Below, one piece after another: positions 1 through 64,000 of a DNA stretch of 64,000 nucleotides. Both the position numbers and the translations under genes were made by a program. This stretch comes from Rhizobacter terrae (GTDB lineage: Bacteria > Pseudomonadota > Gammaproteobacteria > Burkholderiales > Burkholderiaceae_C), in NCBI RefSeq assembly GCF_003852895.1, contig NZ_QUSW01000011.1, forward strand, positions 62,001 through 126,000, given 5' to 3'. The stretch's first letter is position 1, and every line of letters begins with the position of its first letter. The notes below the pieces were generated by a model. It was not told the DNA's origin, ran no database searches, and saw only the letters and a list, made by a program, of their open reading frames with translations.

Positions 1-152
1 TCGTCGCCGCTGAGCGTGAAGGCGTCGGTGTGGCACACGCCGGTGTGGGTGATGCGCAGCAGCACCTCGCCTTGGCGCGGCGGTGCCACGTCGATCTCGA
101 CGACCTGCAGCGGCTTGCCGGCCTCGAAGGCGACGGCGGCACGTGATTTCAT
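1..152 (-). CDS. frmA: S-(hydroxymethyl)glutathione dehydrogenase (class III alcohol dehydrogenase), N-terminal part
   Basis: Only the first 50 codons are inside the window; the gene continues past the left edge. The translation starts [15 protein letters not shown] and contains [12 protein letters not shown], the zinc-binding Cys-His-Thr-Asp segment typical of class III alcohol dehydrogenases. The family oxidises S-hydroxymethylglutathione, formed from formaldehyde and glutathione, with NAD+ in the cytosol. The ATG at 150-152 is preceded on the minus strand by AAGGAG at a normal distance. Other zinc alcohol dehydrogenases share the CHTD segment, but this N-terminus matches class III best. 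The rest of the enzyme and its neighbours cannot be seen. Confidence 0.85.
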
Positions 153-230
153 GGGGCTCTCCTTCGGGGCGGGTTCGCGAATCCGCGGACCCGCGACGAT
201 ACCGCCTCCGAAGGCGACCCTGGCCGCCGC

Positions 231-1229
231 TCAGCCTTCGGTCGGCACGATGAGGATCTTGCCCTGGCGCTCGCCTGCTGCGGCAGCGGCCACCGCTTCC
301 TTGATCTGGCTCACGTCATACGTCGCCTGGATCGGCGTGCTCAGCTTGCCCGTGGCGATCAGGCCCGCCAGCTCCGTGAGCAGCGCGAGCTGCTTGGGCT
401 GCGGCGTGGTGCGGAACCAGCGCGCCAGCCAGAAGCCCTTGAGCGTCACGTCGCGGAACACCAGCTCGCGCGGCGACACGATGCACGGCTCGCCGCTGAG
501 CGCGCCGTAGTTGACGATGGCAGCGCTCTCGGCCAGCGTGGCGGCCAGCCGCATCGTGGCCTTGCCGCCCACGGCATCGATGCCCAGCTTGATGGCCGCA
601 CCGCCAGTGGCGGCCTTCACGCGTTCGGCGAGGTCATCGCCATCGACCAGCACGACGTCGCCGCCTTGCGCCTTGACGCCGGCCACGGCCGACTCGCGGC
701 GCACGATGCTCACCGTCTTGAAGCCGCGCAGCTTGGCGAGCTGCACCACGTAGCTGCCCACGCCGGAGTTCGCGCCGTTCTGGATGACCCAGTCGCCCGG
801 CTGCAGGTCGGCAAAGTCGCTGAGCAGCAGCGAGGCGGTGGGCGGGTTCACGGTGAGCATGGCCAGCTGCTTCGGATCTGCGCCGGCAGGCAGCGGCAGG
901 AGGCGCGCCGCGGGCACCACCACGTGCGTGGCCCAGGTGCCGCAGCCGGCCGGCAGCAGCACCGTCTGTCCCACGGCGGGGCCTTGCGTGTCCGGGCCGA
1001 GTTCGACCACGCGTCCCACACCCTCGCTGCCGCCCACCGCAGGCAGGGGCGGCAGCATGCCGTATTGCCCGGTGAGCGTCAGCACGTCGCTCGGGTTGAT
1101 GGGTGCGGCCAGCACGGCCACCAGCGCCTGGCCCGGTGCGAGCACGGGGCGGTCGAAGGGCACGGCCTGGATGACGGCCTGCGGCACGGGGCCGCGTTCG
1201 GTGTACTGGGCTTTGAGCATGGTGGTCAT
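231..1229 (-). CDS. MDR-family NADPH-dependent 2-enoyl thioester reductase-like protein
   Basis: A 332-residue medium-chain dehydrogenase/reductase without zinc-ligand clusters. Residues 44-78 (INPSDVLTLTGQYG, then AVGGSEGVG) closely resemble the MECR/Etr1 trans-2-enoyl-CoA/ACP reductases, with Tyr56 in the place of their catalytic tyrosine. The cofactor loop NGANSGVGSYVVQLAK lies at 151-166. The family reduces a 2-enoyl thioester, or sometimes a quinone, with NADPH; the substrate here is not known. An internal ATG at codon 4 is an alternative start. The gene is divergent from a LysR-family regulator across a 134-base gap with several palindromes, so it is probably that regulator's target. 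Confidence 0.8.
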   Translation of the reverse strand: MTTMLKAQYTERGPVPQAVIQAVPFDRPVLAPGQALVAVLAAPINPSDVLTLTGQYGMLPPLPAVGGSEGVGRVVELGPDTQGPAVGQTVLLPAGCGTWATHVVVPAARLLPLPAGADPKQLAMLTVNPPTASLLLSDFADLQPGDWVIQNGANSGVGSYVVQLAKLRGFKTVSIVRRESAVAGVKAQGGDVVLVDGDDLAERVKAATGGAAIKLGIDAVGGKATMRLAATLAESAAIVNYGALSGEPCIVSPRELVFRDVTLKGFWLARWFRTTPQPKQLALLTELAGLIATGKLSTPIQATYDVSQIKEAVAAAAAGERQGKILIVPTEG

Positions 1230-1363
1230 GGCGGGTGGCCGTTGCCGGCGGTTGGCTTGCGATGGAGGGATGCTAGGGAAAACTCAGTCAAGACGGAATC
1301 CGTCGTATTGCGCAAAATCTTTTGCCTGAACGGCAAAGATCAACCGCGGACGGAGGCTCGCCC
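1230..1363. promoter_or_regulatory. Divergent promoter region with palindromes (LysR/MDR pair)
   Basis: The gap between the divergent reductase and LysR genes holds three symmetric elements. GACGGAATCCGTC at 1292-1304 is a perfect 6+1+6 palindrome. TTGCGCAA lies at 1308-1315. TTTGCC and GGCAAA face each other across 5 bases at 1321-1337. LysR proteins usually bind such sites in shared promoter regions, so these are candidate operators. That assignment is inference from position and symmetry. Confidence 0.45.
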
Positions 1364-2272
1364 ATGGACAAGCTGCGCGCCATGCAATACCTGCTCAAGG
1401 TGGCCGACACCCTGAGCTTCTCCCGGGCTGCCCGGGCATTCAACGTCCCGGCGTCGTCCATCTCGCGGCGCATCTCGGACTTGGAGACCGAGCTGGGCGT
1501 GGAGCTGCTGCACCGCACGACGCGCACGGTGCGGCTCACCGAGATCGGCGCGCTGTACCTGGAGCAGGTGCGCGCGGGCCTCGCCCAGTTGGACGACGCC
1601 GAGGAACTGGTGGGCCAGCGCAGCAGCACGCCGGGCGGCACCCTGCGCATCAGCACCATGCCCAGCTACGGCCAGCTGCTGCTGATGCCGGCGCTGCAGG
1701 ACTTCAGCGAACGCTACCCGGACATCGTGCTGGACGTGCACCTGAGCGACGCGCTGGTGGACCTGGGCCGCGACCAGGTCGACATCGCCATCCGCGGCGG
1801 CCGCCAGCCGCAGGACCGGGTGGTGGCGCGCAAGCTCGACCCGAACCGGTTCATCCTCGCGGCCTCGCCGCAGTACCTGGCCGAGAAGGGCACGCCGCGG
1901 ACGCTGGACGACCTGCAGGCCCACCGTGCGCTGATGTACCGAGGCCCCAATGCGGTCATCAAGTGGCAGGGGCTGGACGAGGACGGCTGGCACGAGGTCT
2001 CCATCGCGCCCGCCTTCATCAGCAACGATGGCGCCAGCCTGATCGCCATGGCGCGCAGGCACCGCGGCATCGTGCTGCTGTCCGAATGGGGGCTGAAGCC
2101 CTATCTCGACCGCGGCGAGCTGGTCCAGGTCACGATGGACCAGCCGGTGTCCGTCAACCGCGGCGGCGAGGCGGGCATCTACCTGCTGTACCTGCAGACG
2201 CGCTACCGCATCCCGAAGGTGCGGGTGGCGGTGGAGTTCCTGATGGAGAGGCTGGCGGGCGCGGACGTGTGA
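1364..2272 (+). CDS. LysR-family transcriptional regulator
   Basis: A 302-residue LysR regulator. An N-terminal winged helix-turn-helix (LSFSRAARAFNVPASSISRR, roughly residues 18-37) is followed by a co-inducer-binding domain with IRGGRQPQDRVVARKL, as in the CrgA/DsdC-like group that often controls a neighbouring oxidoreductase. The ATG at 1364 is chosen over an upstream in-frame TTG at 1322 because CGGAGG lies 7 bases ahead of it and the protein then begins MDKLRAMQYL, a typical LysR start. It is divergent from the MDR reductase gene, which it probably regulates. The inducer is unknown. Confidence 0.9.
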   Translation: MDKLRAMQYLLKVADTLSFSRAARAFNVPASSISRRISDLETELGVELLHRTTRTVRLTEIGALYLEQVRAGLAQLDDAEELVGQRSSTPGGTLRISTMPSYGQLLLMPALQDFSERYPDIVLDVHLSDALVDLGRDQVDIAIRGGRQPQDRVVARKLDPNRFILAASPQYLAEKGTPRTLDDLQAHRALMYRGPNAVIKWQGLDEDGWHEVSIAPAFISNDGASLIAMARRHRGIVLLSEWGLKPYLDRGELVQVTMDQPVSVNRGGEAGIYLLYLQTRYRIPKVRVAVEFLMERLAGADV

Positions 2273-2287
2273 GCCCGCGCAGTCGCC

Positions 2288-3424
2288 TCAGCGGCGGACC
2301 CGGCCGTCTTCCTGCAGGATCGTGAGTTCGACGAACTTCGATCCGGTGTGCTTCTGCGGATTGAAGTCCACGAAGAAGCCCCCGGCGTTGAAGTCGTGCA
2401 TCGCCTCCAGGCCTTGGATCAACGCATCGGACCCCTGGCCGCCGCGGTGCAGGGCTTCCAGCAGCACCTTCGCGGCCACGTAGCCTTCCATGCTGCTGTA
2501 GTTGGGCTCGAACTTGTCGCCTTGGGCGGCATGCCCGGCGGCCAGGTATTCGCCAGACAGGATGGTCACGGGCGTGAAGGGAAACGGCATCACCTGGCTG
2601 ACCACCACGCCGCGTGCGTCGGCGCCGAGTTCCTGGGCCAATGCCTGCGTTCCGACGAAGGACACGTTGTAGAAGGTGCCTCCGAACCCAGCCTTGCGGG
2701 CGGCACGGATGAACGCGGCGCACGACTTGTACGCACTGATCTGCACGATCGCATCGGGCTTGCTGGCCATGATGGACGCCACGGCCGCCTCGATGGCCGT
2801 GGTGTTGCGCTCGACGGTGCCCAGCCCCGTCGGTGCGAGGTCGTGCGGCTTCAGCGCACGGGTGACGCCTTCCAGGCCCGCCTTGCCATAGCTGTCGTTC
2901 TGATGGAAGACGGCGATGCGCTTGATGCCCACGGCCAGCAGCTGCTTCACGATCTCGGCGGTCTCGTCGAAGTAGGACGCGCGGACGTGGAAGACCTGCC
3001 GGTTGAACGGTGTGCGCAAGGCCTCCGCGCCTGTGAACGGTGCGATGAAGGGCAGCTTGGCGGCGGTGGCCAGGGGCAGGGCGGCGAGGCTCGTGGGCGT
3101 GCCGATGTAGCCGAACAGGGCGCTCACGCCCTGCTCGATGAATGCCTTGGTGTTGGCCGCGCACCGGTCCGGTTCATAGCCATCGTCCAGGCTCTTGAGC
3201 TCGATGAGCCGGCCGCCCACGCCGCCATGGGCGTTGGCCTTGTCGAACTGGAGCATGGCGCCCTGCTTGAACTTCTCTCCCAGGGCGCTGGCCGGGCCAC
3301 TGAAGGCCGCGGACTGTCCGAGAACGATCTTCTTGCCGGCGGAACCGGGCTGCGCCCGCGCCCAAAAGCTGGGGCTGGCGATGCAGGCGGCAGCGGCAGA
3401 CTGGACCCATAGACGGCGCTTCAT
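2288..3424 (-). CDS. Periplasmic substrate-binding protein of branched-chain amino-acid ABC type (Peripla_BP_6)
   Basis: A 378-residue protein with an N-terminal signal peptide (cleavage likely after ARA, residue 24) and a type I periplasmic-binding fold: KIVLGQSAAFSGPASALG, then YIGTPTSLAALPLA and FHQNDSYGKAG. This matches the LivJ/Leu-Ile-Val-binding family, which delivers amino acids, amides or aromatic acids to ABC importers. No permease or ATPase gene is adjacent, so it is an orphan here; orphan binding proteins of this type are common in Burkholderiales. The ATG at 3422-3424 has GGAGAAGAAC upstream and fits the signal peptide. A longer in-frame reading to 3541 lacks support. It ends 15 bases from the LysR gene, tail to tail. 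Confidence 0.85.
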   Translation of the reverse strand: MKRRLWVQSAAAACIASPSFWARAQPGSAGKKIVLGQSAAFSGPASALGEKFKQGAMLQFDKANAHGGVGGRLIELKSLDDGYEPDRCAANTKAFIEQGVSALFGYIGTPTSLAALPLATAAKLPFIAPFTGAEALRTPFNRQVFHVRASYFDETAEIVKQLLAVGIKRIAVFHQNDSYGKAGLEGVTRALKPHDLAPTGLGTVERNTTAIEAAVASIMASKPDAIVQISAYKSCAAFIRAARKAGFGGTFYNVSFVGTQALAQELGADARGVVVSQVMPFPFTPVTILSGEYLAAGHAAQGDKFEPNYSSMEGYVAAKVLLEALHRGGQGSDALIQGLEAMHDFNAGGFFVDFNPQKHTGSKFVELTILQEDGRVRR

Positions 3425-3704
3425 TGAAGTTCTTCTCCGCTTGTCCCATGCAAGGCGGCAGATTCTAGGAGCGCGTTTCCCCGTGCATCGGCTAATCCTT
3501 GCTGCGTGGTGGGGGGCTCTGTTGCGTCGATCGTGAATCACCGCTGGGCGATCTGCGCGTCATCGAGACAAAAGGTATCGGATTCCGCCCCCGGCCCGGC
3601 TGGAGATCGAGTCTTTGCGTGCGCGGCTGGTGCCGGTGGGCACGAGCCAAGACACTGCGCCGCGTTCCGCCATTCGGCATCCCTCGAAACCATCGACCTC
3701 CACC

Positions 3705-4544
3705 ATGACAACCCTCAACATGCGCACGTTCGCAGCCATTGCCCTCGCCCTCACGGCCACCAGCCCGTCGCTGGTTCATGCCGAAGACAAGGCAGAGACG
3801 CCGTCCGACACACCCGCCTACGGCTGGACCCGCGCGGTCATCGGCGGCATCGCCAGCCGGCCCGATTTCGAGGGCAGCCGCACCTCACACACCGAACTCG
3901 TCCTTGGCGGCATGGCGAGCTACCGCACCCGCGAGCACGGCACCTTCGGCTTGGGCAACCACGGCCTGGGCTGGAGCGTGGACTCTCAGGACACCAGCTT
4001 CGGCATCGCGCTGAGCGGCGATGCGGGCCGGGTCGACAGCGATGACCGCTCCTCCGGCCTCGCGGGCAAGCGGCCGGGCAGTGCGCGCCTGGCGGGCATG
4101 GGCACCATCGCGTCCACGCCGGTACTGGCCGTGTTCGGTTCGGTCAAGCTGGGCGGCCTGCCGCTGAGCGCGAGCCTGCGGCAGGCCACGGGCAGCCACA
4201 AGGGCACCTTGCTGGACCTTGCAACGGCCATCCCGTGGCGGGTGAATCCGCGCACCACGCTGAGCCTGTCGCCCAGCCTCACCTGGGCGGACAGCCGCTA
4301 CAACCAGGCGTACTTCGGCGTGACCGCCGAGCAGGCCGCCCGCACGGGGTTCAAGGCCTACAACGCGGGCGCGGGCCTCAAGGGCGCGGAACTGGCCTTC
4401 GGCGCCGAGGTGGAGCTCGCGAAGAACTGGCAGCTGCAAGGGCAGGTGAAGGTCGAGCGCCTGATGGGCGATGCTGCCAGGAGCCCCATCGTGGAACGCA
4501 AGACGCAGGTCGGCACCGGGCTGGTGGTGGCTTACCGTTTCTGA
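3705..4544 (+). CDS. MipA/OmpV-family outer-membrane protein
   Basis: A 279-residue exported protein. Residues 1-26 form a signal peptide ending LVHA before EDK, and the protein ends in a C-terminal aromatic residue (VVAYRF), as beta-barrel proteins do. The pattern of alternating short strands with SRPDFEGSR near the mature start and SLSPSLTWADSRYNQAYFGV around residues 186-205 fits the MipA/OmpV family. MipA scaffolds peptidoglycan enzymes in E. coli; OmpV-like members are general outer-membrane proteins, so the exact role is open. An ATG at codon 6 (MRTFAAIALA) is an alternative start. The gene converges on the MazG-like gene with 13 bases between them. Confidence 0.8.
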   Translation: MTTLNMRTFAAIALALTATSPSLVHAEDKAETPSDTPAYGWTRAVIGGIASRPDFEGSRTSHTELVLGGMASYRTREHGTFGLGNHGLGWSVDSQDTSFGIALSGDAGRVDSDDRSSGLAGKRPGSARLAGMGTIASTPVLAVFGSVKLGGLPLSASLRQATGSHKGTLLDLATAIPWRVNPRTTLSLSPSLTWADSRYNQAYFGVTAEQAARTGFKAYNAGAGLKGAELAFGAEVELAKNWQLQGQVKVERLMGDAARSPIVERKTQVGTGLVVAYRF

Positions 4545-4557
4545 TCCGGCGGCCTGC

Positions 4558-4908
4558 TCAGGAGTCCGACACCTGGCGCGCCATGCGCCGGGCCTGCTCG
4601 ACAGGGAATCGTGCCGCGTTGAGCTTGAGCTTGGCCTTGGCCGCCTCCAGCAGGTCGATGCCGAGCTTGTCGGACAGCTGCAGCAGGTACAGCAGCACGT
4701 CGGCCATCTCCAGCGCGACGTCCTGCTTGCGGGCGTCGGGCAGGCGCCGGCTCTGTTCCTCGGTGAGCCACTGGAAATGCTCCAGCAACTCGGCAGCCTC
4801 GATGGACACCGATGCTGCGAGGTTCTTGGGTGAATGAAACTGCTCCCAGTCGCGCTCCTGGGCGAACTGGCGCAGGGCGTGGACGAGGTCGTCGAGAGGG
4901 TGGGTCAC
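4558..4908 (-). CDS. MazG-like nucleotide pyrophosphohydrolase
   Basis: A protein of about 116 residues of the all-alpha NTP pyrophosphohydrolase (MazG-like) superfamily. The metal-binding signature is visible: an EAAELLEHFQWL helix followed by ALEMADVLLYLLQLSDKLGI, giving the ExxE and ExxD acidic pairs. The family hydrolyses nucleoside triphosphates to monophosphates and pyrophosphate as a house-cleaning function. I chose the GTG at 4906-4908 because GGAG sits 5 bases upstream and the protein then has the family's usual length. ATG codons further upstream (codon 1 at 4950 and codon 6 of that frame) are alternatives. Confidence 0.82.
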   Translation of the reverse strand: MTHPLDDLVHALRQFAQERDWEQFHSPKNLAASVSIEAAELLEHFQWLTEEQSRRLPDARKQDVALEMADVLLYLLQLSDKLGIDLLEAAKAKLKLNAARFPVEQARRMARQVSDS

Positions 4909-4974
4909 GATGGCTCCGGGGCGTGTGGCGGCCATCGTACCGCCGCGCATTGCGCGGCCTTTGACGGGGCGGGA

Positions 4975-5217
4975 TCAGTGGGTGCGCGGGAACAGCTGCT
5001 CGAACAGTTCCGGCGGGATGGAATCGCTGAAGTCGGCGACGTCCAGCCCTTCGTGCAGCTCGATTGATGAGATGGAGGACATCGTGGCGCCCGGATGCAC
5101 GCGCTCGGCGTGGTGCGACCAGGTGGACTGCGCTTCGACCCGGCCGCCGGACTGGCTGGCCGCTTCCGACAGCCAGATGCTCATCGGCCGGCTCACCACT
5201 GCATCGCGCTTGTCCAT
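4975..5217 (-). CDS. Hypothetical small protein (80 residues)
   Basis: An 80-codon reading frame I do not recognise. The ATG at 5215-5217 is preceded by GGGTGAC, a fair ribosome site, and the frame lies in the same direction as the MazG-like gene 66 bases downstream. The protein is polar, with no signal peptide or membrane segment and no obvious metal or nucleotide motif. It is Ser-rich in the middle and acidic near the C-terminus (LHEGLDVADFSD, then PPELFEQLF). It is probably real, judging from its ribosome site and the absence of a better frame here, but no function can be assigned. Confidence 0.5.
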   Translation of the reverse strand: MDKRDAVVSRPMSIWLSEAASQSGGRVEAQSTWSHHAERVHPGATMSSISSIELHEGLDVADFSDSIPPELFEQLFPRTH

Positions 5218-5356
5218 CTTGTCACCCCGTGTCCTGTGCTGCGATTGCAGTTTGGACCTGGGCAGAGCGGGCTTCAAGCCGCCCGCTCCCCTAGGATGAG
5301 TGGTGCACCGGCCGGACCCCCCTCATCTGCGGCAAGGGGGAACCCCATGTCGACGT

Positions 5357-5385
5357 GACGCGGTGCACGAACCGTGCACCGCGTC
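5357..5385 (-). terminator. Strong hairpin after the threonine-synthase-like gene
   Basis: A perfect 13-base-pair stem (5357-5369 with 5373-5385) and a 3-base loop, starting 3 bases beyond the stop codon of the minus-strand gene ending at 5389. There is no T-run after it on the minus strand, so it is either a Rho-assisted or processing/stability hairpin rather than a textbook intrinsic terminator. Confidence 0.5.
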
Positions 5386-5388
5386 CCA

Positions 5389-6594
5389 TCAGGCGTGCTG
5401 GCGAAGCGGCGACTTCGCGGCATCGAGCACGCCGCTTCCCAGCAGGCCGCCGATGTCCTTCAGGCCGCTGCCGGTGACGAGCACCACGGCTGTCTCGTCA
5501 GGCTGCAATGCACCCCACTGGCGCAAGCCAGCGTAGGCGGCCGCCGCGCCGGGCTCGGCAAAGACGCCGCCGCTGCGCGCAAGGTCGAGAATGGCCTGGA
5601 AGATCTGCGCGTCGTTGACCACCACGTACTCGCCGCCGCTCGCCTCCACGGCACGCAAGGCCTTGATGCGATCGCGTGGCAGGGCCACGCTGATGCTGCT
5701 GGCCGAGGTGGCCGAGGGCAGCGCCTGCGGCGCGTGCGGCCCGTCGCCGGCCTTCCAGGCTCGGTACATGAAGTCGCTGCCGCTGGCCTGCACGCCCATG
5801 ATCTTCGGCATGCGCTCGGTGATGCCCATGAGCATGAGCTCATGGAAGCCCTTGTAGACCGCCCCCACGATGCAGCCGTTGCCCACCGGCACAAAGATGC
5901 GGTCGGGCACGCGCCACTGCATCTGCTCGCAGATCTCGAAGGCCACGGTCTTCTTGCCTTCGGACATGTACGAGTTGATGCCGGTGCTGCGGTTGTACCA
6001 ACCGTGCTCCTTGCATGCGGCGTGGCAGGCGGCGAAGGCTTCGTCGTAGCCGCCTTCGACCTCCACCACCTCCGCGCCGTAGGCCCGGATCTGCGCGAGC
6101 TTCTCGCGCGCCGCGCTGGTGGGCGCGAAGATGACGCAGCGGATGCCGCTGCCCGCGCTCATGCACGCCAGCGCCGCTGCGGCATTGCCGGTGCTGGCCG
6201 CGGCGATGGTCTTCACGCCCATCTCGGCCGCCAGCGCGACGGCCAGTGCGCTGGCGCGGTCCTTCAGAGAACCGCTGGGATTGCGGCTGTCGTCCTTGAT
6301 GAAGACGCGGCCGGGGCCGCTGTGCTTGAGCTTGTACAGCGGCGAGCCGCCGGTGTGCAGGTGCGGCGTGAACTCGAGCGACGTGGGCAGCACGCTGGTG
6401 TAGCGCCACATGTCGAAGTAGTCGCTGGACTGCACGCCTTGCACGAAGCCGCGGCTCAGTTCGGCGTAGTCGTAGACCAGATCCAGCGCACCGTCGAGCT
6501 CGCAGCTCGGGCAGTAGTAGCTGACCTGGTCGGGCAGGTAGATGGCGTCGCAGTGCAGGCAACGCAAGGCAAAGGAACTCCCACCAAGATTCAT
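5389..6594 (-). CDS. Zn-ribbon threonine-synthase-like PLP enzyme (fold type II)
   Basis: A 401-residue fold-type II PLP enzyme. An N-terminal zinc ribbon (C12, C15, C28, C31) precedes the threonine-synthase-like core. The PLP lysine is K111 in NPSGSLKDRAS, with the phosphate-binding ASTGNAAAALA loop further on. Threonine synthase makes threonine from O-phosphohomoserine, but Burkholderiales normally use a longer enzyme encoded with homoserine dehydrogenase. The present gene lies with SHMT, RidA and an amino-acid oxidoreductase, so it may instead be an ammonia-lyase or dehydratase on a related hydroxy amino acid. The start at 6594 has AGGGG upstream. The gene is last in its co-oriented group, with 140 bases separating it from ridA. 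Confidence 0.75.
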   Translation of the reverse strand: MNLGGSSFALRCLHCDAIYLPDQVSYYCPSCELDGALDLVYDYAELSRGFVQGVQSSDYFDMWRYTSVLPTSLEFTPHLHTGGSPLYKLKHSGPGRVFIKDDSRNPSGSLKDRASALAVALAAEMGVKTIAAASTGNAAAALACMSAGSGIRCVIFAPTSAAREKLAQIRAYGAEVVEVEGGYDEAFAACHAACKEHGWYNRSTGINSYMSEGKKTVAFEICEQMQWRVPDRIFVPVGNGCIVGAVYKGFHELMLMGITERMPKIMGVQASGSDFMYRAWKAGDGPHAPQALPSATSASSISVALPRDRIKALRAVEASGGEYVVVNDAQIFQAILDLARSGGVFAEPGAAAAYAGLRQWGALQPDETAVVLVTGSGLKDIGGLLGSGVLDAAKSPLRQHA

Positions 6595-6734
6595 GGTGAC
6601 CCCTGTTCAATTGGCGATGCGAAACCGGCCCGAACGGCACGTGGAACGCGCCGCGCCGCCTCCTCGGACAGAAGAAGCAGCGGCGGGCCGGAACGTGTCG
6701 GGACGAAGGCGCGCATGCAGCGCGCCGGCTGGCG

Positions 6735-7193
6735 TCAGCTGCGCGTGACCATGATCGCGTCGATGGCGACCAGGGTGTTGCGGGCCAGCTGGGCTGCGCC
6801 CACGGTGGTGCGGGCAGGGTAGGGCTGGGTGAAGTACTCGGCCATGATGGCGTTCATGGTCGTGAACTTGGAGATGTCGGTGATGTAGACGGTGACCTGC
6901 ACCACGTCGGCCAGCGTGCCGCCGCAGGCTTCGGCCATGGTCTTGAGGTTGCTGAAGGTCTGGCGCACCTGGCCCTCGAAGCCGCCTTCGGCGATGTCGT
7001 TGGTGCCCGGCACCACCGGCGTCTGCGCGGCCAGGAAGATCATGTTGCCGACCTTCACGCCCTGCGAGTAGGTGCCCAGCGGCACCGGTGCCTTGTCGGT
7101 GTAGATGATGCTGCGGTCGGAGGTCTCGGCCGGCTTGTTCTTCGCCTGCGCGGCTTGGACTTCGGAGCGTTCAGCGACTTGCGTCATGTTCAT
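6735..7193 (-). CDS. RidA-family enamine/imine deaminase
   Basis: A 152-residue member of the RidA (YjgF/YER057c/UK114) family. The conserved core is present: VPLGTYSQGVKVGNMIFLAA near residue 37, and YPARTTVGAAQLARN, whose arginine contacts the substrate carboxylate in RidA. About 30 extra residues precede the core. The family hydrolyses reactive enamine/imine intermediates released by PLP enzymes or amino-acid oxidases to ketoacid and ammonia. That fits the neighbours: an FAD oxidoreductase gene upstream and a PLP lyase-like gene downstream in the same direction. The ATG at 7191-7193 has AGGGAACA before it; a second ATG two codons later is possible. Confidence 0.85.
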   Translation of the reverse strand: MNMTQVAERSEVQAAQAKNKPAETSDRSIIYTDKAPVPLGTYSQGVKVGNMIFLAAQTPVVPGTNDIAEGGFEGQVRQTFSNLKTMAEACGGTLADVVQVTVYITDISKFTTMNAIMAEYFTQPYPARTTVGAAQLARNTLVAIDAIMVTRS

Positions 7194-7293
7194 TGTTCCC
7201 TGTGTTTTGGAAGTAGTAGTGGCCGTTGCCGGCCGTGGTGTGAGGCTCTTCTTGTGACGAGAGCTTGAATGTGATGACAGCCTTGGATGGAAA

Positions 7294-8451
7294 TTATTTG
7301 AGTTCGGCCACCGCGACGACGCCTTGCCGCGCCCTGCCCACCACGCGCAGCGGCGCGGTGTCTTCGGCATGGACGCCGCGCAGGTCGGCGGGAAGCGCCT
7401 GGTGCGTGGCGAGCGCGGCGCACAGGCGCGCCATCGCAGGCGCCGTCTGGATGCCGTAGCCGCCCAGCGCGGCGCACCAGATGAACGATTCATGGGCCGG
7501 GTCCGCGCCGATCAGCGGCGAGCGATCGGGCACGAAGATGCGCAGGCCGGCCCAGCGGTTGAGCACGCGCCTGGGGCGCAGCGTGGTGGCGTTCTCCAGC
7601 CGGTCCATGGCGATGGCCACGCCGAGCTCGTCGGGCAGCGCGTCGCAGGGCTCGGACGGCGTCTCGTCGCAGGGCGAGACCATGAGACGGCCCACGTCGG
7701 GCTTGATGAAGAGCTGCTCGTCGACGGTGCCGATGTAGGGGCAGCGCGTGACGTCGCGCTCCGGGTCGACCACGACCACGGTGCGCAGCAGCGGCTGGAT
7801 GCCCAGCCGCGTCGCGCCGCAGCGCTCGGCCACCACGTCGGCCCAGGCGCCGCTGGCGTTGACGATGGTGCCGGCCTGCACGGTGTCGCCGTTCATGAGC
7901 TTGACCGTCCAGGCCGAGCCGGTGCGCCGTGCATGGGCGATCTCCGCCTCGGTGCGAACCAGGCCGCCGCGCAGCCGGATGCCGCGAAGGAAGGCCCCGT
8001 GGATCGCGTGCACGTCCAGGTCGAAGGCGCTGGGCTCGTGGATGCCGGCGATCCACTGTTCGCCGAGGAAGGGCGCCATCTCGGCCACGGCCTTGCGGTC
8101 CAGCCATTGCGCGCTGGGCACCTGCTGCACCACGGCCTGGTAGCGCGCATTGAGCTTGCCCCAATGGGCGTCGTCGCCCACGATGAGCGCGCCGCGCGGC
8201 GAAGACAGCGCGTCATCGGTCAGCTCCGACGGCGGGTTCTCGAAGAAGCCGCGCGAGGCGCAGGTGAGCTGGCGGATGAGCGCGTTGCCGTAGCTCTCCA
8301 TCGAGATGGCCGCCGAGCGTCCGGTGGTGTGGTACGACAGGCTGCTCTCGCGGTCGATCAGCAGCACGCTGCCGTGCAGGGCCAGCTCCGAGCCGACCGC
8401 CACGCCGGCGATGCCGCCGCCGACCACCAGGAAATCGTAGTTCTGGTTCAT
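7294..8451 (-). CDS. FAD-dependent amino-acid/amine oxidoreductase (DAO family)
   Basis: A 385-residue protein of the DAO/glycine-oxidase family. The FAD-binding Rossmann motif is at the N-terminus (VVGGGIAGVAVGSELA, residues 9-24), followed by SYHTTGRSAA, as in D-arginine dehydrogenase-like enzymes. A late WAGLRIFVPDRSPLIG segment and GGYGIQTAPAMA complete the FAD-contacting C-terminal motif. Such enzymes oxidise an amino acid or amine to an imine, which would feed the RidA protein encoded next. The substrate is unknown; D-amino acids are one option. It lies 26 bases downstream of the BenE-type transporter gene and 100 bases upstream of ridA, in the same direction. Confidence 0.8.
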   Translation of the reverse strand: MNQNYDFLVVGGGIAGVAVGSELALHGSVLLIDRESSLSYHTTGRSAAISMESYGNALIRQLTCASRGFFENPPSELTDDALSSPRGALIVGDDAHWGKLNARYQAVVQQVPSAQWLDRKAVAEMAPFLGEQWIAGIHEPSAFDLDVHAIHGAFLRGIRLRGGLVRTEAEIAHARRTGSAWTVKLMNGDTVQAGTIVNASGAWADVVAERCGATRLGIQPLLRTVVVVDPERDVTRCPYIGTVDEQLFIKPDVGRLMVSPCDETPSEPCDALPDELGVAIAMDRLENATTLRPRRVLNRWAGLRIFVPDRSPLIGADPAHESFIWCAALGGYGIQTAPAMARLCAALATHQALPADLRGVHAEDTAPLRVVGRARQGVVAVAELK

Positions 8452-8477
8452 GTTGTGGTTCTCCCTTTGACGATGGA

Positions 8478-9695
8478 TCAGGCCTTGTCCAGCTTGGGCA
8501 TCACCAGTGCCGGACGCTGCCAGGACTTGTGCAGCACCAGGTAGGCCAGCCCGCCGATCACCAGGCCCCAGAAGGCGGCGCCCAGCCCCAGGAAGCTCAT
8601 GCCCGAGGCGGTGACGAGGAAGGTGACGACGCTGGCGTCGCGGTTCTTCTCGTCATTGACCACGCCCACCATGCCGGTGGTGATGGCGCCGATCAGCGCC
8701 AGGCCCGCCAACGCAGCGATCAGCTCCTTGGGCAGCGAGGAGAACAGCAGGGCCAGCGCCCCGCCGAAGGTGCCGATCACGATGTAGATCAGGCCGCAGG
8801 CAATGCCCGCCACGTAGCGCTTGTCGGCGTCTTCATGCGCTTCCTTTCCGGTGCAGATGGCCGCGGTGATGGCAGCGAGGTTCACGCCGTGCGAGCCGAA
8901 GGGCGCCAGCAGCAGCGAGGCGATGCCGGTGGTGCTCACGATGCTGCCCGCGCCCACCTTGTAGCCCGAGGTGCGCAGCACGGCCATGCCCGGCACGTAC
9001 TGGCCGGTCAGCGTCACCAGCGCCAGCGGCAGTCCCAGGCTCAGCACCGCGTGCCACGACCATTCCGGCGTGACGAACACCGGACGCACGATGGCCAGCT
9101 GCACCTGCGACAGATTGGTGTGACCGGTGGCGATGGCGAAGGCAATGCCCACCAGCATCACCGACGCGATGGCGTAGCGCGGCTGCAGCCGCTTGAAGAC
9201 GAGGAAGGTCGCGACCATCAGCAGCACCAGCGCCGGGCTCGCGTTGATGGAGCTGAACACGTTGGTGCCGAAGTGGAAGAGGATGCCCGCAAGCATGGCC
9301 GCGGCGATGCCCTTGGGGATGCGTTCGATCAGCTTGTCGAACGCGCCCGACAGGCCGATGGCGGTGATGGCCAGCGAAGCGACGATGTAGGCACCGATGG
9401 CCTGCGGCAGCGGCATGCCGGGCAGCATCACCACCAGCAGCGCCGCACCGGGCGTGGACCACGCGGTGATGATGGGCGTCTTCAGCCGCCAGCTCAGGAT
9501 GAGCCCGGTGAGCCCGCTGCCGATGGACACGGCCCAGATCCATGAGGACGTCAGCTCGGTGGACAGGTTGGCCAGCTTGGCGGCCTGGAACACGATGACC
9601 AGCGGGCCGGCGTAGGAGATGAGCACGGCCAGGAAGCCGGCCACCAGGGCGGAGAGCGAGAAGTCGTCGCGGACTTGTCGGAAGGTCGGGATCAT
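8478..9695 (-). CDS. BenE-family (benzoate/H+ symporter-like) inner-membrane transporter
   Basis: A 405-residue polytopic membrane protein, hydrophobic throughout, with the BenE family pattern: FSLSALVAGFLAVLISYAGPL at the start, then AWSTPGAALLV, TLTGQYVPGMAVLR, and FGSHGVNLAAITAAICTGKEAH. BenE proteins are secondary transporters; the founding member takes up benzoate by proton symport. Here it sits between an SHMT gene (10 bases upstream) and an amino-acid oxidoreductase gene, with no benzoate genes, so its cargo is more likely the amino-acid-like substrate of this cluster. That is inference. The ATG at 9693-9695 has AAAGG upstream. Confidence 0.82.
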   Translation of the reverse strand: MIPTFRQVRDDFSLSALVAGFLAVLISYAGPLVIVFQAAKLANLSTELTSSWIWAVSIGSGLTGLILSWRLKTPIITAWSTPGAALLVVMLPGMPLPQAIGAYIVASLAITAIGLSGAFDKLIERIPKGIAAAMLAGILFHFGTNVFSSINASPALVLLMVATFLVFKRLQPRYAIASVMLVGIAFAIATGHTNLSQVQLAIVRPVFVTPEWSWHAVLSLGLPLALVTLTGQYVPGMAVLRTSGYKVGAGSIVSTTGIASLLLAPFGSHGVNLAAITAAICTGKEAHEDADKRYVAGIACGLIYIVIGTFGGALALLFSSLPKELIAALAGLALIGAITTGMVGVVNDEKNRDASVVTFLVTASGMSFLGLGAAFWGLVIGGLAYLVLHKSWQRPALVMPKLDKA

Positions 9696-9705
9696 GGCTG
9701 GCCTT

Positions 9706-10953
9706 TCAGCGGTAGACCGGGAAGCGGTTGCACAGCGCGCGCACCTGTTCGCGCACGGCGGCGAGGTGGGCGGTGTCGGTCCAGGCCTGGACCACGTCGG
9801 CCACCAGCTCGCCCACCTGGCGCGCCTCGGCCACGCCGAAGCCGCGGGTGGTGATGGCCGGGCTGCCCAGGCGGATGCCGCTGGTGATCACCGGCTTCTG
9901 CGGATCGTTGGGAATCGCGTTCTTGTTGCAGGTGATGCAGACCTCGCCCAGCACGCGCTCCGCATCACGGCCGGTGATGTTGTGGCCGCGCAGGTCCACC
10001 AGCATCATGTGGCTCTCGGTGCGGTTGGACACGAGGCGCAGACCGCGCTTGACGAGGGCGTCAGCCATCGCGGCGGCGTTGTCCAGCACCTGCTGCTGGT
10101 ACTGCTTGAATTCGGGCGTCAGCGCTTCCTTGAAGGCGACCGCCTTGCCGGCGATGACGTGCACCAGCGGCCCGCCCTGCGTGCCGGGGAAGATGGCGGA
10201 GTTGATCGCCTTCTCGTGCTGCTCCTTCATCAGGATGACGCCGCCGCGCGGGCCGCGCAGGCCCTTGTGCGTGGTGGTGGTGACGACGTCCGCATGCGGC
10301 ACGGGGTTGGGGTAGACGCCGCCGGCGACGAGGCCGGAGTAGTGCGCCATGTCCACCATGAAATACGCGCCGACGTCGCGCGCCACACGGGCGAAGCGCT
10401 CGAAGTCGATGCGCAGCGAATAGGCCGAGGCACCAGCGATGATCATCTTCGGCCGCGTCTCGTGCGCGATGCGCTCCATCGCGTCGTAGTCGATCTCCTC
10501 GCGCTCGTTCAGGCCGTAGCTGTGCACCTTGAACCACTTGCCGCTGATGTTCAGCGGCATGCCGTGCGTGAGGTGGCCGCCCTCGGCCAGGCTCATGCCG
10601 AGGATGGTGTCGCCCGGCTGCAGCAGGGCGAAGAACACCGCCTGGTTGGCCTGCGAGCCGGAGTGCGGCTGCACGTTGGCCGACTCGGCGCCGAACAGGT
10701 CCTTCACGCGGCGAATGGCCAGGCGCTCGGCCTCGTCGATCACCTCGCAGCCGCCGTAGTAGCGCTTGCCCGGGTAGCCCTCGGCGTACTTGTTGGTGAG
10801 CTGCGAGCCCACGGCCTGCAGCACGGCGGGCGAGGTGTAGTTCTCGGACGCGATGAGCTCGATGTGCTCTTCCTGGCGCTGGTTCTCGCGCCGGATCACG
10901 TCCCAGATTTCGGGGTCGATGCGTTCGATGGTGTGGGTCTGGCGGTCAAACAC
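9706..10953 (-). CDS. glyA: Serine hydroxymethyltransferase-family PLP enzyme, probably a catabolic paralogue
   Basis: A 415-residue fold-type I PLP enzyme of the SHMT family, with GTG as start and AGGAG upstream. The PLP lysine is K230 in [14 protein letters not shown], and the N-terminal [13 protein letters not shown] and [15 protein letters not shown] motifs are intact. SHMT interconverts serine and glycine with tetrahydrofolate; relatives cleave beta-hydroxy amino acids such as alpha-methylserine or threonine. Two normally strict motifs differ: [13 protein letters not shown] instead of the usual VDMAHxAGLVAAG, and THKG instead of THKT. With its position at the head of a catabolic cluster facing a MocR regulator, this suggests a specialised enzyme, not the housekeeping one. 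Confidence 0.82.
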
Positions 10954-10973
10954 GGCGCGCTTCTCCTGAATTC

Positions 10974-11000
10974 ATTGAATCAATTCAATCGAAATTGAAT
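10974..11000. promoter_or_regulatory. ATTGAAT/ATTCAAT operator-like repeats between SHMT and MocR genes
   Basis: ATTGAAT (10974-10980), ATTCAAT (10983-10989) and ATTGAAT (10994-11000) form two overlapping inverted repeats in an AT-rich island between divergent genes. A fourth ATTGAAT lies at 11111-11117, directly before the MocR start codon. MocR proteins commonly bind repeated sites here and regulate both directions; the binding itself is inferred. Confidence 0.5.
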
Positions 11001-11001
11001 C

Positions 11002-11093
11002 GGTGTAATAACTCTAAATGCACCGATTAACCGCGTCAAGAACTCATGTAATGCCGTATTTCCCCATGGGACATTGAGGCAAAGGTGTAATAA
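11002..11093. repeat. Direct repeat GGTGTAATAA in the SHMT/MocR promoter region
   Basis: The ten bases GGTGTAATAA occur at 11002-11011 and again at 11084-11093, in the same orientation, 82 bases apart. Each is AT-rich within a GC-rich genome. They could be core promoter elements or further regulator half-sites for the divergent SHMT and MocR genes. Confidence 0.4.
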
Positions 11094-11119
11094 AGTCATG
11101 AGATAAGGCGATTGAATCG

Positions 11120-12535
11120 ATGCAAGCAGAACAAATCATGTGGTCTCCAAACCTTCAGGCGTCCGATGGGCCCATCTACGAGCGGATTGCCGCGGCGCTG
11201 GAGCGCGACATCCGCTCCGGGCTGCTGTCCGTGGGCAGCCGCTTGCCCACGCTCAAGGAACTGGCCGCCGCGCTGGGCGTCACGCCGGGCACGGTGAACC
11301 GGGCCTATGAGCTGGCGCAGCGGCGCGGCCTGGTGGAAGGCGAGGTGGGGCGGGGCACCTTCGTGCGCGGGCATGGCGAGAAGGCCGTGCCTGCCGTGCC
11401 GCCGGCGCCGCCCTTCGCCTCCTTGCCGGAGGCATCGAGCGAATGGGTGGACCTGTCCATCGTCAAGCCCAACATGGCCATCCAGGAGCCGTACGTCCGC
11501 GCGGCCATGCTGGAGCTGGCACAGTCGCCCACCCTCACGGAGATGCTCGACTACACGCCCGACGGCGGCCACCCGCTGCACCGCCAGGCGGGCGCGAGCT
11601 GGATGCATCACACCGGCCTGCCGGCCAAGTCGGAACAGGTACTGTTGACGGCCGGTGCGCAGCACGGCCTGCTGGTCTCGGTGAGTGCGCTCACCAAGCC
11701 GGGCGACCTGGTGCTGTGCGAATCGCTGTGCTACCCGGGCGTGGCCTCGGTGGTGCTCAGCCTGGGGCGCCGCCTGCGCGGCGTGCGCATGGACGAGCAG
11801 GGCATGGACCCGACCAACCTGCGCGACGTGTGCAAGCAGGAGCGCCCGGCGATGGTCATCTGCATCGCCACCTGCCAGAACCCGACCACGGCGGTGATGT
11901 CGGCCGCGCGCCGCAGCGAGATCGCCGAGATCGCGCGGGAGTTCGACGTGATCCTCGTGGACGACGACCTGTACGGCTTCCTCGCGCCCACACCCGTGCC
12001 CCCGCTGGCCAGCTTCGCGCCCGAGCGCACGCTCTACCTCACGAGCCTGTCGAAGTCAGTGGCGTCGACGGTGCGGCTGGGCTACCTGCACGGGCCACCC
12101 GAATGGCTGGCACGGCTGGCCGCCAGCGTGCGCACGAGCGTGTGGATGGTGTCGCCCCTGGCGGCGCAGCTGGCCACCAACCTCATCACCAGCGGCAAGG
12201 CGCACGAGATGGCCCAGGCCCAGCGCAGCGAGGCGCAGGCGCGCCAGCTCATGGCGAAGGAACTGCTGGGGCAGTTCGAGTACCGCTCGCAGTCCACGGC
12301 CTTCCATGTGTGGCTGAAGCTGCCCGCCCGCTGGACCAGCGGCGACCAGTTCGCCGCCCTGGCGCGCGGGCATCAGCTGCTGCTGTCGGGCGGCGATGCC
12401 TTCTCCGTCAACCGCGACGGCGAAGGCCGCCAGCACGTGCGCATCGCGCTGATGGCATCCACCCGCGAGCAGATGCGCTTCGTGCTGACCAAGCTCAGGG
12501 GCTTGCTGGACACGCCGGATTCGGCGTGGCTTTGA
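11120..12535 (+). CDS. MocR-family regulator (GntR DNA-binding domain fused to aminotransferase-like domain)
   Basis: A 471-residue MocR-type regulator. Residues about 15-85 form a GntR winged helix (IYERIAAALERDIRSGLL, then LGVTPGTVNRAYELAQRRG). The rest is a fold-type I aminotransferase-like domain that binds PLP, with the lysine in LTSLSKSVASTVRLGYL. MocR proteins sense PLP-linked metabolites and control a divergent operon. Here the target should be the SHMT/BenE/oxidoreductase cluster on the opposite strand. The ATG at 11120 has AAGGCG before it and overlaps closely with an ATTGAAT repeat, consistent with autoregulation. The effector is unknown; an amino acid or its PLP adduct is likely. 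Confidence 0.88.
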   Translation: MQAEQIMWSPNLQASDGPIYERIAAALERDIRSGLLSVGSRLPTLKELAAALGVTPGTVNRAYELAQRRGLVEGEVGRGTFVRGHGEKAVPAVPPAPPFASLPEASSEWVDLSIVKPNMAIQEPYVRAAMLELAQSPTLTEMLDYTPDGGHPLHRQAGASWMHHTGLPAKSEQVLLTAGAQHGLLVSVSALTKPGDLVLCESLCYPGVASVVLSLGRRLRGVRMDEQGMDPTNLRDVCKQERPAMVICIATCQNPTTAVMSAARRSEIAEIAREFDVILVDDDLYGFLAPTPVPPLASFAPERTLYLTSLSKSVASTVRLGYLHGPPEWLARLAASVRTSVWMVSPLAAQLATNLITSGKAHEMAQAQRSEAQARQLMAKELLGQFEYRSQSTAFHVWLKLPARWTSGDQFAALARGHQLLLSGGDAFSVNRDGEGRQHVRIALMASTREQMRFVLTKLRGLLDTPDSAWL

Positions 12536-12539
12536 AGCC

Positions 12540-13322
12540 TCAGGCGCGGCGGCGTGCGGCCAGGCCGAGGGCACCCAGGCCCGCGAGCATCAGCGCCCAG
12601 GTCTCAGGCTCGGGCACGGCGGGGATGTTGTCCACGTCCGCATGCACCCGGGCTTCGAGCAGGTACTGTCGGCCATCGTCCAGGTCGAAGTCACCGGTGA
12701 TCGTGCCGGTGCTGCTGGCGAAGCCGGTGGCAGGGCGATGCAGCAAGGCGTCGAACTGGAAGTGCTTGCCCCAGTAGTCCAGGTCGGGCGAGACGACGAT
12801 GCCCGTCCAGGCCAGGGCATCCTGGAAGGAGGGCGCGCCACCGGCGTCAGCGAACAGGCTGTAGTCGATCGAGAAGTGGAGGTGGCCCGCGCCGTGCGAG
12901 GTGATGACGCCGTAGCGCTCGGCATTGGCGCTGCGTTCACCCGCCGGGGAGACGCCGACCATCGTCGCGTCAAGCAGGCCAGCGCCCGCCTGGATGGTGG
13001 CGCTGCCGCTCAGGCCGGGCGCGGAATCGGAAGTCGCGACGGGATCCACCAGGTTGTCCACCCATTGGAACTGCCCGCCGCCGCCGCCCCAGGCACAGGT
13101 GCCGTCGCCGTCGGCGGTGACACAGGTCTCGGAGTAGGACGCGCTCCACAGCAGCTCCACGGAGGCATTGATGCCGTCGGCTGCGTCGTTGTCGGTGAAG
13201 CTGACCTTCAGCGTGCTCAGATCGAGCTGGGCATGGGCCATCGGGACGGCCCAGCTGGAGGCGGCAGCCATGGTCGAAGCGAGGGCGATGGAGGCGAGGC
13301 GAAGTGTCGCGCCGATGGTCAT
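12540..13322 (-). CDS. PEP-CTERM sorting-domain protein, function unknown
   Basis: A 260-residue exported protein. An N-terminal signal peptide (MTIGATLRLASIALASTMAA region, ending about residue 31) is followed by a Gly/Ala/Ser-rich beta-type sequence without a recognised enzyme domain. The last 25 residues, VPEPETWALMLAGLGALGL followed by AARRRA, are a classic PEP-CTERM signal: VPEP, hydrophobic helix, basic tail. Exosortase is expected to cleave it and release or anchor the protein at the cell surface, often with exopolysaccharide. No exosortase gene is in the window. GGGAGCC precedes the start. It ends 4 bases after the MocR gene, tail to tail. Confidence 0.8.
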   Translation of the reverse strand: MTIGATLRLASIALASTMAAASSWAVPMAHAQLDLSTLKVSFTDNDAADGINASVELLWSASYSETCVTADGDGTCAWGGGGGQFQWVDNLVDPVATSDSAPGLSGSATIQAGAGLLDATMVGVSPAGERSANAERYGVITSHGAGHLHFSIDYSLFADAGGAPSFQDALAWTGIVVSPDLDYWGKHFQFDALLHRPATGFASSTGTITGDFDLDDGRQYLLEARVHADVDNIPAVPEPETWALMLAGLGALGLAARRRA

Positions 13323-13449
13323 GAAGGCTCCCGAACGTTGTGGTGTCGAATGGGCCGCTGGTCGAGCGGCGCCGAATTATCGGCAATGGAAATTCGGGAA
13401 ACGGCACCTGTTCGCGGGGTGGCCTGGCGCCTATCGCACCTCGGAGTTC

Positions 13450-14472
13450 CTACTGCCTGGATCCGGCTCCAGCACGCCCCACCGAATCGCGCAGCGACAC
13501 CGTCGGCATGAACTCCTTGGACACTTTCAGGTTCATGTCGTAGCAGGCGTTCAGCAGCATGCGGCAGGCGTTCAGGCCCATCTCGGCGATGGGGATGTGC
13601 ACGCTGGTCAGCCGTGGCGACAGGAACGCGGCCACGTCGGTGTCGTCGTAGCCCACGACCGAGACGTCGCCGGGCACCGACAGGCCGGCGTGCTGCAGGC
13701 AGCTCAAGGCGCCCATGGCCATCTGGTCGTTGGCGCAGAAGAGGGCCGTCATGCGCTTCTTGCCGGCCAGCAGCCGTTCGACCGCGGCCCAGCCCGAGCC
13801 CGCGGTGAACTCGCCTTCCTCGACCTGCACGGTCGACGGTTCAATGCCGCCTTCGCCCAGCCGGTCGAAGAAGCCTTGCAGGCGCTGCTTGTTGTCGCCG
13901 GCGCTGCTCAGGCCGGAGATGACGGCGATGCGCTTGTGCCCCTGGTCCAGGAGGGCCTGCGCCGCCAGGCGGCCTGCGGCCTTGTGGTCCACCGTGAAGC
14001 ACTGGCTCTTCATGCCTTTCACGTCGCGGTTCACCACCGCAATGTGGGGGAACTGCTCGCGCAGCGCCAGGAAGTCCACGTCCTTGAGGGCGTTGCTGGT
14101 GATGATGATGCCGTCGCACTCGCGGTCGATCAGGAAGCGTGCGCCGTCCAGCGCCTGCTGCCGCGGGTCTTCATGGCCGCAGCCGTTGGCCACCACCATG
14201 TGGCGGTCGTACTGGCGCAGTTCGGTGTCGATGGCGTGCAGCAGCGGCCCATAGAACGGGCCCTGGAAGTTGGGAATGAACACGCCGATGGTGCTGGTGC
14301 TGCGCAGGGACAGCGCCCGCGCCGTCGCGCTGGGCCGGAAGCCCAGCTGCTGCACTGCCAGGCCCACGCGCTCCGCTGCGTCCTGCGAGAACGAGCCCTT
14401 GCCGCTGATCACCCGGGAGGCGGTGCCTACGCCCACACCTGCCAGCCGTGCCACATCTTTGATCGTTGCCAT
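13450..14472 (-). CDS. LacI-family transcriptional regulator of the beta-glucoside locus
   Basis: A 340-residue LacI regulator. The helix-turn-helix is at the very N-terminus (MATIKDVARLAGVGVGTASR), with the hinge helix near residue 55 and a periplasmic-binding-like sugar domain after it (IGVFIPNFQGPFYGPLLHAI, VVGYDDTDVAAFLSP). The ATG at 14470-14472 is favoured over an upstream start at 14505 because GGGAGG lies just ahead and family proteins begin MATIKDVA. It is the last gene of the co-oriented GH1/ABC transporter group. Its probable targets are the two palindromes at 20141-20154 and 20323-20338. The ligand is presumably a beta-glucoside or a product of the GH3/GH1 enzymes. Confidence 0.88.
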   Translation of the reverse strand: MATIKDVARLAGVGVGTASRVISGKGSFSQDAAERVGLAVQQLGFRPSATARALSLRSTSTIGVFIPNFQGPFYGPLLHAIDTELRQYDRHMVVANGCGHEDPRQQALDGARFLIDRECDGIIITSNALKDVDFLALREQFPHIAVVNRDVKGMKSQCFTVDHKAAGRLAAQALLDQGHKRIAVISGLSSAGDNKQRLQGFFDRLGEGGIEPSTVQVEEGEFTAGSGWAAVERLLAGKKRMTALFCANDQMAMGALSCLQHAGLSVPGDVSVVGYDDTDVAAFLSPRLTSVHIPIAEMGLNACRMLLNACYDMNLKVSKEFMPTVSLRDSVGRAGAGSRQ

Positions 14473-14532
14473 CGCCCTCCCGGCTTTGTCACATGCTTGA
14501 CGCACCGGGCGGGATGATAAGAGGTCCGCCTG

Positions 14533-15615
<1,083 letters not shown>

Positions 15616-15621
15616 TTTGGA

Positions 15622-16533
15622 TCAGCCTTTGACCGCGCCGGCGGCGATGCCGCGAACGAACCAGCGGCCGGACACGAGGTAGATGACGAGCGGCACCAGC
15701 GAGGTGAGCAAGGTGGCCGCCATGTTGACGTTGTACAGGCGCTCGCCCGTGGTGGTGTTGATGACGTTGTTGAGCTGCACCGTCATGGGCAGGTGCTCGC
15801 GCCCGGCGAACACGAGGCCCAGGATGAAGTCATTCCAGATGCCGGTGACCTGCATGATCACCGCCACCACGATGATGGGCAGGCTCATGGGCAGCATGAG
15901 CTGCATGAAGATGCGCCAGAACCCGCCGCCGTCGATGCGCGCTGCCATGAAGAGCTCGCGCGGCACCGTGGTGTAGTAGTTGCGGAACAGCAGCGTCATC
16001 ACCGGCATGCCGAAGATGGTGTGGATGAGCACGATGCCAGGCAGCGTGCCGAACAGGCTCATGCTGGCGAAGGCGCGAACCAGCGGGAACATCACCACCT
16101 GGTAGGGCACGAAGGCGCCCATCAGCAGCACGAGGAACAGGCCGTTGCCGTACTTCGGCCGCCAGAAGCTCAGCGCATAGCCGTTGAGCGCGCCGAAGAA
16201 GATGGACACGATGGTGCTGGGCACCACGATGGACACCGAGTTCCAGAAGCCGCCGCGGATGCCTTCGCATTGCAAGCCGGTGCACACCGAAGTCCAGGCC
16301 TGCGCCCAGGGCTCCAGCGTCATCTTCATCGGCAAGGCGAAGAGGTGGGCCAGGCGGATCTCCTCCATCGGCTTGACGGAGGTGACGAGCATCACGTACA
16401 GCGGCAGCAGGAAGAACGCGGCCGCGGTGAAGAGGAATGCATAGATGCCGATGCGCGCCGGCCGGGGCAGGACGCGCGAAGGTCGCTTGGCGATGGCAAT
16501 AGGCATCGCCGAAGTTTGAATCACGGCGCTCAT
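15622..16533 (-). CDS. Carbohydrate ABC transporter permease, MalG type
   Basis: A 303-residue inner-membrane permease with about six hydrophobic segments. The ATPase-contact (EAA) loop reads AARIDGGGFWRIFMQLMLP, as in MalG-like subunits. The ATG at 16531-16533 follows GGAGGTTACAAA and is clearly preferred over upstream in-frame codons, which give an Arg-rich, non-membrane N-terminus. It pairs with the MalF-type permease gene upstream (58 bases away) and the ATPase gene downstream. The importer would carry a sugar or short oligosaccharide across the inner membrane, probably one acted on by the GH1 enzyme. Confidence 0.9.
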   Translation of the reverse strand: MSAVIQTSAMPIAIAKRPSRVLPRPARIGIYAFLFTAAAFFLLPLYVMLVTSVKPMEEIRLAHLFALPMKMTLEPWAQAWTSVCTGLQCEGIRGGFWNSVSIVVPSTIVSIFFGALNGYALSFWRPKYGNGLFLVLLMGAFVPYQVVMFPLVRAFASMSLFGTLPGIVLIHTIFGMPVMTLLFRNYYTTVPRELFMAARIDGGGFWRIFMQLMLPMSLPIIVVAVIMQVTGIWNDFILGLVFAGREHLPMTVQLNNVINTTTGERLYNVNMAATLLTSLVPLVIYLVSGRWFVRGIAAGAVKG

Positions 16534-16591
16534 TTTGTAACCTCCGCGCTGCGCGCTGCGGTGCGAGCGCCTTCGGGCGGCCGAGCGGCGC

Positions 16592-17491
16592 TCATGCGTG
16601 CGCTCCGCTCGAACCCTTGCGTTGGCGGGCGTAGAGCCAAGGAGCGAGCACCGCCAGCACGGTGATGAGCAGCACCGTCGACGCCGCCGACGCCAGGCCG
16701 ATGTTGGCCCGCCCGAACAGGTTGTCGATGATGAACTTCGCCGGCACTTCACTCGCGAGCCCGGGGCCGCCTTGCGTCATTGCCACCACCACGTCGAACA
16801 CCTTCACCACGCCCACGGAGAGCAGCACCAGCGCGGTGCCGATCGAGGGACCCATCATCGGCAGCACCACGCTCAGGTACACCCGCCAGGTCGGGATGCC
16901 GTCGATGCGCGCCGCCTTCCAGATGCTGTCGTCCACGCCGCGCAGGCCAGCGAGCATCAGCGCCATGACCACGCCCGACCCCTGCCAGACGGCGGCCAGC
17001 GCGATGGCATACATCACCGCCTCCTGCCGCACGATCCAGTCCAGCGTGAAGCTGTCGAAGCCCAGGCCCCGGATGGTCGACTGCAGGCCCAGCTCCGGAT
17101 TCAGCAACCACTGCCACACCAGCCCGGTGGCGACGAAAGACATGGCATACGGATAGAGGAACACCGTGCGCAGGATGCCTTCACCCTTCACCCGCTGGTC
17201 GATGAACACCGCCAGGAGGAAGCCCAGCACCATGCACCCGACGATGAACAGCGCGCCGAACAGCGCCATGTTCTCCAGCGAGAGCATCCAGCGCTCGCTG
17301 TTGAACAGGCGCGTGTACTGGGCGAGGCCGACGAAGTCGTTGATGGGCAGGGTGCGCGAGCCGCTGAAGCTCACGCGCACCGACCAGGCCACCGTGCCGA
17401 GGTAGGCGAGAAGCACGGTGGCCGCCATGGGCAGCAGCGCGGCATAGGCCGCGGCGTGGCGCAGCCCATGGCTGCGTCGCGAAGACGACAT
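16592..17491 (-). CDS. Carbohydrate ABC transporter permease, MalF type
   Basis: A 299-residue inner-membrane permease, the partner of the MalG-type subunit. It has about six membrane segments, the first near residues 15-38. The EAA loop is KAARIDGIPTWRVYLSVVLP. The sequence VFDVVVAMTQGGPGLASEV near the C-terminus is characteristic of MalF/UgpA-like permeases. It lies 15 bases downstream of the binding-protein gene and 58 bases upstream of the MalG-type gene. It belongs to the oligosaccharide importer of this locus. Confidence 0.9.
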   Translation of the reverse strand: MSSSRRSHGLRHAAAYAALLPMAATVLLAYLGTVAWSVRVSFSGSRTLPINDFVGLAQYTRLFNSERWMLSLENMALFGALFIVGCMVLGFLLAVFIDQRVKGEGILRTVFLYPYAMSFVATGLVWQWLLNPELGLQSTIRGLGFDSFTLDWIVRQEAVMYAIALAAVWQGSGVVMALMLAGLRGVDDSIWKAARIDGIPTWRVYLSVVLPMMGPSIGTALVLLSVGVVKVFDVVVAMTQGGPGLASEVPAKFIIDNLFGRANIGLASAASTVLLITVLAVLAPWLYARQRKGSSGAHA

Positions 17492-17506
17492 GGAAGGCTC
17501 CGAGGT

Positions 17507-18736
17507 TCAGCCGCCCTTGACTGCGAGCACCAGGGCCTTGACCGCGTCGTCCGCGCTCTGGTTGGTGTTCCAGTACTTGGTGACGATGTCCTGCATGACG
17601 CCGGAGACGTCAGGCGAGATCAGCATCTCTGGATTGGGCAGATGGCGCGAAGTGTCCTTCATGATCTGGATGCCCATCTGCGCGCAGATGTCCATGCCCT
17701 TGGCGTCCACGTCCGTGCGGATCGGGATGGAGCCCTTCTTGTTGTTGAAGGCCACCTGCGTCGCCGGCGAGGTGAAGGTGTCGGCCAGCAGGTGCTGCGC
17801 CTTGATCTGCGCCGGGTCGGTCGTCTTGGGGAACACGAACACGTCGCCTGCGATGATGTAGGGCGACTTCGGGCCGAAGCCGGCGAAGCAGCCGAACTCC
17901 TTGCCGGCCGTCTGGTTGGCCGCCTGGAATTCGCCCTTGGCCCAGTCGCCCATGATCTGCACGCCGGCCTTGCCGGAGATGACCATCGAAGTCGCGTCGT
18001 TCCAGTTGCGGCCCGGCGAGCCGGCGTCGGTGTAGCTCTTGAGCTTCTTGTACGACACCAGCAGGCTCTTGAAGGCGGGGCTCTGCAGCGTGGCCGCATC
18101 GCGGTCGCGGTAGATCTTCAGGTACATCTCCGAGCCGCCCACGTGCGCGAGCCAGGCGTCGAAGAGGATCTTTTCCTGCCAGGGCTGGCCGCCCTGGGCC
18201 AGCGGCACCACGCCGGCGGCCTTGAGCTTGTCCAGCGCGGCGAAGAACTCATCGGCCGACTTGGGTTCGGCGGTGATGCCGGCCTTGGCGAAGGCCGCCT
18301 TCGAGTACCAGAACCACGCCGGCATGTGGATGTTCACCGGCACCGCGTAGAAGTGGCCCTTGACCTTGACGGAGTTCAGGATGGGCGCGGGCAGCCACTT
18401 GTCCCAGCCGTTCTTCTGCGCCACCTCGTCCACGTTGTTGAGCAGGCCCGCGTCGATGATGTCGTGGAACTGCTTGGAGGTATTGAACTGCGCCGCGGTG
18501 GAGGGCGTGCCGCCCACGATGCGGTTGATGGCGGTGGAGCGCGCCGCCTCGCCGCCGGCGATGGCGCTGTCCACCCAGGTGCCGCCTGCGGCCTTGTAGG
18601 CGTTGGCGAGTTCCTTCACGGCGGCCGATTCGCCACCCGAGGTCCACCAGTGGATCACTTCTGCTTTCTGCGCAAATGCGGCTCCCGTGCCGAATGCGAG
18701 GGCCAGGCCGAGGGCGATGGCGGTGCGTTGCTTCAT
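17507..18736 (-). CDS. Periplasmic sugar-binding protein (ABC importer, family 1)
   Basis: A 409-residue extracellular solute-binding protein. The signal peptide covers residues 1-22 and ends AAFA before QKAEV. The mature start EVIHWWTSGGESAAVKELA and the segment ATSMVISGKAGVQIMGDWAKGEF are typical of glucose/oligosaccharide-binding proteins of family 1. It captures a sugar in the periplasm for the MalF/MalG permeases encoded directly downstream. The GH1 gene lies 37 bases upstream on the same strand, so transcription probably starts before GH1. Which sugar is bound cannot be read from sequence; glucose or cellobiose-like glucosides fit the context. Confidence 0.88.
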   Translation of the reverse strand: MKQRTAIALGLALAFGTGAAFAQKAEVIHWWTSGGESAAVKELANAYKAAGGTWVDSAIAGGEAARSTAINRIVGGTPSTAAQFNTSKQFHDIIDAGLLNNVDEVAQKNGWDKWLPAPILNSVKVKGHFYAVPVNIHMPAWFWYSKAAFAKAGITAEPKSADEFFAALDKLKAAGVVPLAQGGQPWQEKILFDAWLAHVGGSEMYLKIYRDRDAATLQSPAFKSLLVSYKKLKSYTDAGSPGRNWNDATSMVISGKAGVQIMGDWAKGEFQAANQTAGKEFGCFAGFGPKSPYIIAGDVFVFPKTTDPAQIKAQHLLADTFTSPATQVAFNNKKGSIPIRTDVDAKGMDICAQMGIQIMKDTSRHLPNPEMLISPDVSGVMQDIVTKYWNTNQSADDAVKALVLAVKGG

Positions 18737-18773
18737 GTCTGTCTCCTGGTCTTGGTCAGTGTGTCATGCGCGT

Positions 18774-20126
<1,353 letters not shown>

Positions 20127-20140
20127 AGCAGGAGCCTTTC

Positions 20141-20154
20141 TGGAACCGTTTCCA
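20141..20154. promoter_or_regulatory. LacI-type operator upstream of the GH1 gene
   Basis: TGGAACCGTTTCCA is an almost symmetric 14-mer with the central CG and TGGAA/TTCCA arms typical of LacI-family operators. It starts 15 bases before the proposed GH1 start codon, where a bound repressor would block the GH1-transporter-lacI group. Confidence 0.65.
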
Positions 20155-20322
20155 ATCCAGTTGAATTGTCCTGAGTGCACCGGCAGCCCGGATCGGGAAT
20201 AACCCTTGGATTTGTTCACGTTTTGTTAAGACTCTCGGATAGCAATTGCAGCGCCAACTTTAATGAGTATTTAACCTAGTGGAAAGGAATTGATAAGGTC
20301 TCCTAGAGTGCGCGCTCCGCGC

Positions 20323-20338
20323 ATGGAATCGGTTCCAT
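20323..20338. promoter_or_regulatory. LacI-type operator upstream of the GH3 gene
   Basis: ATGGAATCGGTTCCAT has 6-base perfect arms around a central CG and matches the GH1-side site in form. It ends 36 bases before the GH3 start codon. Together the two sites suggest joint control of both divergent genes by the LacI-type protein encoded at 13450-14472. Confidence 0.65.
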
Positions 20339-20374
20339 GTGCCGGCACACCCCGACAACGAGAGAGGAGACGAC

Positions 20375-23300
20375 ATGAAGAAGTGGCTGACACTGGGTGC
20401 CGCGGGCCTGGTGCTGGCGCTGCATGGATGCGGCGGCAGCGACAAGGATCCCGAGCCCGCCAAGCCGACGGCGCTGGACGACTGGCCGCGCGTGAAAAGC
20501 TCGATCGCGCAGGACAGCTCGCAGGAGTCGCAGATCAAGAGCATCGTGGCCAACATGACGCTGGCGCAGAAGGTCGGGCAGATGACCCAGCCCGACATCC
20601 GCAGCATCACGCCGGACCAGGTCAAGCAGTACTACATCGGCTCGGTGCTCAACGGCGGCGGCGCCTGGCCGGGCAACAAGAAGAACGCGAGCGTGGCCGA
20701 CTGGCTGGCCCTGGCGGACGCCTACTGGCAGGCGTCCATGGACTCCGACATGGCGGTGAAGATTCCCGTCATCTGGGGCACGGACGCCGTGCACGGGCAC
20801 GGCAACGTCTACGGCGCGACGCTCTTCCCGCACAACATCGGCCTGGGCGCGGCGAATGACCCGGACCTGGTCGAGCGCATCGGCGCGGCGGTGGCCAAGC
20901 AGGTGGTGTCCACCGGCATCGACTGGACCTTCGCGCCCACGCTGGCCGTGGTCCGCGACGACCGCTGGGGCCGCACCTACGAAGGCTTCTCGGAGGACCC
21001 TGAGATCGTCGGCAGCTACGGTGGTCGCTACACCACGGGCCTGCAGGGCAATTTCGCGGCATCGGGCCGGCCCACGGTGGTCGCCACCGCCAAGCACTTC
21101 ATGGGCGACGGCGGCACCGACCAGGGCAAGGACCAGGGCGAGAACAAGTCCAGCCTGAACGACATGATGAACATCCATGGCGCGGGCTACTACAGCGCGC
21201 TGGCCGCGGGTGCGCAGACGGTGATGGCGTCCTTCAACAGCTGGACCTTCAAGGGCACCACCAAGGACGGCGTGTCGCTGGACTTCGACAACGCCAAGAT
21301 GCACGGGAACCAGTACCTGCTGACCGACGTGCTCAAGGGCAAGATGGGCTTCGACGGCCTGGTGGTGTCGGACTGGAACGGCATCGGCCAGGTGAAGTAC
21401 AAGGACTCCACCGGCGCGACCAAGCAGTGCACGAACTCCTCGTGCCCGCCGTCCATCAATGCCGGCGTGGACCTCATCATGGTGCCCGACGACTGGAAGG
21501 CGTTCATCACGAACACCATCGCGTCGGTGAATGCCGGTGAGATCCCGATGTCGCGCATCGACGACGCAGTGACGCGCATCCTGCGCGTGAAGCTGCGTGC
21601 CGGTCTGTTCACGGTGGAGGGCGGTGCGAGCGTGTCGGTGAAGCCCTCGCTGCGCCCGGGCGCAGGCGATGCCACCGCCCTCGTGCACCGCGAGCTGGCC
21701 CGCGAGGCCGTGCGCAAGTCCCTCGTTCTGCTGAAGAACGACGGCGGCGTGCTTCCGCTCAAGCGTGGCGAGAAGATCCTCGTCGTGGGACGCAGCGCCG
21801 ACAGCATGTCCAACCAGACGGGCGGCTGGTCGCTCACCTGGCAAGGCACGTCCAACACCAACGCCGACTTCCCGAACGGCGACACGGTGCTGGCCGGCAT
21901 CAAGGAAGCGGCCGGCGACGCCAACGTCACCTATGCGCTGGATGCCAGCAACGCCACGCTCACCGACTACAAGGCGGTGATCGCGGTGATCGGCGAGACG
22001 CCTTATGCCGAGGGCGCCGGCGACATCGGCAAGACCGGCACGCTGGAGCATGCCAAGCGCTACCCCGCCGACCTGGCGCTGCTCGAATCCCTCAAGGGCA
22101 AGGGCGTGCCGGTGGTGACGGTGCTGATGAGCGGCCGCCCGCTGTGGGTCAACCGCGAGATCAACCGCAGCGATGCCTTCGTCGCGGCCTTCCTGCCGGG
22201 CACCGAAGGCAAGGGCGTGGCCGACGTGCTGTTCCGCAAGGCCGACGGCACGGTGAACAACGACTTCCAGGGCAAGCTGTCCTACTCGTGGCCGAAGTCC
22301 GCCTGCCAGGTGCCGCTCAACAAGGGAGACGCCAGCTACGACCCGCTGTTCGCCTACGGCTACGGCCTGACCTACGCCACCCCCGGCACCACCGTGGGCA
22401 ACGCGCTGGACGAGACCGCACCGACGCTGGGCTGCGGCCAGAGCGCCAACACCGGTCCGGCTGCCACCGATCCGCTGGAGGTGTTCACGCAGGTCGAGAA
22501 CCCGACCTTCCCGCTGTTCATCGGTTCCTCGCCGAACTGGATGATCCCGGTGGGCTCGGACCTGAACGCCGTGCTGACGACGCAAGACAGCACCCTGACG
22601 CTGGAGACCACCCAGGTCAACGTGCAGCAGGACGCGAAGAAGGTCACCTGGACGGGCCTGGCCGAGTTCAAGGCCATGGCCGCCGACCCGGCCTCGACCA
22701 GCACGAAGTTCCCGCAGAACCTGGAAAGCTACGTCCACCCCGACGCCAAGGCCGTGCTCGCCTTCGACGTGGTGGTGCACCAGGCGCCCGCGGGCAGCGT
22801 GAAGATCCGCGTCGACTGCGGCTACCCCTGCCGCGGGGAACTGGACGGTACCGCGGTGCTGAGCGCGCTACCCGCCAACACGAAGACGACGGTGAAGATC
22901 CCGCTGTCGTGCTTCGCCGATGCCGGGGCGGACTTCTCTGCCATCGACACGGCGTTCCTGGTGCAGACGGACAAGCCCTTCAGCGCCAGCTTCGCCCGCA
23001 TTCGCTGGGTGGTCGGTGCCACGGGTGATTCCGACACGCACACCTGCGCGGAATTCGTGCCGCCGCCCCCACCGGCCATCGACCCGTTGCCGGGCCCGAG
23101 CGTCACTTTGCTGGGATCCTCCGGCCTGTTCGCCGACCTGGCAGCGGGCACCTGGTCGAGCAACGGCACGCACGTCACCGCCAACGTCGCCAACGGCGTG
23201 GCCGACCTGCAGTTCGCGGCCGACGGCGGCAACGGCATCTTCACCTTGCGCGGCAGTGCCATCAACCTGAGCAACTATGCCGCGGGCAAGCTGCAGTTCG

Positions 23301-23587
23301 ACGTGGCGGTGAGCAGTTACGGCACCAACACCAAGGGCCTGGCGATCAAGATGGAGAGCCCGGGCGACGGCTGCCGCAACGTGGACTACGTCATTCCCGA
23401 TGCGCAAAAGCCGCCGGCCGACGGGCAATTCCACACCGTCACGCTGAACGTGGCCGACGTGGCGGGCACGAAAAACGCGGCATGTTTCACGCTGGAGAAC
23501 ATCGTGATCCCGTTCGGCATCTTCCCGGTGTGGGACGACCAGCAGGGCGTGAACTTCCAGGTGAAGAACGTTCAGCTATTGCAATGA
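20375..23587 (+). CDS. Glycoside hydrolase family 3 beta-glucosidase/exo-glucanase lipoprotein with C-terminal accessory domains
   Basis: A 1070-residue GH3 enzyme. Residues 1-19 form a lipoprotein signal with lipobox LHGC (C19), so it is probably anchored in a membrane facing the periplasm or outside. The catalytic nucleophile is D333 in GLVVSDWNG; KHFMGDGGTDQGKDQG is as in ExoP-like exo-beta-glucanases. The GH3 core covers about residues 50-690. An ExoP-like beta-sandwich follows to about 885, then a Pro-rich linker (PPPPPAIDPLPGPS) and another beta-rich module of about 170 residues that may bind carbohydrate. The ATG at 20375 follows GAGAGGAGACGAC. It would cut beta-glucan outside and feed the importer and GH1 enzyme of the same locus. 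Confidence 0.88.
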   Translation: MKKWLTLGAAGLVLALHGCGGSDKDPEPAKPTALDDWPRVKSSIAQDSSQESQIKSIVANMTLAQKVGQMTQPDIRSITPDQVKQYYIGSVLNGGGAWPGNKKNASVADWLALADAYWQASMDSDMAVKIPVIWGTDAVHGHGNVYGATLFPHNIGLGAANDPDLVERIGAAVAKQVVSTGIDWTFAPTLAVVRDDRWGRTYEGFSEDPEIVGSYGGRYTTGLQGNFAASGRPTVVATAKHFMGDGGTDQGKDQGENKSSLNDMMNIHGAGYYSALAAGAQTVMASFNSWTFKGTTKDGVSLDFDNAKMHGNQYLLTDVLKGKMGFDGLVVSDWNGIGQVKYKDSTGATKQCTNSSCPPSINAGVDLIMVPDDWKAFITNTIASVNAGEIPMSRIDDAVTRILRVKLRAGLFTVEGGASVSVKPSLRPGAGDATALVHRELAREAVRKSLVLLKNDGGVLPLKRGEKILVVGRSADSMSNQTGGWSLTWQGTSNTNADFPNGDTVLAGIKEAAGDANVTYALDASNATLTDYKAVIAVIGETPYAEGAGDIGKTGTLEHAKRYPADLALLESLKGKGVPVVTVLMSGRPLWVNREINRSDAFVAAFLPGTEGKGVADVLFRKADGTVNNDFQGKLSYSWPKSACQVPLNKGDASYDPLFAYGYGLTYATPGTTVGNALDETAPTLGCGQSANTGPAATDPLEVFTQVENPTFPLFIGSSPNWMIPVGSDLNAVLTTQDSTLTLETTQVNVQQDAKKVTWTGLAEFKAMAADPASTSTKFPQNLESYVHPDAKAVLAFDVVVHQAPAGSVKIRVDCGYPCRGELDGTAVLSALPANTKTTVKIPLSCFADAGADFSAIDTAFLVQTDKPFSASFARIRWVVGATGDSDTHTCAEFVPPPPPAIDPLPGPSVTLLGSSGLFADLAAGTWSSNGTHVTANVANGVADLQFAADGGNGIFTLRGSAINLSNYAAGKLQFDVAVSSYGTNTKGLAIKMESPGDGCRNVDYVIPDAQKPPADGQFHTVTLNVADVAGTKNAACFTLENIVIPFGIFPVWDDQQGVNFQVKNVQLLQ

Positions 23588-23640
23588 GCATGGCCAGGAG
23601 AGCGCACTGAATCTCTTGTTTCCGTGCGTGTCTCGTTGAT

Positions 23641-23678
23641 GAGGCACCGAGCGCTGCGGGCGCCGGTGCCTCTTTTTT
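23641..23678 (+). terminator. Intrinsic terminator after the GH3 gene
   Basis: A 9-base-pair stem (GAGGCACCG at 23641-23649 with CGGTGCCTC at 23664-23672) is followed by six Ts (23673-23678). It lies 54 bases after the GH3 stop codon and separates the GH3 gene from the GGDEF gene. Confidence 0.85.
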
Positions 23679-23746
23679 CATTTCCGCGCTTCAGAACGGT
23701 GCGGGCTTGCCGATAACCGAACCAATCCCCGTTACTTGTTCATTGT

Positions 23747-24934
23747 GTGAAGTTCCTGCACGAAAACAAGGTCGGCTTCATCCTCCTCGGATGCGGCCTG
23801 CTGCTGCTCGCTGCGCTGGGCGGCGGCTTCTACCTTCAATTGCTCAACGACATGGCCGAAGAAAGCCGGCATGTGTCGGCTCGGCGCATGCTGGCCCTGG
23901 AAGAAACCCTGACCAGCCTGCAGGACGTGCGCATCCACCAGGGGTCTTACCTCATCACTGGCAAGGAAGCCTACCGCGAGATGTTCGACCAGTCGCGCGA
24001 GCAGCTGGCGCAGAACGTGGCACAGCTGGAACGGCTGTATGCCGGCGATGACGAGCACAACGCCCGCGTCATTCGCGAGCTCAAGCGCCTCTACGGCCTC
24101 AAGGTGAAGGAACTGCTTGCGGCGACCGAGCTGCAGCGCGACAGCGGCTTCGACGTGGCGCGTGCCATGTTCATGTCGCGCAACAACGACGACTTCGGCG
24201 TGGGCATCCGCATCCTCATCGAGCACCTGAAGCAGCGCGACGTGGAGGCCGCAGAAGCCACCAACCAGCTCATCGGCCGCCAGCACATGCAGTTGCTGTC
24301 GGCGGCGGCGGGCGTGTTCCTGCTGGCCGTGCTGTGCGGCGCCCTGACCCATGTGTCGCTCAAGCGCGAGGTGCGGCAACGCCGCGATCTCTCGGAGAAG
24401 CTGGAGCACGAGGCCACGCACGACGCGCTGACCGGCCTGCCCAACCGCCGTTCCTTCATGCACGAGCTGGATCGTGCGCTGTCGCGTGCCCAGCGCAGCG
24501 GGCACATGCTGGCCATCCTCTTCATCGACCTGGACGGCTTCAAGCGCATCAACGACGACCTGGGGCACCACACCGGCGACGAACTGCTCAAGCACGTGGC
24601 GCACCAGTTCGAGGGCAGCCTGCGCAAGTCCGACCTGGTGGCACGGCTGGGCGGCGACGAGTTCGCGGTGATCGCCGATGCGAGCAACTGCGATTCCCTA
24701 GAGCAACTGGCGCAGCGCCTGATCGCGACGGTGTCGGTGCCGCTGATCGAAGGCCACGAGGACCAGCGGATCTCCGCGAGCATCGGGCTGGCCTTCTACC
24801 CGGTGGATGCGGTGGACGGCACGGCCTTGCTCAGCGAGGCGGACGCGGCGATGTACCGCGCCAAGCGCCAGGGCAAGGGGCGTGTGGCGCGGGTGGAGCA
24901 CCACGGCGAACTGCCTCAGCTGGTGCGAGCCTGA
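23747..24934 (+). CDS. Membrane-bound diguanylate cyclase (CHASE3-like sensor plus GGDEF)
   Basis: A 395-residue protein that makes cyclic di-GMP from two GTP. A membrane helix lies at residues 8-32, a CHASE3-like periplasmic helical sensor at about 33-180, a second membrane helix near 185-205, then the GGDEF domain. The active-site motif GGDEF is at 302-306. An intact inhibitory I-site (RKSD, 293-296) sits five residues before it, so product feedback is expected. The GTG at 23747 is used as start, without a strong ribosome site; I see no better one. The gene runs 19 bases into the 3' end of the convergent MocR gene. Confidence 0.88.
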   Translation: MKFLHENKVGFILLGCGLLLLAALGGGFYLQLLNDMAEESRHVSARRMLALEETLTSLQDVRIHQGSYLITGKEAYREMFDQSREQLAQNVAQLERLYAGDDEHNARVIRELKRLYGLKVKELLAATELQRDSGFDVARAMFMSRNNDDFGVGIRILIEHLKQRDVEAAEATNQLIGRQHMQLLSAAAGVFLLAVLCGALTHVSLKREVRQRRDLSEKLEHEATHDALTGLPNRRSFMHELDRALSRAQRSGHMLAILFIDLDGFKRINDDLGHHTGDELLKHVAHQFEGSLRKSDLVARLGGDEFAVIADASNCDSLEQLAQRLIATVSVPLIEGHEDQRISASIGLAFYPVDAVDGTALLSEADAAMYRAKRQGKGRVARVEHHGELPQLVRA

Positions 24935-26391
24935 GCACCGGCGGTCGCCTTCACGACGGCGGCCAGTTCGCGCACGCACCGGTCGGCGTCTTCGGATGCG
25001 AGCCGGCCATAGCCCAGCACCAACCCGTTCAGCGGCCGCGCGTGGCCCACCGCATAGTTCGACAAGGCCCGCGGCGCCAGGCCGGCTCGCCACGCGGCCT
25101 GCACCACGGCCTGATCCGGCACCGCCTGCGGCAGGGCCAGCGCGAGGTGCATGCCGCCGTGGCCGGGCGAGAGCATCAGGGGCAACGGCCAATGGCGTTC
25201 CAGCGCCTCGCGCAAGGCGTGCTCGCGCTCGGCGTACAGCCCGCGCATGCGGCGCAGGTGGCTGGTGTAGTCGCCTTCCTGGATGAATGCAGCCAGCGCC
25301 TCCTGATCGGCAGGCCGGCCCAGCACCAGCCGACGGCCCAGCGCGGGCAGCACCTGCGGCAAGGCGGCCTGCGGCAGCACCATGAAGCCCAGCCTCAGCG
25401 CGGGGAACAGCGTCTTGCTGAAGGTGCCCATGTAGATCACCGGCGCATCCGGCGCGAGCCCATGCATGGCAGCGAGCGGCACCCCGCGGCAGAACTCGCT
25501 GTCGTAGTCGTCTTCCAGCACCCAGGCGCCGGCCGAGCGGGCGTTCTCGATGAGCGAGAGCCGCCTCGGCAGGGAGAGCACCACGCCCAGCGGGTACTGG
25601 TGCGACGGAGTGGCATAGACCAGTCGAGGCGGGCTGCGCTTCCACAGCGCATCGGGCGGCGCGATGCCATGGGCATCCACCGGCACGGGGACGAGCGAGA
25701 GCCCGGCGTCCATGAACGCTGCCCGTGCGCCCATGTAGCCCGGATGCTCCATCCACACCCGTTCGCCGCGCTCGGCCAGCAGGTGCGCGCACAGCGCCAG
25801 GCTCTCGCTGGTGCCGCTGGTGATCACCACCTGTTCGGCATCGCAGTGCACCCCCCGCGAGGCGTGCAGGTAGGCCGCAATCGCCGCGCGCAGCACCGGC
25901 TCGCCGGACGACGGGTTGCCGCTCAGCGTGCCGGTGTCCACGGATTTCCAGGCCTGCACGATGCGGCGCTGCCAGCGTGCCAGCGGGAATTCTTCCAGCG
26001 CCGGCTCGCCGGGCATGAACGGTGCCTGGTTCTCGGCATGGCCGTCGGGACCCGGCCGATGCGGCGTGCCGCGGCGTGACAGCGGCGGCAGTGCCGACGC
26101 TGCGGCCCTGGACGACGCATGCCGAGCCGCCGCGGGCAGGTGGCTCACGACCGTGCCTTGCCGGTCGGCCAGCACATAGCCTTCGGTGGCGAGTTCTTCG
26201 TAGGCGTGCAGCACCGTGTTGCGGCCGCAGCGCAGCTCGCGCGCCAGCACGCGCGAGGCGGGCAGCACGCTGCCGGCCTTGAGCGTGCCGTCGAGCACGG
26301 CGGCCTTGAGCGCATCGCACAGCTGCCGGCGCAGCGTGCCCGTGTTGCCGTGGGCCAGCTTCGGCTTGAGCAGCAAGGCCAGGTCGATCAT
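24916..26391 (-). CDS. MocR/PdxR-family regulator (GntR plus aminotransferase-like domain)
   Basis: A 491-residue MocR regulator. The GntR winged helix occupies about residues 15-80 (LCDALKAAVLDGTLKAGSVL, then LRCGRNTVLHAYEELATEGY). An Ala-rich linker of about 40 residues follows, then the aminotransferase-like domain with DDYDSEFCRG and the PLP lysine in MGTFSKTLFPALRLGFM. PdxR-type members control vitamin B6 genes or nearby flavoproteins. The gene is divergent from a PPOX-fold flavoprotein gene, its most likely target. The start ATG at 26389-26391 overlaps the left arm of a long inverted repeat, consistent with autoregulation. Confidence 0.85.
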   Translation of the reverse strand: MIDLALLLKPKLAHGNTGTLRRQLCDALKAAVLDGTLKAGSVLPASRVLARELRCGRNTVLHAYEELATEGYVLADRQGTVVSHLPAAARHASSRAAASALPPLSRRGTPHRPGPDGHAENQAPFMPGEPALEEFPLARWQRRIVQAWKSVDTGTLSGNPSSGEPVLRAAIAAYLHASRGVHCDAEQVVITSGTSESLALCAHLLAERGERVWMEHPGYMGARAAFMDAGLSLVPVPVDAHGIAPPDALWKRSPPRLVYATPSHQYPLGVVLSLPRRLSLIENARSAGAWVLEDDYDSEFCRGVPLAAMHGLAPDAPVIYMGTFSKTLFPALRLGFMVLPQAALPQVLPALGRRLVLGRPADQEALAAFIQEGDYTSHLRRMRGLYAEREHALREALERHWPLPLMLSPGHGGMHLALALPQAVPDQAVVQAAWRAGLAPRALSNYAVGHARPLNGLVLGYGRLASEDADRCVRELAAVVKATAGAQARTS

Positions 26392-26441
26392 CGTGGCTCC
26401 ATCTGATTTGTGGATTGTGGCTCTATGGAAGGAGCCACGAT
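26390..26441. promoter_or_regulatory. Inverted repeat between MocR and PPOX-fold genes
   Basis: ATCGTGGCTCC at 26390-26400 faces a perfect complement, GGAGCCACGAT, at 26431-26441, with 30 bases between. A third partial copy, TGTGGCTC, lies inside at about 26416-26423. Position between divergent genes and overlap with the MocR start make this a strong operator candidate. Confidence 0.6.
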
Positions 26442-26486
26442 CATCCTACGCTACAGGCATCGATCCATTCACTGCCTGCCCGAACC

Positions 26487-27158
26487 ATGAGCCAGAACTT
26501 GCCGCCCTCCGACCGCAGCCGCGTGCGCCGCGTCGCCGACCGCGGGCGCTATGACCACGAGACTGTCCACTCCATCGTCGACGCCGCCTACCTCTGCCAC
26601 GTCGCGTTTGCCGACGAGCATGGTGTGCACTGCATTCCCACGGCCTGCTGGCGCGAGGGTGAATACCTCTACATCCACGGCTCCAACGGCAGTCGCATGC
26701 TCAAGGCGCTGACCGGGCAGGGCGCCTGCGTGACCATCACCCACCTGGATGGCCTGGTGCTGGCGCGCTCGGCCTTCCACCACTCGATGAACTACCGCTC
26801 GGTGGTCGTGCACGGCCGTTTCGAGGTGGTGCCTGCCGAGCACAAGGCCGAGTCGATGAACCGCTTCATGGACCACATCGCCGAAGGCCGCCGCCACGAG
26901 GCGCGTCCGGGCGATGCGAACGAGCTGGCGGCCACCACCCTGCTGCGCATCCCGTTGGCCGAGTCGTCAGCCAAGATCCGCACCGGTGGCCCCAAGGACG
27001 ATGCGGCGGACATGTCGCGCGAGGTGTGGGCGGGCGTCCTGCCGCTGACGATGGTGGGCGGCTCGCCGCAGCCGGATGGCGCCGAGCGGCCGGTGCCGGA
27101 CTACGTGCAGCAGTGGGCGGGCGGCGTGGCGAAGGCGGCGCGGGTCCCGATCGCCTGA
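26487..27158 (+). CDS. Pyridoxamine 5'-phosphate oxidase-fold FMN protein
   Basis: A 223-residue protein of the PPOX-like split-barrel flavin-binding superfamily. YLCHVAFADEHGVHCIPTAC and EYLYIHGSNGSRMLKAL near residues 35-80 are the typical beta-barrel and FMN-phosphate-contacting strands; FHHSMNYRSVVVHGRFEVV follows. Members bind FMN or related flavins and are often of unknown substrate. They frequently lie next to MocR regulators, as here. The ATG at 26487 is chosen because it starts a compact domain; the upstream extension overlaps the regulatory repeats. It converges on the enoyl-CoA hydratase gene with 12 bases between. Confidence 0.82.
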   Translation: MSQNLPPSDRSRVRRVADRGRYDHETVHSIVDAAYLCHVAFADEHGVHCIPTACWREGEYLYIHGSNGSRMLKALTGQGACVTITHLDGLVLARSAFHHSMNYRSVVVHGRFEVVPAEHKAESMNRFMDHIAEGRRHEARPGDANELAATTLLRIPLAESSAKIRTGGPKDDAADMSREVWAGVLPLTMVGGSPQPDGAERPVPDYVQQWAGGVAKAARVPIA

Positions 27159-27170
27159 ATCGCGCAGGCT

Positions 27171-27950
27171 TCAGCGGGCGGCGCCATGCCGGCCCGCACC
27201 GGCCGCGAACCGGGCCGCGCCGGCCAGCCCTTCGGCCTCGACGACGTGGAAGCCTCGGGCGCCTTCCTGTTGCAGCGCAGCGGTCATGGCCAGGTCCCAC
27301 TGCGCGTAGGCCGAGGCGCGGTCGGCCAGCATGCAGGCCTGCGGAAAGGCGGCGATCTGCGCCGCCAGCGCCTGGGCTTGCTGCAAGGCGCCGCCGTCGT
27401 CCACGACGCGGTTCACGAGGCCCATCGCCAACGCTTCCTGCGCGTCCACCGCGCGGCCGGTGAGGATCAGGTCCAGCGCCCGCCCCATGCCCACCAGGCG
27501 CGGCAGCCGCACCGTGCCGCCGTCGATCAGCGGCACGCCCCAGCGGCGGCAGAACACGCCGAAGACGGCGCTGCGGGCGGCGACACGCAGGTCGCACATC
27601 AGGGCGAGTTCCAGGCCGCCCGCGACCGCGTAGCCTTCCACCGCGGCGATGACGGGCTTGCTCAGGCTCATCCGCGTCGGACCCATCGGCCCCGCGGCTG
27701 CTCCTGTGGATTCGATGGTGTTTCGCGTGGCGGGGTCGGCCATGGCCGCCAGGTCCGCACCGGCGCAGAAGTGGCCGCCGCGTCCCGTCAGCACCGCGAC
27801 CTTGAGCGAGGCATCGCCTTCGAATCGCTCGAAGGCCGCGAGCAGCGCGGACGCCGTCGGGCCATCCACCGCATTGCGCTTGTCCGGCCGGTCCAGGCTG
27901 ATGGTCGCGACCGGGCCGTCGCTGTCGAAGTGCACGCTGCTCGCATCCAT
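27171..27950 (-). CDS. Enoyl-CoA hydratase/isomerase family protein (crotonase)
   Basis: A 259-residue crotonase-fold protein. The oxyanion-hole segment GRGGHFCAGADLAAMAD is near residues 56-72, and EGYAVAGGLELALMCDLRVA follows. A glutamate equivalent to the second catalytic one of true hydratases is not obvious: this region reads RRWGVPLIDGGTVRLPRLVG, so another crotonase reaction is possible. The ATG at 27948-27950 follows AGGAGACAAC and is preferred over the longer frame to 28034. It is divergent from a flavin reductase gene, with 59 bases between. Confidence 0.82.
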   Translation of the reverse strand: MDASSVHFDSDGPVATISLDRPDKRNAVDGPTASALLAAFERFEGDASLKVAVLTGRGGHFCAGADLAAMADPATRNTIESTGAAAGPMGPTRMSLSKPVIAAVEGYAVAGGLELALMCDLRVAARSAVFGVFCRRWGVPLIDGGTVRLPRLVGMGRALDLILTGRAVDAQEALAMGLVNRVVDDGGALQQAQALAAQIAAFPQACMLADRASAYAQWDLAMTAALQQEGARGFHVVEAEGLAGAARFAAGAGRHGAAR

Positions 27951-28009
27951 GTTGTCTCCTTCGGGCTTCGGCGAGGCAAGGTCAAGGCCGTGCCGATAGA
28001 CTGCTCCGC

Positions 28010-28582
28010 ATGAAGCAATCCGTCGCACTTTCACATGCCAGCCGACTGGTCAACCATGGTCCCACAGTGCTCATCACCACGGCGCATGAAGGGCGCCGCA
28101 ACGTGATGGCCGCGGCCTGGTCGATGCCGGTGGAGTTCACGCCGCCGCGCCTGGCGGTGGTCATCGACAAGAAGACGCTGACCCGCGAGATGGCCGTGGC
28201 CAGCGGACGCTTCGCGGTCAACATCCCCGGCCGCGCGCTGGCCGATCTCACCTTCGCCGTGGGCAGCGTGTCGGGTCGCGAGGTCGACAAGTTCGAGCAC
28301 TTCCGCATCGCGTCCTTCGAAGGCGCCATGCCGGGCCTGCCGCTCATCGACGGATGCTCTGCGTGGCTCGAATGCCGCCTCATCCGCGAGCCGCATTCGG
28401 AGGACGCCTACGACACCTGCTTCTGCGAAGTCACAGCCGCCTGGGCGGACGACCGCATCTTCGTCAATGGCCGGTGGTCGTTCCGCGAAGACAACGTGGA
28501 CCTGCATTCGCTGCATCACCTGGGAGCGGGCAACTTCGCCTGTGCCGATCAGGTCGTGCAGGCCAGGAACGTGGCCGCCTGA
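28010..28582 (+). CDS. Flavin reductase-like FMN-binding protein
   Basis: A 190-residue protein of the flavin reductase-like family. The N-terminal part reads GPTVLITTAHEGRRNVMAAA, then PPRLAVVIDKKTLTREMAVA, and GRFAVNIPGRALADLTFAVG, the usual FMN-binding split-barrel strands. Members transfer electrons from NAD(P)H to free flavin, or bind flavin for an unknown reaction. Residues SGREVDKFEHFRI are typical of the subgroup that often stands alone. It lies upstream of the penicillin-binding protein gene, with 80 bases between, with no functional link visible. Confidence 0.82.
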   Translation: MKQSVALSHASRLVNHGPTVLITTAHEGRRNVMAAAWSMPVEFTPPRLAVVIDKKTLTREMAVASGRFAVNIPGRALADLTFAVGSVSGREVDKFEHFRIASFEGAMPGLPLIDGCSAWLECRLIREPHSEDAYDTCFCEVTAAWADDRIFVNGRWSFREDNVDLHSLHHLGAGNFACADQVVQARNVAA

Positions 28583-28662
28583 AAGCCATCGGGCATCCCC
28601 AAAGAGGGGGAGTGCCTGCACTTTGTGACGGCCGTGCCATCGTCCCGGCCTAACATCCGGGC

Positions 28663-31044
28663 ATGAGTTCCACCGATTCCGCCGAGCAGCCGTCAGGCTC
28701 GGATCCTGCGCGTCCTTCCCTGCTCAACCTGTCGCCCCGCGGCCAGCGCATCTGGCATTGGGTGAAGATCGCATTGGGCTTCACGCTGGGGGCCGGGCTG
28801 TCTTCGGGCATCGTCGCGGCACTCACCATCGTCTTCGTGATGGAGCCCAACCTGCCGGACATCGGCAGCCTCACCGACTACCGCCCCAAGCTGCCCATGC
28901 GCATCTTCTCCGCCGACGGCGTGCTGCTGGGCGAATTCGGCGAAGAGCGGCGGCATTTCACGCCCATCGCCGAGATTCCGAAGGTGATGCAGGACGCGAT
29001 CCTCGCGGTGGAGGATGCGAACTTCCGCAACCACCCGGGCGTGGACGTCAAGGGCGTGATCCGCGCCGGCCTGGCCAGCCTCGTGCGGCCCAAGAGCCAG
29101 GGCGCCTCCACCATCACCATGCAGGTGGCGCGCAACTTCTACCTGCCGACCAAGAAGGACTATGTCCGCAAGGTCTACGAGATGCTGCTCGCGCTGAAGA
29201 TCGAGCGCGAGCTGAGCAAGGAGCAGATCCTCGAGGTCTACATGAACCAGATCTTCCTTGGCCAGCGCGCGCACGGCTTCGCGGCGGCCAGCGAGATCTA
29301 CCTGGGCAAGCCGATCGCACAGGTCACCCTGGCCGAGGCGGCCATGCTGGCGGTGCTGCCGCAGTCGCCCACGCACGGCAACCCGATCGCCAACCGCAAG
29401 CGGGCGGTGGCACGGCAAAAGCACGTGCTCGAGCGCATGGTCAACGCCGGCTTCATCACCACCGCGCAGGCCGAGCAGGCGCTGAAGGAGCCGCTGAGGT
29501 TCCGCAAGACGCGCGACGTGCCGCTGCATGCCGAATACGTGGCCGAGACGGCGCGCCAGCTCATCTACGAGCAATACGGCGAAGCGGCCTACTCGCGGGG
29601 CCTGGACGTGACGCTGACGGTGGACGGCGCGCAGCAGCTGGCGGCCTACCGCGCGCTGCGCAAGGGCATCATGGACTTCGAACGCCGCCAGCCCTACCGC
29701 GGGCCGGAGGCGCACATCGACTTGCCGGCCGACGACGCCGAGCAGGACGCACGCATCGCCGAAGTGCTGGCCGAGCATCCGGACAACGACGAGCTGAAAT
29801 CGGCGGTCGTGCTGAAGGCTGAACCGCGCAAGGTGGAAGCGCAGCTCGACGACGGCGACACCGTGGAGGTGACCGGCGAGGGCCTGCGGCAGGTGTCGTA
29901 CGCGCTGTCGGCCAAGGCGCCGGCCCGCCTGCGCATCAAGCCGGGGTCGGTGATCCGCCTCATCAAGGGCCCGAAGGACGACTGGGCGATCACGCACCTG
30001 CCGGAGGTCGAAGGTGCCTTCGTGGCCGTGGACCCGGCGACCGGTGCCATCCGCGCGATGGTGGGTGGCTTCGACCACGCGAAGAACCAGTTCAACCACG
30101 TCACCCAGGCCTGGCGGCAGCCGGGCTCCAGCATCAAGCCCTTCATCTACTCCGCGGCGCTGGAAAAGGGCATGACGCCCTCGACGCTCATCAACGACGC
30201 GCCGCTGGTGTGGGAAGCCGATGCCAACGGCGGGCAGGCTTGGGAGCCGAAGAACTCCGACGGCAAGTTCGACGGCCCCATGACCTTGCGCAATGCGCTG
30301 GCGGCGTCCAAGAACATGGTGTCCATCCGCATCCTGCAGACCATGGGCACGCCCTTCGCGCAGGAGTGGCTCACGCGCTTCGGCTTCGATGCGGACAAGC
30401 ACCCGCCCTACCTCACGATGGCGCTGGGCGCGGGCTCGGCCACGCCCATGCAGGTGGCGTCGGCTTATTCGGTCTTCGCCAACGGCGGCTACCGGCTCGA
30501 CCCCTTCCTCGTGCAGTCCCTCAGCGACGGCCGCGGGCACAAGCTGGCCGAGTGGAAGCCGCCGGTGGTGGATGACTCCATGCGCGCCATCGACGAGCGC
30601 AACGCCTTCATCGTGACCGACCTGCTGCAGGAGGTGACGCGCACCGGCACCGCCGCGCGGGCGCAGGCCACGCTCAAGCGACCCGACATCGGCGGCAAGA
30701 CCGGCACCACCAACGATGCGGTGGACGCCTGGTTCGCCGGCTTCCAGCACTCGCTGGTGGCCGTGGTGTGGATGGGCTACGACAGCCCGCGCAAGCTCGG
30801 CGACCGCGAAAGCGGCGGCGGCCTGTCGCTGCCGGTGTGGCTGGACTTCATGTCCACGGCGCTGAAGAAGGTGCCGGTCTACGAGGCGACACCACCCGAG
30901 GGCGTGGTGCGCATCAAGGGCGAGTGGTACTTCGAGGAGAACACCCCGGCCAATGGCATCTCCACCATCGGACTGGAAGAAGGCAAGCCGGCCACGCCGC
31001 CGGAGCCGGAGAAGAAGAGCATCCTCGATCTGTTCAAGGGCTGA
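28663..31044 (+). CDS. mrcA: Class A penicillin-binding protein 1A (bifunctional peptidoglycan synthase)
   Basis: A 793-residue inner-membrane enzyme. A short cytoplasmic tail and one membrane helix (about residues 38-65) precede the GT51 glycosyltransferase domain, with VEDANFRNHPGVD and GASTITMQVARNFYLP. The transpeptidase domain has S489-x-x-K492 (GSSIKPF), SKN (AASKNMVS) and K679-T-G-T. It polymerises glycan strands and cross-links peptides in the periplasm. Class A genes of beta-proteobacteria often sit beside pilM; here there are no pil genes, so this could be a second copy. No strong ribosome site precedes the ATG. Confidence 0.9.
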   Translation: MSSTDSAEQPSGSDPARPSLLNLSPRGQRIWHWVKIALGFTLGAGLSSGIVAALTIVFVMEPNLPDIGSLTDYRPKLPMRIFSADGVLLGEFGEERRHFTPIAEIPKVMQDAILAVEDANFRNHPGVDVKGVIRAGLASLVRPKSQGASTITMQVARNFYLPTKKDYVRKVYEMLLALKIERELSKEQILEVYMNQIFLGQRAHGFAAASEIYLGKPIAQVTLAEAAMLAVLPQSPTHGNPIANRKRAVARQKHVLERMVNAGFITTAQAEQALKEPLRFRKTRDVPLHAEYVAETARQLIYEQYGEAAYSRGLDVTLTVDGAQQLAAYRALRKGIMDFERRQPYRGPEAHIDLPADDAEQDARIAEVLAEHPDNDELKSAVVLKAEPRKVEAQLDDGDTVEVTGEGLRQVSYALSAKAPARLRIKPGSVIRLIKGPKDDWAITHLPEVEGAFVAVDPATGAIRAMVGGFDHAKNQFNHVTQAWRQPGSSIKPFIYSAALEKGMTPSTLINDAPLVWEADANGGQAWEPKNSDGKFDGPMTLRNALAASKNMVSIRILQTMGTPFAQEWLTRFGFDADKHPPYLTMALGAGSATPMQVASAYSVFANGGYRLDPFLVQSLSDGRGHKLAEWKPPVVDDSMRAIDERNAFIVTDLLQEVTRTGTAARAQATLKRPDIGGKTGTTNDAVDAWFAGFQHSLVAVVWMGYDSPRKLGDRESGGGLSLPVWLDFMSTALKKVPVYEATPPEGVVRIKGEWYFEENTPANGISTIGLEEGKPATPPEPEKKSILDLFKG

Positions 31045-31081
31045 TTGTTCCAGGGCCAAGTGCCGCCATCAGGAGACGCGC

Positions 31082-31876
31082 ATGACCACCGACCTCATCC
31101 AGCTTCCCGTCGCCGTGGTCACGGGCGGCGCGCGCGGCATCGGACTGGCCATCGCGCGATGGTTCCTGGCGCATGGGCACCGCGTCGCACTGCTGGACAT
31201 CGACCAGGAGACATTGCGCCGGACCGACGCGGCGCTGGCGGATGCGGGCCGCGTCCTGTCGATTCACTGCGACGTGTCCCAGCCTGACCAGGTCGACGCG
31301 GCCGTCAACCAGGTGGCCGGGCACTTCGGGCGCATCGATGCGCTGGTGAACAACGCCGGCGTGGCCGTCTTCAAGCCGATCGCTCAGGTGAGCTTCGAGG
31401 ACTGGCGGCACGTGATGTCCACCAACCTGGACGGCGCCTTCCTGTGCACGCAGGCCTGCGCGCCGGTGATGCTGCGCACGGGTGGCGGGGCGGTGGTGAA
31501 CATCGCCTCCATCTCCGGCCTGCGGGCGAGTACCTTGCGCGTGGCGTACGGCACCAGCAAGGGCGCGCTCATCCACCTCACCAAGCAGCAGGCGGTGGAA
31601 CTGGGCAACGTGGGCATCCGCGTGAATTGCGTGGCGCCCGGACCGGTGGACACCGAGATGGCCAAGCTGGTCCACAGCGTGGCGATCCGCTCGGACTACT
31701 ACGACGCCATCCCGCTGAACCGCTACGGCACCACCGAGGAGATCGCCGAGGTGGTGGGCTTCCTGTGCAGCCCGGCAGCCGGCTACGTCAATGGCCAGGT
31801 GCTGGCTGCCGACGGCGGTTTCGATGCGGCCGGGGTGGGCCTGCCCACGCTGCGGCGCAACGCCCAGGGTGGCTGA
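31082..31876 (+). CDS. SDR-family oxidoreductase
   Basis: A 264-residue classical short-chain dehydrogenase/reductase. The cofactor motif TGGARGIG is at residues 14-21, NNAGVAVFKPI near 88, the serine in NIASISG, and the catalytic Y156 and K160 in AYGTSKGAL. Classical SDRs reduce or oxidise hydroxyl/keto groups with NAD(P)H; the aspartate in ALLDIDQ at the end of strand two suggests NAD(H). The ATG at 31082 follows AGGAG; an upstream frame starts inside the mrcA gene and is not used. The substrate is unknown. It lies 37 bases after mrcA in the same direction, but with no obvious functional tie. Confidence 0.85.
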   Translation: MTTDLIQLPVAVVTGGARGIGLAIARWFLAHGHRVALLDIDQETLRRTDAALADAGRVLSIHCDVSQPDQVDAAVNQVAGHFGRIDALVNNAGVAVFKPIAQVSFEDWRHVMSTNLDGAFLCTQACAPVMLRTGGGAVVNIASISGLRASTLRVAYGTSKGALIHLTKQQAVELGNVGIRVNCVAPGPVDTEMAKLVHSVAIRSDYYDAIPLNRYGTTEEIAEVVGFLCSPAAGYVNGQVLAADGGFDAAGVGLPTLRRNAQGG

Positions 31877-31896
31877 CCCGCCCCGCTGACCGCCCG

Positions 31897-31944
31897 GACC
31901 CCGCGATCGAGGGGTCGTTTCCTCCCCCCGAGCCACGGGGGAGG
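31897..31944 (+). terminator. Two tandem hairpins after the SDR gene
   Basis: GACCCC/GGGGTC (31897-31902 with 31911-31916, followed by GTTT) and CCTCCCCC/GGGGGAGG (31921-31928 with 31937-31944) stand directly after each other. They lie between the SDR gene and the PEP-CTERM gene. The first has a weak T-run, so termination is plausible but unproven. Confidence 0.4.
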
Positions 31945-32010
31945 GGCCTTGCCCGCGACACCCTGGTGAACCGAGACTCGCTACATCCAGAAACAAGTCG
32001 TTGGGGTGAC

Positions 32011-32511
32011 ATGAAGATCGCAAAACTGATGGCCGCTGCCGCGGTCGCCCTGGCCGCCGTGTCCGGCGCGCAAGCCGACACCCTGCGCTTCACCGCCACC
32101 AGCGACTCCGCCGGAACGCTGGGCACCCTCGATGCCGACGCATCGGTCTTCGACAGCAGCAACAGCTTCCAGTTCGTCTTCAACACCAGCCTCATCGGCC
32201 TGGACTTCACCGACCCGCTGACCCACCTGCACGTGACCACGCTCGGGCCCGGCAGCGAAGGCACGATCTTCGACAGCACCGGCACCCTGCCCACCGTGGT
32301 CGGCGGCTTCGGCTTCACCGGCGGCACCGACTTCAGCAACGGCGTATGGATCTACGGCGACTTCGGCGTGCAGGTCGGCGGCACCGACTACTCGGACGTG
32401 CACTGGTCCACCACCAAGGTGAGCGCCGTGCCCGAGCCCGAGAGCTACGCGATGATCCTCGCCGGCCTGGGCGTGATGGGCTTCATCGCCCGCCGCCGCC
32501 GCGCGGACTGA
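32011..32511 (+). CDS. Small PEP-CTERM sorting-domain protein
   Basis: A 166-residue exported protein. Residues 1-22 form a signal peptide (MKIAKLMAAAAVALAAVSGA region, cleavage after QA). The mature part is Thr/Gly/Phe-rich beta-type sequence. The C-terminus is a PEP-CTERM signal: AVPEPESYAMILAGLGVMG, then FIARRRRAD, with the VPEP motif, hydrophobic stretch and Arg cluster. Exosortase would process it at the surface. The ATG at 32011 follows GGGGTGAC. Its 3' end converges on the CHAT/hydrolase gene, 12 bases away. Its function is unknown; such proteins often accompany exopolysaccharide or biofilm. Confidence 0.8.
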   Translation: MKIAKLMAAAAVALAAVSGAQADTLRFTATSDSAGTLGTLDADASVFDSSNSFQFVFNTSLIGLDFTDPLTHLHVTTLGPGSEGTIFDSTGTLPTVVGGFGFTGGTDFSNGVWIYGDFGVQVGGTDYSDVHWSTTKVSAVPEPESYAMILAGLGVMGFIARRRRAD

Positions 32512-32523
32512 CCGGTCCCGGCG

Positions 32524-35500
32524 TCACTTCTTCTTGCGCGCCGTCTTCCTGGACGGCGTTGCCTTTTTGGCAGCCGCAACCGGCTTCGCTTTGCCCGCGC
32601 GCTTGCGAGGCGCTGGGGGCACCGCCACCTGCGTCGCCACGTCCATGGCCATGTCGTCCACCCGCACCGGCTCTTCATCCGGTGGTGTCACGAGGTTCAG
32701 GCGGCTGGCCAGCATCTCGATGCGCGCGCCCACCGAGCGCAGCGGTGGCACCTTGTCGCGCTTCTCGTAGGCACGGTGGAACAGCGCCATCTTGCGGATC
32801 TGCTTGACGACGGTGTCGCGTTCCTTGGGTGTCACGAACGACGTGGCCAGCGCTTCCTCGTAGGCATTCACCAGCGCATCCAGCGTGGCCGCGCTGCTTT
32901 CGGAGGCATCGACCAGCGAATCGTTGAGCAAGGCGGTGAGCAGCTGCGCGTCCGGCACCATCGTGGAGTTGTAGGCCTCGGGGTCGTCGGCGAAAGCGGC
33001 GTTGGCCGCCGCCGCGCAGCGCTGCACGTGCGCCAGGTAGGCGCGGCGCTCCTGTGGCCGGGCGGTGAGCGACCACAGGAACAGCCAGTTCAGCGTCGGG
33101 TAGGGGCGGACGATCTTGTCTTCCAGCTTGCTGGCCATGGCCTCGTAGCTGGCGCTGCTGCGCTGCAGTGCATCGCGCATGGCGTCGAAGTCGGCCGCCT
33201 TGCCCTGGGGTTCGAGGTAGGCGATGGCGTGCACGGCCGCCTTTCGCTTGTACGCGCTGCCCAGCAGCGCGGAGCGCTCGGCACTGCCCGCGCGCTCCGC
33301 CCTCGCGGCGGCCGTGGGTTCATCGCCAGGCACGACGCCGCCGGTGAGCCGCACCAGGTTCTCCAGCCGGTGGATGCCCGAGGCCACCATCTCCGGATCG
33401 TGGCTGTCCTCGCCCAGCCGGGTCTCGACATTGGCGAGCTGTTCGATGGCACGCAGCGGCACCTTGCCGTCGTAGTCGGCCGCTGCGATCGCGCGCAGGT
33501 ACTGCTCGCGTGCCTTGTCGAAGTAGCCTGGGCCCAGGTCGCCGTACACGTCGCCCGCGGCGCTCCACAGGTCGGGGCGCTTGGCCCAGTCCGGCGGGGC
33601 GGCGGCCAGCCACTGGCCCACGCGCTCGGCCACCCGCTGCGCCTCCATGCGCGAGATGGTCTCGCCGCTGCGCTGGATGACCTGCTTCTCGCTTTCCAGC
33701 TTGTCCAGCAACTCCTCCGGCGCCACGCCACCCCAGGCGGGCTGCAGCCGCGCCAGCGCGACCTCGGTCCTGGGGTCCACCCGCCAGCCGGGGTCGCCGT
33801 ACGCCTGGTAGGCGCCCCAGGTGATGCTCGCGGGGTATTGCTCCCAGGTCGTGCGGCGCGCGATGAACACCGATTCGCCGAAGCTCAGGTTGTCGGCCAG
33901 CAGGCGTTCGTAGAAGGTTTCGGCAAAGAGGCTGGCCGCCGCGTCTTCCACCGCCCAGCCCGCCACCACCACCGCGCGCACGCCGATGTCGATGAGCTGC
34001 CGCGCCACGCTGTAGGCCAGCTTGTTGAAGGCCACCGGTGCGCGGTCGATCTTGCCCAGGTGGCAGCAGTTGAGGAACACCAGGTCGGGCACGACCTCCA
34101 TCGCATCGATCTCGGCGGCGGTGATCATCAGCCCGTCGGACAGCACCACGCCGCAGCGCGCGCGGCCGTCGGTGCTGTCGGTGTACATGCCGTGGCCGGC
34201 GATGTGCACGATGCGGTACGGATGCTTGTACAGCCGGTTCACCACCTCGATGGCCCGCTGGTGGCTGCCGATGGTGCGCTCCACGTCGAAGCCGTGGCGC
34301 GCCAGTGAATCGGTGACGGTGGTGGCTTCCTTCTCGGCGGCGGGCAGGTCGTCCAGGGAATCGGGGTCGTGCGACTGGGAGTCTGGCCAGTGCGAGAAGA
34401 AGCCAGCGGTGGAGGGGTTGCCCACCACGTAGGCGCGCCGCTCCATGGTCTGGTTCACCCGGGTGCGGAACTTCGTCGACGAGAGCTGGCGGATCATCGC
34501 CGTGCGCGTGGCCAGCGGCTGGTCGTCGGCCAGCATCAGCTCCCAGGGGAAGTTGGCGGTGTAGCCGTCCAGCACGAAGACCATCTGCTGCATCTGCCGC
34601 GCGGCGTCCTTGAAGTCGTGCGGCACGAGCAGCTGGAACAGCGTGCGGCTGAAGTCCGGGTCGTAGGCCATGGACATGATCTGCCGCTCGACCAGCGTCT
34701 CCACCAGGCCGGGCTGGCGCTGCTGGACGATGGATTCCGCGCGGGCGCGCTGGCCGACGTAGAGGTAGTGCAGGCGGTCGGCGAGAGCAGTGCGTGCCTG
34801 GGGTGCATCGCCGGGCCGTGGGACGATGGGATCGTCTTCCTTGCGGTCGGCGTCGGTGATCATCAGCCGCGGCCAGTAGGTGCCGCCGCGGCCGTCGAAC
34901 AGCCGCTGGCGCATGCCCTCGCCCTGGTGCAGCAGCGGGTCCACCACGATGCGGCACGACAGGCGCTTGTCCGCATTCAGCGTCTGCGCGATCTCGCGTG
35001 CCGAGTACGTGGCGGTGATGGCCGAGTCGAGGTAGACCTCCACGATCTCCAGGCAGGCGATGCGCAGCTTGGAGCCGGTGGTCTGCGCGAAATGCTGGTT
35101 GGCCTCGACGGTGGCGCGGATCAGCGCCAGCACCGAATCAGCGATGGTGAGGTTGGCCGAGGAGTTGTAGCCGATGAGCAGGCTCGCGAGCTTCACGCCC
35201 TCGGCCTTCTCGGTGCCCGCGGCCACTGCGCCGCTGTCCATCACATGCACCAGGTAGCGCAGGCAGGCGGTGCGCAGGGCCTCTGTGAGGCTGCCCACCG
35301 TGAGCGAGCCGTCGTACTTGCCCAGGCCGGCCACCACGGCGCCGCGCATGCTGCCGCGCTGCTTCTCCTGGGCGCTGCTGTGCATCATCACGCAGCTCGC
35401 CGTGCCAATGGCGCCGGCATACAGGCCCAGGTGGTGCCGCACGGTGAGCTCGCCGTGCACGAGGTTCTTGTCGATCAGCGCCTCGGGGCCCGAGATCGCA

Positions 35501-38496
35501 TCCTGCTCGTAGTGGCCGACCATCAAGGGCTGCGTCACCTGGCGCAGGTCCATGGCGCGCACGCGCACGCCCAGCACGTCCTGGCGGCGGGCGCGCGAAC
35601 GCACCCGCTTGCCGGCGCCGAAGAGGCCGGCCGCGGCTTCGCTGTCGGTGGGGTAGGGCGTGGGGCCGGCGTCGTAGGAGGCCACGGTGGGCGCGGCATC
35701 GGCGCCGCGCACCGCGGGTGGCGTGGTCATCAGCTGCCCGCCTTCCCCGTGGTCCACCAGGCTGGCGATGGACTCGAAGTATTCCTCGGTGTCGGCCAGC
35801 GCGCCGTGTTCCGCCGGCATGTAGAAGAACTGGCCGATGCCGTCGATGCGGCCCGAATCCCAGGTGACGGATCCGTCGCCGTGCGGCGTGCCGAGCATCT
35901 TCCATCGGTCGCCTTCGCGCACGACGCCACAAGGCGTCTTGGCCGCGCAGCCGAAGACGTAGGCCACCTTCTTCTCATGCTTGGTGGGCAGCGCGGGCGG
36001 CACGCGCCGGTCCTGCAGCCACAGCCACTGGCCCTGCTTGAGCATTGCGGCCGAGGGCAGCGCGCCGATGCCGTCGCCGAACCAGAAGTCGCGCATGTCC
36101 TTCTTGAAGCTGCCCCAGGTGGCGGGCTCGAAGTATTCCGGCGTGCTGTCGTTGCCCGTGTCCTTGAAGCCCGGCTTGGGCAGCAGCTGCAAGGCGCCGG
36201 GGAAGCTGGCGATGATGTCCACCACCTCCTGCAGGTCGTGCGCGGTGTCCAGGATGCCCAGCTTGCGCACGGTCTCGGACTTGCCGATCAGCGCCTCCAC
36301 CATCAGGTGCGAGCCTTGGTGGGGCGTGCCCAGCATCACCAGCCGCGCTCCGTCGCGGCCCATCACTTCATCCCAGAGCTCGGGGTATTTGTGGATCAGC
36401 GCGCGCACCACCAACCCGCCCATGCTGTGGGCCAGCAGGCGCACCGGCTGCATCGGCGCCTTGGTGGCGTCCAGCTGCTGGCGCAGCACGGCGGCGAGCC
36501 GGTCGGCCAGCACGTCCATCGGCTGGCGCCAGTCGTAGGGGAAGGGCACGACGCGCTGGCTGCCTTCGAGGTACTTCTGCAGGTCGCCGTAGAACTGCGC
36601 GAAGAGGGCTTCGGCTTCCACCGTGTCCTTCTTGCTGCCCACGGTCTGCAGCTTGGCCAGCCCGCCCACGGCCAGCGAGGCGATGTTGAACCACACCCGT
36701 TCGCGGCCCGCCAGGCGCAGGTGCGTGCCCATGATGCCCGGCAGCAGAATGGTGACCGGCATGGGCGCGGTGGGCGGCAGCGCGCCGCGTGCACGCACGG
36801 GCGCGGCGACGCTGTCGTCCACGCCGCGCAGAGGCCGGAAGGCTTCCACCGAGTCGACCGAAGGCTCCAGCAGCCAGCTGCGCAATGCATTGCGCGTCGC
36901 ATCGTTGGTGAAGTAGCGGAAGTGGTTGACCTCCGGCCCCTGGTCGAAGAGCACGCGGGTGGTTTCGGGCCGCGCGATGCCGGCGGTCATGGCATCGGTG
37001 TCGACCACCAGGTCGTTGTCGACATTGCCGAAGAAGGTGAAGTCGGTGAACAGCACGCCCAGCCGCTTGAGCCAGCCGCCGCCCTCGATGTCACCGCTGA
37101 TGACCGCCAGCTTGATGCCGTCCTGCGGCGTCGCGCGGGCGAGGAAGCGCGCCATCGGCGAACCCGGCAGCATCGCCTCGATGCCCGGCACGAGGTTGGG
37201 CTTGGTGCGGTTCTTCGCGACCTCCAGCACCACGCGCTTGAAGGCCGAGTAGATGGGGTTTCCCTTGAACGCCGGCACCCAGCCCATGAGCGACAGCAGC
37301 GACGACAGGAACACATCGAAGTTGCCGCTGGCCAGCCGCGTGCCCCGCGCAGGCGAGGCCACGCGTACGTAGCGCTCGACGCGGATCTTCTTGCGAGCCA
37401 GTTCCGCCGCCAGCTCGTGCAGGGCGCTGCGTTGCTCGGCGTAGGCGCGGGTCAGCTCGGTGCGCAGGCGTTCGCGCTCGGCGGGGTCGGCTTCGCCCAG
37501 CTGGGCGTTGTCCAGCGCGTAGCCGTCGATCAGGTCATCGAAGTGATCGAGGCACATCAGGTCGCCGACCAGCCCGCCGCGCGAGTGGGTGACGATGTGC
37601 AGCTTGGCGCCTTCGGGCAGTGCGCGTGCCAGCTGCAGCGCGTTTTCGGCCGGACTCTCCGACAGCGTCCGGTGCTCGAAGGCCAGCACCCGGTCGCCGT
37701 AGCGGTCCTCGAAGTTGCGCCAATAGGCCGGTGATGCGCCTTGCAGCGCATCGAAGCTTCCGCTGGTGCTGGAGCCGGTGCCATGGATCATCACCAGGAA
37801 GGGCCCGGCAGGTGCCAGGGCAGCCAGTTGCCGATCGCCGGATTCGAAGCGCTGCACCAGCTCGCCGTTGACCCAGCGGTACAGGCCGGGCTCACGCTTG
37901 AGCCGGCTTTCGATGGCCCACATCAGCGCCTTGGTGCCCAGCCAGCTCACGCCCAGCTCGGCGTACTGCTCGATCTTGTCTTCCGCCTTCTGCCCCAGCC
38001 ATTCGCAGGCCTTGCGCTTGGCCGCGTCGATGATGGGGTCGGCGGCATGGCCGACGGTCACGGTGTAGATCTGCGAGACGATGGAGTTCAGGCCCTCGGC
38101 CATCGCATCGCCCAGTGCGCCTCGCATGGACGCGCCGCGTTCGCGCAAGGCGGTGTCGAAGACGATGGCGCCATCGGCATCGATGGCATTGGGATCGACC
38201 CGCTTCAGGGTGTCGCGCAGGTTCTGCGCATGGGTGATGACGGTGACGCCCTCGGGGAGTTCCATGACCACCACCTGGTTGGCGGTGGACGGCACGTCGC
38301 GAGGCACGTGGCCGGCCTCGCTGGAACGTGCGCTGGTGGAGAGGTCGTAGGCCCGGTCCACCTTGAGCAGGCCGCGCGGCAGGAAGGGATCGTCCTGTGC
38401 GACGGTGGCCGATCGCTGGCTGCTTTCGAAGACACGAGGCAGGCGCTCCGGCGGCAGGGGCGCGCCGCGCAGCTTCAGGGTCACGGGGTCTGCCAT
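32524..38496 (-). CDS. Giant dual alpha/beta-hydrolase and CHAT caspase-like protease protein
   Basis: A single uninterrupted 1990-residue protein. Domains, approximately: 1-215 unrecognised helical region; 230-560 alpha/beta hydrolase with MIHGTGSS and THSRGG (nucleophile S305); 585-890 second lipase-like hydrolase, ILLPGIMGTHLRLAG and AHSMGG (S691); 980-1200 segment with MVGHYEQDAISGPEALID and HHLGLYAGAIGTAS, a region seen in other large CHAT proteins; 1280-1560 CHAT domain, with the caspase-type dyad H1435 (AGHGMYTDS) and C1478 (FLNCCHLG). The remainder is helical, possibly TPR-like, ending in a Lys/Ala-rich tail. There is no signal peptide. CHAT proteases act in bacterial conflict and cell-death systems; that this one does is inference. 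No partner gene is adjacent. Confidence 0.82.
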   Translation of the reverse strand: MADPVTLKLRGAPLPPERLPRVFESSQRSATVAQDDPFLPRGLLKVDRAYDLSTSARSSEAGHVPRDVPSTANQVVVMELPEGVTVITHAQNLRDTLKRVDPNAIDADGAIVFDTALRERGASMRGALGDAMAEGLNSIVSQIYTVTVGHAADPIIDAAKRKACEWLGQKAEDKIEQYAELGVSWLGTKALMWAIESRLKREPGLYRWVNGELVQRFESGDRQLAALAPAGPFLVMIHGTGSSTSGSFDALQGASPAYWRNFEDRYGDRVLAFEHRTLSESPAENALQLARALPEGAKLHIVTHSRGGLVGDLMCLDHFDDLIDGYALDNAQLGEADPAERERLRTELTRAYAEQRSALHELAAELARKKIRVERYVRVASPARGTRLASGNFDVFLSSLLSLMGWVPAFKGNPIYSAFKRVVLEVAKNRTKPNLVPGIEAMLPGSPMARFLARATPQDGIKLAVISGDIEGGGWLKRLGVLFTDFTFFGNVDNDLVVDTDAMTAGIARPETTRVLFDQGPEVNHFRYFTNDATRNALRSWLLEPSVDSVEAFRPLRGVDDSVAAPVRARGALPPTAPMPVTILLPGIMGTHLRLAGRERVWFNIASLAVGGLAKLQTVGSKKDTVEAEALFAQFYGDLQKYLEGSQRVVPFPYDWRQPMDVLADRLAAVLRQQLDATKAPMQPVRLLAHSMGGLVVRALIHKYPELWDEVMGRDGARLVMLGTPHQGSHLMVEALIGKSETVRKLGILDTAHDLQEVVDIIASFPGALQLLPKPGFKDTGNDSTPEYFEPATWGSFKKDMRDFWFGDGIGALPSAAMLKQGQWLWLQDRRVPPALPTKHEKKVAYVFGCAAKTPCGVVREGDRWKMLGTPHGDGSVTWDSGRIDGIGQFFYMPAEHGALADTEEYFESIASLVDHGEGGQLMTTPPAVRGADAAPTVASYDAGPTPYPTDSEAAAGLFGAGKRVRSRARRQDVLGVRVRAMDLRQVTQPLMVGHYEQDAISGPEALIDKNLVHGELTVRHHLGLYAGAIGTASCVMMHSSAQEKQRGSMRGAVVAGLGKYDGSLTVGSLTEALRTACLRYLVHVMDSGAVAAGTEKAEGVKLASLLIGYNSSANLTIADSVLALIRATVEANQHFAQTTGSKLRIACLEIVEVYLDSAITATYSAREIAQTLNADKRLSCRIVVDPLLHQGEGMRQRLFDGRGGTYWPRLMITDADRKEDDPIVPRPGDAPQARTALADRLHYLYVGQRARAESIVQQRQPGLVETLVERQIMSMAYDPDFSRTLFQLLVPHDFKDAARQMQQMVFVLDGYTANFPWELMLADDQPLATRTAMIRQLSSTKFRTRVNQTMERRAYVVGNPSTAGFFSHWPDSQSHDPDSLDDLPAAEKEATTVTDSLARHGFDVERTIGSHQRAIEVVNRLYKHPYRIVHIAGHGMYTDSTDGRARCGVVLSDGLMITAAEIDAMEVVPDLVFLNCCHLGKIDRAPVAFNKLAYSVARQLIDIGVRAVVVAGWAVEDAAASLFAETFYERLLADNLSFGESVFIARRTTWEQYPASITWGAYQAYGDPGWRVDPRTEVALARLQPAWGGVAPEELLDKLESEKQVIQRSGETISRMEAQRVAERVGQWLAAAPPDWAKRPDLWSAAGDVYGDLGPGYFDKAREQYLRAIAAADYDGKVPLRAIEQLANVETRLGEDSHDPEMVASGIHRLENLVRLTGGVVPGDEPTAAARAERAGSAERSALLGSAYKRKAAVHAIAYLEPQGKAADFDAMRDALQRSSASYEAMASKLEDKIVRPYPTLNWLFLWSLTARPQERRAYLAHVQRCAAAANAAFADDPEAYNSTMVPDAQLLTALLNDSLVDASESSAATLDALVNAYEEALATSFVTPKERDTVVKQIRKMALFHRAYEKRDKVPPLRSVGARIEMLASRLNLVTPPDEEPVRVDDMAMDVATQVAVPPAPRKRAGKAKPVAAAKKATPSRKTARKKK

Positions 38497-38600
38497 GTTG
38501 TCTCCCGGCTGGGCCGCGTTGCTCTTGGGACGCGCGCCAGTACAGCACAGGGGTGGGTGGGGCTCAATCCCCAGGATTGCTGAGTGTCGGGTGGTTCCGC

Positions 38601-38827
38601 GGCAGGCGGCATGGGCCAGGGGCTGCGGCTGTGGCGGTCGGCCTGCGGCCGACTGCGCTGTGCTGCTCGCACCGAGGGGTGCACGGGGAAACTCCCTCCG
38701 CGCCCCTGCGGTGCGCTATGGTCAAACAGTCCCCGTGAGTCAGAAGACGAAGCGTGCTGCGCACGCCACCCCTCGGTGCTGCGCTGCTCGCCGCCACAGA
38801 CGCAGCCCCTGGCCCATGCCGCCTGCC
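38601..38827. repeat. Long inverted repeat, 37-base arms
   Basis: 38601-38637 and 38791-38827 are reverse complements at 36 of 37 positions. A further pair, ACCGAGGGGT at 38671-38680 and ACCCCTCGGT at 38768-38777, nests inside. The spacer is about 150 bases. It encodes nothing recognised; it may be a dispersed intergenic repeat, a mobile-element remnant or a large folded RNA. Confidence 0.65.
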
Positions 38828-38896
38828 GCTCAAGTGGCGTGGGGCTGGCTCGACGAGAAAACCCACGCCTTTGCCCCACCCCAACGGCGTCATCCC

Positions 38897-38931
38897 AAAA
38901 ACAAAAGCGCGCCCCAAGGAGCGCGCTTTTG
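38897..38931 (-). terminator. Intrinsic terminator after the glycine-zipper gene
   Basis: An 11-base-pair stem (38902-38912 with 38921-38931) with an 8-base loop is followed on the minus strand by a run of five Ts (38901-38897). The stem begins 20 bases after the stop codon of the minus-strand gene at 38951-39427. Confidence 0.85.
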
Positions 38932-38950
38932 AAAGGAACGACAGAGAGAC

Positions 38951-39427
38951 TCAGCTCTTCGGTGCAGCTTGAACCGCCGGCGCCCGAGTCACCCGTGTCT
39001 TGCCACCCGTGGTGACGAGGATGACCGGATCGCCAGCCACCAGGTTCTCGTTGCCCTTGGCTTGAACAATGGCGCGCCGTTCGCCATTGCGAAGCTGCAG
39101 CAGGATTTCGACGGCCTCTTCGCGGGTGCTCATGCGCTCGACCGCATTGCCCACGACAGCGCCGGCAACCGCGCCCAGCACGCCCACGACGGCACCTTCG
39201 CGGTGGCCGCCCACCGTGGAGCCGGCGACACCGCCGACCACGCCGCCGGCGGCCGCGCCGACGCCGCTCTGGTTGCCTTCCACCACGACGGGGCGCACCG
39301 ACAGCACCGTCCCGTCCTGCACCTGCGACAGGCGCTGCGCGTCGCCTTTCTGGATCACGTCAGGGCTGGTGGTGGTGCAGGCGGACAGGGCCGCGACGAG
39401 TGAGAGGACGAGTAAAGAGTGTTTCAT
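38951..39427 (-). CDS. Glycine-zipper outer-membrane lipoprotein (SlyB/Pcp-like)
   Basis: A 158-residue protein with a lipoprotein signal; the lipobox is LSAC, cysteine at residue 17. The middle is a Gly/Ala/Val-rich glycine-zipper 2TM segment (GVGAAAGGVVGGVAGSTVGG and GVLGAVAGAVVGNAVE), followed by a small folded domain (VEILLQLRNGERRAIVQA). SlyB/Pcp lipoproteins sit in the outer membrane and help preserve its integrity, often as stress-response proteins. The ATG at 39427 follows GGAG, and a strong terminator lies just downstream. Confidence 0.85.
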   Translation of the reverse strand: MKHSLLVLSLVAALSACTTTSPDVIQKGDAQRLSQVQDGTVLSVRPVVVEGNQSGVGAAAGGVVGGVAGSTVGGHREGAVVGVLGAVAGAVVGNAVERMSTREEAVEILLQLRNGERRAIVQAKGNENLVAGDPVILVTTGGKTRVTRAPAVQAAPKS

Positions 39428-39500
39428 GTTGGCTCCAGGATCAGCGTTCTGCGGAGTCGCACAACGCCTCGTAAGTTCCGAACTTTACCCAGTGGCAACC

Positions 39501-40058
39501 TCAGCCGTGCAACCGGCTGTGCCGGGGCACGCTGGCCAGGAGGAATTCCATCTGGTCGGCCAGGATGCGCCGGCCGCGAAGAATCATGTCCTCGTGCAGG
39601 CTCGGCACGTAGGGCAGGTACATGAGCGACATGTGCGCCTCTTCGGGCAGGCGGTTTCCCTTGCGGCCGTTGCAGCCCCGGCAGGCGGTGATGCAATTCA
39701 TCCAGGTGTCGTGGCCGCCGCGCGAGGTGGGCGTGATGTGCTCGCGGGTCAGGTCGTCGGCGTGGAAGTTGCCGCCGCAGTACGCACAGACGTGGCGGTC
39801 GCGCACGAAAAGCTTGGGGTTGGACAGCGCCGGCGTCTGGCGCCAGGCCCGGCTGGGCACCGCGCCGCGCACGGCGATGATCGGGTGGACCTCGATGCGC
39901 GACTGCAGCCCGGTGGTGCGCTGCATGCCGCCTCGCATGACGTGAAAGGGCGCCCCCAGCGTCCAGGCGACGCCATCGCTGGCATAGATGCAGGCAGCTT
40001 CCTTTGCGGAAATCCAGGATTGAGGCCGGCCGGAAACGTCGAGTTGAAGCACTTCCAC
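39501..40058 (-). CDS. HNH-family endonuclease
   Basis: A 185-residue protein with an HNH nuclease motif: C91-x-x-C94 (CAYCGG), REHITPTSRGG with H107, then CRGCNGRKGN with C126, C129 and N130. The four cysteines bind a structural zinc; the HNH residues bind the catalytic metal. The N-terminal 80 residues are of unknown role. HNH proteins of this size are widespread in bacteria and are often solitary; some act in DNA repair or restriction. GTG at 40056-40058 is used as start because AAGGAG lies 9 bases upstream. It is divergent from the TetR gene, and not adjacent to a methylase or helicase. Confidence 0.82.
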   Translation of the reverse strand: MEVLQLDVSGRPQSWISAKEAACIYASDGVAWTLGAPFHVMRGGMQRTTGLQSRIEVHPIIAVRGAVPSRAWRQTPALSNPKLFVRDRHVCAYCGGNFHADDLTREHITPTSRGGHDTWMNCITACRGCNGRKGNRLPEEAHMSLMYLPYVPSLHEDMILRGRRILADQMEFLLASVPRHSRLHG

Positions 40059-40290
40059 GCGAAAACACTCCTTCCTGGGAGATTAGCCAATCCAGGGGAA
40101 TGACTCAATAGGCGCGAAGCTTGCAGAGGCGCGCCCGCCACGACGTCATCTCGGCGTCGTTTCAACGTGCTTGGATGTGTGTCCGACCCACGGGAAAACC
40201 CGTGACGGATATCGCGATGTTGCGGGGTCTAGGCGCAACAGCCTAGAAAAAGGCTCGCACGGCCACCCCGTCTCCCTCGGAAATCTGCAA

Positions 40291-40310
40291 AATAGAACGA
40301 CCGTTCGATT
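40291..40310. promoter_or_regulatory. Palindromic TetR-type operator candidate
   Basis: AATAGAACG (40291-40299) and CGTTCGATT (40302-40310) form a near-perfect palindrome around AC, with one mismatch. It ends 28 bases before the TetR start codon. Autoregulation by the TetR protein is the simplest reading. Confidence 0.6.
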
Positions 40311-40338
40311 CCGTGGCCCGAGACAACCACCCAACGCC

Positions 40339-41052
40339 GTGTCAGACAGCAACGTATCACCGATCCGCGAATCCGCCGCCCCGCAGCGCACGCTGCTCAA
40401 GGGCCAGCAGACGCGCGCCGCGATCCTCGATGCCGCCCTGGCGCTGGCCGCCAACATGGGGCTGGAGGGATTGTCCATCGGCGCGCTCGCCGAAGTCACG
40501 CAGATGAGCAAGTCGGGCGTCTTCGCCCACTTCGGCTCCCGCGAGGAACTCCAGATCTCCGTCATCCGCGAGTATCACAGCAAGTTCGAGGAAGAAGTGT
40601 TCTTTCCGGCCATGCGTGAAGCCCGCGGCCTGCCTCGCCTGCGTGCGCTGTTCCAGCGCTGGGTGCACCGCGTGTCCATGGAGCTGGACTCGGGCTGCAT
40701 CTACATCAGCGGCGCGGTGGAGTTCGACGACCGTCCCGGCCCCGTGCGCGACGCGCTGGCGGTGATGGTCCTGGCCTGGCAGTCGGCGCTCGAGAAGTCG
40801 GTTCGCATCGCCGTCGACGAAGGCCACCTGCAACAAGACATCGATCCGCTGCAGCTCGTGTTCGAGCTGCACGGCCTCATCCTCGCGCTTCACCACGATG
40901 CGCGATTCCTGCGCAACCCGGGCGCCCTTGAGCGCGTGCGCACCGCATTCGAACGGCTGGTGGGGCACTACGCCACGCCGGTCGGCCAACAGATCCTCCA
41001 TGGCGCGAAGAGCGCTCCCCCTCGGGCAACCCGTGCCAAGGCACGCGGCTGA
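40339..41052 (+). CDS. TetR-family regulator of the beta-oxidation operon
   Basis: A 237-residue TetR regulator. The helix-turn-helix is at about residues 22-65 (AAILDAALALAANMGLEGL, then LAEVTQMSKSGVFAHFGSRE). The C-terminal ligand domain (SGCIYISGAVEFDDRPGPVR) is of the kind seen in TetR proteins next to acyl-CoA metabolism genes. GTG at 40339 is chosen because a palindrome at 40291-40310 lies upstream and would otherwise be inside the gene; the ribosome site is weak, and the ATG further upstream at 40171 is less likely. The acyl-CoA dehydrogenase gene follows 52 bases later, so it probably represses the fatty-acid operon until an acyl-CoA binds. Confidence 0.8.
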   Translation: MSDSNVSPIRESAAPQRTLLKGQQTRAAILDAALALAANMGLEGLSIGALAEVTQMSKSGVFAHFGSREELQISVIREYHSKFEEEVFFPAMREARGLPRLRALFQRWVHRVSMELDSGCIYISGAVEFDDRPGPVRDALAVMVLAWQSALEKSVRIAVDEGHLQQDIDPLQLVFELHGLILALHHDARFLRNPGALERVRTAFERLVGHYATPVGQQILHGAKSAPPRATRAKARG

Positions 41053-41104
41053 CCGGCAGTCCACAACGATTCACGCACCTCGATTCCACTGAAGGAGTTT
41101 CACG

Positions 41105-42895
41105 ATGGCCCAGTACACCCCTCCGCTGCGCGACATGCAATTCGTGCTGCACGAGCTTCTCAACGTCGTGGACGAACTCAAGCAGCTGCCCGCGCATGCC
41201 GATGTCGATGCCGACACCATCAACGCGGTGCTGGAGGAAGGTGGCAAGTTCGCCTCGCAGGTCATCGCCCCGCTGAACCAGATCGGCGACCAGGAAGGCT
41301 GCAAGCTCGACAAGGCCACGCACGAGGTGACCACCGCCAAGGGCTTCAAGGAAGCCTACCTGCAGTACGTCGAAGGCGGCTGGCCCGCGCTGAGCTGCGA
41401 CCCGGCCTTCGGCGGCCAGGGCCTGCCGCACGTGGTGAACCAGTGCATGTACGAGATGATGAACTCGGCCAACCAGGCCTGGACCATGTACCCGGGCCTC
41501 TCGCACGGCGCCTACGAGGCATTGCATGCGCATGGCACCGACGAGCAGAAGAAGCTGTACCTGCCCAAGCTCACCAGCGGCCAGTGGACCGGCACGATGT
41601 GCCTGACCGAGCCGCATTGCGGCACCGACCTCGGCCTGCTGCGCACGAAGGCTGAACCGCAAGCGGACGGCACCTACAAGATCACCGGCAACAAGATCTT
41701 CATCTCCGCCGGCGAGCACGACATGAGCGAGAACATCGTTCACCTGGTGCTGGCCCGCCTGCCGGATGCACCGCAAGGCTCCAAGGGCATTTCGCTCTTC
41801 GTGGTGCCCAAGTACAACGTGACGCCCGAAGGCAAGATCGGCTCGCGCAACGGCATCTACTGCGGCGGCCTGGAGCACAAGATGGGCATCCACGGCAACG
41901 CCACCGCGCAGATGGTGCTCGACGGCGCCGTCGGCACCCTGGTGGGCGAGCCCAACAAGGGCCTGGCCGCGATGTTCGTGATGATGAACGCCGCCCGGCT
42001 GGGCGTGGGCATGCAGGGCCTGGGCCTGACCGAAGTGGCCTACCAGAACGCCGTGGCCTATGCGAAGGACCGCATCCAGATGCGTTCGTTGTCGGGCGTG
42101 AAGGCGGCCGACAAGCCGGCCGACCCCATCATCGTGCACCCCGATGTGCGCAAGATGCTGCTGACCGCCCGCGCCTACGCCGAAGGCGGCCGTGCGCTGT
42201 CAATCTGGACCACGCTGCTGCTGGACAAGGAACTGTCCTCGGAGGACGAGGACGAGCGCAAGGATGCTGCCGACCTCGTGGCCCTGCTGACCCCGATCGT
42301 CAAGGCCTTCCTCACCGACAACGCCTGGATCTCCACCTCGCATTGCATGCAGGTGTTCGGCGGCCACGGCTACATTGCCGAGTGGGGCATGGAGCAGTTC
42401 GTGCGCGACGCCCGCATCAACATGATCTACGAAGGCACCAACACCATCCAGTCGCTGGACCTGCTGGGCCGCAAGGTGCTCGCCGACAACGGCGCCAAGC
42501 TGAAGAAGTTCGGCAAGATCGTTCGCGACTTCGTGGAAGAAGAAGGCACGAACGAAGCCATGCAGGAATTCGTGAACCCGCTGGCCGAGCTGGGCGAGAA
42601 GGTCACCAAGCTGACCACCGAGATCGGCATGAAGGCCTTCCAGAACCCCGACGAAGTGGGCGCTGCGGCTGTTGACTACCTGCGCGTCTGCGGCCACCTG
42701 GTGTTCGGCTACTTCTGGGCCCGCATGGCCAAGATCGCGCTGGCCAAGGTGGACGGCGGCGACCCGTTCTACAAGGCCAAGCTGCACACGGCGCGCTTCT
42801 ACTTCGCCAAGCTGCTGCCCGAGACCGCGACGCTCATCCGCACGGCCCGCGCTGGCGCCAAGCCCATGATGGACGTTGAGGAATCCCTGTTCTGA
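41105..42895 (+). CDS. Acyl-CoA dehydrogenase, long (DmdC/FadE-like) form with C-terminal domain
   Basis: A 596-residue acyl-CoA dehydrogenase. The FAD-contacting MCLTEPHCGTDLGLLRTKAE and the catalytic base E443 in MIYEGTNTIQSLDLLGRKV are visible, followed by the C-terminal domain of the roughly 600-residue subfamily, which includes DmdC. The enzyme makes the first double bond of a fatty acyl-CoA. The start at 41105 has GAAGGAG upstream. It heads the beta-oxidation group after the TetR gene; the next gene is 34 bases on. Chain-length preference is unknown. Confidence 0.9.
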   Translation: MAQYTPPLRDMQFVLHELLNVVDELKQLPAHADVDADTINAVLEEGGKFASQVIAPLNQIGDQEGCKLDKATHEVTTAKGFKEAYLQYVEGGWPALSCDPAFGGQGLPHVVNQCMYEMMNSANQAWTMYPGLSHGAYEALHAHGTDEQKKLYLPKLTSGQWTGTMCLTEPHCGTDLGLLRTKAEPQADGTYKITGNKIFISAGEHDMSENIVHLVLARLPDAPQGSKGISLFVVPKYNVTPEGKIGSRNGIYCGGLEHKMGIHGNATAQMVLDGAVGTLVGEPNKGLAAMFVMMNAARLGVGMQGLGLTEVAYQNAVAYAKDRIQMRSLSGVKAADKPADPIIVHPDVRKMLLTARAYAEGGRALSIWTTLLLDKELSSEDEDERKDAADLVALLTPIVKAFLTDNAWISTSHCMQVFGGHGYIAEWGMEQFVRDARINMIYEGTNTIQSLDLLGRKVLADNGAKLKKFGKIVRDFVEEEGTNEAMQEFVNPLAELGEKVTKLTTEIGMKAFQNPDEVGAAAVDYLRVCGHLVFGYFWARMAKIALAKVDGGDPFYKAKLHTARFYFAKLLPETATLIRTARAGAKPMMDVEESLF

Positions 42896-42929
42896 TGCAA
42901 TGCGCCGATCCGACAACAGGAGGCACAGC

Positions 42930-43361
42930 ATGCTGAAGATCGCGCTCGCAACAGTTGCATTCGTGGCCCACTCGCTGGCGTTCGCCCAGGCGACGCCGGT
43001 GGGCCTGTGGAAGACCATCGACGACGACGGCAAGACCGAGAAGTCGCTGGTGCGCATCAGCGAGACCGCTGGCGTGCTCACGGGCAAGATCGAGAAGATC
43101 CTCGACCCCAGCGCCAAGCCCAACGCCGTGTGTGACGAGTGCAAGGACGAGCGCGCCGGCAAGCCGCTCGTGGGCCTGACCATCCTGCGCAACCTCAAGA
43201 AGGGCGATGAGGAGTGGTACGAAGGCGGCGACGTGACCGACCCGAAGAACGGCAAGGTCTATCGCGCCAAGGTCCGCACGCTCGAAGGCGGCAAGCAGTT
43301 GCAGATGCGCGGCTACATCGGCCCCTTCTACAGAACGCAAACGTGGATTCGGGTCGAGTGA
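42930..43361 (+). CDS. DUF2147 exported protein
   Basis: A 143-residue protein with a signal peptide (cleavage likely after AFA, residue 19), and a DUF2147-type domain with VGLWKTIDDDGKTEKSLVRI, LDPSAKPNAVCDECKDE, and KVRTLEGGKQLQMRGYIG near the end. DUF2147 proteins are small periplasmic proteins of unknown function, possibly lipocalin-like. AGGAGG precedes the ATG at 42930. The gene sits between the acyl-CoA dehydrogenase and the FadB-type gene, an unusual place for a periplasmic protein, and suggests a role with lipids or envelope. That role is inference. Confidence 0.82.
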   Translation: MLKIALATVAFVAHSLAFAQATPVGLWKTIDDDGKTEKSLVRISETAGVLTGKIEKILDPSAKPNAVCDECKDERAGKPLVGLTILRNLKKGDEEWYEGGDVTDPKNGKVYRAKVRTLEGGKQLQMRGYIGPFYRTQTWIRVE

Positions 43362-43397
43362 CCCGAAAGCCTTCATAAATTCAACCAAGGAAAGACC

Positions 43398-45782
43398 ATG
43401 ACCCGATTCCCCGTGCGCAAGGTGGCCGTTCTCGGCGCCGGCGTGATGGGCGCGCAGATCGCCGCCCACCTCGTCAACGTCAAGGTGCCCGTGGTGCTGT
43501 TCGACCTGCCCGCCAAGGAAGGTCCGAAGAACGCCATCGTCACGAAGGCGGTCGATGGCCTGAAGAAGCTCAAGCCGTCTCCCCTGGGTGTGCCCGAAGA
43601 CGCGGCGTTGATCCAGCAGGCGAACTACGAAGAACACCTGGACCTGCTCAAGGATTGCGACCTCGTGATCGAGGCCATTGCCGAGCGCATGGACTGGAAG
43701 CTGGACCTGTACAAGAAGATCGCTCCGAGCCTCGCGCCGCACGCGATCGTCGCATCCAACACCTCGGGCCTGTCGATCACCAAGCTGTCGGAAGTGCTGC
43801 CTGAAGAGATCAAGCCGCGTTTTTGCGGCATCCACTTCTTCAACCCGCCGCGCTACATGTACCTGGTCGAGCTGATCGCCACGCCGACCACCCAGCCTGA
43901 AGTCATCGACCAGCTCGAAGCCTTCGTGACCAGCGCCGTGGGCAAGGGCGTGGTGCGCGCCAAGGACACGCCGAACTTCGTTGCCAACCGCGTGGGCATC
44001 GCCGGCATGCTGGCCACGATGAAGGAAGCCGAGACCTTCGGCCTCAGCTACGACGTGGTGGACGACCTGACCGGCAAGAAGCTGGGCCGCGCCAGCTCGG
44101 GCACCTTCCGCACCGCCGACGTGGTGGGCCTGGACACGATGGCGCACGTCATCAAGACGCTGCAGGACAACCTGGCCGATGACCCGTTCTTCCCGTCGTA
44201 CGCGACGCCGGCCGTGGTCACCAAGCTGATCGGCGCGGGAGCGCTGGGCCAGAAGAGCGGCGCGGGCTTCTACAAGAAGGTCGGCAAGGACATCCAGCGT
44301 TTCGACGCCGCCACCGGCGACTACGTGCCCGCCGGCAAGAAGGCCGACGAGATCGTCGCCCGCATGCTCAAGAAGGCCCCGGCCGAGCGCCTGAAGCTGC
44401 TGCGTGAATCGACCAACCCGCAGGCGCAGTTCCTGTGGGCCATCCTGCGCGACGGCTTCCACTACGCCGCCGTGCACCTGGCCGACATCGCCGAATCCGC
44501 CCGCGAGGTGGACTTCGCCATGCGCTGGGGCTTCGGCACCAGCCAAGGCCCCTTCGAGCTGTGGCAGCAAGCCGGCTGGAAGCAGGTGGCCGAGTGGGTC
44601 AAGGCCGACATCGATGCCGGAAAGGCGCTCTCCGAGGCTCCGCTGCCCGCCTGGGTGTTCGACGGCCGCGACGGTGTCCACACTGCCGAAGGCTCGTGGA
44701 GCGCATCGCAAGGCAAGTACATCCCGCGCAGCAAGCTGCCGGTGTACGCGCGCCAGTTCTTCCCCGAGTCCCTCGTGGGCGACGGCTCGGTCGAGCCGCT
44801 GAAGTCGGGCACCGAGCTCTTCAAGAACGACGAAGTGCGCGTGTGGACGCTGGACAATGAAGTCGTCATCGCCAGCATCACCGCCAAGCTGCACCTGATC
44901 AGCCCGCTGGTCACCGAGGGCCTGCTCAAGGCCGTCGAGATCGCCGAGAAGTCCTACAAGGGCGTGGTGATCTGGTCGCCGGACGACGTGTTCTCCGCCG
45001 GCGCCAACCTCGAGGCGCTGATGCCCGTCTTCATGAAGTCGGGCGGCAAGGGCATCCTGCCCGAGGTCAAGAAGCTGCAGGACGCCTTCCTGCGCCTGCG
45101 CTACGCGACGGTGCCGGTGGTCTCGGCCATGCGCGGCATCGCGCTGGGCGGCGGCTGCGAGATCTCGGTGCACTCGGCCAAGCGCGTCGCGGCGATGGAA
45201 ACCTACGTGGGCCTGGTCGAAGTCGGCGTGGGCCTGATCCCCGGTGGCGGCGGCCTGACCTACATCGCCCGCCGCGCCGCTGAAATGGCCGCGGCCGGCA
45301 ATGCCAACGCCGACATCTTCGCCTTCCTGAAGGACGGCTTCACCAACGCTGCCATGGCCAAGGTGGGCACCAGCGCCATCGAGTCGCGCAAGCTGGGCTA
45401 CATCCTCGATAGCGACACCATCGTCGCCAACAAGGACGAGCTGCTGTACGTCGCGATCACCGAAGCGAAGGCCATGTACGACGCCGGCTACCGCGCACCG
45501 CACAAGAAGCTGTTCCCCGTGGCCGGCCGCAACGCCAAGGCGACCGTCATGGGCCAGCTGGCCAACATGCGCGACGGCGGCTTCATCAGCCAGCACGACT
45601 TCCACATCAGCACGCTGATCGCCGACGTCGTGACCGGCGGCGACGTGGACGCCGGCTCGCTGGTGAGCGAGGAATACCTGATGGCGCTGGAACGCAAGCA
45701 CTTCTGCGCGCTGCTGGACAACCCCAAGACCCAGGAACGGATCATGGGCATGCTGCAGACCGGCAAGCCGGTGCGCAACTGA
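43398..45782 (+). CDS. Fused 3-hydroxyacyl-CoA dehydrogenase/enoyl-CoA hydratase (FadB/FadN-like)
   Basis: A 794-residue bifunctional beta-oxidation enzyme. The N-terminal NAD-binding fold has KVAVLGAGVMGAQIAAHL, then SNTSGLSITKLSEVLP and HFFNPPRYMYLVELI with the catalytic histidine. The crotonase domain lies at about residues 500-700 (GIALGGGCEISVHSAKRVA and VGVGLIPGGGGLTYIA). The order is dehydrogenase first and hydratase last, as in Bacillus FadN, the reverse of E. coli FadB. It catalyses the two middle steps of beta-oxidation. The thiolase gene follows 26 bases later. The ribosome site is weak but acceptable (AAGGAAAG). Confidence 0.9.
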   Translation: MTRFPVRKVAVLGAGVMGAQIAAHLVNVKVPVVLFDLPAKEGPKNAIVTKAVDGLKKLKPSPLGVPEDAALIQQANYEEHLDLLKDCDLVIEAIAERMDWKLDLYKKIAPSLAPHAIVASNTSGLSITKLSEVLPEEIKPRFCGIHFFNPPRYMYLVELIATPTTQPEVIDQLEAFVTSAVGKGVVRAKDTPNFVANRVGIAGMLATMKEAETFGLSYDVVDDLTGKKLGRASSGTFRTADVVGLDTMAHVIKTLQDNLADDPFFPSYATPAVVTKLIGAGALGQKSGAGFYKKVGKDIQRFDAATGDYVPAGKKADEIVARMLKKAPAERLKLLRESTNPQAQFLWAILRDGFHYAAVHLADIAESAREVDFAMRWGFGTSQGPFELWQQAGWKQVAEWVKADIDAGKALSEAPLPAWVFDGRDGVHTAEGSWSASQGKYIPRSKLPVYARQFFPESLVGDGSVEPLKSGTELFKNDEVRVWTLDNEVVIASITAKLHLISPLVTEGLLKAVEIAEKSYKGVVIWSPDDVFSAGANLEALMPVFMKSGGKGILPEVKKLQDAFLRLRYATVPVVSAMRGIALGGGCEISVHSAKRVAAMETYVGLVEVGVGLIPGGGGLTYIARRAAEMAAAGNANADIFAFLKDGFTNAAMAKVGTSAIESRKLGYILDSDTIVANKDELLYVAITEAKAMYDAGYRAPHKKLFPVAGRNAKATVMGQLANMRDGGFISQHDFHISTLIADVVTGGDVDAGSLVSEEYLMALERKHFCALLDNPKTQERIMGMLQTGKPVRN

Positions 45783-45808
45783 TTCGGCACTTTGAAGGAA
45801 ACAAAGCA

Positions 45809-47005
45809 ATGAGCAAGCAAGTTCAAGACGCCTACATCGTCGCCGCCACCCGCACGCCCATCGGCCGCTCCGGCCGCGGCTACTTCAAGAACACGCGCCC
45901 CGACGACCTGCTGGTCGCCGCGGTGAAGAGCGCGATGCTGCAAGTGCCCTCGCTGGACCCCAAGGCCATCGAGGACGCGATCATCGGCTGCTCCTTCCCC
46001 GAGGGCGAGCAGGGCATGAACATGGCCCGCATCGCGATGGCGCTGGCCTTCCAGCACCCCGTGGGCGGCGTGACCGTGAACCGCTTCTGCGCCTCGGGCG
46101 TGACCGCCATCCAGATGGCCGCCGACCGCATCCGCGTGGGCGAGGCCGACGTGCTGATCGCCGGTGGCGCCGAGTCCATGAGCCTCGTGCCCATGGGCGG
46201 CAACAAGCCGTCGTTCAACCCCGAGGTGTTCGCCAAGGACGAGAACGTGGGCATCGCCTACGGCATGGGCCTGACGGCCGAGAAGGTCGCCGAGAAGTGG
46301 AAGGTCTCGCGCGAAGCGCAAGATGCCTTCGCCCTCGAGTCGCATCTGCGCGCCCTGAAGGCGCAGGCGGCTGGCGAGTTCACCGACGAGATCACGCCGA
46401 TCGACGTGGTGGACCGCTTCCCGAACCTGGAGACCGGTGAGCAGATCACCAAGACCCGCACCGTCAACCTCGACGAAGGTCCCCGCAAGGACACTTCGCT
46501 CGAAGGCCTGGCCAAGCTCAAGCCGGTGTTCGCCGCCAAGGGCAGCGTCACCGCCGGCAACAGCTCGCAGACCAGCGATGGCGCCGGTGCGCTCATCCTG
46601 GCCAGCGAGAAGGCCATCAAGCAGTACGACCTGAAGCCGCTGGCCCGTTTCGTGAGCTTCGCCGCCCGCGGCGTGCCGCCGGAGATCATGGGCATCGGCC
46701 CGATCGAGGCGATTCCCGCGGCGCTGAAGTACGCCGGCCTCACGCAGGACCAGATCGACTGGATCGAGCTGAACGAAGCCTTCGCGGCGCAGTCCCTCGC
46801 GGTGATCAACAGCATCGGCCTGAACCCGGCCAAGGTGAACCCGATGGGCGGCGCGATCGCCCTGGGCCACCCGCTGGGCGCGACCGGCGCGATCCGCGCG
46901 GCCACGGTGGTGCACGCCCTGCGCCGCCACAACCTGAAGTACGGCATGGTGACGATGTGCGTCGGCACCGGCCAGGGCGCGGCGGGCATCTTCGAACGCG
47001 TCTGA
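45809..47005 (+). CDS. Acetyl-CoA C-acyltransferase (thiolase)
   Basis: A 398-residue thiolase. The nucleophile is C94 in VNRFCASGVTAIQMAAD, the histidine is in AIALGHPLGATGA, and the second cysteine in MCVGTGQGAAG near the C-terminus. In beta-oxidation it cleaves a 3-ketoacyl-CoA into acetyl-CoA and a shortened acyl-CoA. It follows the FadB/FadN-like gene by 26 bases, as fadA does fadB in other operons. AAGGAAAC lies upstream of the ATG. Substrate range is unknown, but its context points to fatty acids. Confidence 0.9.
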   Translation: MSKQVQDAYIVAATRTPIGRSGRGYFKNTRPDDLLVAAVKSAMLQVPSLDPKAIEDAIIGCSFPEGEQGMNMARIAMALAFQHPVGGVTVNRFCASGVTAIQMAADRIRVGEADVLIAGGAESMSLVPMGGNKPSFNPEVFAKDENVGIAYGMGLTAEKVAEKWKVSREAQDAFALESHLRALKAQAAGEFTDEITPIDVVDRFPNLETGEQITKTRTVNLDEGPRKDTSLEGLAKLKPVFAAKGSVTAGNSSQTSDGAGALILASEKAIKQYDLKPLARFVSFAARGVPPEIMGIGPIEAIPAALKYAGLTQDQIDWIELNEAFAAQSLAVINSIGLNPAKVNPMGGAIALGHPLGATGAIRAATVVHALRRHNLKYGMVTMCVGTGQGAAGIFERV

Positions 47006-47134
47006 GTTACGCAGGGTCGCTACCAACGCGGCCTTGCCGGCCGCCACAAGCGGCCTCTATTTGCGTGGAACGTGAAGGGTGAAATGTGAAACGTGGCGCC
47101 CTTCGCGTTTTCGGCTTTGGTGGAAGGAGTAGCC

Positions 47135-48010
47135 ATGCGTGCGCGCCAGCTTGACCTTGCCTCCACGGGCGACGCCCTCGTCGCCACCCGCTTCTATGAG
47201 CCGCTGGACACGCCGCGCGCCGCGGTCGTGATCGGCGGCGCCATGGGCGTGAAGCAGGACTACTACGCGGCCTTCGCGCAGTGGCTCGCCTCGCAGGGTT
47301 ACCTCGTCGCGAGCTTCGACTACCGCGGCATGGGCGACTCGCAGCGCACGCCGCTGAACAGGTTGCAGGCCGATCTCTTCGACTGGGCCGACGACTTTGA
47401 CGCGGTGATCGCCGAGACCGTGCGCCGCGCGCATGGCTTGCCGGTCTACGTCATCGGCCACAGCCTGGGCGCGCAACTGCCGGGCATGCTCAAGCACCGC
47501 GACCGCATCGCGGGACTCGTGTCCATTGCAGCAGGCAGCGGCTACTGGCGCGACAACGCGCCGCAACTCAAGCGCATGGTGCTGTACTTCTGGTACGTGC
47601 TGGTTCCGCTGGCCACCCGCCTCTTCGGCTACTTCCCGGGGCGCAGATTCCGCAAGGTGGGCAATCTTCCGGCCGGGGTCGTGATGCAATGGCGCAAGTG
47701 GTGCCTGAACCCGCGCTACCACGTGGGCGCCGAAGGCGATGCAGTGCGCGAGAAGTTCGAGTCCGCCCGCTTCCCGCTCGTTGCACTGTCCATCACCGAC
47801 GACGAGCTCATGACCGAACGCGGCACCCGCGTGCTCGTGGACTGCTACGCCAACGCGCCGCGCCGGGTCGAACGCATCGCGCCGGCGGACGTGCAGGCCA
47901 GGCGCATCGGGCACTTCGGATTCTTCAGGGACCAATTCAAGACATCGCTCTGGACGCGCACGCTGGCGCTGCTCCAGGGATTCCAACTTTCGCAGGAGAC
48001 AGCAGCATGA
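47135..48010 (+). CDS. Alpha/beta-fold hydrolase
   Basis: A 291-residue alpha/beta hydrolase. The nucleophile elbow is GHSLG in VYVIGHSLGAQLPGM, near residue 110, preceded by SFDYRGMGDS. A GGAMGVKQDYYAAFAQWLAS segment at about 30-50 resembles the group once called YheT-like or serine aminopeptidase-like. It likely hydrolyses an ester or thioester; the substrate is unknown. The ATG at 47135 follows GGAAGGAG and starts MRARQLDLA; an upstream frame beginning at 47093 is not preferred. It overlaps the enoyl-CoA hydratase gene by ATGA, so the two are translationally coupled in the fatty-acid operon. Confidence 0.82.
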   Translation: MRARQLDLASTGDALVATRFYEPLDTPRAAVVIGGAMGVKQDYYAAFAQWLASQGYLVASFDYRGMGDSQRTPLNRLQADLFDWADDFDAVIAETVRRAHGLPVYVIGHSLGAQLPGMLKHRDRIAGLVSIAAGSGYWRDNAPQLKRMVLYFWYVLVPLATRLFGYFPGRRFRKVGNLPAGVVMQWRKWCLNPRYHVGAEGDAVREKFESARFPLVALSITDDELMTERGTRVLVDCYANAPRRVERIAPADVQARRIGHFGFFRDQFKTSLWTRTLALLQGFQLSQETAA

Positions 48011-48771
48011 GCATCAAGACCGCCACCCTGAATGGCGTCACCACCATCGAGATCGCGCGGCCGGAAAAGAAGAACGCGATCACCGTCGACATGTACGCCG
48101 CCATGGCACAGGCCCTGCGCAGCGCCAACAGCGATGCCGCCGTGCGCGCGGTGCTCATCACCGGCCAGCCCGGCATCTTCACTTCGGGCAACGACCTCGA
48201 AGACTTCATGCACCGCCCCAAGCAGGGCATGGACTCGCCGGTGTTCCAGTTCATGAAGGCCCTGACCACCAGCGAGAAGCCGGTGGTGGCGGCCGTGACG
48301 GGCGCGGCCATCGGCATCGGCACCACGCTGCTGCTGCATTGCGACCTGGTCTATGTGTCGGATGAAGCGCGCCTGGCCATGCCCTTCACCAGCCTGGGCC
48401 TGGTGCCGGAGTTCGCCTCCAGCCTCGTGCTGCCGCAGCTCGTCGGCCACGTGAAGGCGGCCGAAAAGCTGCTGCTGGGCGATCCGTTCACCGCGCAGGA
48501 CGCCGTCGACCTGGGCCTGGCCAATGCCGTGCTGCCTGCTACCGAGGTGGTGAACCACGCGCGCCGCATGGCCGAGCGTTTCAACGCGCTGCCGCCGGGC
48601 GCCGTGCGCGAAAGCAAGAAGCTCATGCGCCGTGCGAGCTCGGCCGCGGTGCTGGAGACCATCGCCGTCGAAGGCGGCGTGTTCCAGGAGCGGCTCACGA
48701 GCCCCGAGGCGCGCGAGGCCTTCACGGCCTTCTTCCAGAAGCGCAAGCCTGATTTCTCGCAGTTCTCCTGA
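48007..48771 (+). CDS. Enoyl-CoA hydratase
   Basis: A 254-residue crotonase. The oxyanion-hole segments are ITGQPGIFTSGNDLEDFM and GAAIGIGTTLLLHCDLVY, and FTSLGLVPEFASSLVLPQLV carries the usual place of the catalytic glutamate. It hydrates trans-2-enoyl-CoA, or isomerises double bonds, in the cytosol. The start codon overlaps the preceding stop (ATGA), which fixes the start. The gene follows an alpha/beta hydrolase and precedes the SGNH esterase with 13 bases between; the operon continues. Confidence 0.88.
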   Translation: MSIKTATLNGVTTIEIARPEKKNAITVDMYAAMAQALRSANSDAAVRAVLITGQPGIFTSGNDLEDFMHRPKQGMDSPVFQFMKALTTSEKPVVAAVTGAAIGIGTTLLLHCDLVYVSDEARLAMPFTSLGLVPEFASSLVLPQLVGHVKAAEKLLLGDPFTAQDAVDLGLANAVLPATEVVNHARRMAERFNALPPGAVRESKKLMRRASSAAVLETIAVEGGVFQERLTSPEAREAFTAFFQKRKPDFSQFS

Positions 48772-48784
48772 TGCAGGCCCATTG

Positions 48785-49501
48785 ATGAGCCTGGTCGCGA
48801 AGCTGCTGCTGTCGCCCCTGCTCATCGTGCAGGCCGTGATGACGCGGCGCCGCGCGCCGACCTTGCCGGAAGCGGCGGGCGAGCGCCGCGGCGTGTTCGG
48901 CCAGGGGCCGGTGCTGCGTGTGCTCATCGTGGGCGATTCCTCCGGTGCCGGCGTCGGGGTCGATACGCAGGACATCGCACTGGCCGGCCACCTCACGCGC
49001 ACGCTGGCCGAGGCGGCGAGCGCCGAGGTGCATTGGCACCTGGTCGCCAAGTCGGGCATCACCTCGGCGCAGGCGCTCGATCTGGTCCGGCAGGAAAAGC
49101 CTGGCCCGGCCGACGTGGCCGTGGTCGTGCTCGGCGTGAACGACGTCATCGACCAGGTGCCGTCGCACCGTGCCGTGCAGCATCGCGAGGCGCTCGCCGA
49201 CTGGCTGCTGGCCCACACCGGTGTGAAGCACGTGGCCTTCGCACCCTTGCCGCCGGTGCATCAGTTTCCCTTGCTGCCCCAGCCCCTGAGGTGGATCATG
49301 GGCAGCGATGCGCGCCGGCATGACCAGGCCATGGCGCGCTGGGCGGCCACGCGGCGCGACGTCGCGCACGTGCCCATCGAGTTGAGACTGGACGCGGGCT
49401 GCATGGCGTCCGACGGGTTCCATCCGGGCGAGCCGGTGTACCGCACCTGCGGCGAGGCACTCGCCCGACACATCGCCACGACAAGACTGGAGACGACATG
49501 A
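48785..49501 (+). CDS. SGNH/GDSL-type esterase
   Basis: A 238-residue SGNH hydrolase. Block I is VGDSSGAGVGVDTQD (Ser nucleophile), block III is VLGVNDVID (Asn), and block V is SDGFHPGEPVY (Asp/His). A hydrophobic N-terminal segment (LVAKLLLSPLLIVQAVM) could act as a signal anchor, facing the periplasm. Such esterases cut acyl esters or thioesters, including acyl-CoA. Its end overlaps the SDR gene by ATGA, showing coupling. The function in this operon, perhaps release of fatty acids, is inference. Confidence 0.82.
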   Translation: MSLVAKLLLSPLLIVQAVMTRRRAPTLPEAAGERRGVFGQGPVLRVLIVGDSSGAGVGVDTQDIALAGHLTRTLAEAASAEVHWHLVAKSGITSAQALDLVRQEKPGPADVAVVVLGVNDVIDQVPSHRAVQHREALADWLLAHTGVKHVAFAPLPPVHQFPLLPQPLRWIMGSDARRHDQAMARWAATRRDVAHVPIELRLDAGCMASDGFHPGEPVYRTCGEALARHIATTRLETT

Positions 49502-50334
49502 GCAACACCCTTTCGGGCAAGACCCTCTTCATCACGGGTGCCTCGCGCGGCATCGGACTGGCGATCGCCAAGCGGGCTGCGCAGGACGGCGCCAACATCG
49601 TCATCGCGGCCAAGACCACCGATGCCAACCCGAAGCTGCCAGGCACCATCCATTCGGCGGCGGCCGAGATCGTGGCTGCCGGCGGAAAGGCCCTGCCCAT
49701 CCAGACCGACATCCGCGACGAGGCCAGCGTGCATGCGGCCGTGGCGCAGGCGGTGGCGGAGTTCGGTGGCATCGACATCCTGGTGAACAACGCCAGCGCG
49801 ATCAGCCTCACGCCCACGACCGACACGCCCATGAAGCGTTTCGACCTGATGTTCGGCGTGAACGTGCGCGGCACCTACCTGTGCACGCAGACCTGCCTGC
49901 CGCACCTCGTCAAGGCGGCACAGGCCGGACGCAACCCGCATGTGCTGAACATGTCGCCGCCGCTGTCGATGAAGCAGCACTGGTTCAAGAACCACGTGGC
50001 CTACACGATGGCCAAGTACGGCATGAGCGAATGCACGCTCGGGCATTCGGGCGAGTTCAAGCCGCTGGGCATCGCGGTGAACTCGCTGTGGCCGCGCACC
50101 GCGATTGCGACGGCGGCCTTGCAGATGATCCCGGGTGTGGATGTCAACAAGTGCCGCACGGCGGAGATCCTGTCGGATGCGGCCTACCTCATCCTCACCA
50201 GTGACGCGAAGGCCACGACGGGCAACTTCTTCATCGACGACGAGGTGCTCGCCTCGCATGGCGTGACCGACCTGGACAAGTACAGCGTCGTGCCGGGCAC
50301 GAAGGACTTCATTCCCGACTTCTTCGTGGATTGA
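49498..50334 (+). CDS. SDR-family oxidoreductase, HSDL2-like
   Basis: A 278-residue SDR. The N-terminal cofactor loop is TGASRGIG (residues 14-21). The segment AAKTTDANPKLPGTIHSAAAE and the late VLNMSPPLSMKQHWFKNHVA with YTMAKYGMSECTLG are characteristic of HSDL2-like (hydroxysteroid dehydrogenase-like 2) proteins, which act on lipids in eukaryotic peroxisomes/mitochondria. Ser, Tyr and Lys of the active site are present. It closes the operon and converges on the phosphoribosyltransferase gene with 4 bases between. Substrate unknown; a lipid intermediate is likely. Confidence 0.85.
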   Translation: MSNTLSGKTLFITGASRGIGLAIAKRAAQDGANIVIAAKTTDANPKLPGTIHSAAAEIVAAGGKALPIQTDIRDEASVHAAVAQAVAEFGGIDILVNNASAISLTPTTDTPMKRFDLMFGVNVRGTYLCTQTCLPHLVKAAQAGRNPHVLNMSPPLSMKQHWFKNHVAYTMAKYGMSECTLGHSGEFKPLGIAVNSLWPRTAIATAALQMIPGVDVNKCRTAEILSDAAYLILTSDAKATTGNFFIDDEVLASHGVTDLDKYSVVPGTKDFIPDFFVD

Positions 50335-50338
50335 GCAC

Positions 50339-50983
50339 TCAGGCGACTGCTGCGAGGATGCCGAGCACTTCGTCGTCCTCCAGTTGGTGAAAGTCCCGGT
50401 AGTGGATGCCGATGGCGTGGAAGGGCTCCGGCATCGCCAGGCACACCACCACGTCCACCAGCGATCGCATCTCGTTGACCGTGTCCTCCGGTGCCACCGG
50501 CACCGCGAGGATGAGCGTGGACGGCGCCCGCCGACGCAGCGCCACCAGTGCGGCCTTGGCGGTGGTGCCCGTGGCCAGGCCGTCGTCCACCAGGATGACC
50601 TCGCGCCCGGTCACCTCCATCGGCGCCCGGCCATTCATGTACACGGTCCGCCGCCGCTCGATTTCCGCCACTTCCCGCTGCATCGCCGAGGCCAGTTCGG
50701 TCGAGCTCATCGGATCGATGCGGGCCACGTCCTCGTTGATCACCACCTCCGGCGGATTCCCGTCCACCACGGCGGCATAGGCCAGCTCCGGCTGCCAGGG
50801 CAGGCCGATCTTGCGAACGAACAGCAGGTCCAGCGGCAGGTCCAGCGCGCGGGCGATCTCGGCGCCCACCGGCACGCCGCCACGCGGCAGCGCCAGCACC
50901 ACCGCATCGCGCCCGCGGTGGCTTTCCAGCCGTGCGGCCAGTTGCCGGCCGGCGTCCTCTCGGGTGGAGATCGGTAGGTCCAT
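50339..50983 (-). CDS. Phosphoribosyltransferase-family protein
   Basis: A 214-residue protein of the type I phosphoribosyltransferase fold. The PRPP-binding loop is VILVDDGLATGTTAKAALVAL, and the N-terminal VVLALPRGGVPVGAEIARAL is typical of the family's stand-alone type. It probably binds PRPP; the base substrate is unknown. Similar genes are found beside dienelactone-hydrolase-like or stress genes, so the function is uncertain. The ATG at 50981-50983 gives MDLPISTREDAGRQL; upstream frames enter the thioesterase gene. It lies 47 bases downstream of the thioesterase gene and converges on the SDR gene. Confidence 0.8.
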   Translation of the reverse strand: MDLPISTREDAGRQLAARLESHRGRDAVVLALPRGGVPVGAEIARALDLPLDLLFVRKIGLPWQPELAYAAVVDGNPPEVVINEDVARIDPMSSTELASAMQREVAEIERRRTVYMNGRAPMEVTGREVILVDDGLATGTTAKAALVALRRRAPSTLILAVPVAPEDTVNEMRSLVDVVVCLAMPEPFHAIGIHYRDFHQLEDDEVLGILAAVA

Positions 50984-51030
50984 CGCTGTCTCCCGCGACG
51001 GGCCCATTCTGCGGCCGCGGAGTCGCCCTG

Positions 51031-51468
51031 TCAGGAGCGCGGGATCGTGCGCGGCTGGCCGTCCTTGTCGATGGCCACGAAGGTGAGGTTGGCTTCGGTC
51101 ACCTTCACCACGTGCAGGTTGGCCGGGTTGCGCTCGGCGTAGACCTCCACATGCACGGTCACCGAGGTGCGGCCAATGCGCTCGACCTTGGCGTAGAAGC
51201 TGAGCAGGTCGCCCACCGACACCGGCTGCTTGAACACGAACTGGTTCACAGCCACCGTGGTGATGCGCCCCTTGGCGATGCGTGCCGGCAGCACGGAGCC
51301 GGCCAGGTCGACCTGGGCCATGATCCAGCCGCCGAAGATGTCGCCGTTGCCGTTGGCATCCGCCGGCATGGGCATGACGCGCATGACCAGCTCGCGGTCG
51401 TCGGGCAGCTTCAGCGGCGCCAGCGAGTCGGGGACGAGGTTGGGGGCAGGGCTTGTAATCTCGGACAT
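51031..51468 (-). CDS. yciA: Acyl-CoA thioesterase (YciA-like hotdog fold)
   Basis: A 145-residue hotdog-fold thioesterase. The family motif is NGNGDIFGGWIMAQVDLAG, with the catalytic Asp, near residue 45; TVAVNQFVFKQPVSVGDLLS follows. YciA cleaves a wide range of acyl-CoAs and is cytosolic. The ATG at 51466-51468 is used; a GTG three codons earlier (51477) is an alternative. It is divergent from the ABC exporter gene with 41 bases between, so the two share a promoter region. The fatty-acid operon nearby gives a plausible connection, not proof. Confidence 0.85.
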   Translation of the reverse strand: MSEITSPAPNLVPDSLAPLKLPDDRELVMRVMPMPADANGNGDIFGGWIMAQVDLAGSVLPARIAKGRITTVAVNQFVFKQPVSVGDLLSFYAKVERIGRTSVTVHVEVYAERNPANLHVVKVTEANLTFVAIDKDGQPRTIPRS

Positions 51469-51509
51469 GTGCTTCACTTGGGCTCGGAAACCTGCCCGAT
51501 TCTTTCACG

Positions 51510-53339
51510 ATGCGCCGCGCCACAGCCGATTCTTCTTCCATCGCCGCCGCCCCGGCGGCTGCCGCGCCCGCGCGCGCCCACACCGATGGGCAGACCCTGC
51601 GCAAGCTGGTGCCCTACCTGTGGCGCTACCGGGTGCGGGTCATCCTGGCGCTGGCCTTCATGGTGGGTGCCAAGCTGGCCAACGTGGGCGTGCCGCTGCT
51701 GCTCAAGAAGCTGGTGGACAACCTGACGATTCCGCCGGGCGATGTTCGCGCCGTGCTGGTCGTGCCCATCGGGCTGCTGGTGGCCTACGGCGGCTTGCGG
51801 CTGTCGACCTCGCTCTTCACCGAGCTGCGCGAACTGGTCTTCGCCAAGGCGACTGAAGGCGCGGCGCGCAGCATCTCGCTGGAGGTCTTCAGGCACCTGC
51901 ATTCGCTCAGCCTGCGCTTCCACCTCGAACGCCAGACCGGCGGCATGACGCGCGACATCGAGCGTGGCACCCGAGGCGTGCAGTCGCTCATCTCGTACTC
52001 GCTGTACAGCATCATCCCCACGCTCATCGAGGTGGGCATCGTGCTCACGCTGCTGGGCGTGAAGTTCGACCCGTGGTTCGCCTGGATCACCCTGGGCGCG
52101 CTGGTGATCTACATCACCTTCACCGTGACGGTGACCAACTGGCGCACGCAGTTCCGCAAGCAGATGAACGAGTTCGACTCGACGGCGCATTCCAAGGCCA
52201 TCGACTCGCTCCTGAACTACGAGACGGTCAAGTACTTCAACAACGAGGCCTACGAGGCCAGGCGCTACGACGAGAGCCTGGAGCGGCTGCGAAAGGCGGC
52301 GCTGAAGTCGCAGACCACGCTGAGCATCCTCAATACCGGCCAGCAACTCATCATTGCCGGCGGGCTGGTGCTCATGCTGTGGCGCGCCACGAACGGCGTG
52401 GTGGCCGGCCACATGACGCTGGGCGACCTGGTGATGATCAACGCCTTCATGATCCAGCTGTACATCCCGCTCAATTTCCTGGGCGTGATCTACCGCGAGA
52501 TCAAGCAGTCGCTGACCGACCTGGACAAGATGTTCACGCTGATGGAGCGCGAGCGCGAGGTGGACGACGCGCCCGATGCCAAGCCGCTGGAGGTCAGCGC
52601 AGGCCGCGTCACCTTCGACCACGTCAGCTTTGCCTACGACCCGGCGCGGCCCATCCTGCATGACCTCAGCTTCGAGATCCCGCCCGGCAAGACGGTGGCG
52701 GTGGTGGGGCCGTCGGGCGCCGGCAAGAGCACGCTGGCGCGGCTGATGTACCGCTTCTACGACGTGACCGGCGGCGCGCTGCGCATCGACGGGCAGGACA
52801 TCCGGCAGGTGACGCAGGCCAGCCTGCGGCAGTCCATCGGCATCGTCCCGCAGGACACGGTGCTCTTCAACGACACGGTGGCCTACAACATCGCCTACGG
52901 CCGGGCCGGGGCCTCGCAGGACGAGGTCGAGGCGGCGGCCAAGGCGGCGCGCATCCACGACTTCATCACCGCCACGCCAAAAGGCTACGAGACCATGGTG
53001 GGCGAGCGCGGGCTCAAGCTGTCAGGCGGCGAGAAGCAGCGAGTGGCCATCGCCCGCACGCTCTTGAAGAACCCGCCCATCATGATCTTCGACGAGGCCA
53101 CCTCGGCGCTGGACTCGGCCAACGAGCGTGCCATCCAGGCCGAGCTGCAGGGCGTGGCGCGCAACAAGACGGCGCTGGTCATCGCCCACCGGCTGTCCAC
53201 CGTGGTCGACGCGCACCAGATTCTCGTGATGGAGTTGGGGCGGATCATCGAGCGCGGCACGCATGCCGAACTGCTGGCGCTCAACGGGCGCTATGCTGAC
53301 ATGTGGCGCTTGCAGCAGGCGGGGGATGACGCCGGGTGA
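51510..53339 (+). CDS. Atm1/HMT1-type ABC transporter (permease-ATPase fusion)
   Basis: A 609-residue half-transporter. About six membrane helices cover residues 40-320. The helical signature DSLLNYETVKYFNNEAYEA is that of Atm1/HMT1 exporters, which move glutathione-linked or heavy-metal compounds. The ATPase domain has Walker A (GPSGAGKST), signature (LSGGEKQRVAIARTLL) and Walker B (IMIFDEATSALD). It probably works as a dimer in the inner membrane. The N-terminus is Ala-rich. Bacterial relatives protect against metals and thiol stress; that is known of the family. The LysR gene begins 30 bases after its end. Confidence 0.88.
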   Translation: MRRATADSSSIAAAPAAAAPARAHTDGQTLRKLVPYLWRYRVRVILALAFMVGAKLANVGVPLLLKKLVDNLTIPPGDVRAVLVVPIGLLVAYGGLRLSTSLFTELRELVFAKATEGAARSISLEVFRHLHSLSLRFHLERQTGGMTRDIERGTRGVQSLISYSLYSIIPTLIEVGIVLTLLGVKFDPWFAWITLGALVIYITFTVTVTNWRTQFRKQMNEFDSTAHSKAIDSLLNYETVKYFNNEAYEARRYDESLERLRKAALKSQTTLSILNTGQQLIIAGGLVLMLWRATNGVVAGHMTLGDLVMINAFMIQLYIPLNFLGVIYREIKQSLTDLDKMFTLMEREREVDDAPDAKPLEVSAGRVTFDHVSFAYDPARPILHDLSFEIPPGKTVAVVGPSGAGKSTLARLMYRFYDVTGGALRIDGQDIRQVTQASLRQSIGIVPQDTVLFNDTVAYNIAYGRAGASQDEVEAAAKAARIHDFITATPKGYETMVGERGLKLSGGEKQRVAIARTLLKNPPIMIFDEATSALDSANERAIQAELQGVARNKTALVIAHRLSTVVDAHQILVMELGRIIERGTHAELLALNGRYADMWRLQQAGDDAG

Positions 53340-53369
53340 GTTGCAAGCCCGTGGACGACAAGACAACAC

Positions 53370-54287
53370 ATGGAAACCAAGTGGCTTGAAGACTTCGTGA
53401 GCCTGGCCGAGACGAGGAGCTTCTCCCGTTCGGCCCAGTTGCGGCACGTGACCCAGCCGGCGTTCTCGCGCCGCATCCAGGCGCTGGAAGCCTGGGCTGG
53501 GCTGGACCTGGTGGACCGGTCCTCCTACCCGACGCGGCTCACGCCCGCGGGCGAGACCTTCCACTCGCAGGCCCTGGAAATCCTGGGCAGCCTGCAGGCC
53601 ACCCGCAACATGATGCGCGGCCACCAGGTGGCCGGGCAGGACATGATCGAGTTCGCGGTGCCGCACTCGCTGGCCTTCACCTTCTTCCCGCACTGGGTGA
53701 TGGACCTGCGCAAGCGCTTCGGCGCCGTCAAGAGCCGGCTCACCGCGCTGAACGTGCACGACGCCGTCATGCAGCTCACCGAAGGCAGCTGCGACCTGCT
53801 CATCGCCTACCACCACCCCTCGCAGCCGCTGCAGCTCAGCCCCGACCGCTACGAGATGCTCAGCCTCGGCCACGAGACCATCGCGCCCTACGCCAAGGCC
53901 GACGACGATGGCCAGCCGATGTTCCACATCCCGGCCGGCACCGGTGCCAAGGTGCCCTTCCTCAGCTACGGCTCGGGTGCCTACCTGGGCCGGCTGGTGG
54001 ACCTGATCGTCAAGCTTTCGCCGGTACCGCTCAACCTCGAGCCCATTTACGAGACCGACATGGCCGAAGGCCTGAAGGCGATGGCGCAGGAAGGCCACGG
54101 CCTGGCCTTCCTGCCGGGCAGCTCGGTGAAGAAGGAGCTCAAGAGCAAGCGGCTGGTGCGGGCCTCCGCGCCTGGGGCCTGCGAGCTGTCCATGGAAGTG
54201 CGCATTTACCGCGAACGGCCGGAAGTCGCCCGCCACATCAAGCCCGGCGCTCAGGCGCTGTGGGACTTTCTGCGCGACTCGGCCTGA
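53370..54287 (+). CDS. LysR-family transcriptional regulator
   Basis: A 305-residue LysR protein. The helix-turn-helix is in the first 60 residues (TRSFSRSAQLRHVTQPAFSR). The ligand domain has MIEFAVPHSLAFTFFPHWV and, near 240, MAEGLKAMAQEGHGLAFLPG. Such LysR proteins sense small organic acids or amino acids. It is followed in the same direction by aspA and the glt genes, which may be its targets; the 202-base gap contains symmetric elements. The ribosome site is weak. The target assignment is inference. Confidence 0.88.
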   Translation: METKWLEDFVSLAETRSFSRSAQLRHVTQPAFSRRIQALEAWAGLDLVDRSSYPTRLTPAGETFHSQALEILGSLQATRNMMRGHQVAGQDMIEFAVPHSLAFTFFPHWVMDLRKRFGAVKSRLTALNVHDAVMQLTEGSCDLLIAYHHPSQPLQLSPDRYEMLSLGHETIAPYAKADDDGQPMFHIPAGTGAKVPFLSYGSGAYLGRLVDLIVKLSPVPLNLEPIYETDMAEGLKAMAQEGHGLAFLPGSSVKKELKSKRLVRASAPGACELSMEVRIYRERPEVARHIKPGAQALWDFLRDSA

Positions 54288-54307
54288 TTTCCACTTCGCC
54301 GGCAGGG

Positions 54308-54347
54308 CTCGGTTTTCCGAGAAAAATCCGGTCGCGGCATCGGATTT
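54308..54347. terminator. Two hairpins after the LysR gene
   Basis: CTCGG/CCGAG (54308-54312 with 54317-54321, TTTT loop) and AAATCCG/CGGATTT (54324-54330 with 54341-54347) lie in tandem, 20 bases after the LysR stop. There is no T-run, so they may be weak terminators or processing signals. Confidence 0.35.
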
Positions 54348-54393
54348 CCGAATGCATCCTGCGTTCGGGATCAGGGTTTGCACGAGGTGCCTT

Positions 54394-54403
54394 GGGTTAA
54401 CCC
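54394..54403. promoter_or_regulatory. GGGTTAACCC palindrome upstream of aspA
   Basis: A perfect ten-base palindrome, GGGTTAACCC, lies 86 bases before the chosen aspA start, flanked by TTTGCAC upstream and TATAGG downstream. It is a candidate binding site or part of a promoter. No regulator is proven. Confidence 0.35.
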
Positions 54404-54489
54404 TATAGGCGCATGCAACAAACGCATACACCCTCCGAGAATCAGCATTGGACCCCGCGAGAAGGGCAAACGTACAGTCCGCGTCCAAT

Positions 54490-55905
<1,416 letters not shown>

Positions 55906-55967
55906 GCGTTGCATTGGATGCCTGTTGACCCAGGTCCTCTCACGCACACGTTCGGGAACACCCAATC

Positions 55968-56891
55968 ATGAAGTCGTTGCCTCTCATCCGCCGGGCACTC
56001 GCGGCCACCGCCGCCCTTGCCGCCTTTTCAGCCGTCGCCGCCAACAAGGAAGCGGTGCCGGCCCCCAGCGGCCCCACGCTGGACCGCATCAAGCAAACGG
56101 GCAAGATCATCATCGCCCACCGCGAGTCGTCCGTGCCCTTGTCCTACGTGGACGCCAACAAGAAGCCCGTGGGCTACGCCGTGGACCTGTGCCTGAAGCT
56201 GGCCGATGCCGTCAAGAAGAAGCTGAACATGCCCAAGCTGGAGGTCTCGTACGTGATGGTGACCGGCGCCACGCGCATTCCCGTCATCGCCGAAGGCAAG
56301 GCCGACCTCGAATGCGGCTCGACCACCAACAACGCCGAGCGGCGGCAGAAGGTCGCCTTCACTGTGCCGCACTACATCACCGGCGCGCGCTACCTGGTGC
56401 GCGCCGACAGCAAGATCGACGACCTGCCCAACTTCGACGGCAAGAAACTCGTGTCCACCAAGGGCACCACGCCGCTGAAGGCGGTGAACGCGGCCAACAA
56501 GGAGCGGCTGATCGGCATCACCGTGCTGGAAGCGGCTGACCATGCCGCCGCGGTGGCGATGGTGGAAAACGGCGAGGCCGACGGCTTCGCGATGGACGAT
56601 GTGCTGCTGTACGGCCTGCGGTCCGAACGCCCGGACCCGAACAAGCTCAAGGTGGTCGGCAAGTTCCTGACCATCGAGCCGCTGGCCATCATGCTCAGCA
56701 AGGACGACCCGGAGTTCAAGCGCATCATCGACGACGAGATGAAGCGGATGATCACCAGCCGCGAGGCCTACGCCATTTACGACAAGTGGTTCACGCAGCC
56801 GATCCCGCCGAAGAACGTGTCGTTGAACATGCCCATGAACTACCTCCTGAAGGACTTCTGGAAATACCCCACGGACCAAGTGCCGTACTGA
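55968..56891 (+). CDS. Amino-acid ABC transporter periplasmic binding protein (GltI-like, first copy)
   Basis: A 307-residue polar amino-acid-binding protein. The signal peptide ends after AVAA, near residue 25. The GltI-like mature part has IIAHRESSVPLSYVD, DLECGSTTNNAERR and VENGEADGFAMDDVLLYG, and ends in IYDKWFTQPIPPKNVSLN. It binds glutamate, aspartate or a similar acid in the periplasm. It lies 62 bases after aspA and 114 bases before a second such gene. It is more like the truncated gene at 63628-64000 than like its neighbour. The exact ligand is unknown. Confidence 0.88.
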   Translation: MKSLPLIRRALAATAALAAFSAVAANKEAVPAPSGPTLDRIKQTGKIIIAHRESSVPLSYVDANKKPVGYAVDLCLKLADAVKKKLNMPKLEVSYVMVTGATRIPVIAEGKADLECGSTTNNAERRQKVAFTVPHYITGARYLVRADSKIDDLPNFDGKKLVSTKGTTPLKAVNAANKERLIGITVLEAADHAAAVAMVENGEADGFAMDDVLLYGLRSERPDPNKLKVVGKFLTIEPLAIMLSKDDPEFKRIIDDEMKRMITSREAYAIYDKWFTQPIPPKNVSLNMPMNYLLKDFWKYPTDQVPY

Positions 56892-56930
56892 AAGAAGCCC
56901 TCTTCTCCTGATCTTCCCTGATAGGTACGA

Positions 56931-56952
56931 ATCTACGTGGTTTTGCGTAGAT
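56931..56952. promoter_or_regulatory. Inverted repeat before the second binding-protein gene
   Basis: ATCTACG (56931-56937) and CGTAGAT (56946-56952) are perfect complements around an 8-base spacer. They lie 53 bases before the gltI start. It could be a regulator binding site for the transporter genes. The regulator is unknown. Confidence 0.4.
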
Positions 56953-57005
56953 GCCCATCCATAGAATTTCGTTGTCTGCTCTTCCAACACACTGAAGGAG
57001 TCTCC

Positions 57006-57893
57006 ATGAAGAAGACCATGCTCGCCCTGGCTGCCGTGATGGCGGTGGGTGTTGCGCACGCCGAGGACACGCTGAAGAAGATCAAGGACAGTGGCGCCAT
57101 CACCATGGGCGTGCGCGAGTCCTCCGGCCTGTCCTACACCATCGGTGACGGGAAGTACGTCGGCTACCACATCGACGTCTGCACCAAGGTCGTCGCCGAC
57201 CTGGAAAAGGCCGTCGGCAAGAAGATCGAGATCAAGTACCAGCCGGTCACTTCGCAGAACCGCATCCCGCTCGTTCAGAACGGCACCGTGGACCTCGAGT
57301 GCGGCTCGACCACCAACAACGCCACCCGCCAGAAGGACGTCGCCTTTGCCGTGACGACCTTCGTGGAGGAAGTGCGCATCGCCGTGAAGGCCAACTCCGG
57401 CATCACGGGCATCAACCAGCTCGCGGGCAAGACGGTGGCCACCACCACCGGCACCACGTCGGTGCAGACGCTGCGCAAGCATGAGCGCGCCACCGGCGTC
57501 GACTTCAAGGAGCTCTTCGGCAAGGACCACGCCGACAGCTTCCTGCTGCTCGAATCCGGCCGTGCCGATGCCTTCGTGATGGACGGTTCCATCCTGGCCA
57601 AGAACATCGCCTCGTCCAAGAACCCGAGCGACTTCAAGATCGTCGGCGAAGTGCTGTCGGTCGAGCCGATCGCCATCATGATGCGCAAGGACGACCCCGC
57701 CTTCAAGAAGGCGGTGGACGACAGCATCAAGAACCAGATCAAGACCGGCGACCTGGCCAAGACCTACGACAAGTGGTTCATGCAACCGATCCCGCCTGCG
57801 GGCGCGAAGATCGGCCTGCCGGTGAGCGAGGCCACCAAGGCGGCCTGGGCAAACCCCAACGACAAGCCGATGGAAGAGTACGCAAAGAAGTAA
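57006..57893 (+). CDS. gltI: Glutamate/aspartate ABC transporter binding protein (GltI)
   Basis: A 295-residue periplasmic binding protein. A signal peptide of about 19 residues ends in VAHA. TSQNRIPLVQNGTVDLECGS and then TTNNATRQKDVAFA match E. coli GltI; GKDHADSFLLLESGRADAFV and KTYDKWFMQPIPPAG complete it. It would deliver glutamate or aspartate to GltJ and GltK. AAGGAG lies 6 bases before the ATG at 57006. A terminator-like hairpin separates it from gltJ, giving more binding protein than permease. Confidence 0.9.
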   Translation: MKKTMLALAAVMAVGVAHAEDTLKKIKDSGAITMGVRESSGLSYTIGDGKYVGYHIDVCTKVVADLEKAVGKKIEIKYQPVTSQNRIPLVQNGTVDLECGSTTNNATRQKDVAFAVTTFVEEVRIAVKANSGITGINQLAGKTVATTTGTTSVQTLRKHERATGVDFKELFGKDHADSFLLLESGRADAFVMDGSILAKNIASSKNPSDFKIVGEVLSVEPIAIMMRKDDPAFKKAVDDSIKNQIKTGDLAKTYDKWFMQPIPPAGAKIGLPVSEATKAAWANPNDKPMEEYAKK

Positions 57894-57958
57894 GTCGACA
57901 GCAATGGACCGGACGGTTAGGCTTGCGGCTCGCGCCTGCGGCCTGACAGGTCCGGCGA

Positions 57959-57993
57959 GCGCGGCGCCCGGTTGAACGGCGTCGCGCTTTTTT
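57959..57993 (+). terminator. Hairpin with T-run between gltI and gltJ
   Basis: GCGCGGCGCC (57959-57968) pairs with GGCGTCGCGC (57978-57987), with one G-T pair, followed by six Ts (57988-57993). It lies 65 bases after gltI. It probably gives partial termination, so permease genes are expressed less than the binding protein. Confidence 0.8.
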
Positions 57994-58049
57994 CTGGTGG
58001 CCGTGCCCGGAGGGGTCAAGGGCCGGTGCACCGAAAGTAGGAGGCGGAT

Positions 58050-58760
58050 TTGGGTAGCAAATGGGACTGGCAGGTCTTCCTGCAGGACACGGGGGGAGGG
58101 CGGACCTACCTCGAATGGCTGATGTCAGCCTGGGGCTGGACGCTGTCGGTGGCGATCCTGTCGCTGGTGGTGGCGCTGGTGGTGGGCTCATTGATGGGCA
58201 TCTTGCGCACCACGCCCAGCAAATGGCTGGTGTTCATCGGAACGGCGTGGACGGAGCTCTTCCGCAACATCCCGCTGCTGGTCCAGATCTTCCTCTGGTA
58301 CCACGTGATTCCTTCAATCTTCCTGTCGCTGCGCGCGATCCCCAGCTTCGTGCTGGTGGTGTTCGCCCTCGGCTTCTTCACCTCGGCGCGGATTTCCGAG
58401 CAGGTCAAGGCCGGCATCCAGGCGCTGCCCAAGGGCCAGCGCTACGCGGGCCTGGCCATGGGCCTCACGCTGCCGCAGGTCTACCGCTTCGTGCTGCTGC
58501 CGATGGCGTTTCGCATCGTCATCCCGCCGCTCACGTCCGAGTCGATGAACATCATCAAGAACTCGTCGGTGGCGTTTGCGGTGAGCATCGCCGAGTTGAC
58601 CATGTTCGCCATGCAGGCTCAGGAAGAAACCTCCCGCGGCATCGAGGTCTACCTCGCGGTGACGGGCCTGTATTTCATCTCCGCCTTCGCGATCAACCGC
58701 ATTGCGCTGGTCATTGAGCAGCGCGTCCAGGTGCCCGGCATGATCGGAGGTGGCAAATGA
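58050..58760 (+). CDS. gltJ: Glutamate/aspartate ABC transporter permease GltJ
   Basis: A 236-residue inner-membrane permease of the His/Glu/Gln family. It has about five membrane segments. ELFRNIPLLVQIFLWYHVIP and the EAA-like loop (KGQRYAGLAMGLTLPQVYRF) are typical of GltJ. A TTG at 58050 is chosen as start because AGGAGGCGGA lies directly upstream. It overlaps gltK by ATGA. It carries acidic amino acids across the inner membrane with GltK and GltL. Confidence 0.9.
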   Translation: MGSKWDWQVFLQDTGGGRTYLEWLMSAWGWTLSVAILSLVVALVVGSLMGILRTTPSKWLVFIGTAWTELFRNIPLLVQIFLWYHVIPSIFLSLRAIPSFVLVVFALGFFTSARISEQVKAGIQALPKGQRYAGLAMGLTLPQVYRFVLLPMAFRIVIPPLTSESMNIIKNSSVAFAVSIAELTMFAMQAQEETSRGIEVYLAVTGLYFISAFAINRIALVIEQRVQVPGMIGGGK

Positions 58761-59428
58761 TTTCCGCCCTCGATTTCAGCTTCCTGAACTGGGGCGTCGT
58801 CGTCAGCTTCATCTCGAAGGGATTCTTCTTCTCGATCCAGCTGACGGTGATCGCCATGATCGGCGGCATCATCCTCGGTACGCTGCTCGCGCTGATGCGC
58901 CTGTCGGGCAAGCCCTGGCTGGTGATGCCAGCCGCGGCCTACGTGAACACGCTGCGCTCCATCCCGCTGGTGATGGTGATCCTGTGGTTCTTCCTGCTGA
59001 TCCCGATGATCATCGGCCGGCCCATGGGCGCGGAGCTGTCGGCCCTCATCACCTTCACGGTGTTCGAGGCCGCCTACTACTCCGAGATCATGCGCGCGGG
59101 CATCCAGTCGGTGCCCAAGGGGCAGGTGTACGCCGGCTATGCGGTGGGCATGACCTACAAGCAGTGCATGCAGCTCGTGGTGCTGCCGCAGGCTTTCCGC
59201 AACATGCTGCCGGTGCTGCTCACGCAGACCATCATCCTGTTCCAGGACACCTCGCTGGTCTATGCCATTGGCGCCTACGACATGCTCAAGGGCTTCGAGA
59301 TCGCCGGCAAGAACTTCAACCGGCCGGTGGAGACCTACCTCGTGGCGGCAGTCGTCTACTTCGTCATCTGCTTCAGCCTGTCGATGCTCGTGCGGCGGCT
59401 GCAAAAGAAAATCCAGATCATTCGCTAA
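58757..59428 (+). CDS. gltK: Glutamate/aspartate ABC transporter permease GltK
   Basis: A 223-residue inner-membrane permease, second of the pair. The motif [20 protein letters not shown] and the loop [20 protein letters not shown] are characteristic. It starts in the ATGA overlap with gltJ and ends 13 bases before gltL. It forms a heterodimer with GltJ. The fine substrate choice is set by the binding protein. Confidence 0.9.
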
Positions 59429-59441
59429 GGCCTTGCAAACC

Positions 59442-60176
<735 letters not shown>

Positions 60177-60201
60177 ACGGGGCGCGATGGGCGCTCGGAC
60201 G

Positions 60202-60588
60202 CTAGGCCAGGTCCTCGTGCAGGCAAAGGATGTTGCCTTCCGGGTCCTCGAACCACGCGGCCTTCTCCGAGCCCAGCACACACACATGGCCCTCGGTCTT
60301 GAGCCCCGGGAAGTCATAGTCTGCGAATACCACGCCGCGTGACTTCAGCGCCGAGATGGCGTTGGCGATGTCTGCCACCCGGAAACTGAGGGCCGTGTGC
60401 TGCGCCTTCGTTCCCTCAGGCTTGGGAAACAGCGCGATCTCGGTCCCGCCGCAGCGGTAGACGAACTTGCCATCCGGCTTGCCGCCCAAGGGCGTCAGGC
60501 CCAGCGAGTTCTCGTAGAAGTGGCGTGCACGGTCCATGTCCTTCACGGGCAGGATGCATGTCACTTCGGTGCTGGGGAATGCACTCAT
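60202..60588 (-). CDS. VOC-family protein (glyoxalase/bleomycin-resistance fold)
   Basis: A 128-residue protein of the vicinal-oxygen-chelate fold. It has ILPVKDMDRARHFYENSLGL at the start and AAWFEDPEGNILCLHED at the end, typical of the family, with a probable metal-binding glutamate near the C-terminus (E in CLHED). Members act in dioxygenase, glyoxalase or resistance roles; the specific function is unknown. The ATG at 60586-60588 follows GGAGG; the longer frame to 61119 overlaps other genes. Its gene lies between gltL and the SRPBCC gene. Confidence 0.82.
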   Translation of the reverse strand: MSAFPSTEVTCILPVKDMDRARHFYENSLGLTPLGGKPDGKFVYRCGGTEIALFPKPEGTKAQHTALSFRVADIANAISALKSRGVVFADYDFPGLKTEGHVCVLGSEKAAWFEDPEGNILCLHEDLA

Positions 60589-60701
60589 GCAGGAACCTCC
60601 TTGCAGCGCGCTGCGGGACGTTCCAGGGTTGTAGGCCGGAAGCGGGTCCGGCGCAAGAGCCGGACCCCAGGGTGGCAGCCCTTCGACGCAGGCGCTCGCC
60701 C

Positions 60702-61205
60702 TTACCTGGCATCCAGCAGCCGCACCCCCAGCTGCCGGGCCAATCCCTGCGCTCCCGCCTTCATCACCCCGTTGTGGTTCCACCGGAACACCGGCGCCAG
60801 CAAAGGCGCGGTCAGGCGCATCCATCGCGAGCCCAGGTCCACGCACCAGGTGTAGCGAACCCGGGTGGTCTGGCCGTCGGGCACCAGCTCCCAGGTTCCT
60901 GTCCCCTGCAACTGCCCCGTCGCGCGGCCTTGCATGCGTCGCGGACGCTGCATCTGCACCACCTTCACGTCGAACGCCACGCCATACGGCAGCCGGCTGC
61001 TCCACGCGATGTGTCGCACCGCGCCCATGCCGTCCGCGTCGCCCGGATCCAGCTCCTGCACCGATTTCACGTACGGCCACCACGACGGCCATTCCTCCGT
61101 GGCCTTCAGGGCGTCCCACACGCGCTCGATGGGCGCATCCAGGTGCCAGTCGCTGACGAGCTGGAACTGCGCGGCCTCGGCCGCAGGCATGGCGGCGGCG
61201 CTCAC
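60702..61205 (-). CDS. SRPBCC-family protein
   Basis: A 167-residue SRPBCC (START/Bet v1-like) protein. The pattern SDWHLDAPIERVWDALKATE, then WPSWWPYVKSVQEL, and GTGTWELVPDGQTTRVRYTW is typical of polyketide-cyclase/dehydrase-like members that bind hydrophobic ligands. The function is unknown. The GTG at 61203-61205 overlaps the stop of the upstream gene (GTGA), which suggests translational coupling; an ATG at 61190 is an alternative. Its neighbour is also a small ligand-binding fold protein. Confidence 0.78.
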   Translation of the reverse strand: MSAAAMPAAEAAQFQLVSDWHLDAPIERVWDALKATEEWPSWWPYVKSVQELDPGDADGMGAVRHIAWSSRLPYGVAFDVKVVQMQRPRRMQGRATGQLQGTGTWELVPDGQTTRVRYTWCVDLGSRWMRLTAPLLAPVFRWNHNGVMKAGAQGLARQLGVRLLDAR

Positions 61206-61597
61206 TTCGGGCCGGCCGCGCCGGAGGCGGCGGTGTCGTAGGTGCCGATGAAGCGACTCACCTGGCCGTCCCTCACGTTGAACACGTGCACCCAGTCGGT
61301 CTCGAACACGCCGCCGCCGGGCAGGGCCTGGGTGCGCTCCCAGCCGAGCACGGTGACGTGGTCGGGCCCGGCGAGGAACTCCCGCGGCTCGAAGGCCTGG
61401 ATTCCGTCCAGCTCCGCCACGTGGCCGAACCAGGTGGCCACCGCCTGCTTGCCCCGGAAGGTGCCCATGTACGCCAAGCCGATGCTGCCGCGGTGGATCC
61501 ACTCCACGTCATCGCTCAGCATGCCCAGCAGCGCGGGGATGTCGCCGCGTCCGAAGGCGCCGTACAAGGCCTGGATGATTTCGGTGGGGGTGCTCAT
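61202..61597 (-). CDS. SnoaL/NTF2-like protein
   Basis: A 131-residue protein of the SnoaL-like NTF2 fold: IIQALYGAFGRGDIPALLGM, then DDVEWIHRG, and FRGKQAVATWFGHVAELDGI. These proteins include small cyclases and isomerases, but many are uncharacterised. AGGAG precedes the ATG at 61595-61597. It overlaps the SRPBCC gene by 4 bases and is divergent from pyrC with 94 bases between. Together the two may bind the same hydrophobic molecule; that is inference only. Confidence 0.8.
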   Translation of the reverse strand: MSTPTEIIQALYGAFGRGDIPALLGMLSDDVEWIHRGSIGLAYMGTFRGKQAVATWFGHVAELDGIQAFEPREFLAGPDHVTVLGWERTQALPGGGVFETDWVHVFNVRDGQVSRFIGTYDTAASGAAGPK

Positions 61598-61691
61598 GGT
61601 CGTCTCCTGCGGGTGTGAAGTGTTCCCGTGATGCGACCGGTATACGCCCGATGAGCCGGACCGGATGCACCCGGGTGAGAAAATCCGCGCC

Positions 61692-62726
61692 ATGACGCAA
61701 ACCCTCACCATCACCCGCCCCGACGACTGGCATCTTCACGTGCGCGACGGCGCCGCGATGCGCAGCGTGGTCCCCCACAGCGCCGCGCAGATGGGCCGGG
61801 CGCTCATCATGCCCAACCTCAAGCCGCCGGTGACCACCGCGACGCAGGCGGCCGACTACCGCCAGCGCATCCTGGACGCGGTGCCGCCGGGCATGGATTT
61901 CCAGCCGCTGATGTCGCTGTACCTCACCGACAAGCTGGCGCCCGAGGAGATCGTTCGCGCCAAGGCCGCAGGCGTCGTCGCCCTGAAGCTCTATCCGGCC
62001 GGCGCCACCACCAACAGCGATGCCGGCGTCACCGACATCCGCAAGACTTACAAGACGCTGGAGGCCATGCAGCGGGAGGGCTTGCTGCTGCTGGTGCACG
62101 GCGAAGTGACCGACCCGTCCATCGACATCTTCGACCGCGAGAAGGCCTTCATCGACACGCAGCTCATCCCGCTGCGCGCGGACTTCCCGGAGCTGAAGAT
62201 CGTGGTCGAGCACATGACCACCAGGGATGCCGCCCAGTACGTGGCCGAAGCGGACAAGTTCACCGCCGCCACCATCACCGCGCACCACCTGCTCTACAAC
62301 CGCAACGCCATCTTCACCGGCGGCATCCGTCCGCACTACTACTGCCTGCCGGTGCTCAAGCGCGAGGAGCACCGCGTCGCGCTGGTGAAGGCCGCCACCT
62401 CCGGCAGCGACAAGTTCTTCCTCGGCACCGACAGCGCCCCGCATGCCTCGCACCTGAAGGAGCATGCGACGGGGTGCGCCGGCTGCTACACCGCGCTCAG
62501 TGCGCTGGAGATGTATGCCGAGGCCTTCGACAACGCAGGCGCCCTTGACAAGCTCGAAGCCTTCGCCAGTCTCAACGGCCCGAAGTTCTATGGTTTGGCA
62601 CCCAACCCCGGCAAGGTGACGCTGCGCAAGGAGTCGTGGACGCTGCCCGAATCCGTTCCCTTCGGCGAGGCCGAGCTCAAGCCCTTGCGCGGCGGCGAGA
62701 CGCTGCCCTGGCGCGTCGTGGCCTGA
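61692..62726 (+). CDS. pyrC: Dihydroorotase, PyrC type
   Basis: A 344-residue zinc amidohydrolase. [10 protein letters not shown] gives H14 and H16; the carboxylated lysine is K99 in [15 protein letters not shown]. The other metal ligands are in LLVHGEV and VEHMTT, and the catalytic Asp in LGTDSAPH. It closes carbamoyl-aspartate to dihydroorotate in pyrimidine synthesis. The length matches E. coli PyrC. The ATG at 61692 is used; an upstream frame at 61665 adds 9 codons. It is followed by a LysR gene 22 bases later. Confidence 0.93.
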
Positions 62727-62748
62727 CCCCCGTCGAGCCACGCACGGC

Positions 62749-63621
62749 ATGCGCATCCGCTACATCGAGATCTTCTACGCGGTGATGCAGTCTGGCACCG
62801 TGAAGGGCGCGGCGCAGATGCTGCACATCACGCAGCCTGCGGCCACCCGGCTGCTGCAACAGGCCGAAGCGCACGTGGGCGTGCCGCTGTTCCAGCGCCT
62901 GCGCGGCCGGCTCGTGCCCACGGCGGAAGCTCACCAGCTCTTCCCCGAGGTCGAGCAGCTGTACCTCAAGCTCGACACCGTGCGCCGCATGGCGGCCAAC
63001 CTGGGGCAGGACTCCGACTCGCTGCTGCGCGTGCTGTGCGTGCCCGGCCTCGCGCTCGAAGCGCTGCCCGGCGCGCTGCAGCGCTGGAGCCGCAAGCACG
63101 CGAAGGCGCGCCTGTCCCTGCGCACCCTGCATTCGCGGCAGATCGCCGACAGCCTGGCGCTGCGCGAAGCCGAAGTGGGCTTTGCCTTCGAGCCTTCCGC
63201 GCATCCCGCCTTGCTCAACCAGGCGATCGGGCATGGCCGCATCGTGTGCGTCGGCGCGGACCTCAAGGGCAGCGAAGTGCCGCTGGACGCACTGGCCAAG
63301 CATCCGCTGGTGGACCTCGACCCCGCCGATCCGCTGGGCCGCCTGCTGCATTCCGCCTTCATGGCGCACGGCATCGAGCCGAAGTCGCGCATCCTCGCGC
63401 ACAGCTACCACGCGGCCGTCGAGCTCGCGGCGCACGGCTTTGGCTGGGCGGTGCTGGACAACGTCACGGCCGACTACGCCAGCCGCCATCCGCAGCTGAA
63501 GGTGCTGCCGCTGGTGCCCGAGATTCCCGTGACCGTGTATGCGCTGCGCCCACGCGACCTGCCCGCCAGCGCCGCGGTGGACGACCTGATCGCGCAGATG
63601 CAGAAGGTGCTGCAGCGCTGA
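62749..63621 (+). CDS. LysR-family transcriptional regulator
   Basis: A 290-residue LysR protein. The helix-turn-helix is in the first 60 residues (MQSGTVKGAAQMLHITQPAA, with TRLLQQAEAHVGVPLFQRLRG). The ligand domain has LRTLHSRQIADSLALREAEV and VELAAHGFGWAVLDNVTADY, similar to regulators of amino-acid or opine use. It converges on an amino-acid-binding protein gene with 6 bases between. Its target and ligand are unknown; the neighbouring transporter is a candidate. Confidence 0.88.
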   Translation: MRIRYIEIFYAVMQSGTVKGAAQMLHITQPAATRLLQQAEAHVGVPLFQRLRGRLVPTAEAHQLFPEVEQLYLKLDTVRRMAANLGQDSDSLLRVLCVPGLALEALPGALQRWSRKHAKARLSLRTLHSRQIADSLALREAEVGFAFEPSAHPALLNQAIGHGRIVCVGADLKGSEVPLDALAKHPLVDLDPADPLGRLLHSAFMAHGIEPKSRILAHSYHAAVELAAHGFGWAVLDNVTADYASRHPQLKVLPLVPEIPVTVYALRPRDLPASAAVDDLIAQMQKVLQR

Positions 63622-63627
63622 GGCGGC

Positions 63628-64000
63628 TCAGTTCGGCACGAAGTCCGTCGGGTACTTCAACGAGTCCGACAGCAGATGCGGCATGCGCATGTCCAGGTTG
63701 ATGCCCTTGGGCGGGATCGGCTGCGTGAACCAGCGCCGGTACATCTGCTGCAGTTCTCCGCTGGCGATCAGCCGGCGCATCTCGGTGTCGATGAGCTTCT
63801 TCAGCGCTGCGTCGCCTCGCGCGAAGGCGATGGCATAGGGCTCGATGGTCATCGGCTTGCCGATGACCTTGAGCGCCGACGGATCCGTTGCGCTGGCCCG
63901 CAGGCCGTACAGCAGCACGTCGTCCATCGCGAACCCATCGACCTGGCCGGACTGCACCCAGGCCACGCCCTCGGCATGGTCGCGCGACGGCACGATCTTC
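63628..64000 (-). CDS. Amino-acid ABC transporter binding protein, C-terminal part
   Basis: The last 123 codons of a gene that continues beyond the right edge. QVDGFAMDDVLLYGLRASAT, IGKPMTIEPYAIAFARGD and FTQPIPPKGINLDM closely resemble the binding protein at 55968-56891; the ending SLKYPTDFVPN matches its WKYPTDQVPY. It is therefore a paralogous periplasmic binding protein for an acidic or polar amino acid. The start and any associated permeases are outside the window. Confidence 0.88.
   Translation of the reverse strand, partial: KIVPSRDHAEGVAWVQSGQVDGFAMDDVLLYGLRASATDPSALKVIGKPMTIEPYAIAFARGDAALKKLIDTEMRRLIASGELQQMYRRWFTQPIPPKGINLDMRMPHLLSDSLKYPTDFVPN

Follow-up and report, generated by a model that had tools for sequence, protein, structure and literature searches.

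Among the caspase-like proteases of bacterial immunity, some are known to degrade proteins, others to open gasdermin pores or to unleash nucleases; those of the CHAT type include Craspase (the TPR-CHAT protein of type III-E CRISPR) and the proteases of CHAT-linked gasdermin loci. Burroughs and Aravind reportedly described TPR-S/CHAT conflict-system proteins in 2020; a 2020 J. Bacteriol. paper is said to have introduced TPR-S, and the published prediction for this domain is reportedly the binding of an NAD-derived signal. In type IV Thoeris, N7-cADPR made by a TIR enzyme activates a caspase-like protease, which degrades proteins, while in type II His-ADPR acts on a TM-macro effector (PMC12847820). 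Protease-gated pro-enzymes are an established immune device, with proteases unlocking pro-nucleases in Hachiman, AVAST and canu (PMC12799240). In the VMAP ternary systems, every caspase domain has an alpha/beta-hydrolase gene as its neighbour (Kaur et al. 2020, PMC7159879), and alpha/beta hydrolases of conflict systems have been interpreted as effectors that act on membrane lipids (PMC8195603). CHAT, TPR-S, the pairing of caspase with hydrolase and TIR-caspase signalling are already known; in the literature searched, whose scope left out many subscription papers, we found no single-chain architecture of two lipases and CHAT with a co-occurring metacaspase.

The gene described here lies in a window of 64,000 nucleotides from Rhizobacter terrae, the window being the whole stretch of DNA that was analysed. 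Its product, a lipase-CHAT protein referred to below as the giant, joins two lipase-like hydrolases, a CHAT protease and a probable sensor region in one chain. It resembles the TPR-S/CHAT conflict proteins in having CHAT followed by TPR-S and, across the family, NADase-type neighbours, but has, in addition, two lipase-like hydrolases at its N-terminal end and a metacaspase that co-occurs with it. Craspase and the gasdermin-CHAT systems likewise offer a CHAT protease with TPR repeats, with membrane damage as a possible outcome, though neither a CRISPR (Cas) nor a gasdermin gene is found among the listed families of 130 neighbours of giants. The MoxR-vWA-VMAP systems also tie a caspase-superfamily protease functionally to an alpha/beta hydrolase, but do so with separate genes, whereas the giant has two hydrolases and CHAT in one chain; the 25 families most frequent among the 130 neighbours include neither MoxR nor vWA. 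Activation of a pro-enzyme by a defence protease encoded with it, as in the caspase-nuclease (canu) and trypsin-gated pro-nuclease systems (PMC12799240), can serve for the giant as a model only; the candidate pro-enzymes of the giant are lipase-like and share one chain with the protease.

Drawing on the architecture, the conserved active sites, the associations with metacaspase and TIR genes and the absence of membrane segments, we put at about one in two the probability that the giant is a cytosolic multi-domain abortive-infection effector of TIR/caspase networks, in which protease-freed lipases would attack membrane phospholipids. If true, membrane-lipid hydrolysis would join the known outputs of bacterial caspase-like immunity, and there would be a two-protease cascade, open to testing, much like that of initiator and executioner caspases. 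Members of the family occur in many proteobacteria, on plasmids among others, and PADLOC-DB 2.0.0 (2023) has neither a match nor a model for the protein.

Layout and conservation of the giant

The giant is encoded by one unbroken ATG-to-stop ORF on the minus strand (window:32524-38496). The initial annotation left out the strand, the M17_N domain, the TPR-S identity and the metacaspase and TIR company elsewhere. The features are as follows.

32524..38496, minus strand: whole giant gene, 1990 aa; single ORF; 38 aligned rows; purifying selection
37822..38496, minus strand: variable N-terminal region, possible pro-region, residues 1-225; median column conservation of residues 1-200 is 24%
38326..38328, minus strand: Arg57, candidate P1 cleavage residue; Arg in 35/36 aligned rows
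38122..38124, minus strand: Arg125, candidate P1 cleavage residue; Arg in 35/35 aligned rows
36841..37821, minus strand: hydrolase 1, DUF7379-type alpha/beta hydrolase, residues 226-552; triad S305/D495/H525
36766..36840, minus strand: Arg-rich linker between the hydrolases, residues 553-577; variable sequence
35722..36765, minus strand: hydrolase 2, LCAT / group XV phospholipase A2-like, residues 578-925; triad S691/D874/H897
35542..35634, minus strand: basic linker, residues 955-985; Arg 12.4%, often a basic-residue cluster
34912..35547, minus strand: M17 aminopeptidase N-terminal-type (macro-like) domain, residues 984-1195; aminopeptidase domain absent
33772..34779, minus strand: CHAT protease domain, residues 1240-1575; H1435 and C1478
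32707..33729, minus strand: TPR / TPR-S helical repeat region, residues 1590-1930; fastest-evolving domain
32527..32706, minus strand: basic C-terminal tail, residues 1931-1990; poorly conserved, with about 10% each of Arg and Lys

The initial annotation had read two hydrolases, CHAT and a helical C-terminal region in this 1990-residue protein and had named profile searches and the catalytic residues of close homologues as checks; both bear it out. Pfam finds DUF7379 (PF24096) at residues 234-311 of hydrolase 1 (E 3.9e-35), LCAT/PGAP1/DUF676-type profiles at about 647-748 of hydrolase 2 (E 1e-6 to 4e-5; LCAT PF02450, E 1.1e-6) and CHAT (PF12770) at 1282-1568 (E 1.9e-29), the last match covering the whole domain (profile positions 3-289 of 289). 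The helical region is identified by Pfam as TPR-S/TPR repeats, the TPR-S match itself (1659-1807, E 2.4e-6) being marginal at 28.5 bits against a cut-off of 27.6. Residues 984-1195 match the N domain of a cytosol (leucine) aminopeptidase, 3jru, in a profile comparison (E 7.8e-5); Pfam finds Peptidase_M17_N in a shorter relative (L063) and not in the window giant itself. Pfam has no match in residues 1-225, and an NCBIfam search gave nothing useful. The N-terminal fold of M17 aminopeptidases is classed with the macro domains, and the M17_N and TPR-S regions of the giant may be able to sense. The highest 19-residue hydrophobicity mean is 1.31, not a value typical of a membrane segment or signal peptide; since no stretch is hydrophobic enough for either, the giant is probably cytosolic.

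S305 (in THSRGG), S691 (in AHSMGG), H1435 and C1478 lie where they were first placed, and the catalytic residues are retained in nearly all of the 38 rows of an alignment that includes the window giant and in which nearly all sequences are full length. For hydrolase 1 the counts are S305 36/37, D495 37/37 (an Asp assigned by motif, not by structure) and H525 37/37; for hydrolase 2 they are S691 35/37, D874 38/38 and H897 38/38; and the CHAT dyad of H1435 and C1478 is present in 38/38. A Gly replaces the catalytic Ser in three homologues, at S691 in two rows (one of them L039) and at S305 in one, with the other catalytic residues kept.

The solved chain closest to the CHAT profile is 8tl0 (E 5e-4), and no chain named as a CRISPR protease appears among the matches up to E 1. 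The AlphaFold2 model of residues 1-930, built from three input sequences, has a pLDDT of 39 and was excluded from fold searches; because this model of the N-terminal half is poor, occlusion of the hydrolase active sites is conjecture. In the model of the C-terminal half (pLDDT 50) only the TPR region is reliable, with helical repeats at a pLDDT of about 80, and Foldseek with this half returned generic repeat proteins only.

Complete giants are approximately 1750-2060 aa long and 28-83% identical to the window protein. Against the 83%-identical homologue from a Rhizobacter MAG (L005), dN/dS is 0.10-0.17 over the N-terminus, both hydrolases, M17_N and CHAT (hydrolase 1, 0.10; hydrolase 2, 0.13; M17_N, 0.10; CHAT, 0.10) and highest, at 0.36-0.41, in the TPR region. 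A chance ORF in a high-GC window is ruled out by the homologues and these ratios, and a fusion artefact by the identical architecture in dozens of genomes.

Within the poorly conserved residues 1-200 (median 24% of rows), R57 and R125 are near-invariant, and in residues 1-214 only G204 is better conserved. Both are flanked by small residues, R125 being followed mostly by G or D. The Arg share reaches 11.7% in linker residues 546-579 and 12.4% in linker 955-985, as opposed to 7-8% in the enzyme domains. Metacaspases cleave after Arg or Lys, so R57, R125 and the Arg-rich linkers would be reasonable P1 sites, and we mark them as candidates.

Metacaspase and TIR genes beside the giant and elsewhere

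A survey of homologue neighbourhoods for defence genes had been named as a further check, and here the family differs from what the window alone displays. With gene calls around the loci taken from a simple codon-usage script, a metacaspase of about 280 aa adjoins the giant in 13 of the 38 loci, directly upstream and on the same strand in 11 of them; its His and Cys are intact, and its closest solved chain is 3bij (E 4e-68). An unbiased Pfam scan of the 130 genes at +/-2 places caspase (13) and TIR (9) as the top two families, and PADLOC applied to the giants' neighbours reports caspase, ThsB-like TIR, MADS and type I MTases. Among 31 genomes, 13 of the 63 other C14 genes are found at most 2 kb from the giant (0.06 expected by density), and TIR genes lie within 5 kb in eight (0.43 expected); p-values for such proximity are optimistic, because these expectations ignore defence-gene clustering and genome relatedness.

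Three loci illustrate the arrangement. At L111, TIR-TPR, metacaspase, giant and DUF4062-NB-ARC genes form an operon on one strand, the first two genes overlapping by 4 bases; at L051 the order is giant, metacaspase, TIR; and at L112 it is metacaspase, giant, TIR-PASTA. DUF4062 is described as a TIR-like NADase family (PMC13174449). These operons resemble type IV Thoeris in combining TIR genes with a caspase-fold protease, as do the standalone TIR and metacaspase pairs of giant-bearing genomes (L120, L121). They differ from it in adding a protein of about 2000 aa with two hydrolases, CHAT and TPR-S; furthermore, the window has neither TIR nor caspase beside the giant, and an N7-cADPR signal could be proposed here only by analogy.

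Co-occurrence extends beyond adjacency. Defined by the A2 profile at E <= 1e-50, the metacaspase subfamily is present in 25 of the 399 genomes of the source order and the giant, in whole-genome searches, in 24, with 18 genomes shared. The metacaspase is thus found in 18/24 giant genomes versus 7/375 others (Fisher p 8e-21; by genus 13/17, p 3e-13). Where the giant has no adjacent metacaspase, 7 of 13 genomes, the source genome among them, carry one elsewhere, again versus 7/375 (p 2e-8), while six of the 24 giant genomes have none of this subfamily at the cut-off used. The giant usually has a metacaspase partner, adjacent or unlinked. Distances between giants and between metacaspases correlate (r 0.39, permutation p 6e-4), a value that still includes shared ancestry.

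Some observations count in the other direction. Adjacency is dispersed over the giant tree, with at least six changes, so it was gained or lost repeatedly and the partnership need not be a fixed one. The metacaspase of the source genome, which lies on another contig (304 aa; G000:C22:344395-345258; L127:7354-8268), sits on a divergent branch: its identity is about 30% to most of the giant-linked proteins and 68% to the one of L052, and this divergence counts against our preferred reading.

In genomes G224 and G254, the metacaspase lies apart from the giant and is paired with a TIR gene in a two-gene unit; it shares 71-74% identity with giant-linked metacaspases. Two-gene units of this kind, unlinked to the giant of the same genomes, lie at L120:5687-7663 and L121:5501-7535, each followed by a 3-hydroxyacyl-CoA dehydrogenase (3HCDH) gene; the latter was dismissed as a third partner, being an ordinary metabolic enzyme.

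For the effector idea of the initial annotation, the conserved metacaspase and TIR neighbours and the metacaspase co-occurrence offer strong, though circumstantial, support. The description of the protein as self-contained and without a sensor gene stands for the window, where nothing relevant is adjacent, but it does not extend to the family, in which a metacaspase partner is usual, nor to the chain, in which TPR-S and M17_N may sense.

Proposed mechanism and alternatives

The sequence of events that we infer, from ligand sensing to antiphage killing, would run as follows. At rest, the N-terminal region and neighbouring domains would hold both hydrolases inactive within one chain. Upon infection, a TIR-type enzyme would make an NAD-derived nucleotide to be bound by the M17_N (macro-like) and TPR-S modules; alternatively, activation of the partner metacaspase might be the trigger. 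CHAT, the metacaspase or both would then cut the giant at Arg/Lys sites (R57, R125 and the linkers before hydrolase 2 and M17_N), the freed hydrolases would attack membrane phospholipids, and the cell would die or stop growing before phage release. A specific form of this scheme is possible and is offered tentatively: a TIR nucleotide would activate a metacaspase, encoded beside the giant or elsewhere, that cuts a pro-enzyme of about 2000 residues at conserved Arg sites, and this pro-enzyme, with a CHAT protease of its own, would release two phospholipases, using lipases where gasdermin systems use pores.

The giant could instead be an immune effector in which CHAT and metacaspase execute by degrading proteins, as the type IV Thoeris caspase does (PMC12847820), with the hydrolases as regulators, adaptors or accessory enzymes. 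We regard this as unlikely. Hydrolase-free forms exist, namely a 936-aa CHAT and TPR-S protein (29.1 bits) between two TIR-nSTAND-WD40 genes (L062) and a short paralogue in genome G254 (L057), and the three rows mentioned above have another residue in place of the catalytic Ser in one of their hydrolases. Other relatives retain a hydrolase: LCAT hydrolase with M17_N and CHAT beside SIR2-pYEATS (L063), DUF7379 with CHAT beside SIR2-ATPase (L066), and an LCAT hydrolase beside an NB-ARC protein that carries CHAT (L065). A Qingshengfaniella plasmid (L064:7839-10361) has an LCAT hydrolase fused to a trypsin-like protease in place of CHAT. Pairings of hydrolase and protease thus recur, even with trypsin for CHAT, and both hydrolase triads of the giant are almost invariant and under purifying selection, unlike what one might expect of a mere scaffold. 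NAD-processing enzymes recur around short and long forms alike, as SIR2 or TIR genes adjoin module relatives and giants.

It is also rather doubtful that the giant is an immune effector with hydrolases that target acyl-proteins, acyl-CoA, cell-envelope esters or some other substrate in place of bulk phospholipid. Alpha/beta hydrolases are versatile; the profile of hydrolase 1 has no clear relative among solved structures, only an unspecific, weak match to a cinnamoyl esterase (E 0.05), and hydrolase 2 weakly matches a palmitoyl thioesterase (E 0.006). The best matches of hydrolase 2, however, are group XV phospholipase A2, the nearest (4x90, E 5.5e-8), and LCAT (5txf), with both of which it shares the YDWR stretch and the AHSMG elbow.

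The locus in the window, taken by itself, could be read as that of an ordinary metabolic enzyme that turns over lipid or polyester and carries a large regulatory tail. It looks chromosomal, is syntenic with relatives L004 and L005 and lies near beta-oxidation genes, the nearest recognisable operon consisting of acyl-CoA dehydrogenase, 3HCDH and thiolase, with much of the gene order kept in both relatives. In the window, the giant has no caspase, TIR or other defence gene beside it, which counts against the abortive-infection reading, and PADLOC matched none of the eight window proteins around it. Elsewhere, however, the neighbours are mainly caspase and TIR rather than metabolism. The giant is patchily distributed, scattered across proteobacteria (24/399 genomes of the order, with several more in the class) and carried on plasmids of Azotobacter, Ensifer and Paracoccus; its tree intermixes bacterial families, which suggests that the gene has spread horizontally. 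A turnover enzyme is accordingly disfavoured and quite improbable, and a housekeeping lipase was rejected in view of the patchy distribution and the caspase/TIR company.

Several smaller observations accompany these loci. A glycine-zipper gene (window:38951-39427) and an HNH endonuclease gene (39501-39926) lie upstream of the giant in an order conserved in L004 and L005. The source genome has a second, different large CHAT protein, of 1608 aa, in which pentapeptide repeats follow CHAT (L059:7102-11928). The Azotobacter copy (L060:1-7443) sits on a mobilizable plasmid, where a type I restriction-modification cluster, Fic genes and a recombinase are its neighbours. Homologues were also found in three MAG contigs, in two of which they end at contig edges; viral contigs and phage records were searched and hold no relative of the giant.

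Least probable of all is an antibacterial toxin that is secreted or injected: secreted toxins commonly contain lipase domains, and some neighbours are M15 peptidoglycan peptidases, but the giant has no stretch of membrane or signal-peptide grade, and no secretion system is prominent among the neighbours (Pvc16_N, only 2/130).

In seven of the 38 loci (L038:12986-13693, L041:6415-7104, L042:6518-7207, L043:8510-9211, L046:6561-7130, L047:12645-13172 and L106:12154-12819), the gene directly downstream of the giant, in either orientation, is of the M15 peptidoglycan-peptidase type or belongs to the same sequence cluster. Such a wall hydrolase next to two lipases hints at lysis.
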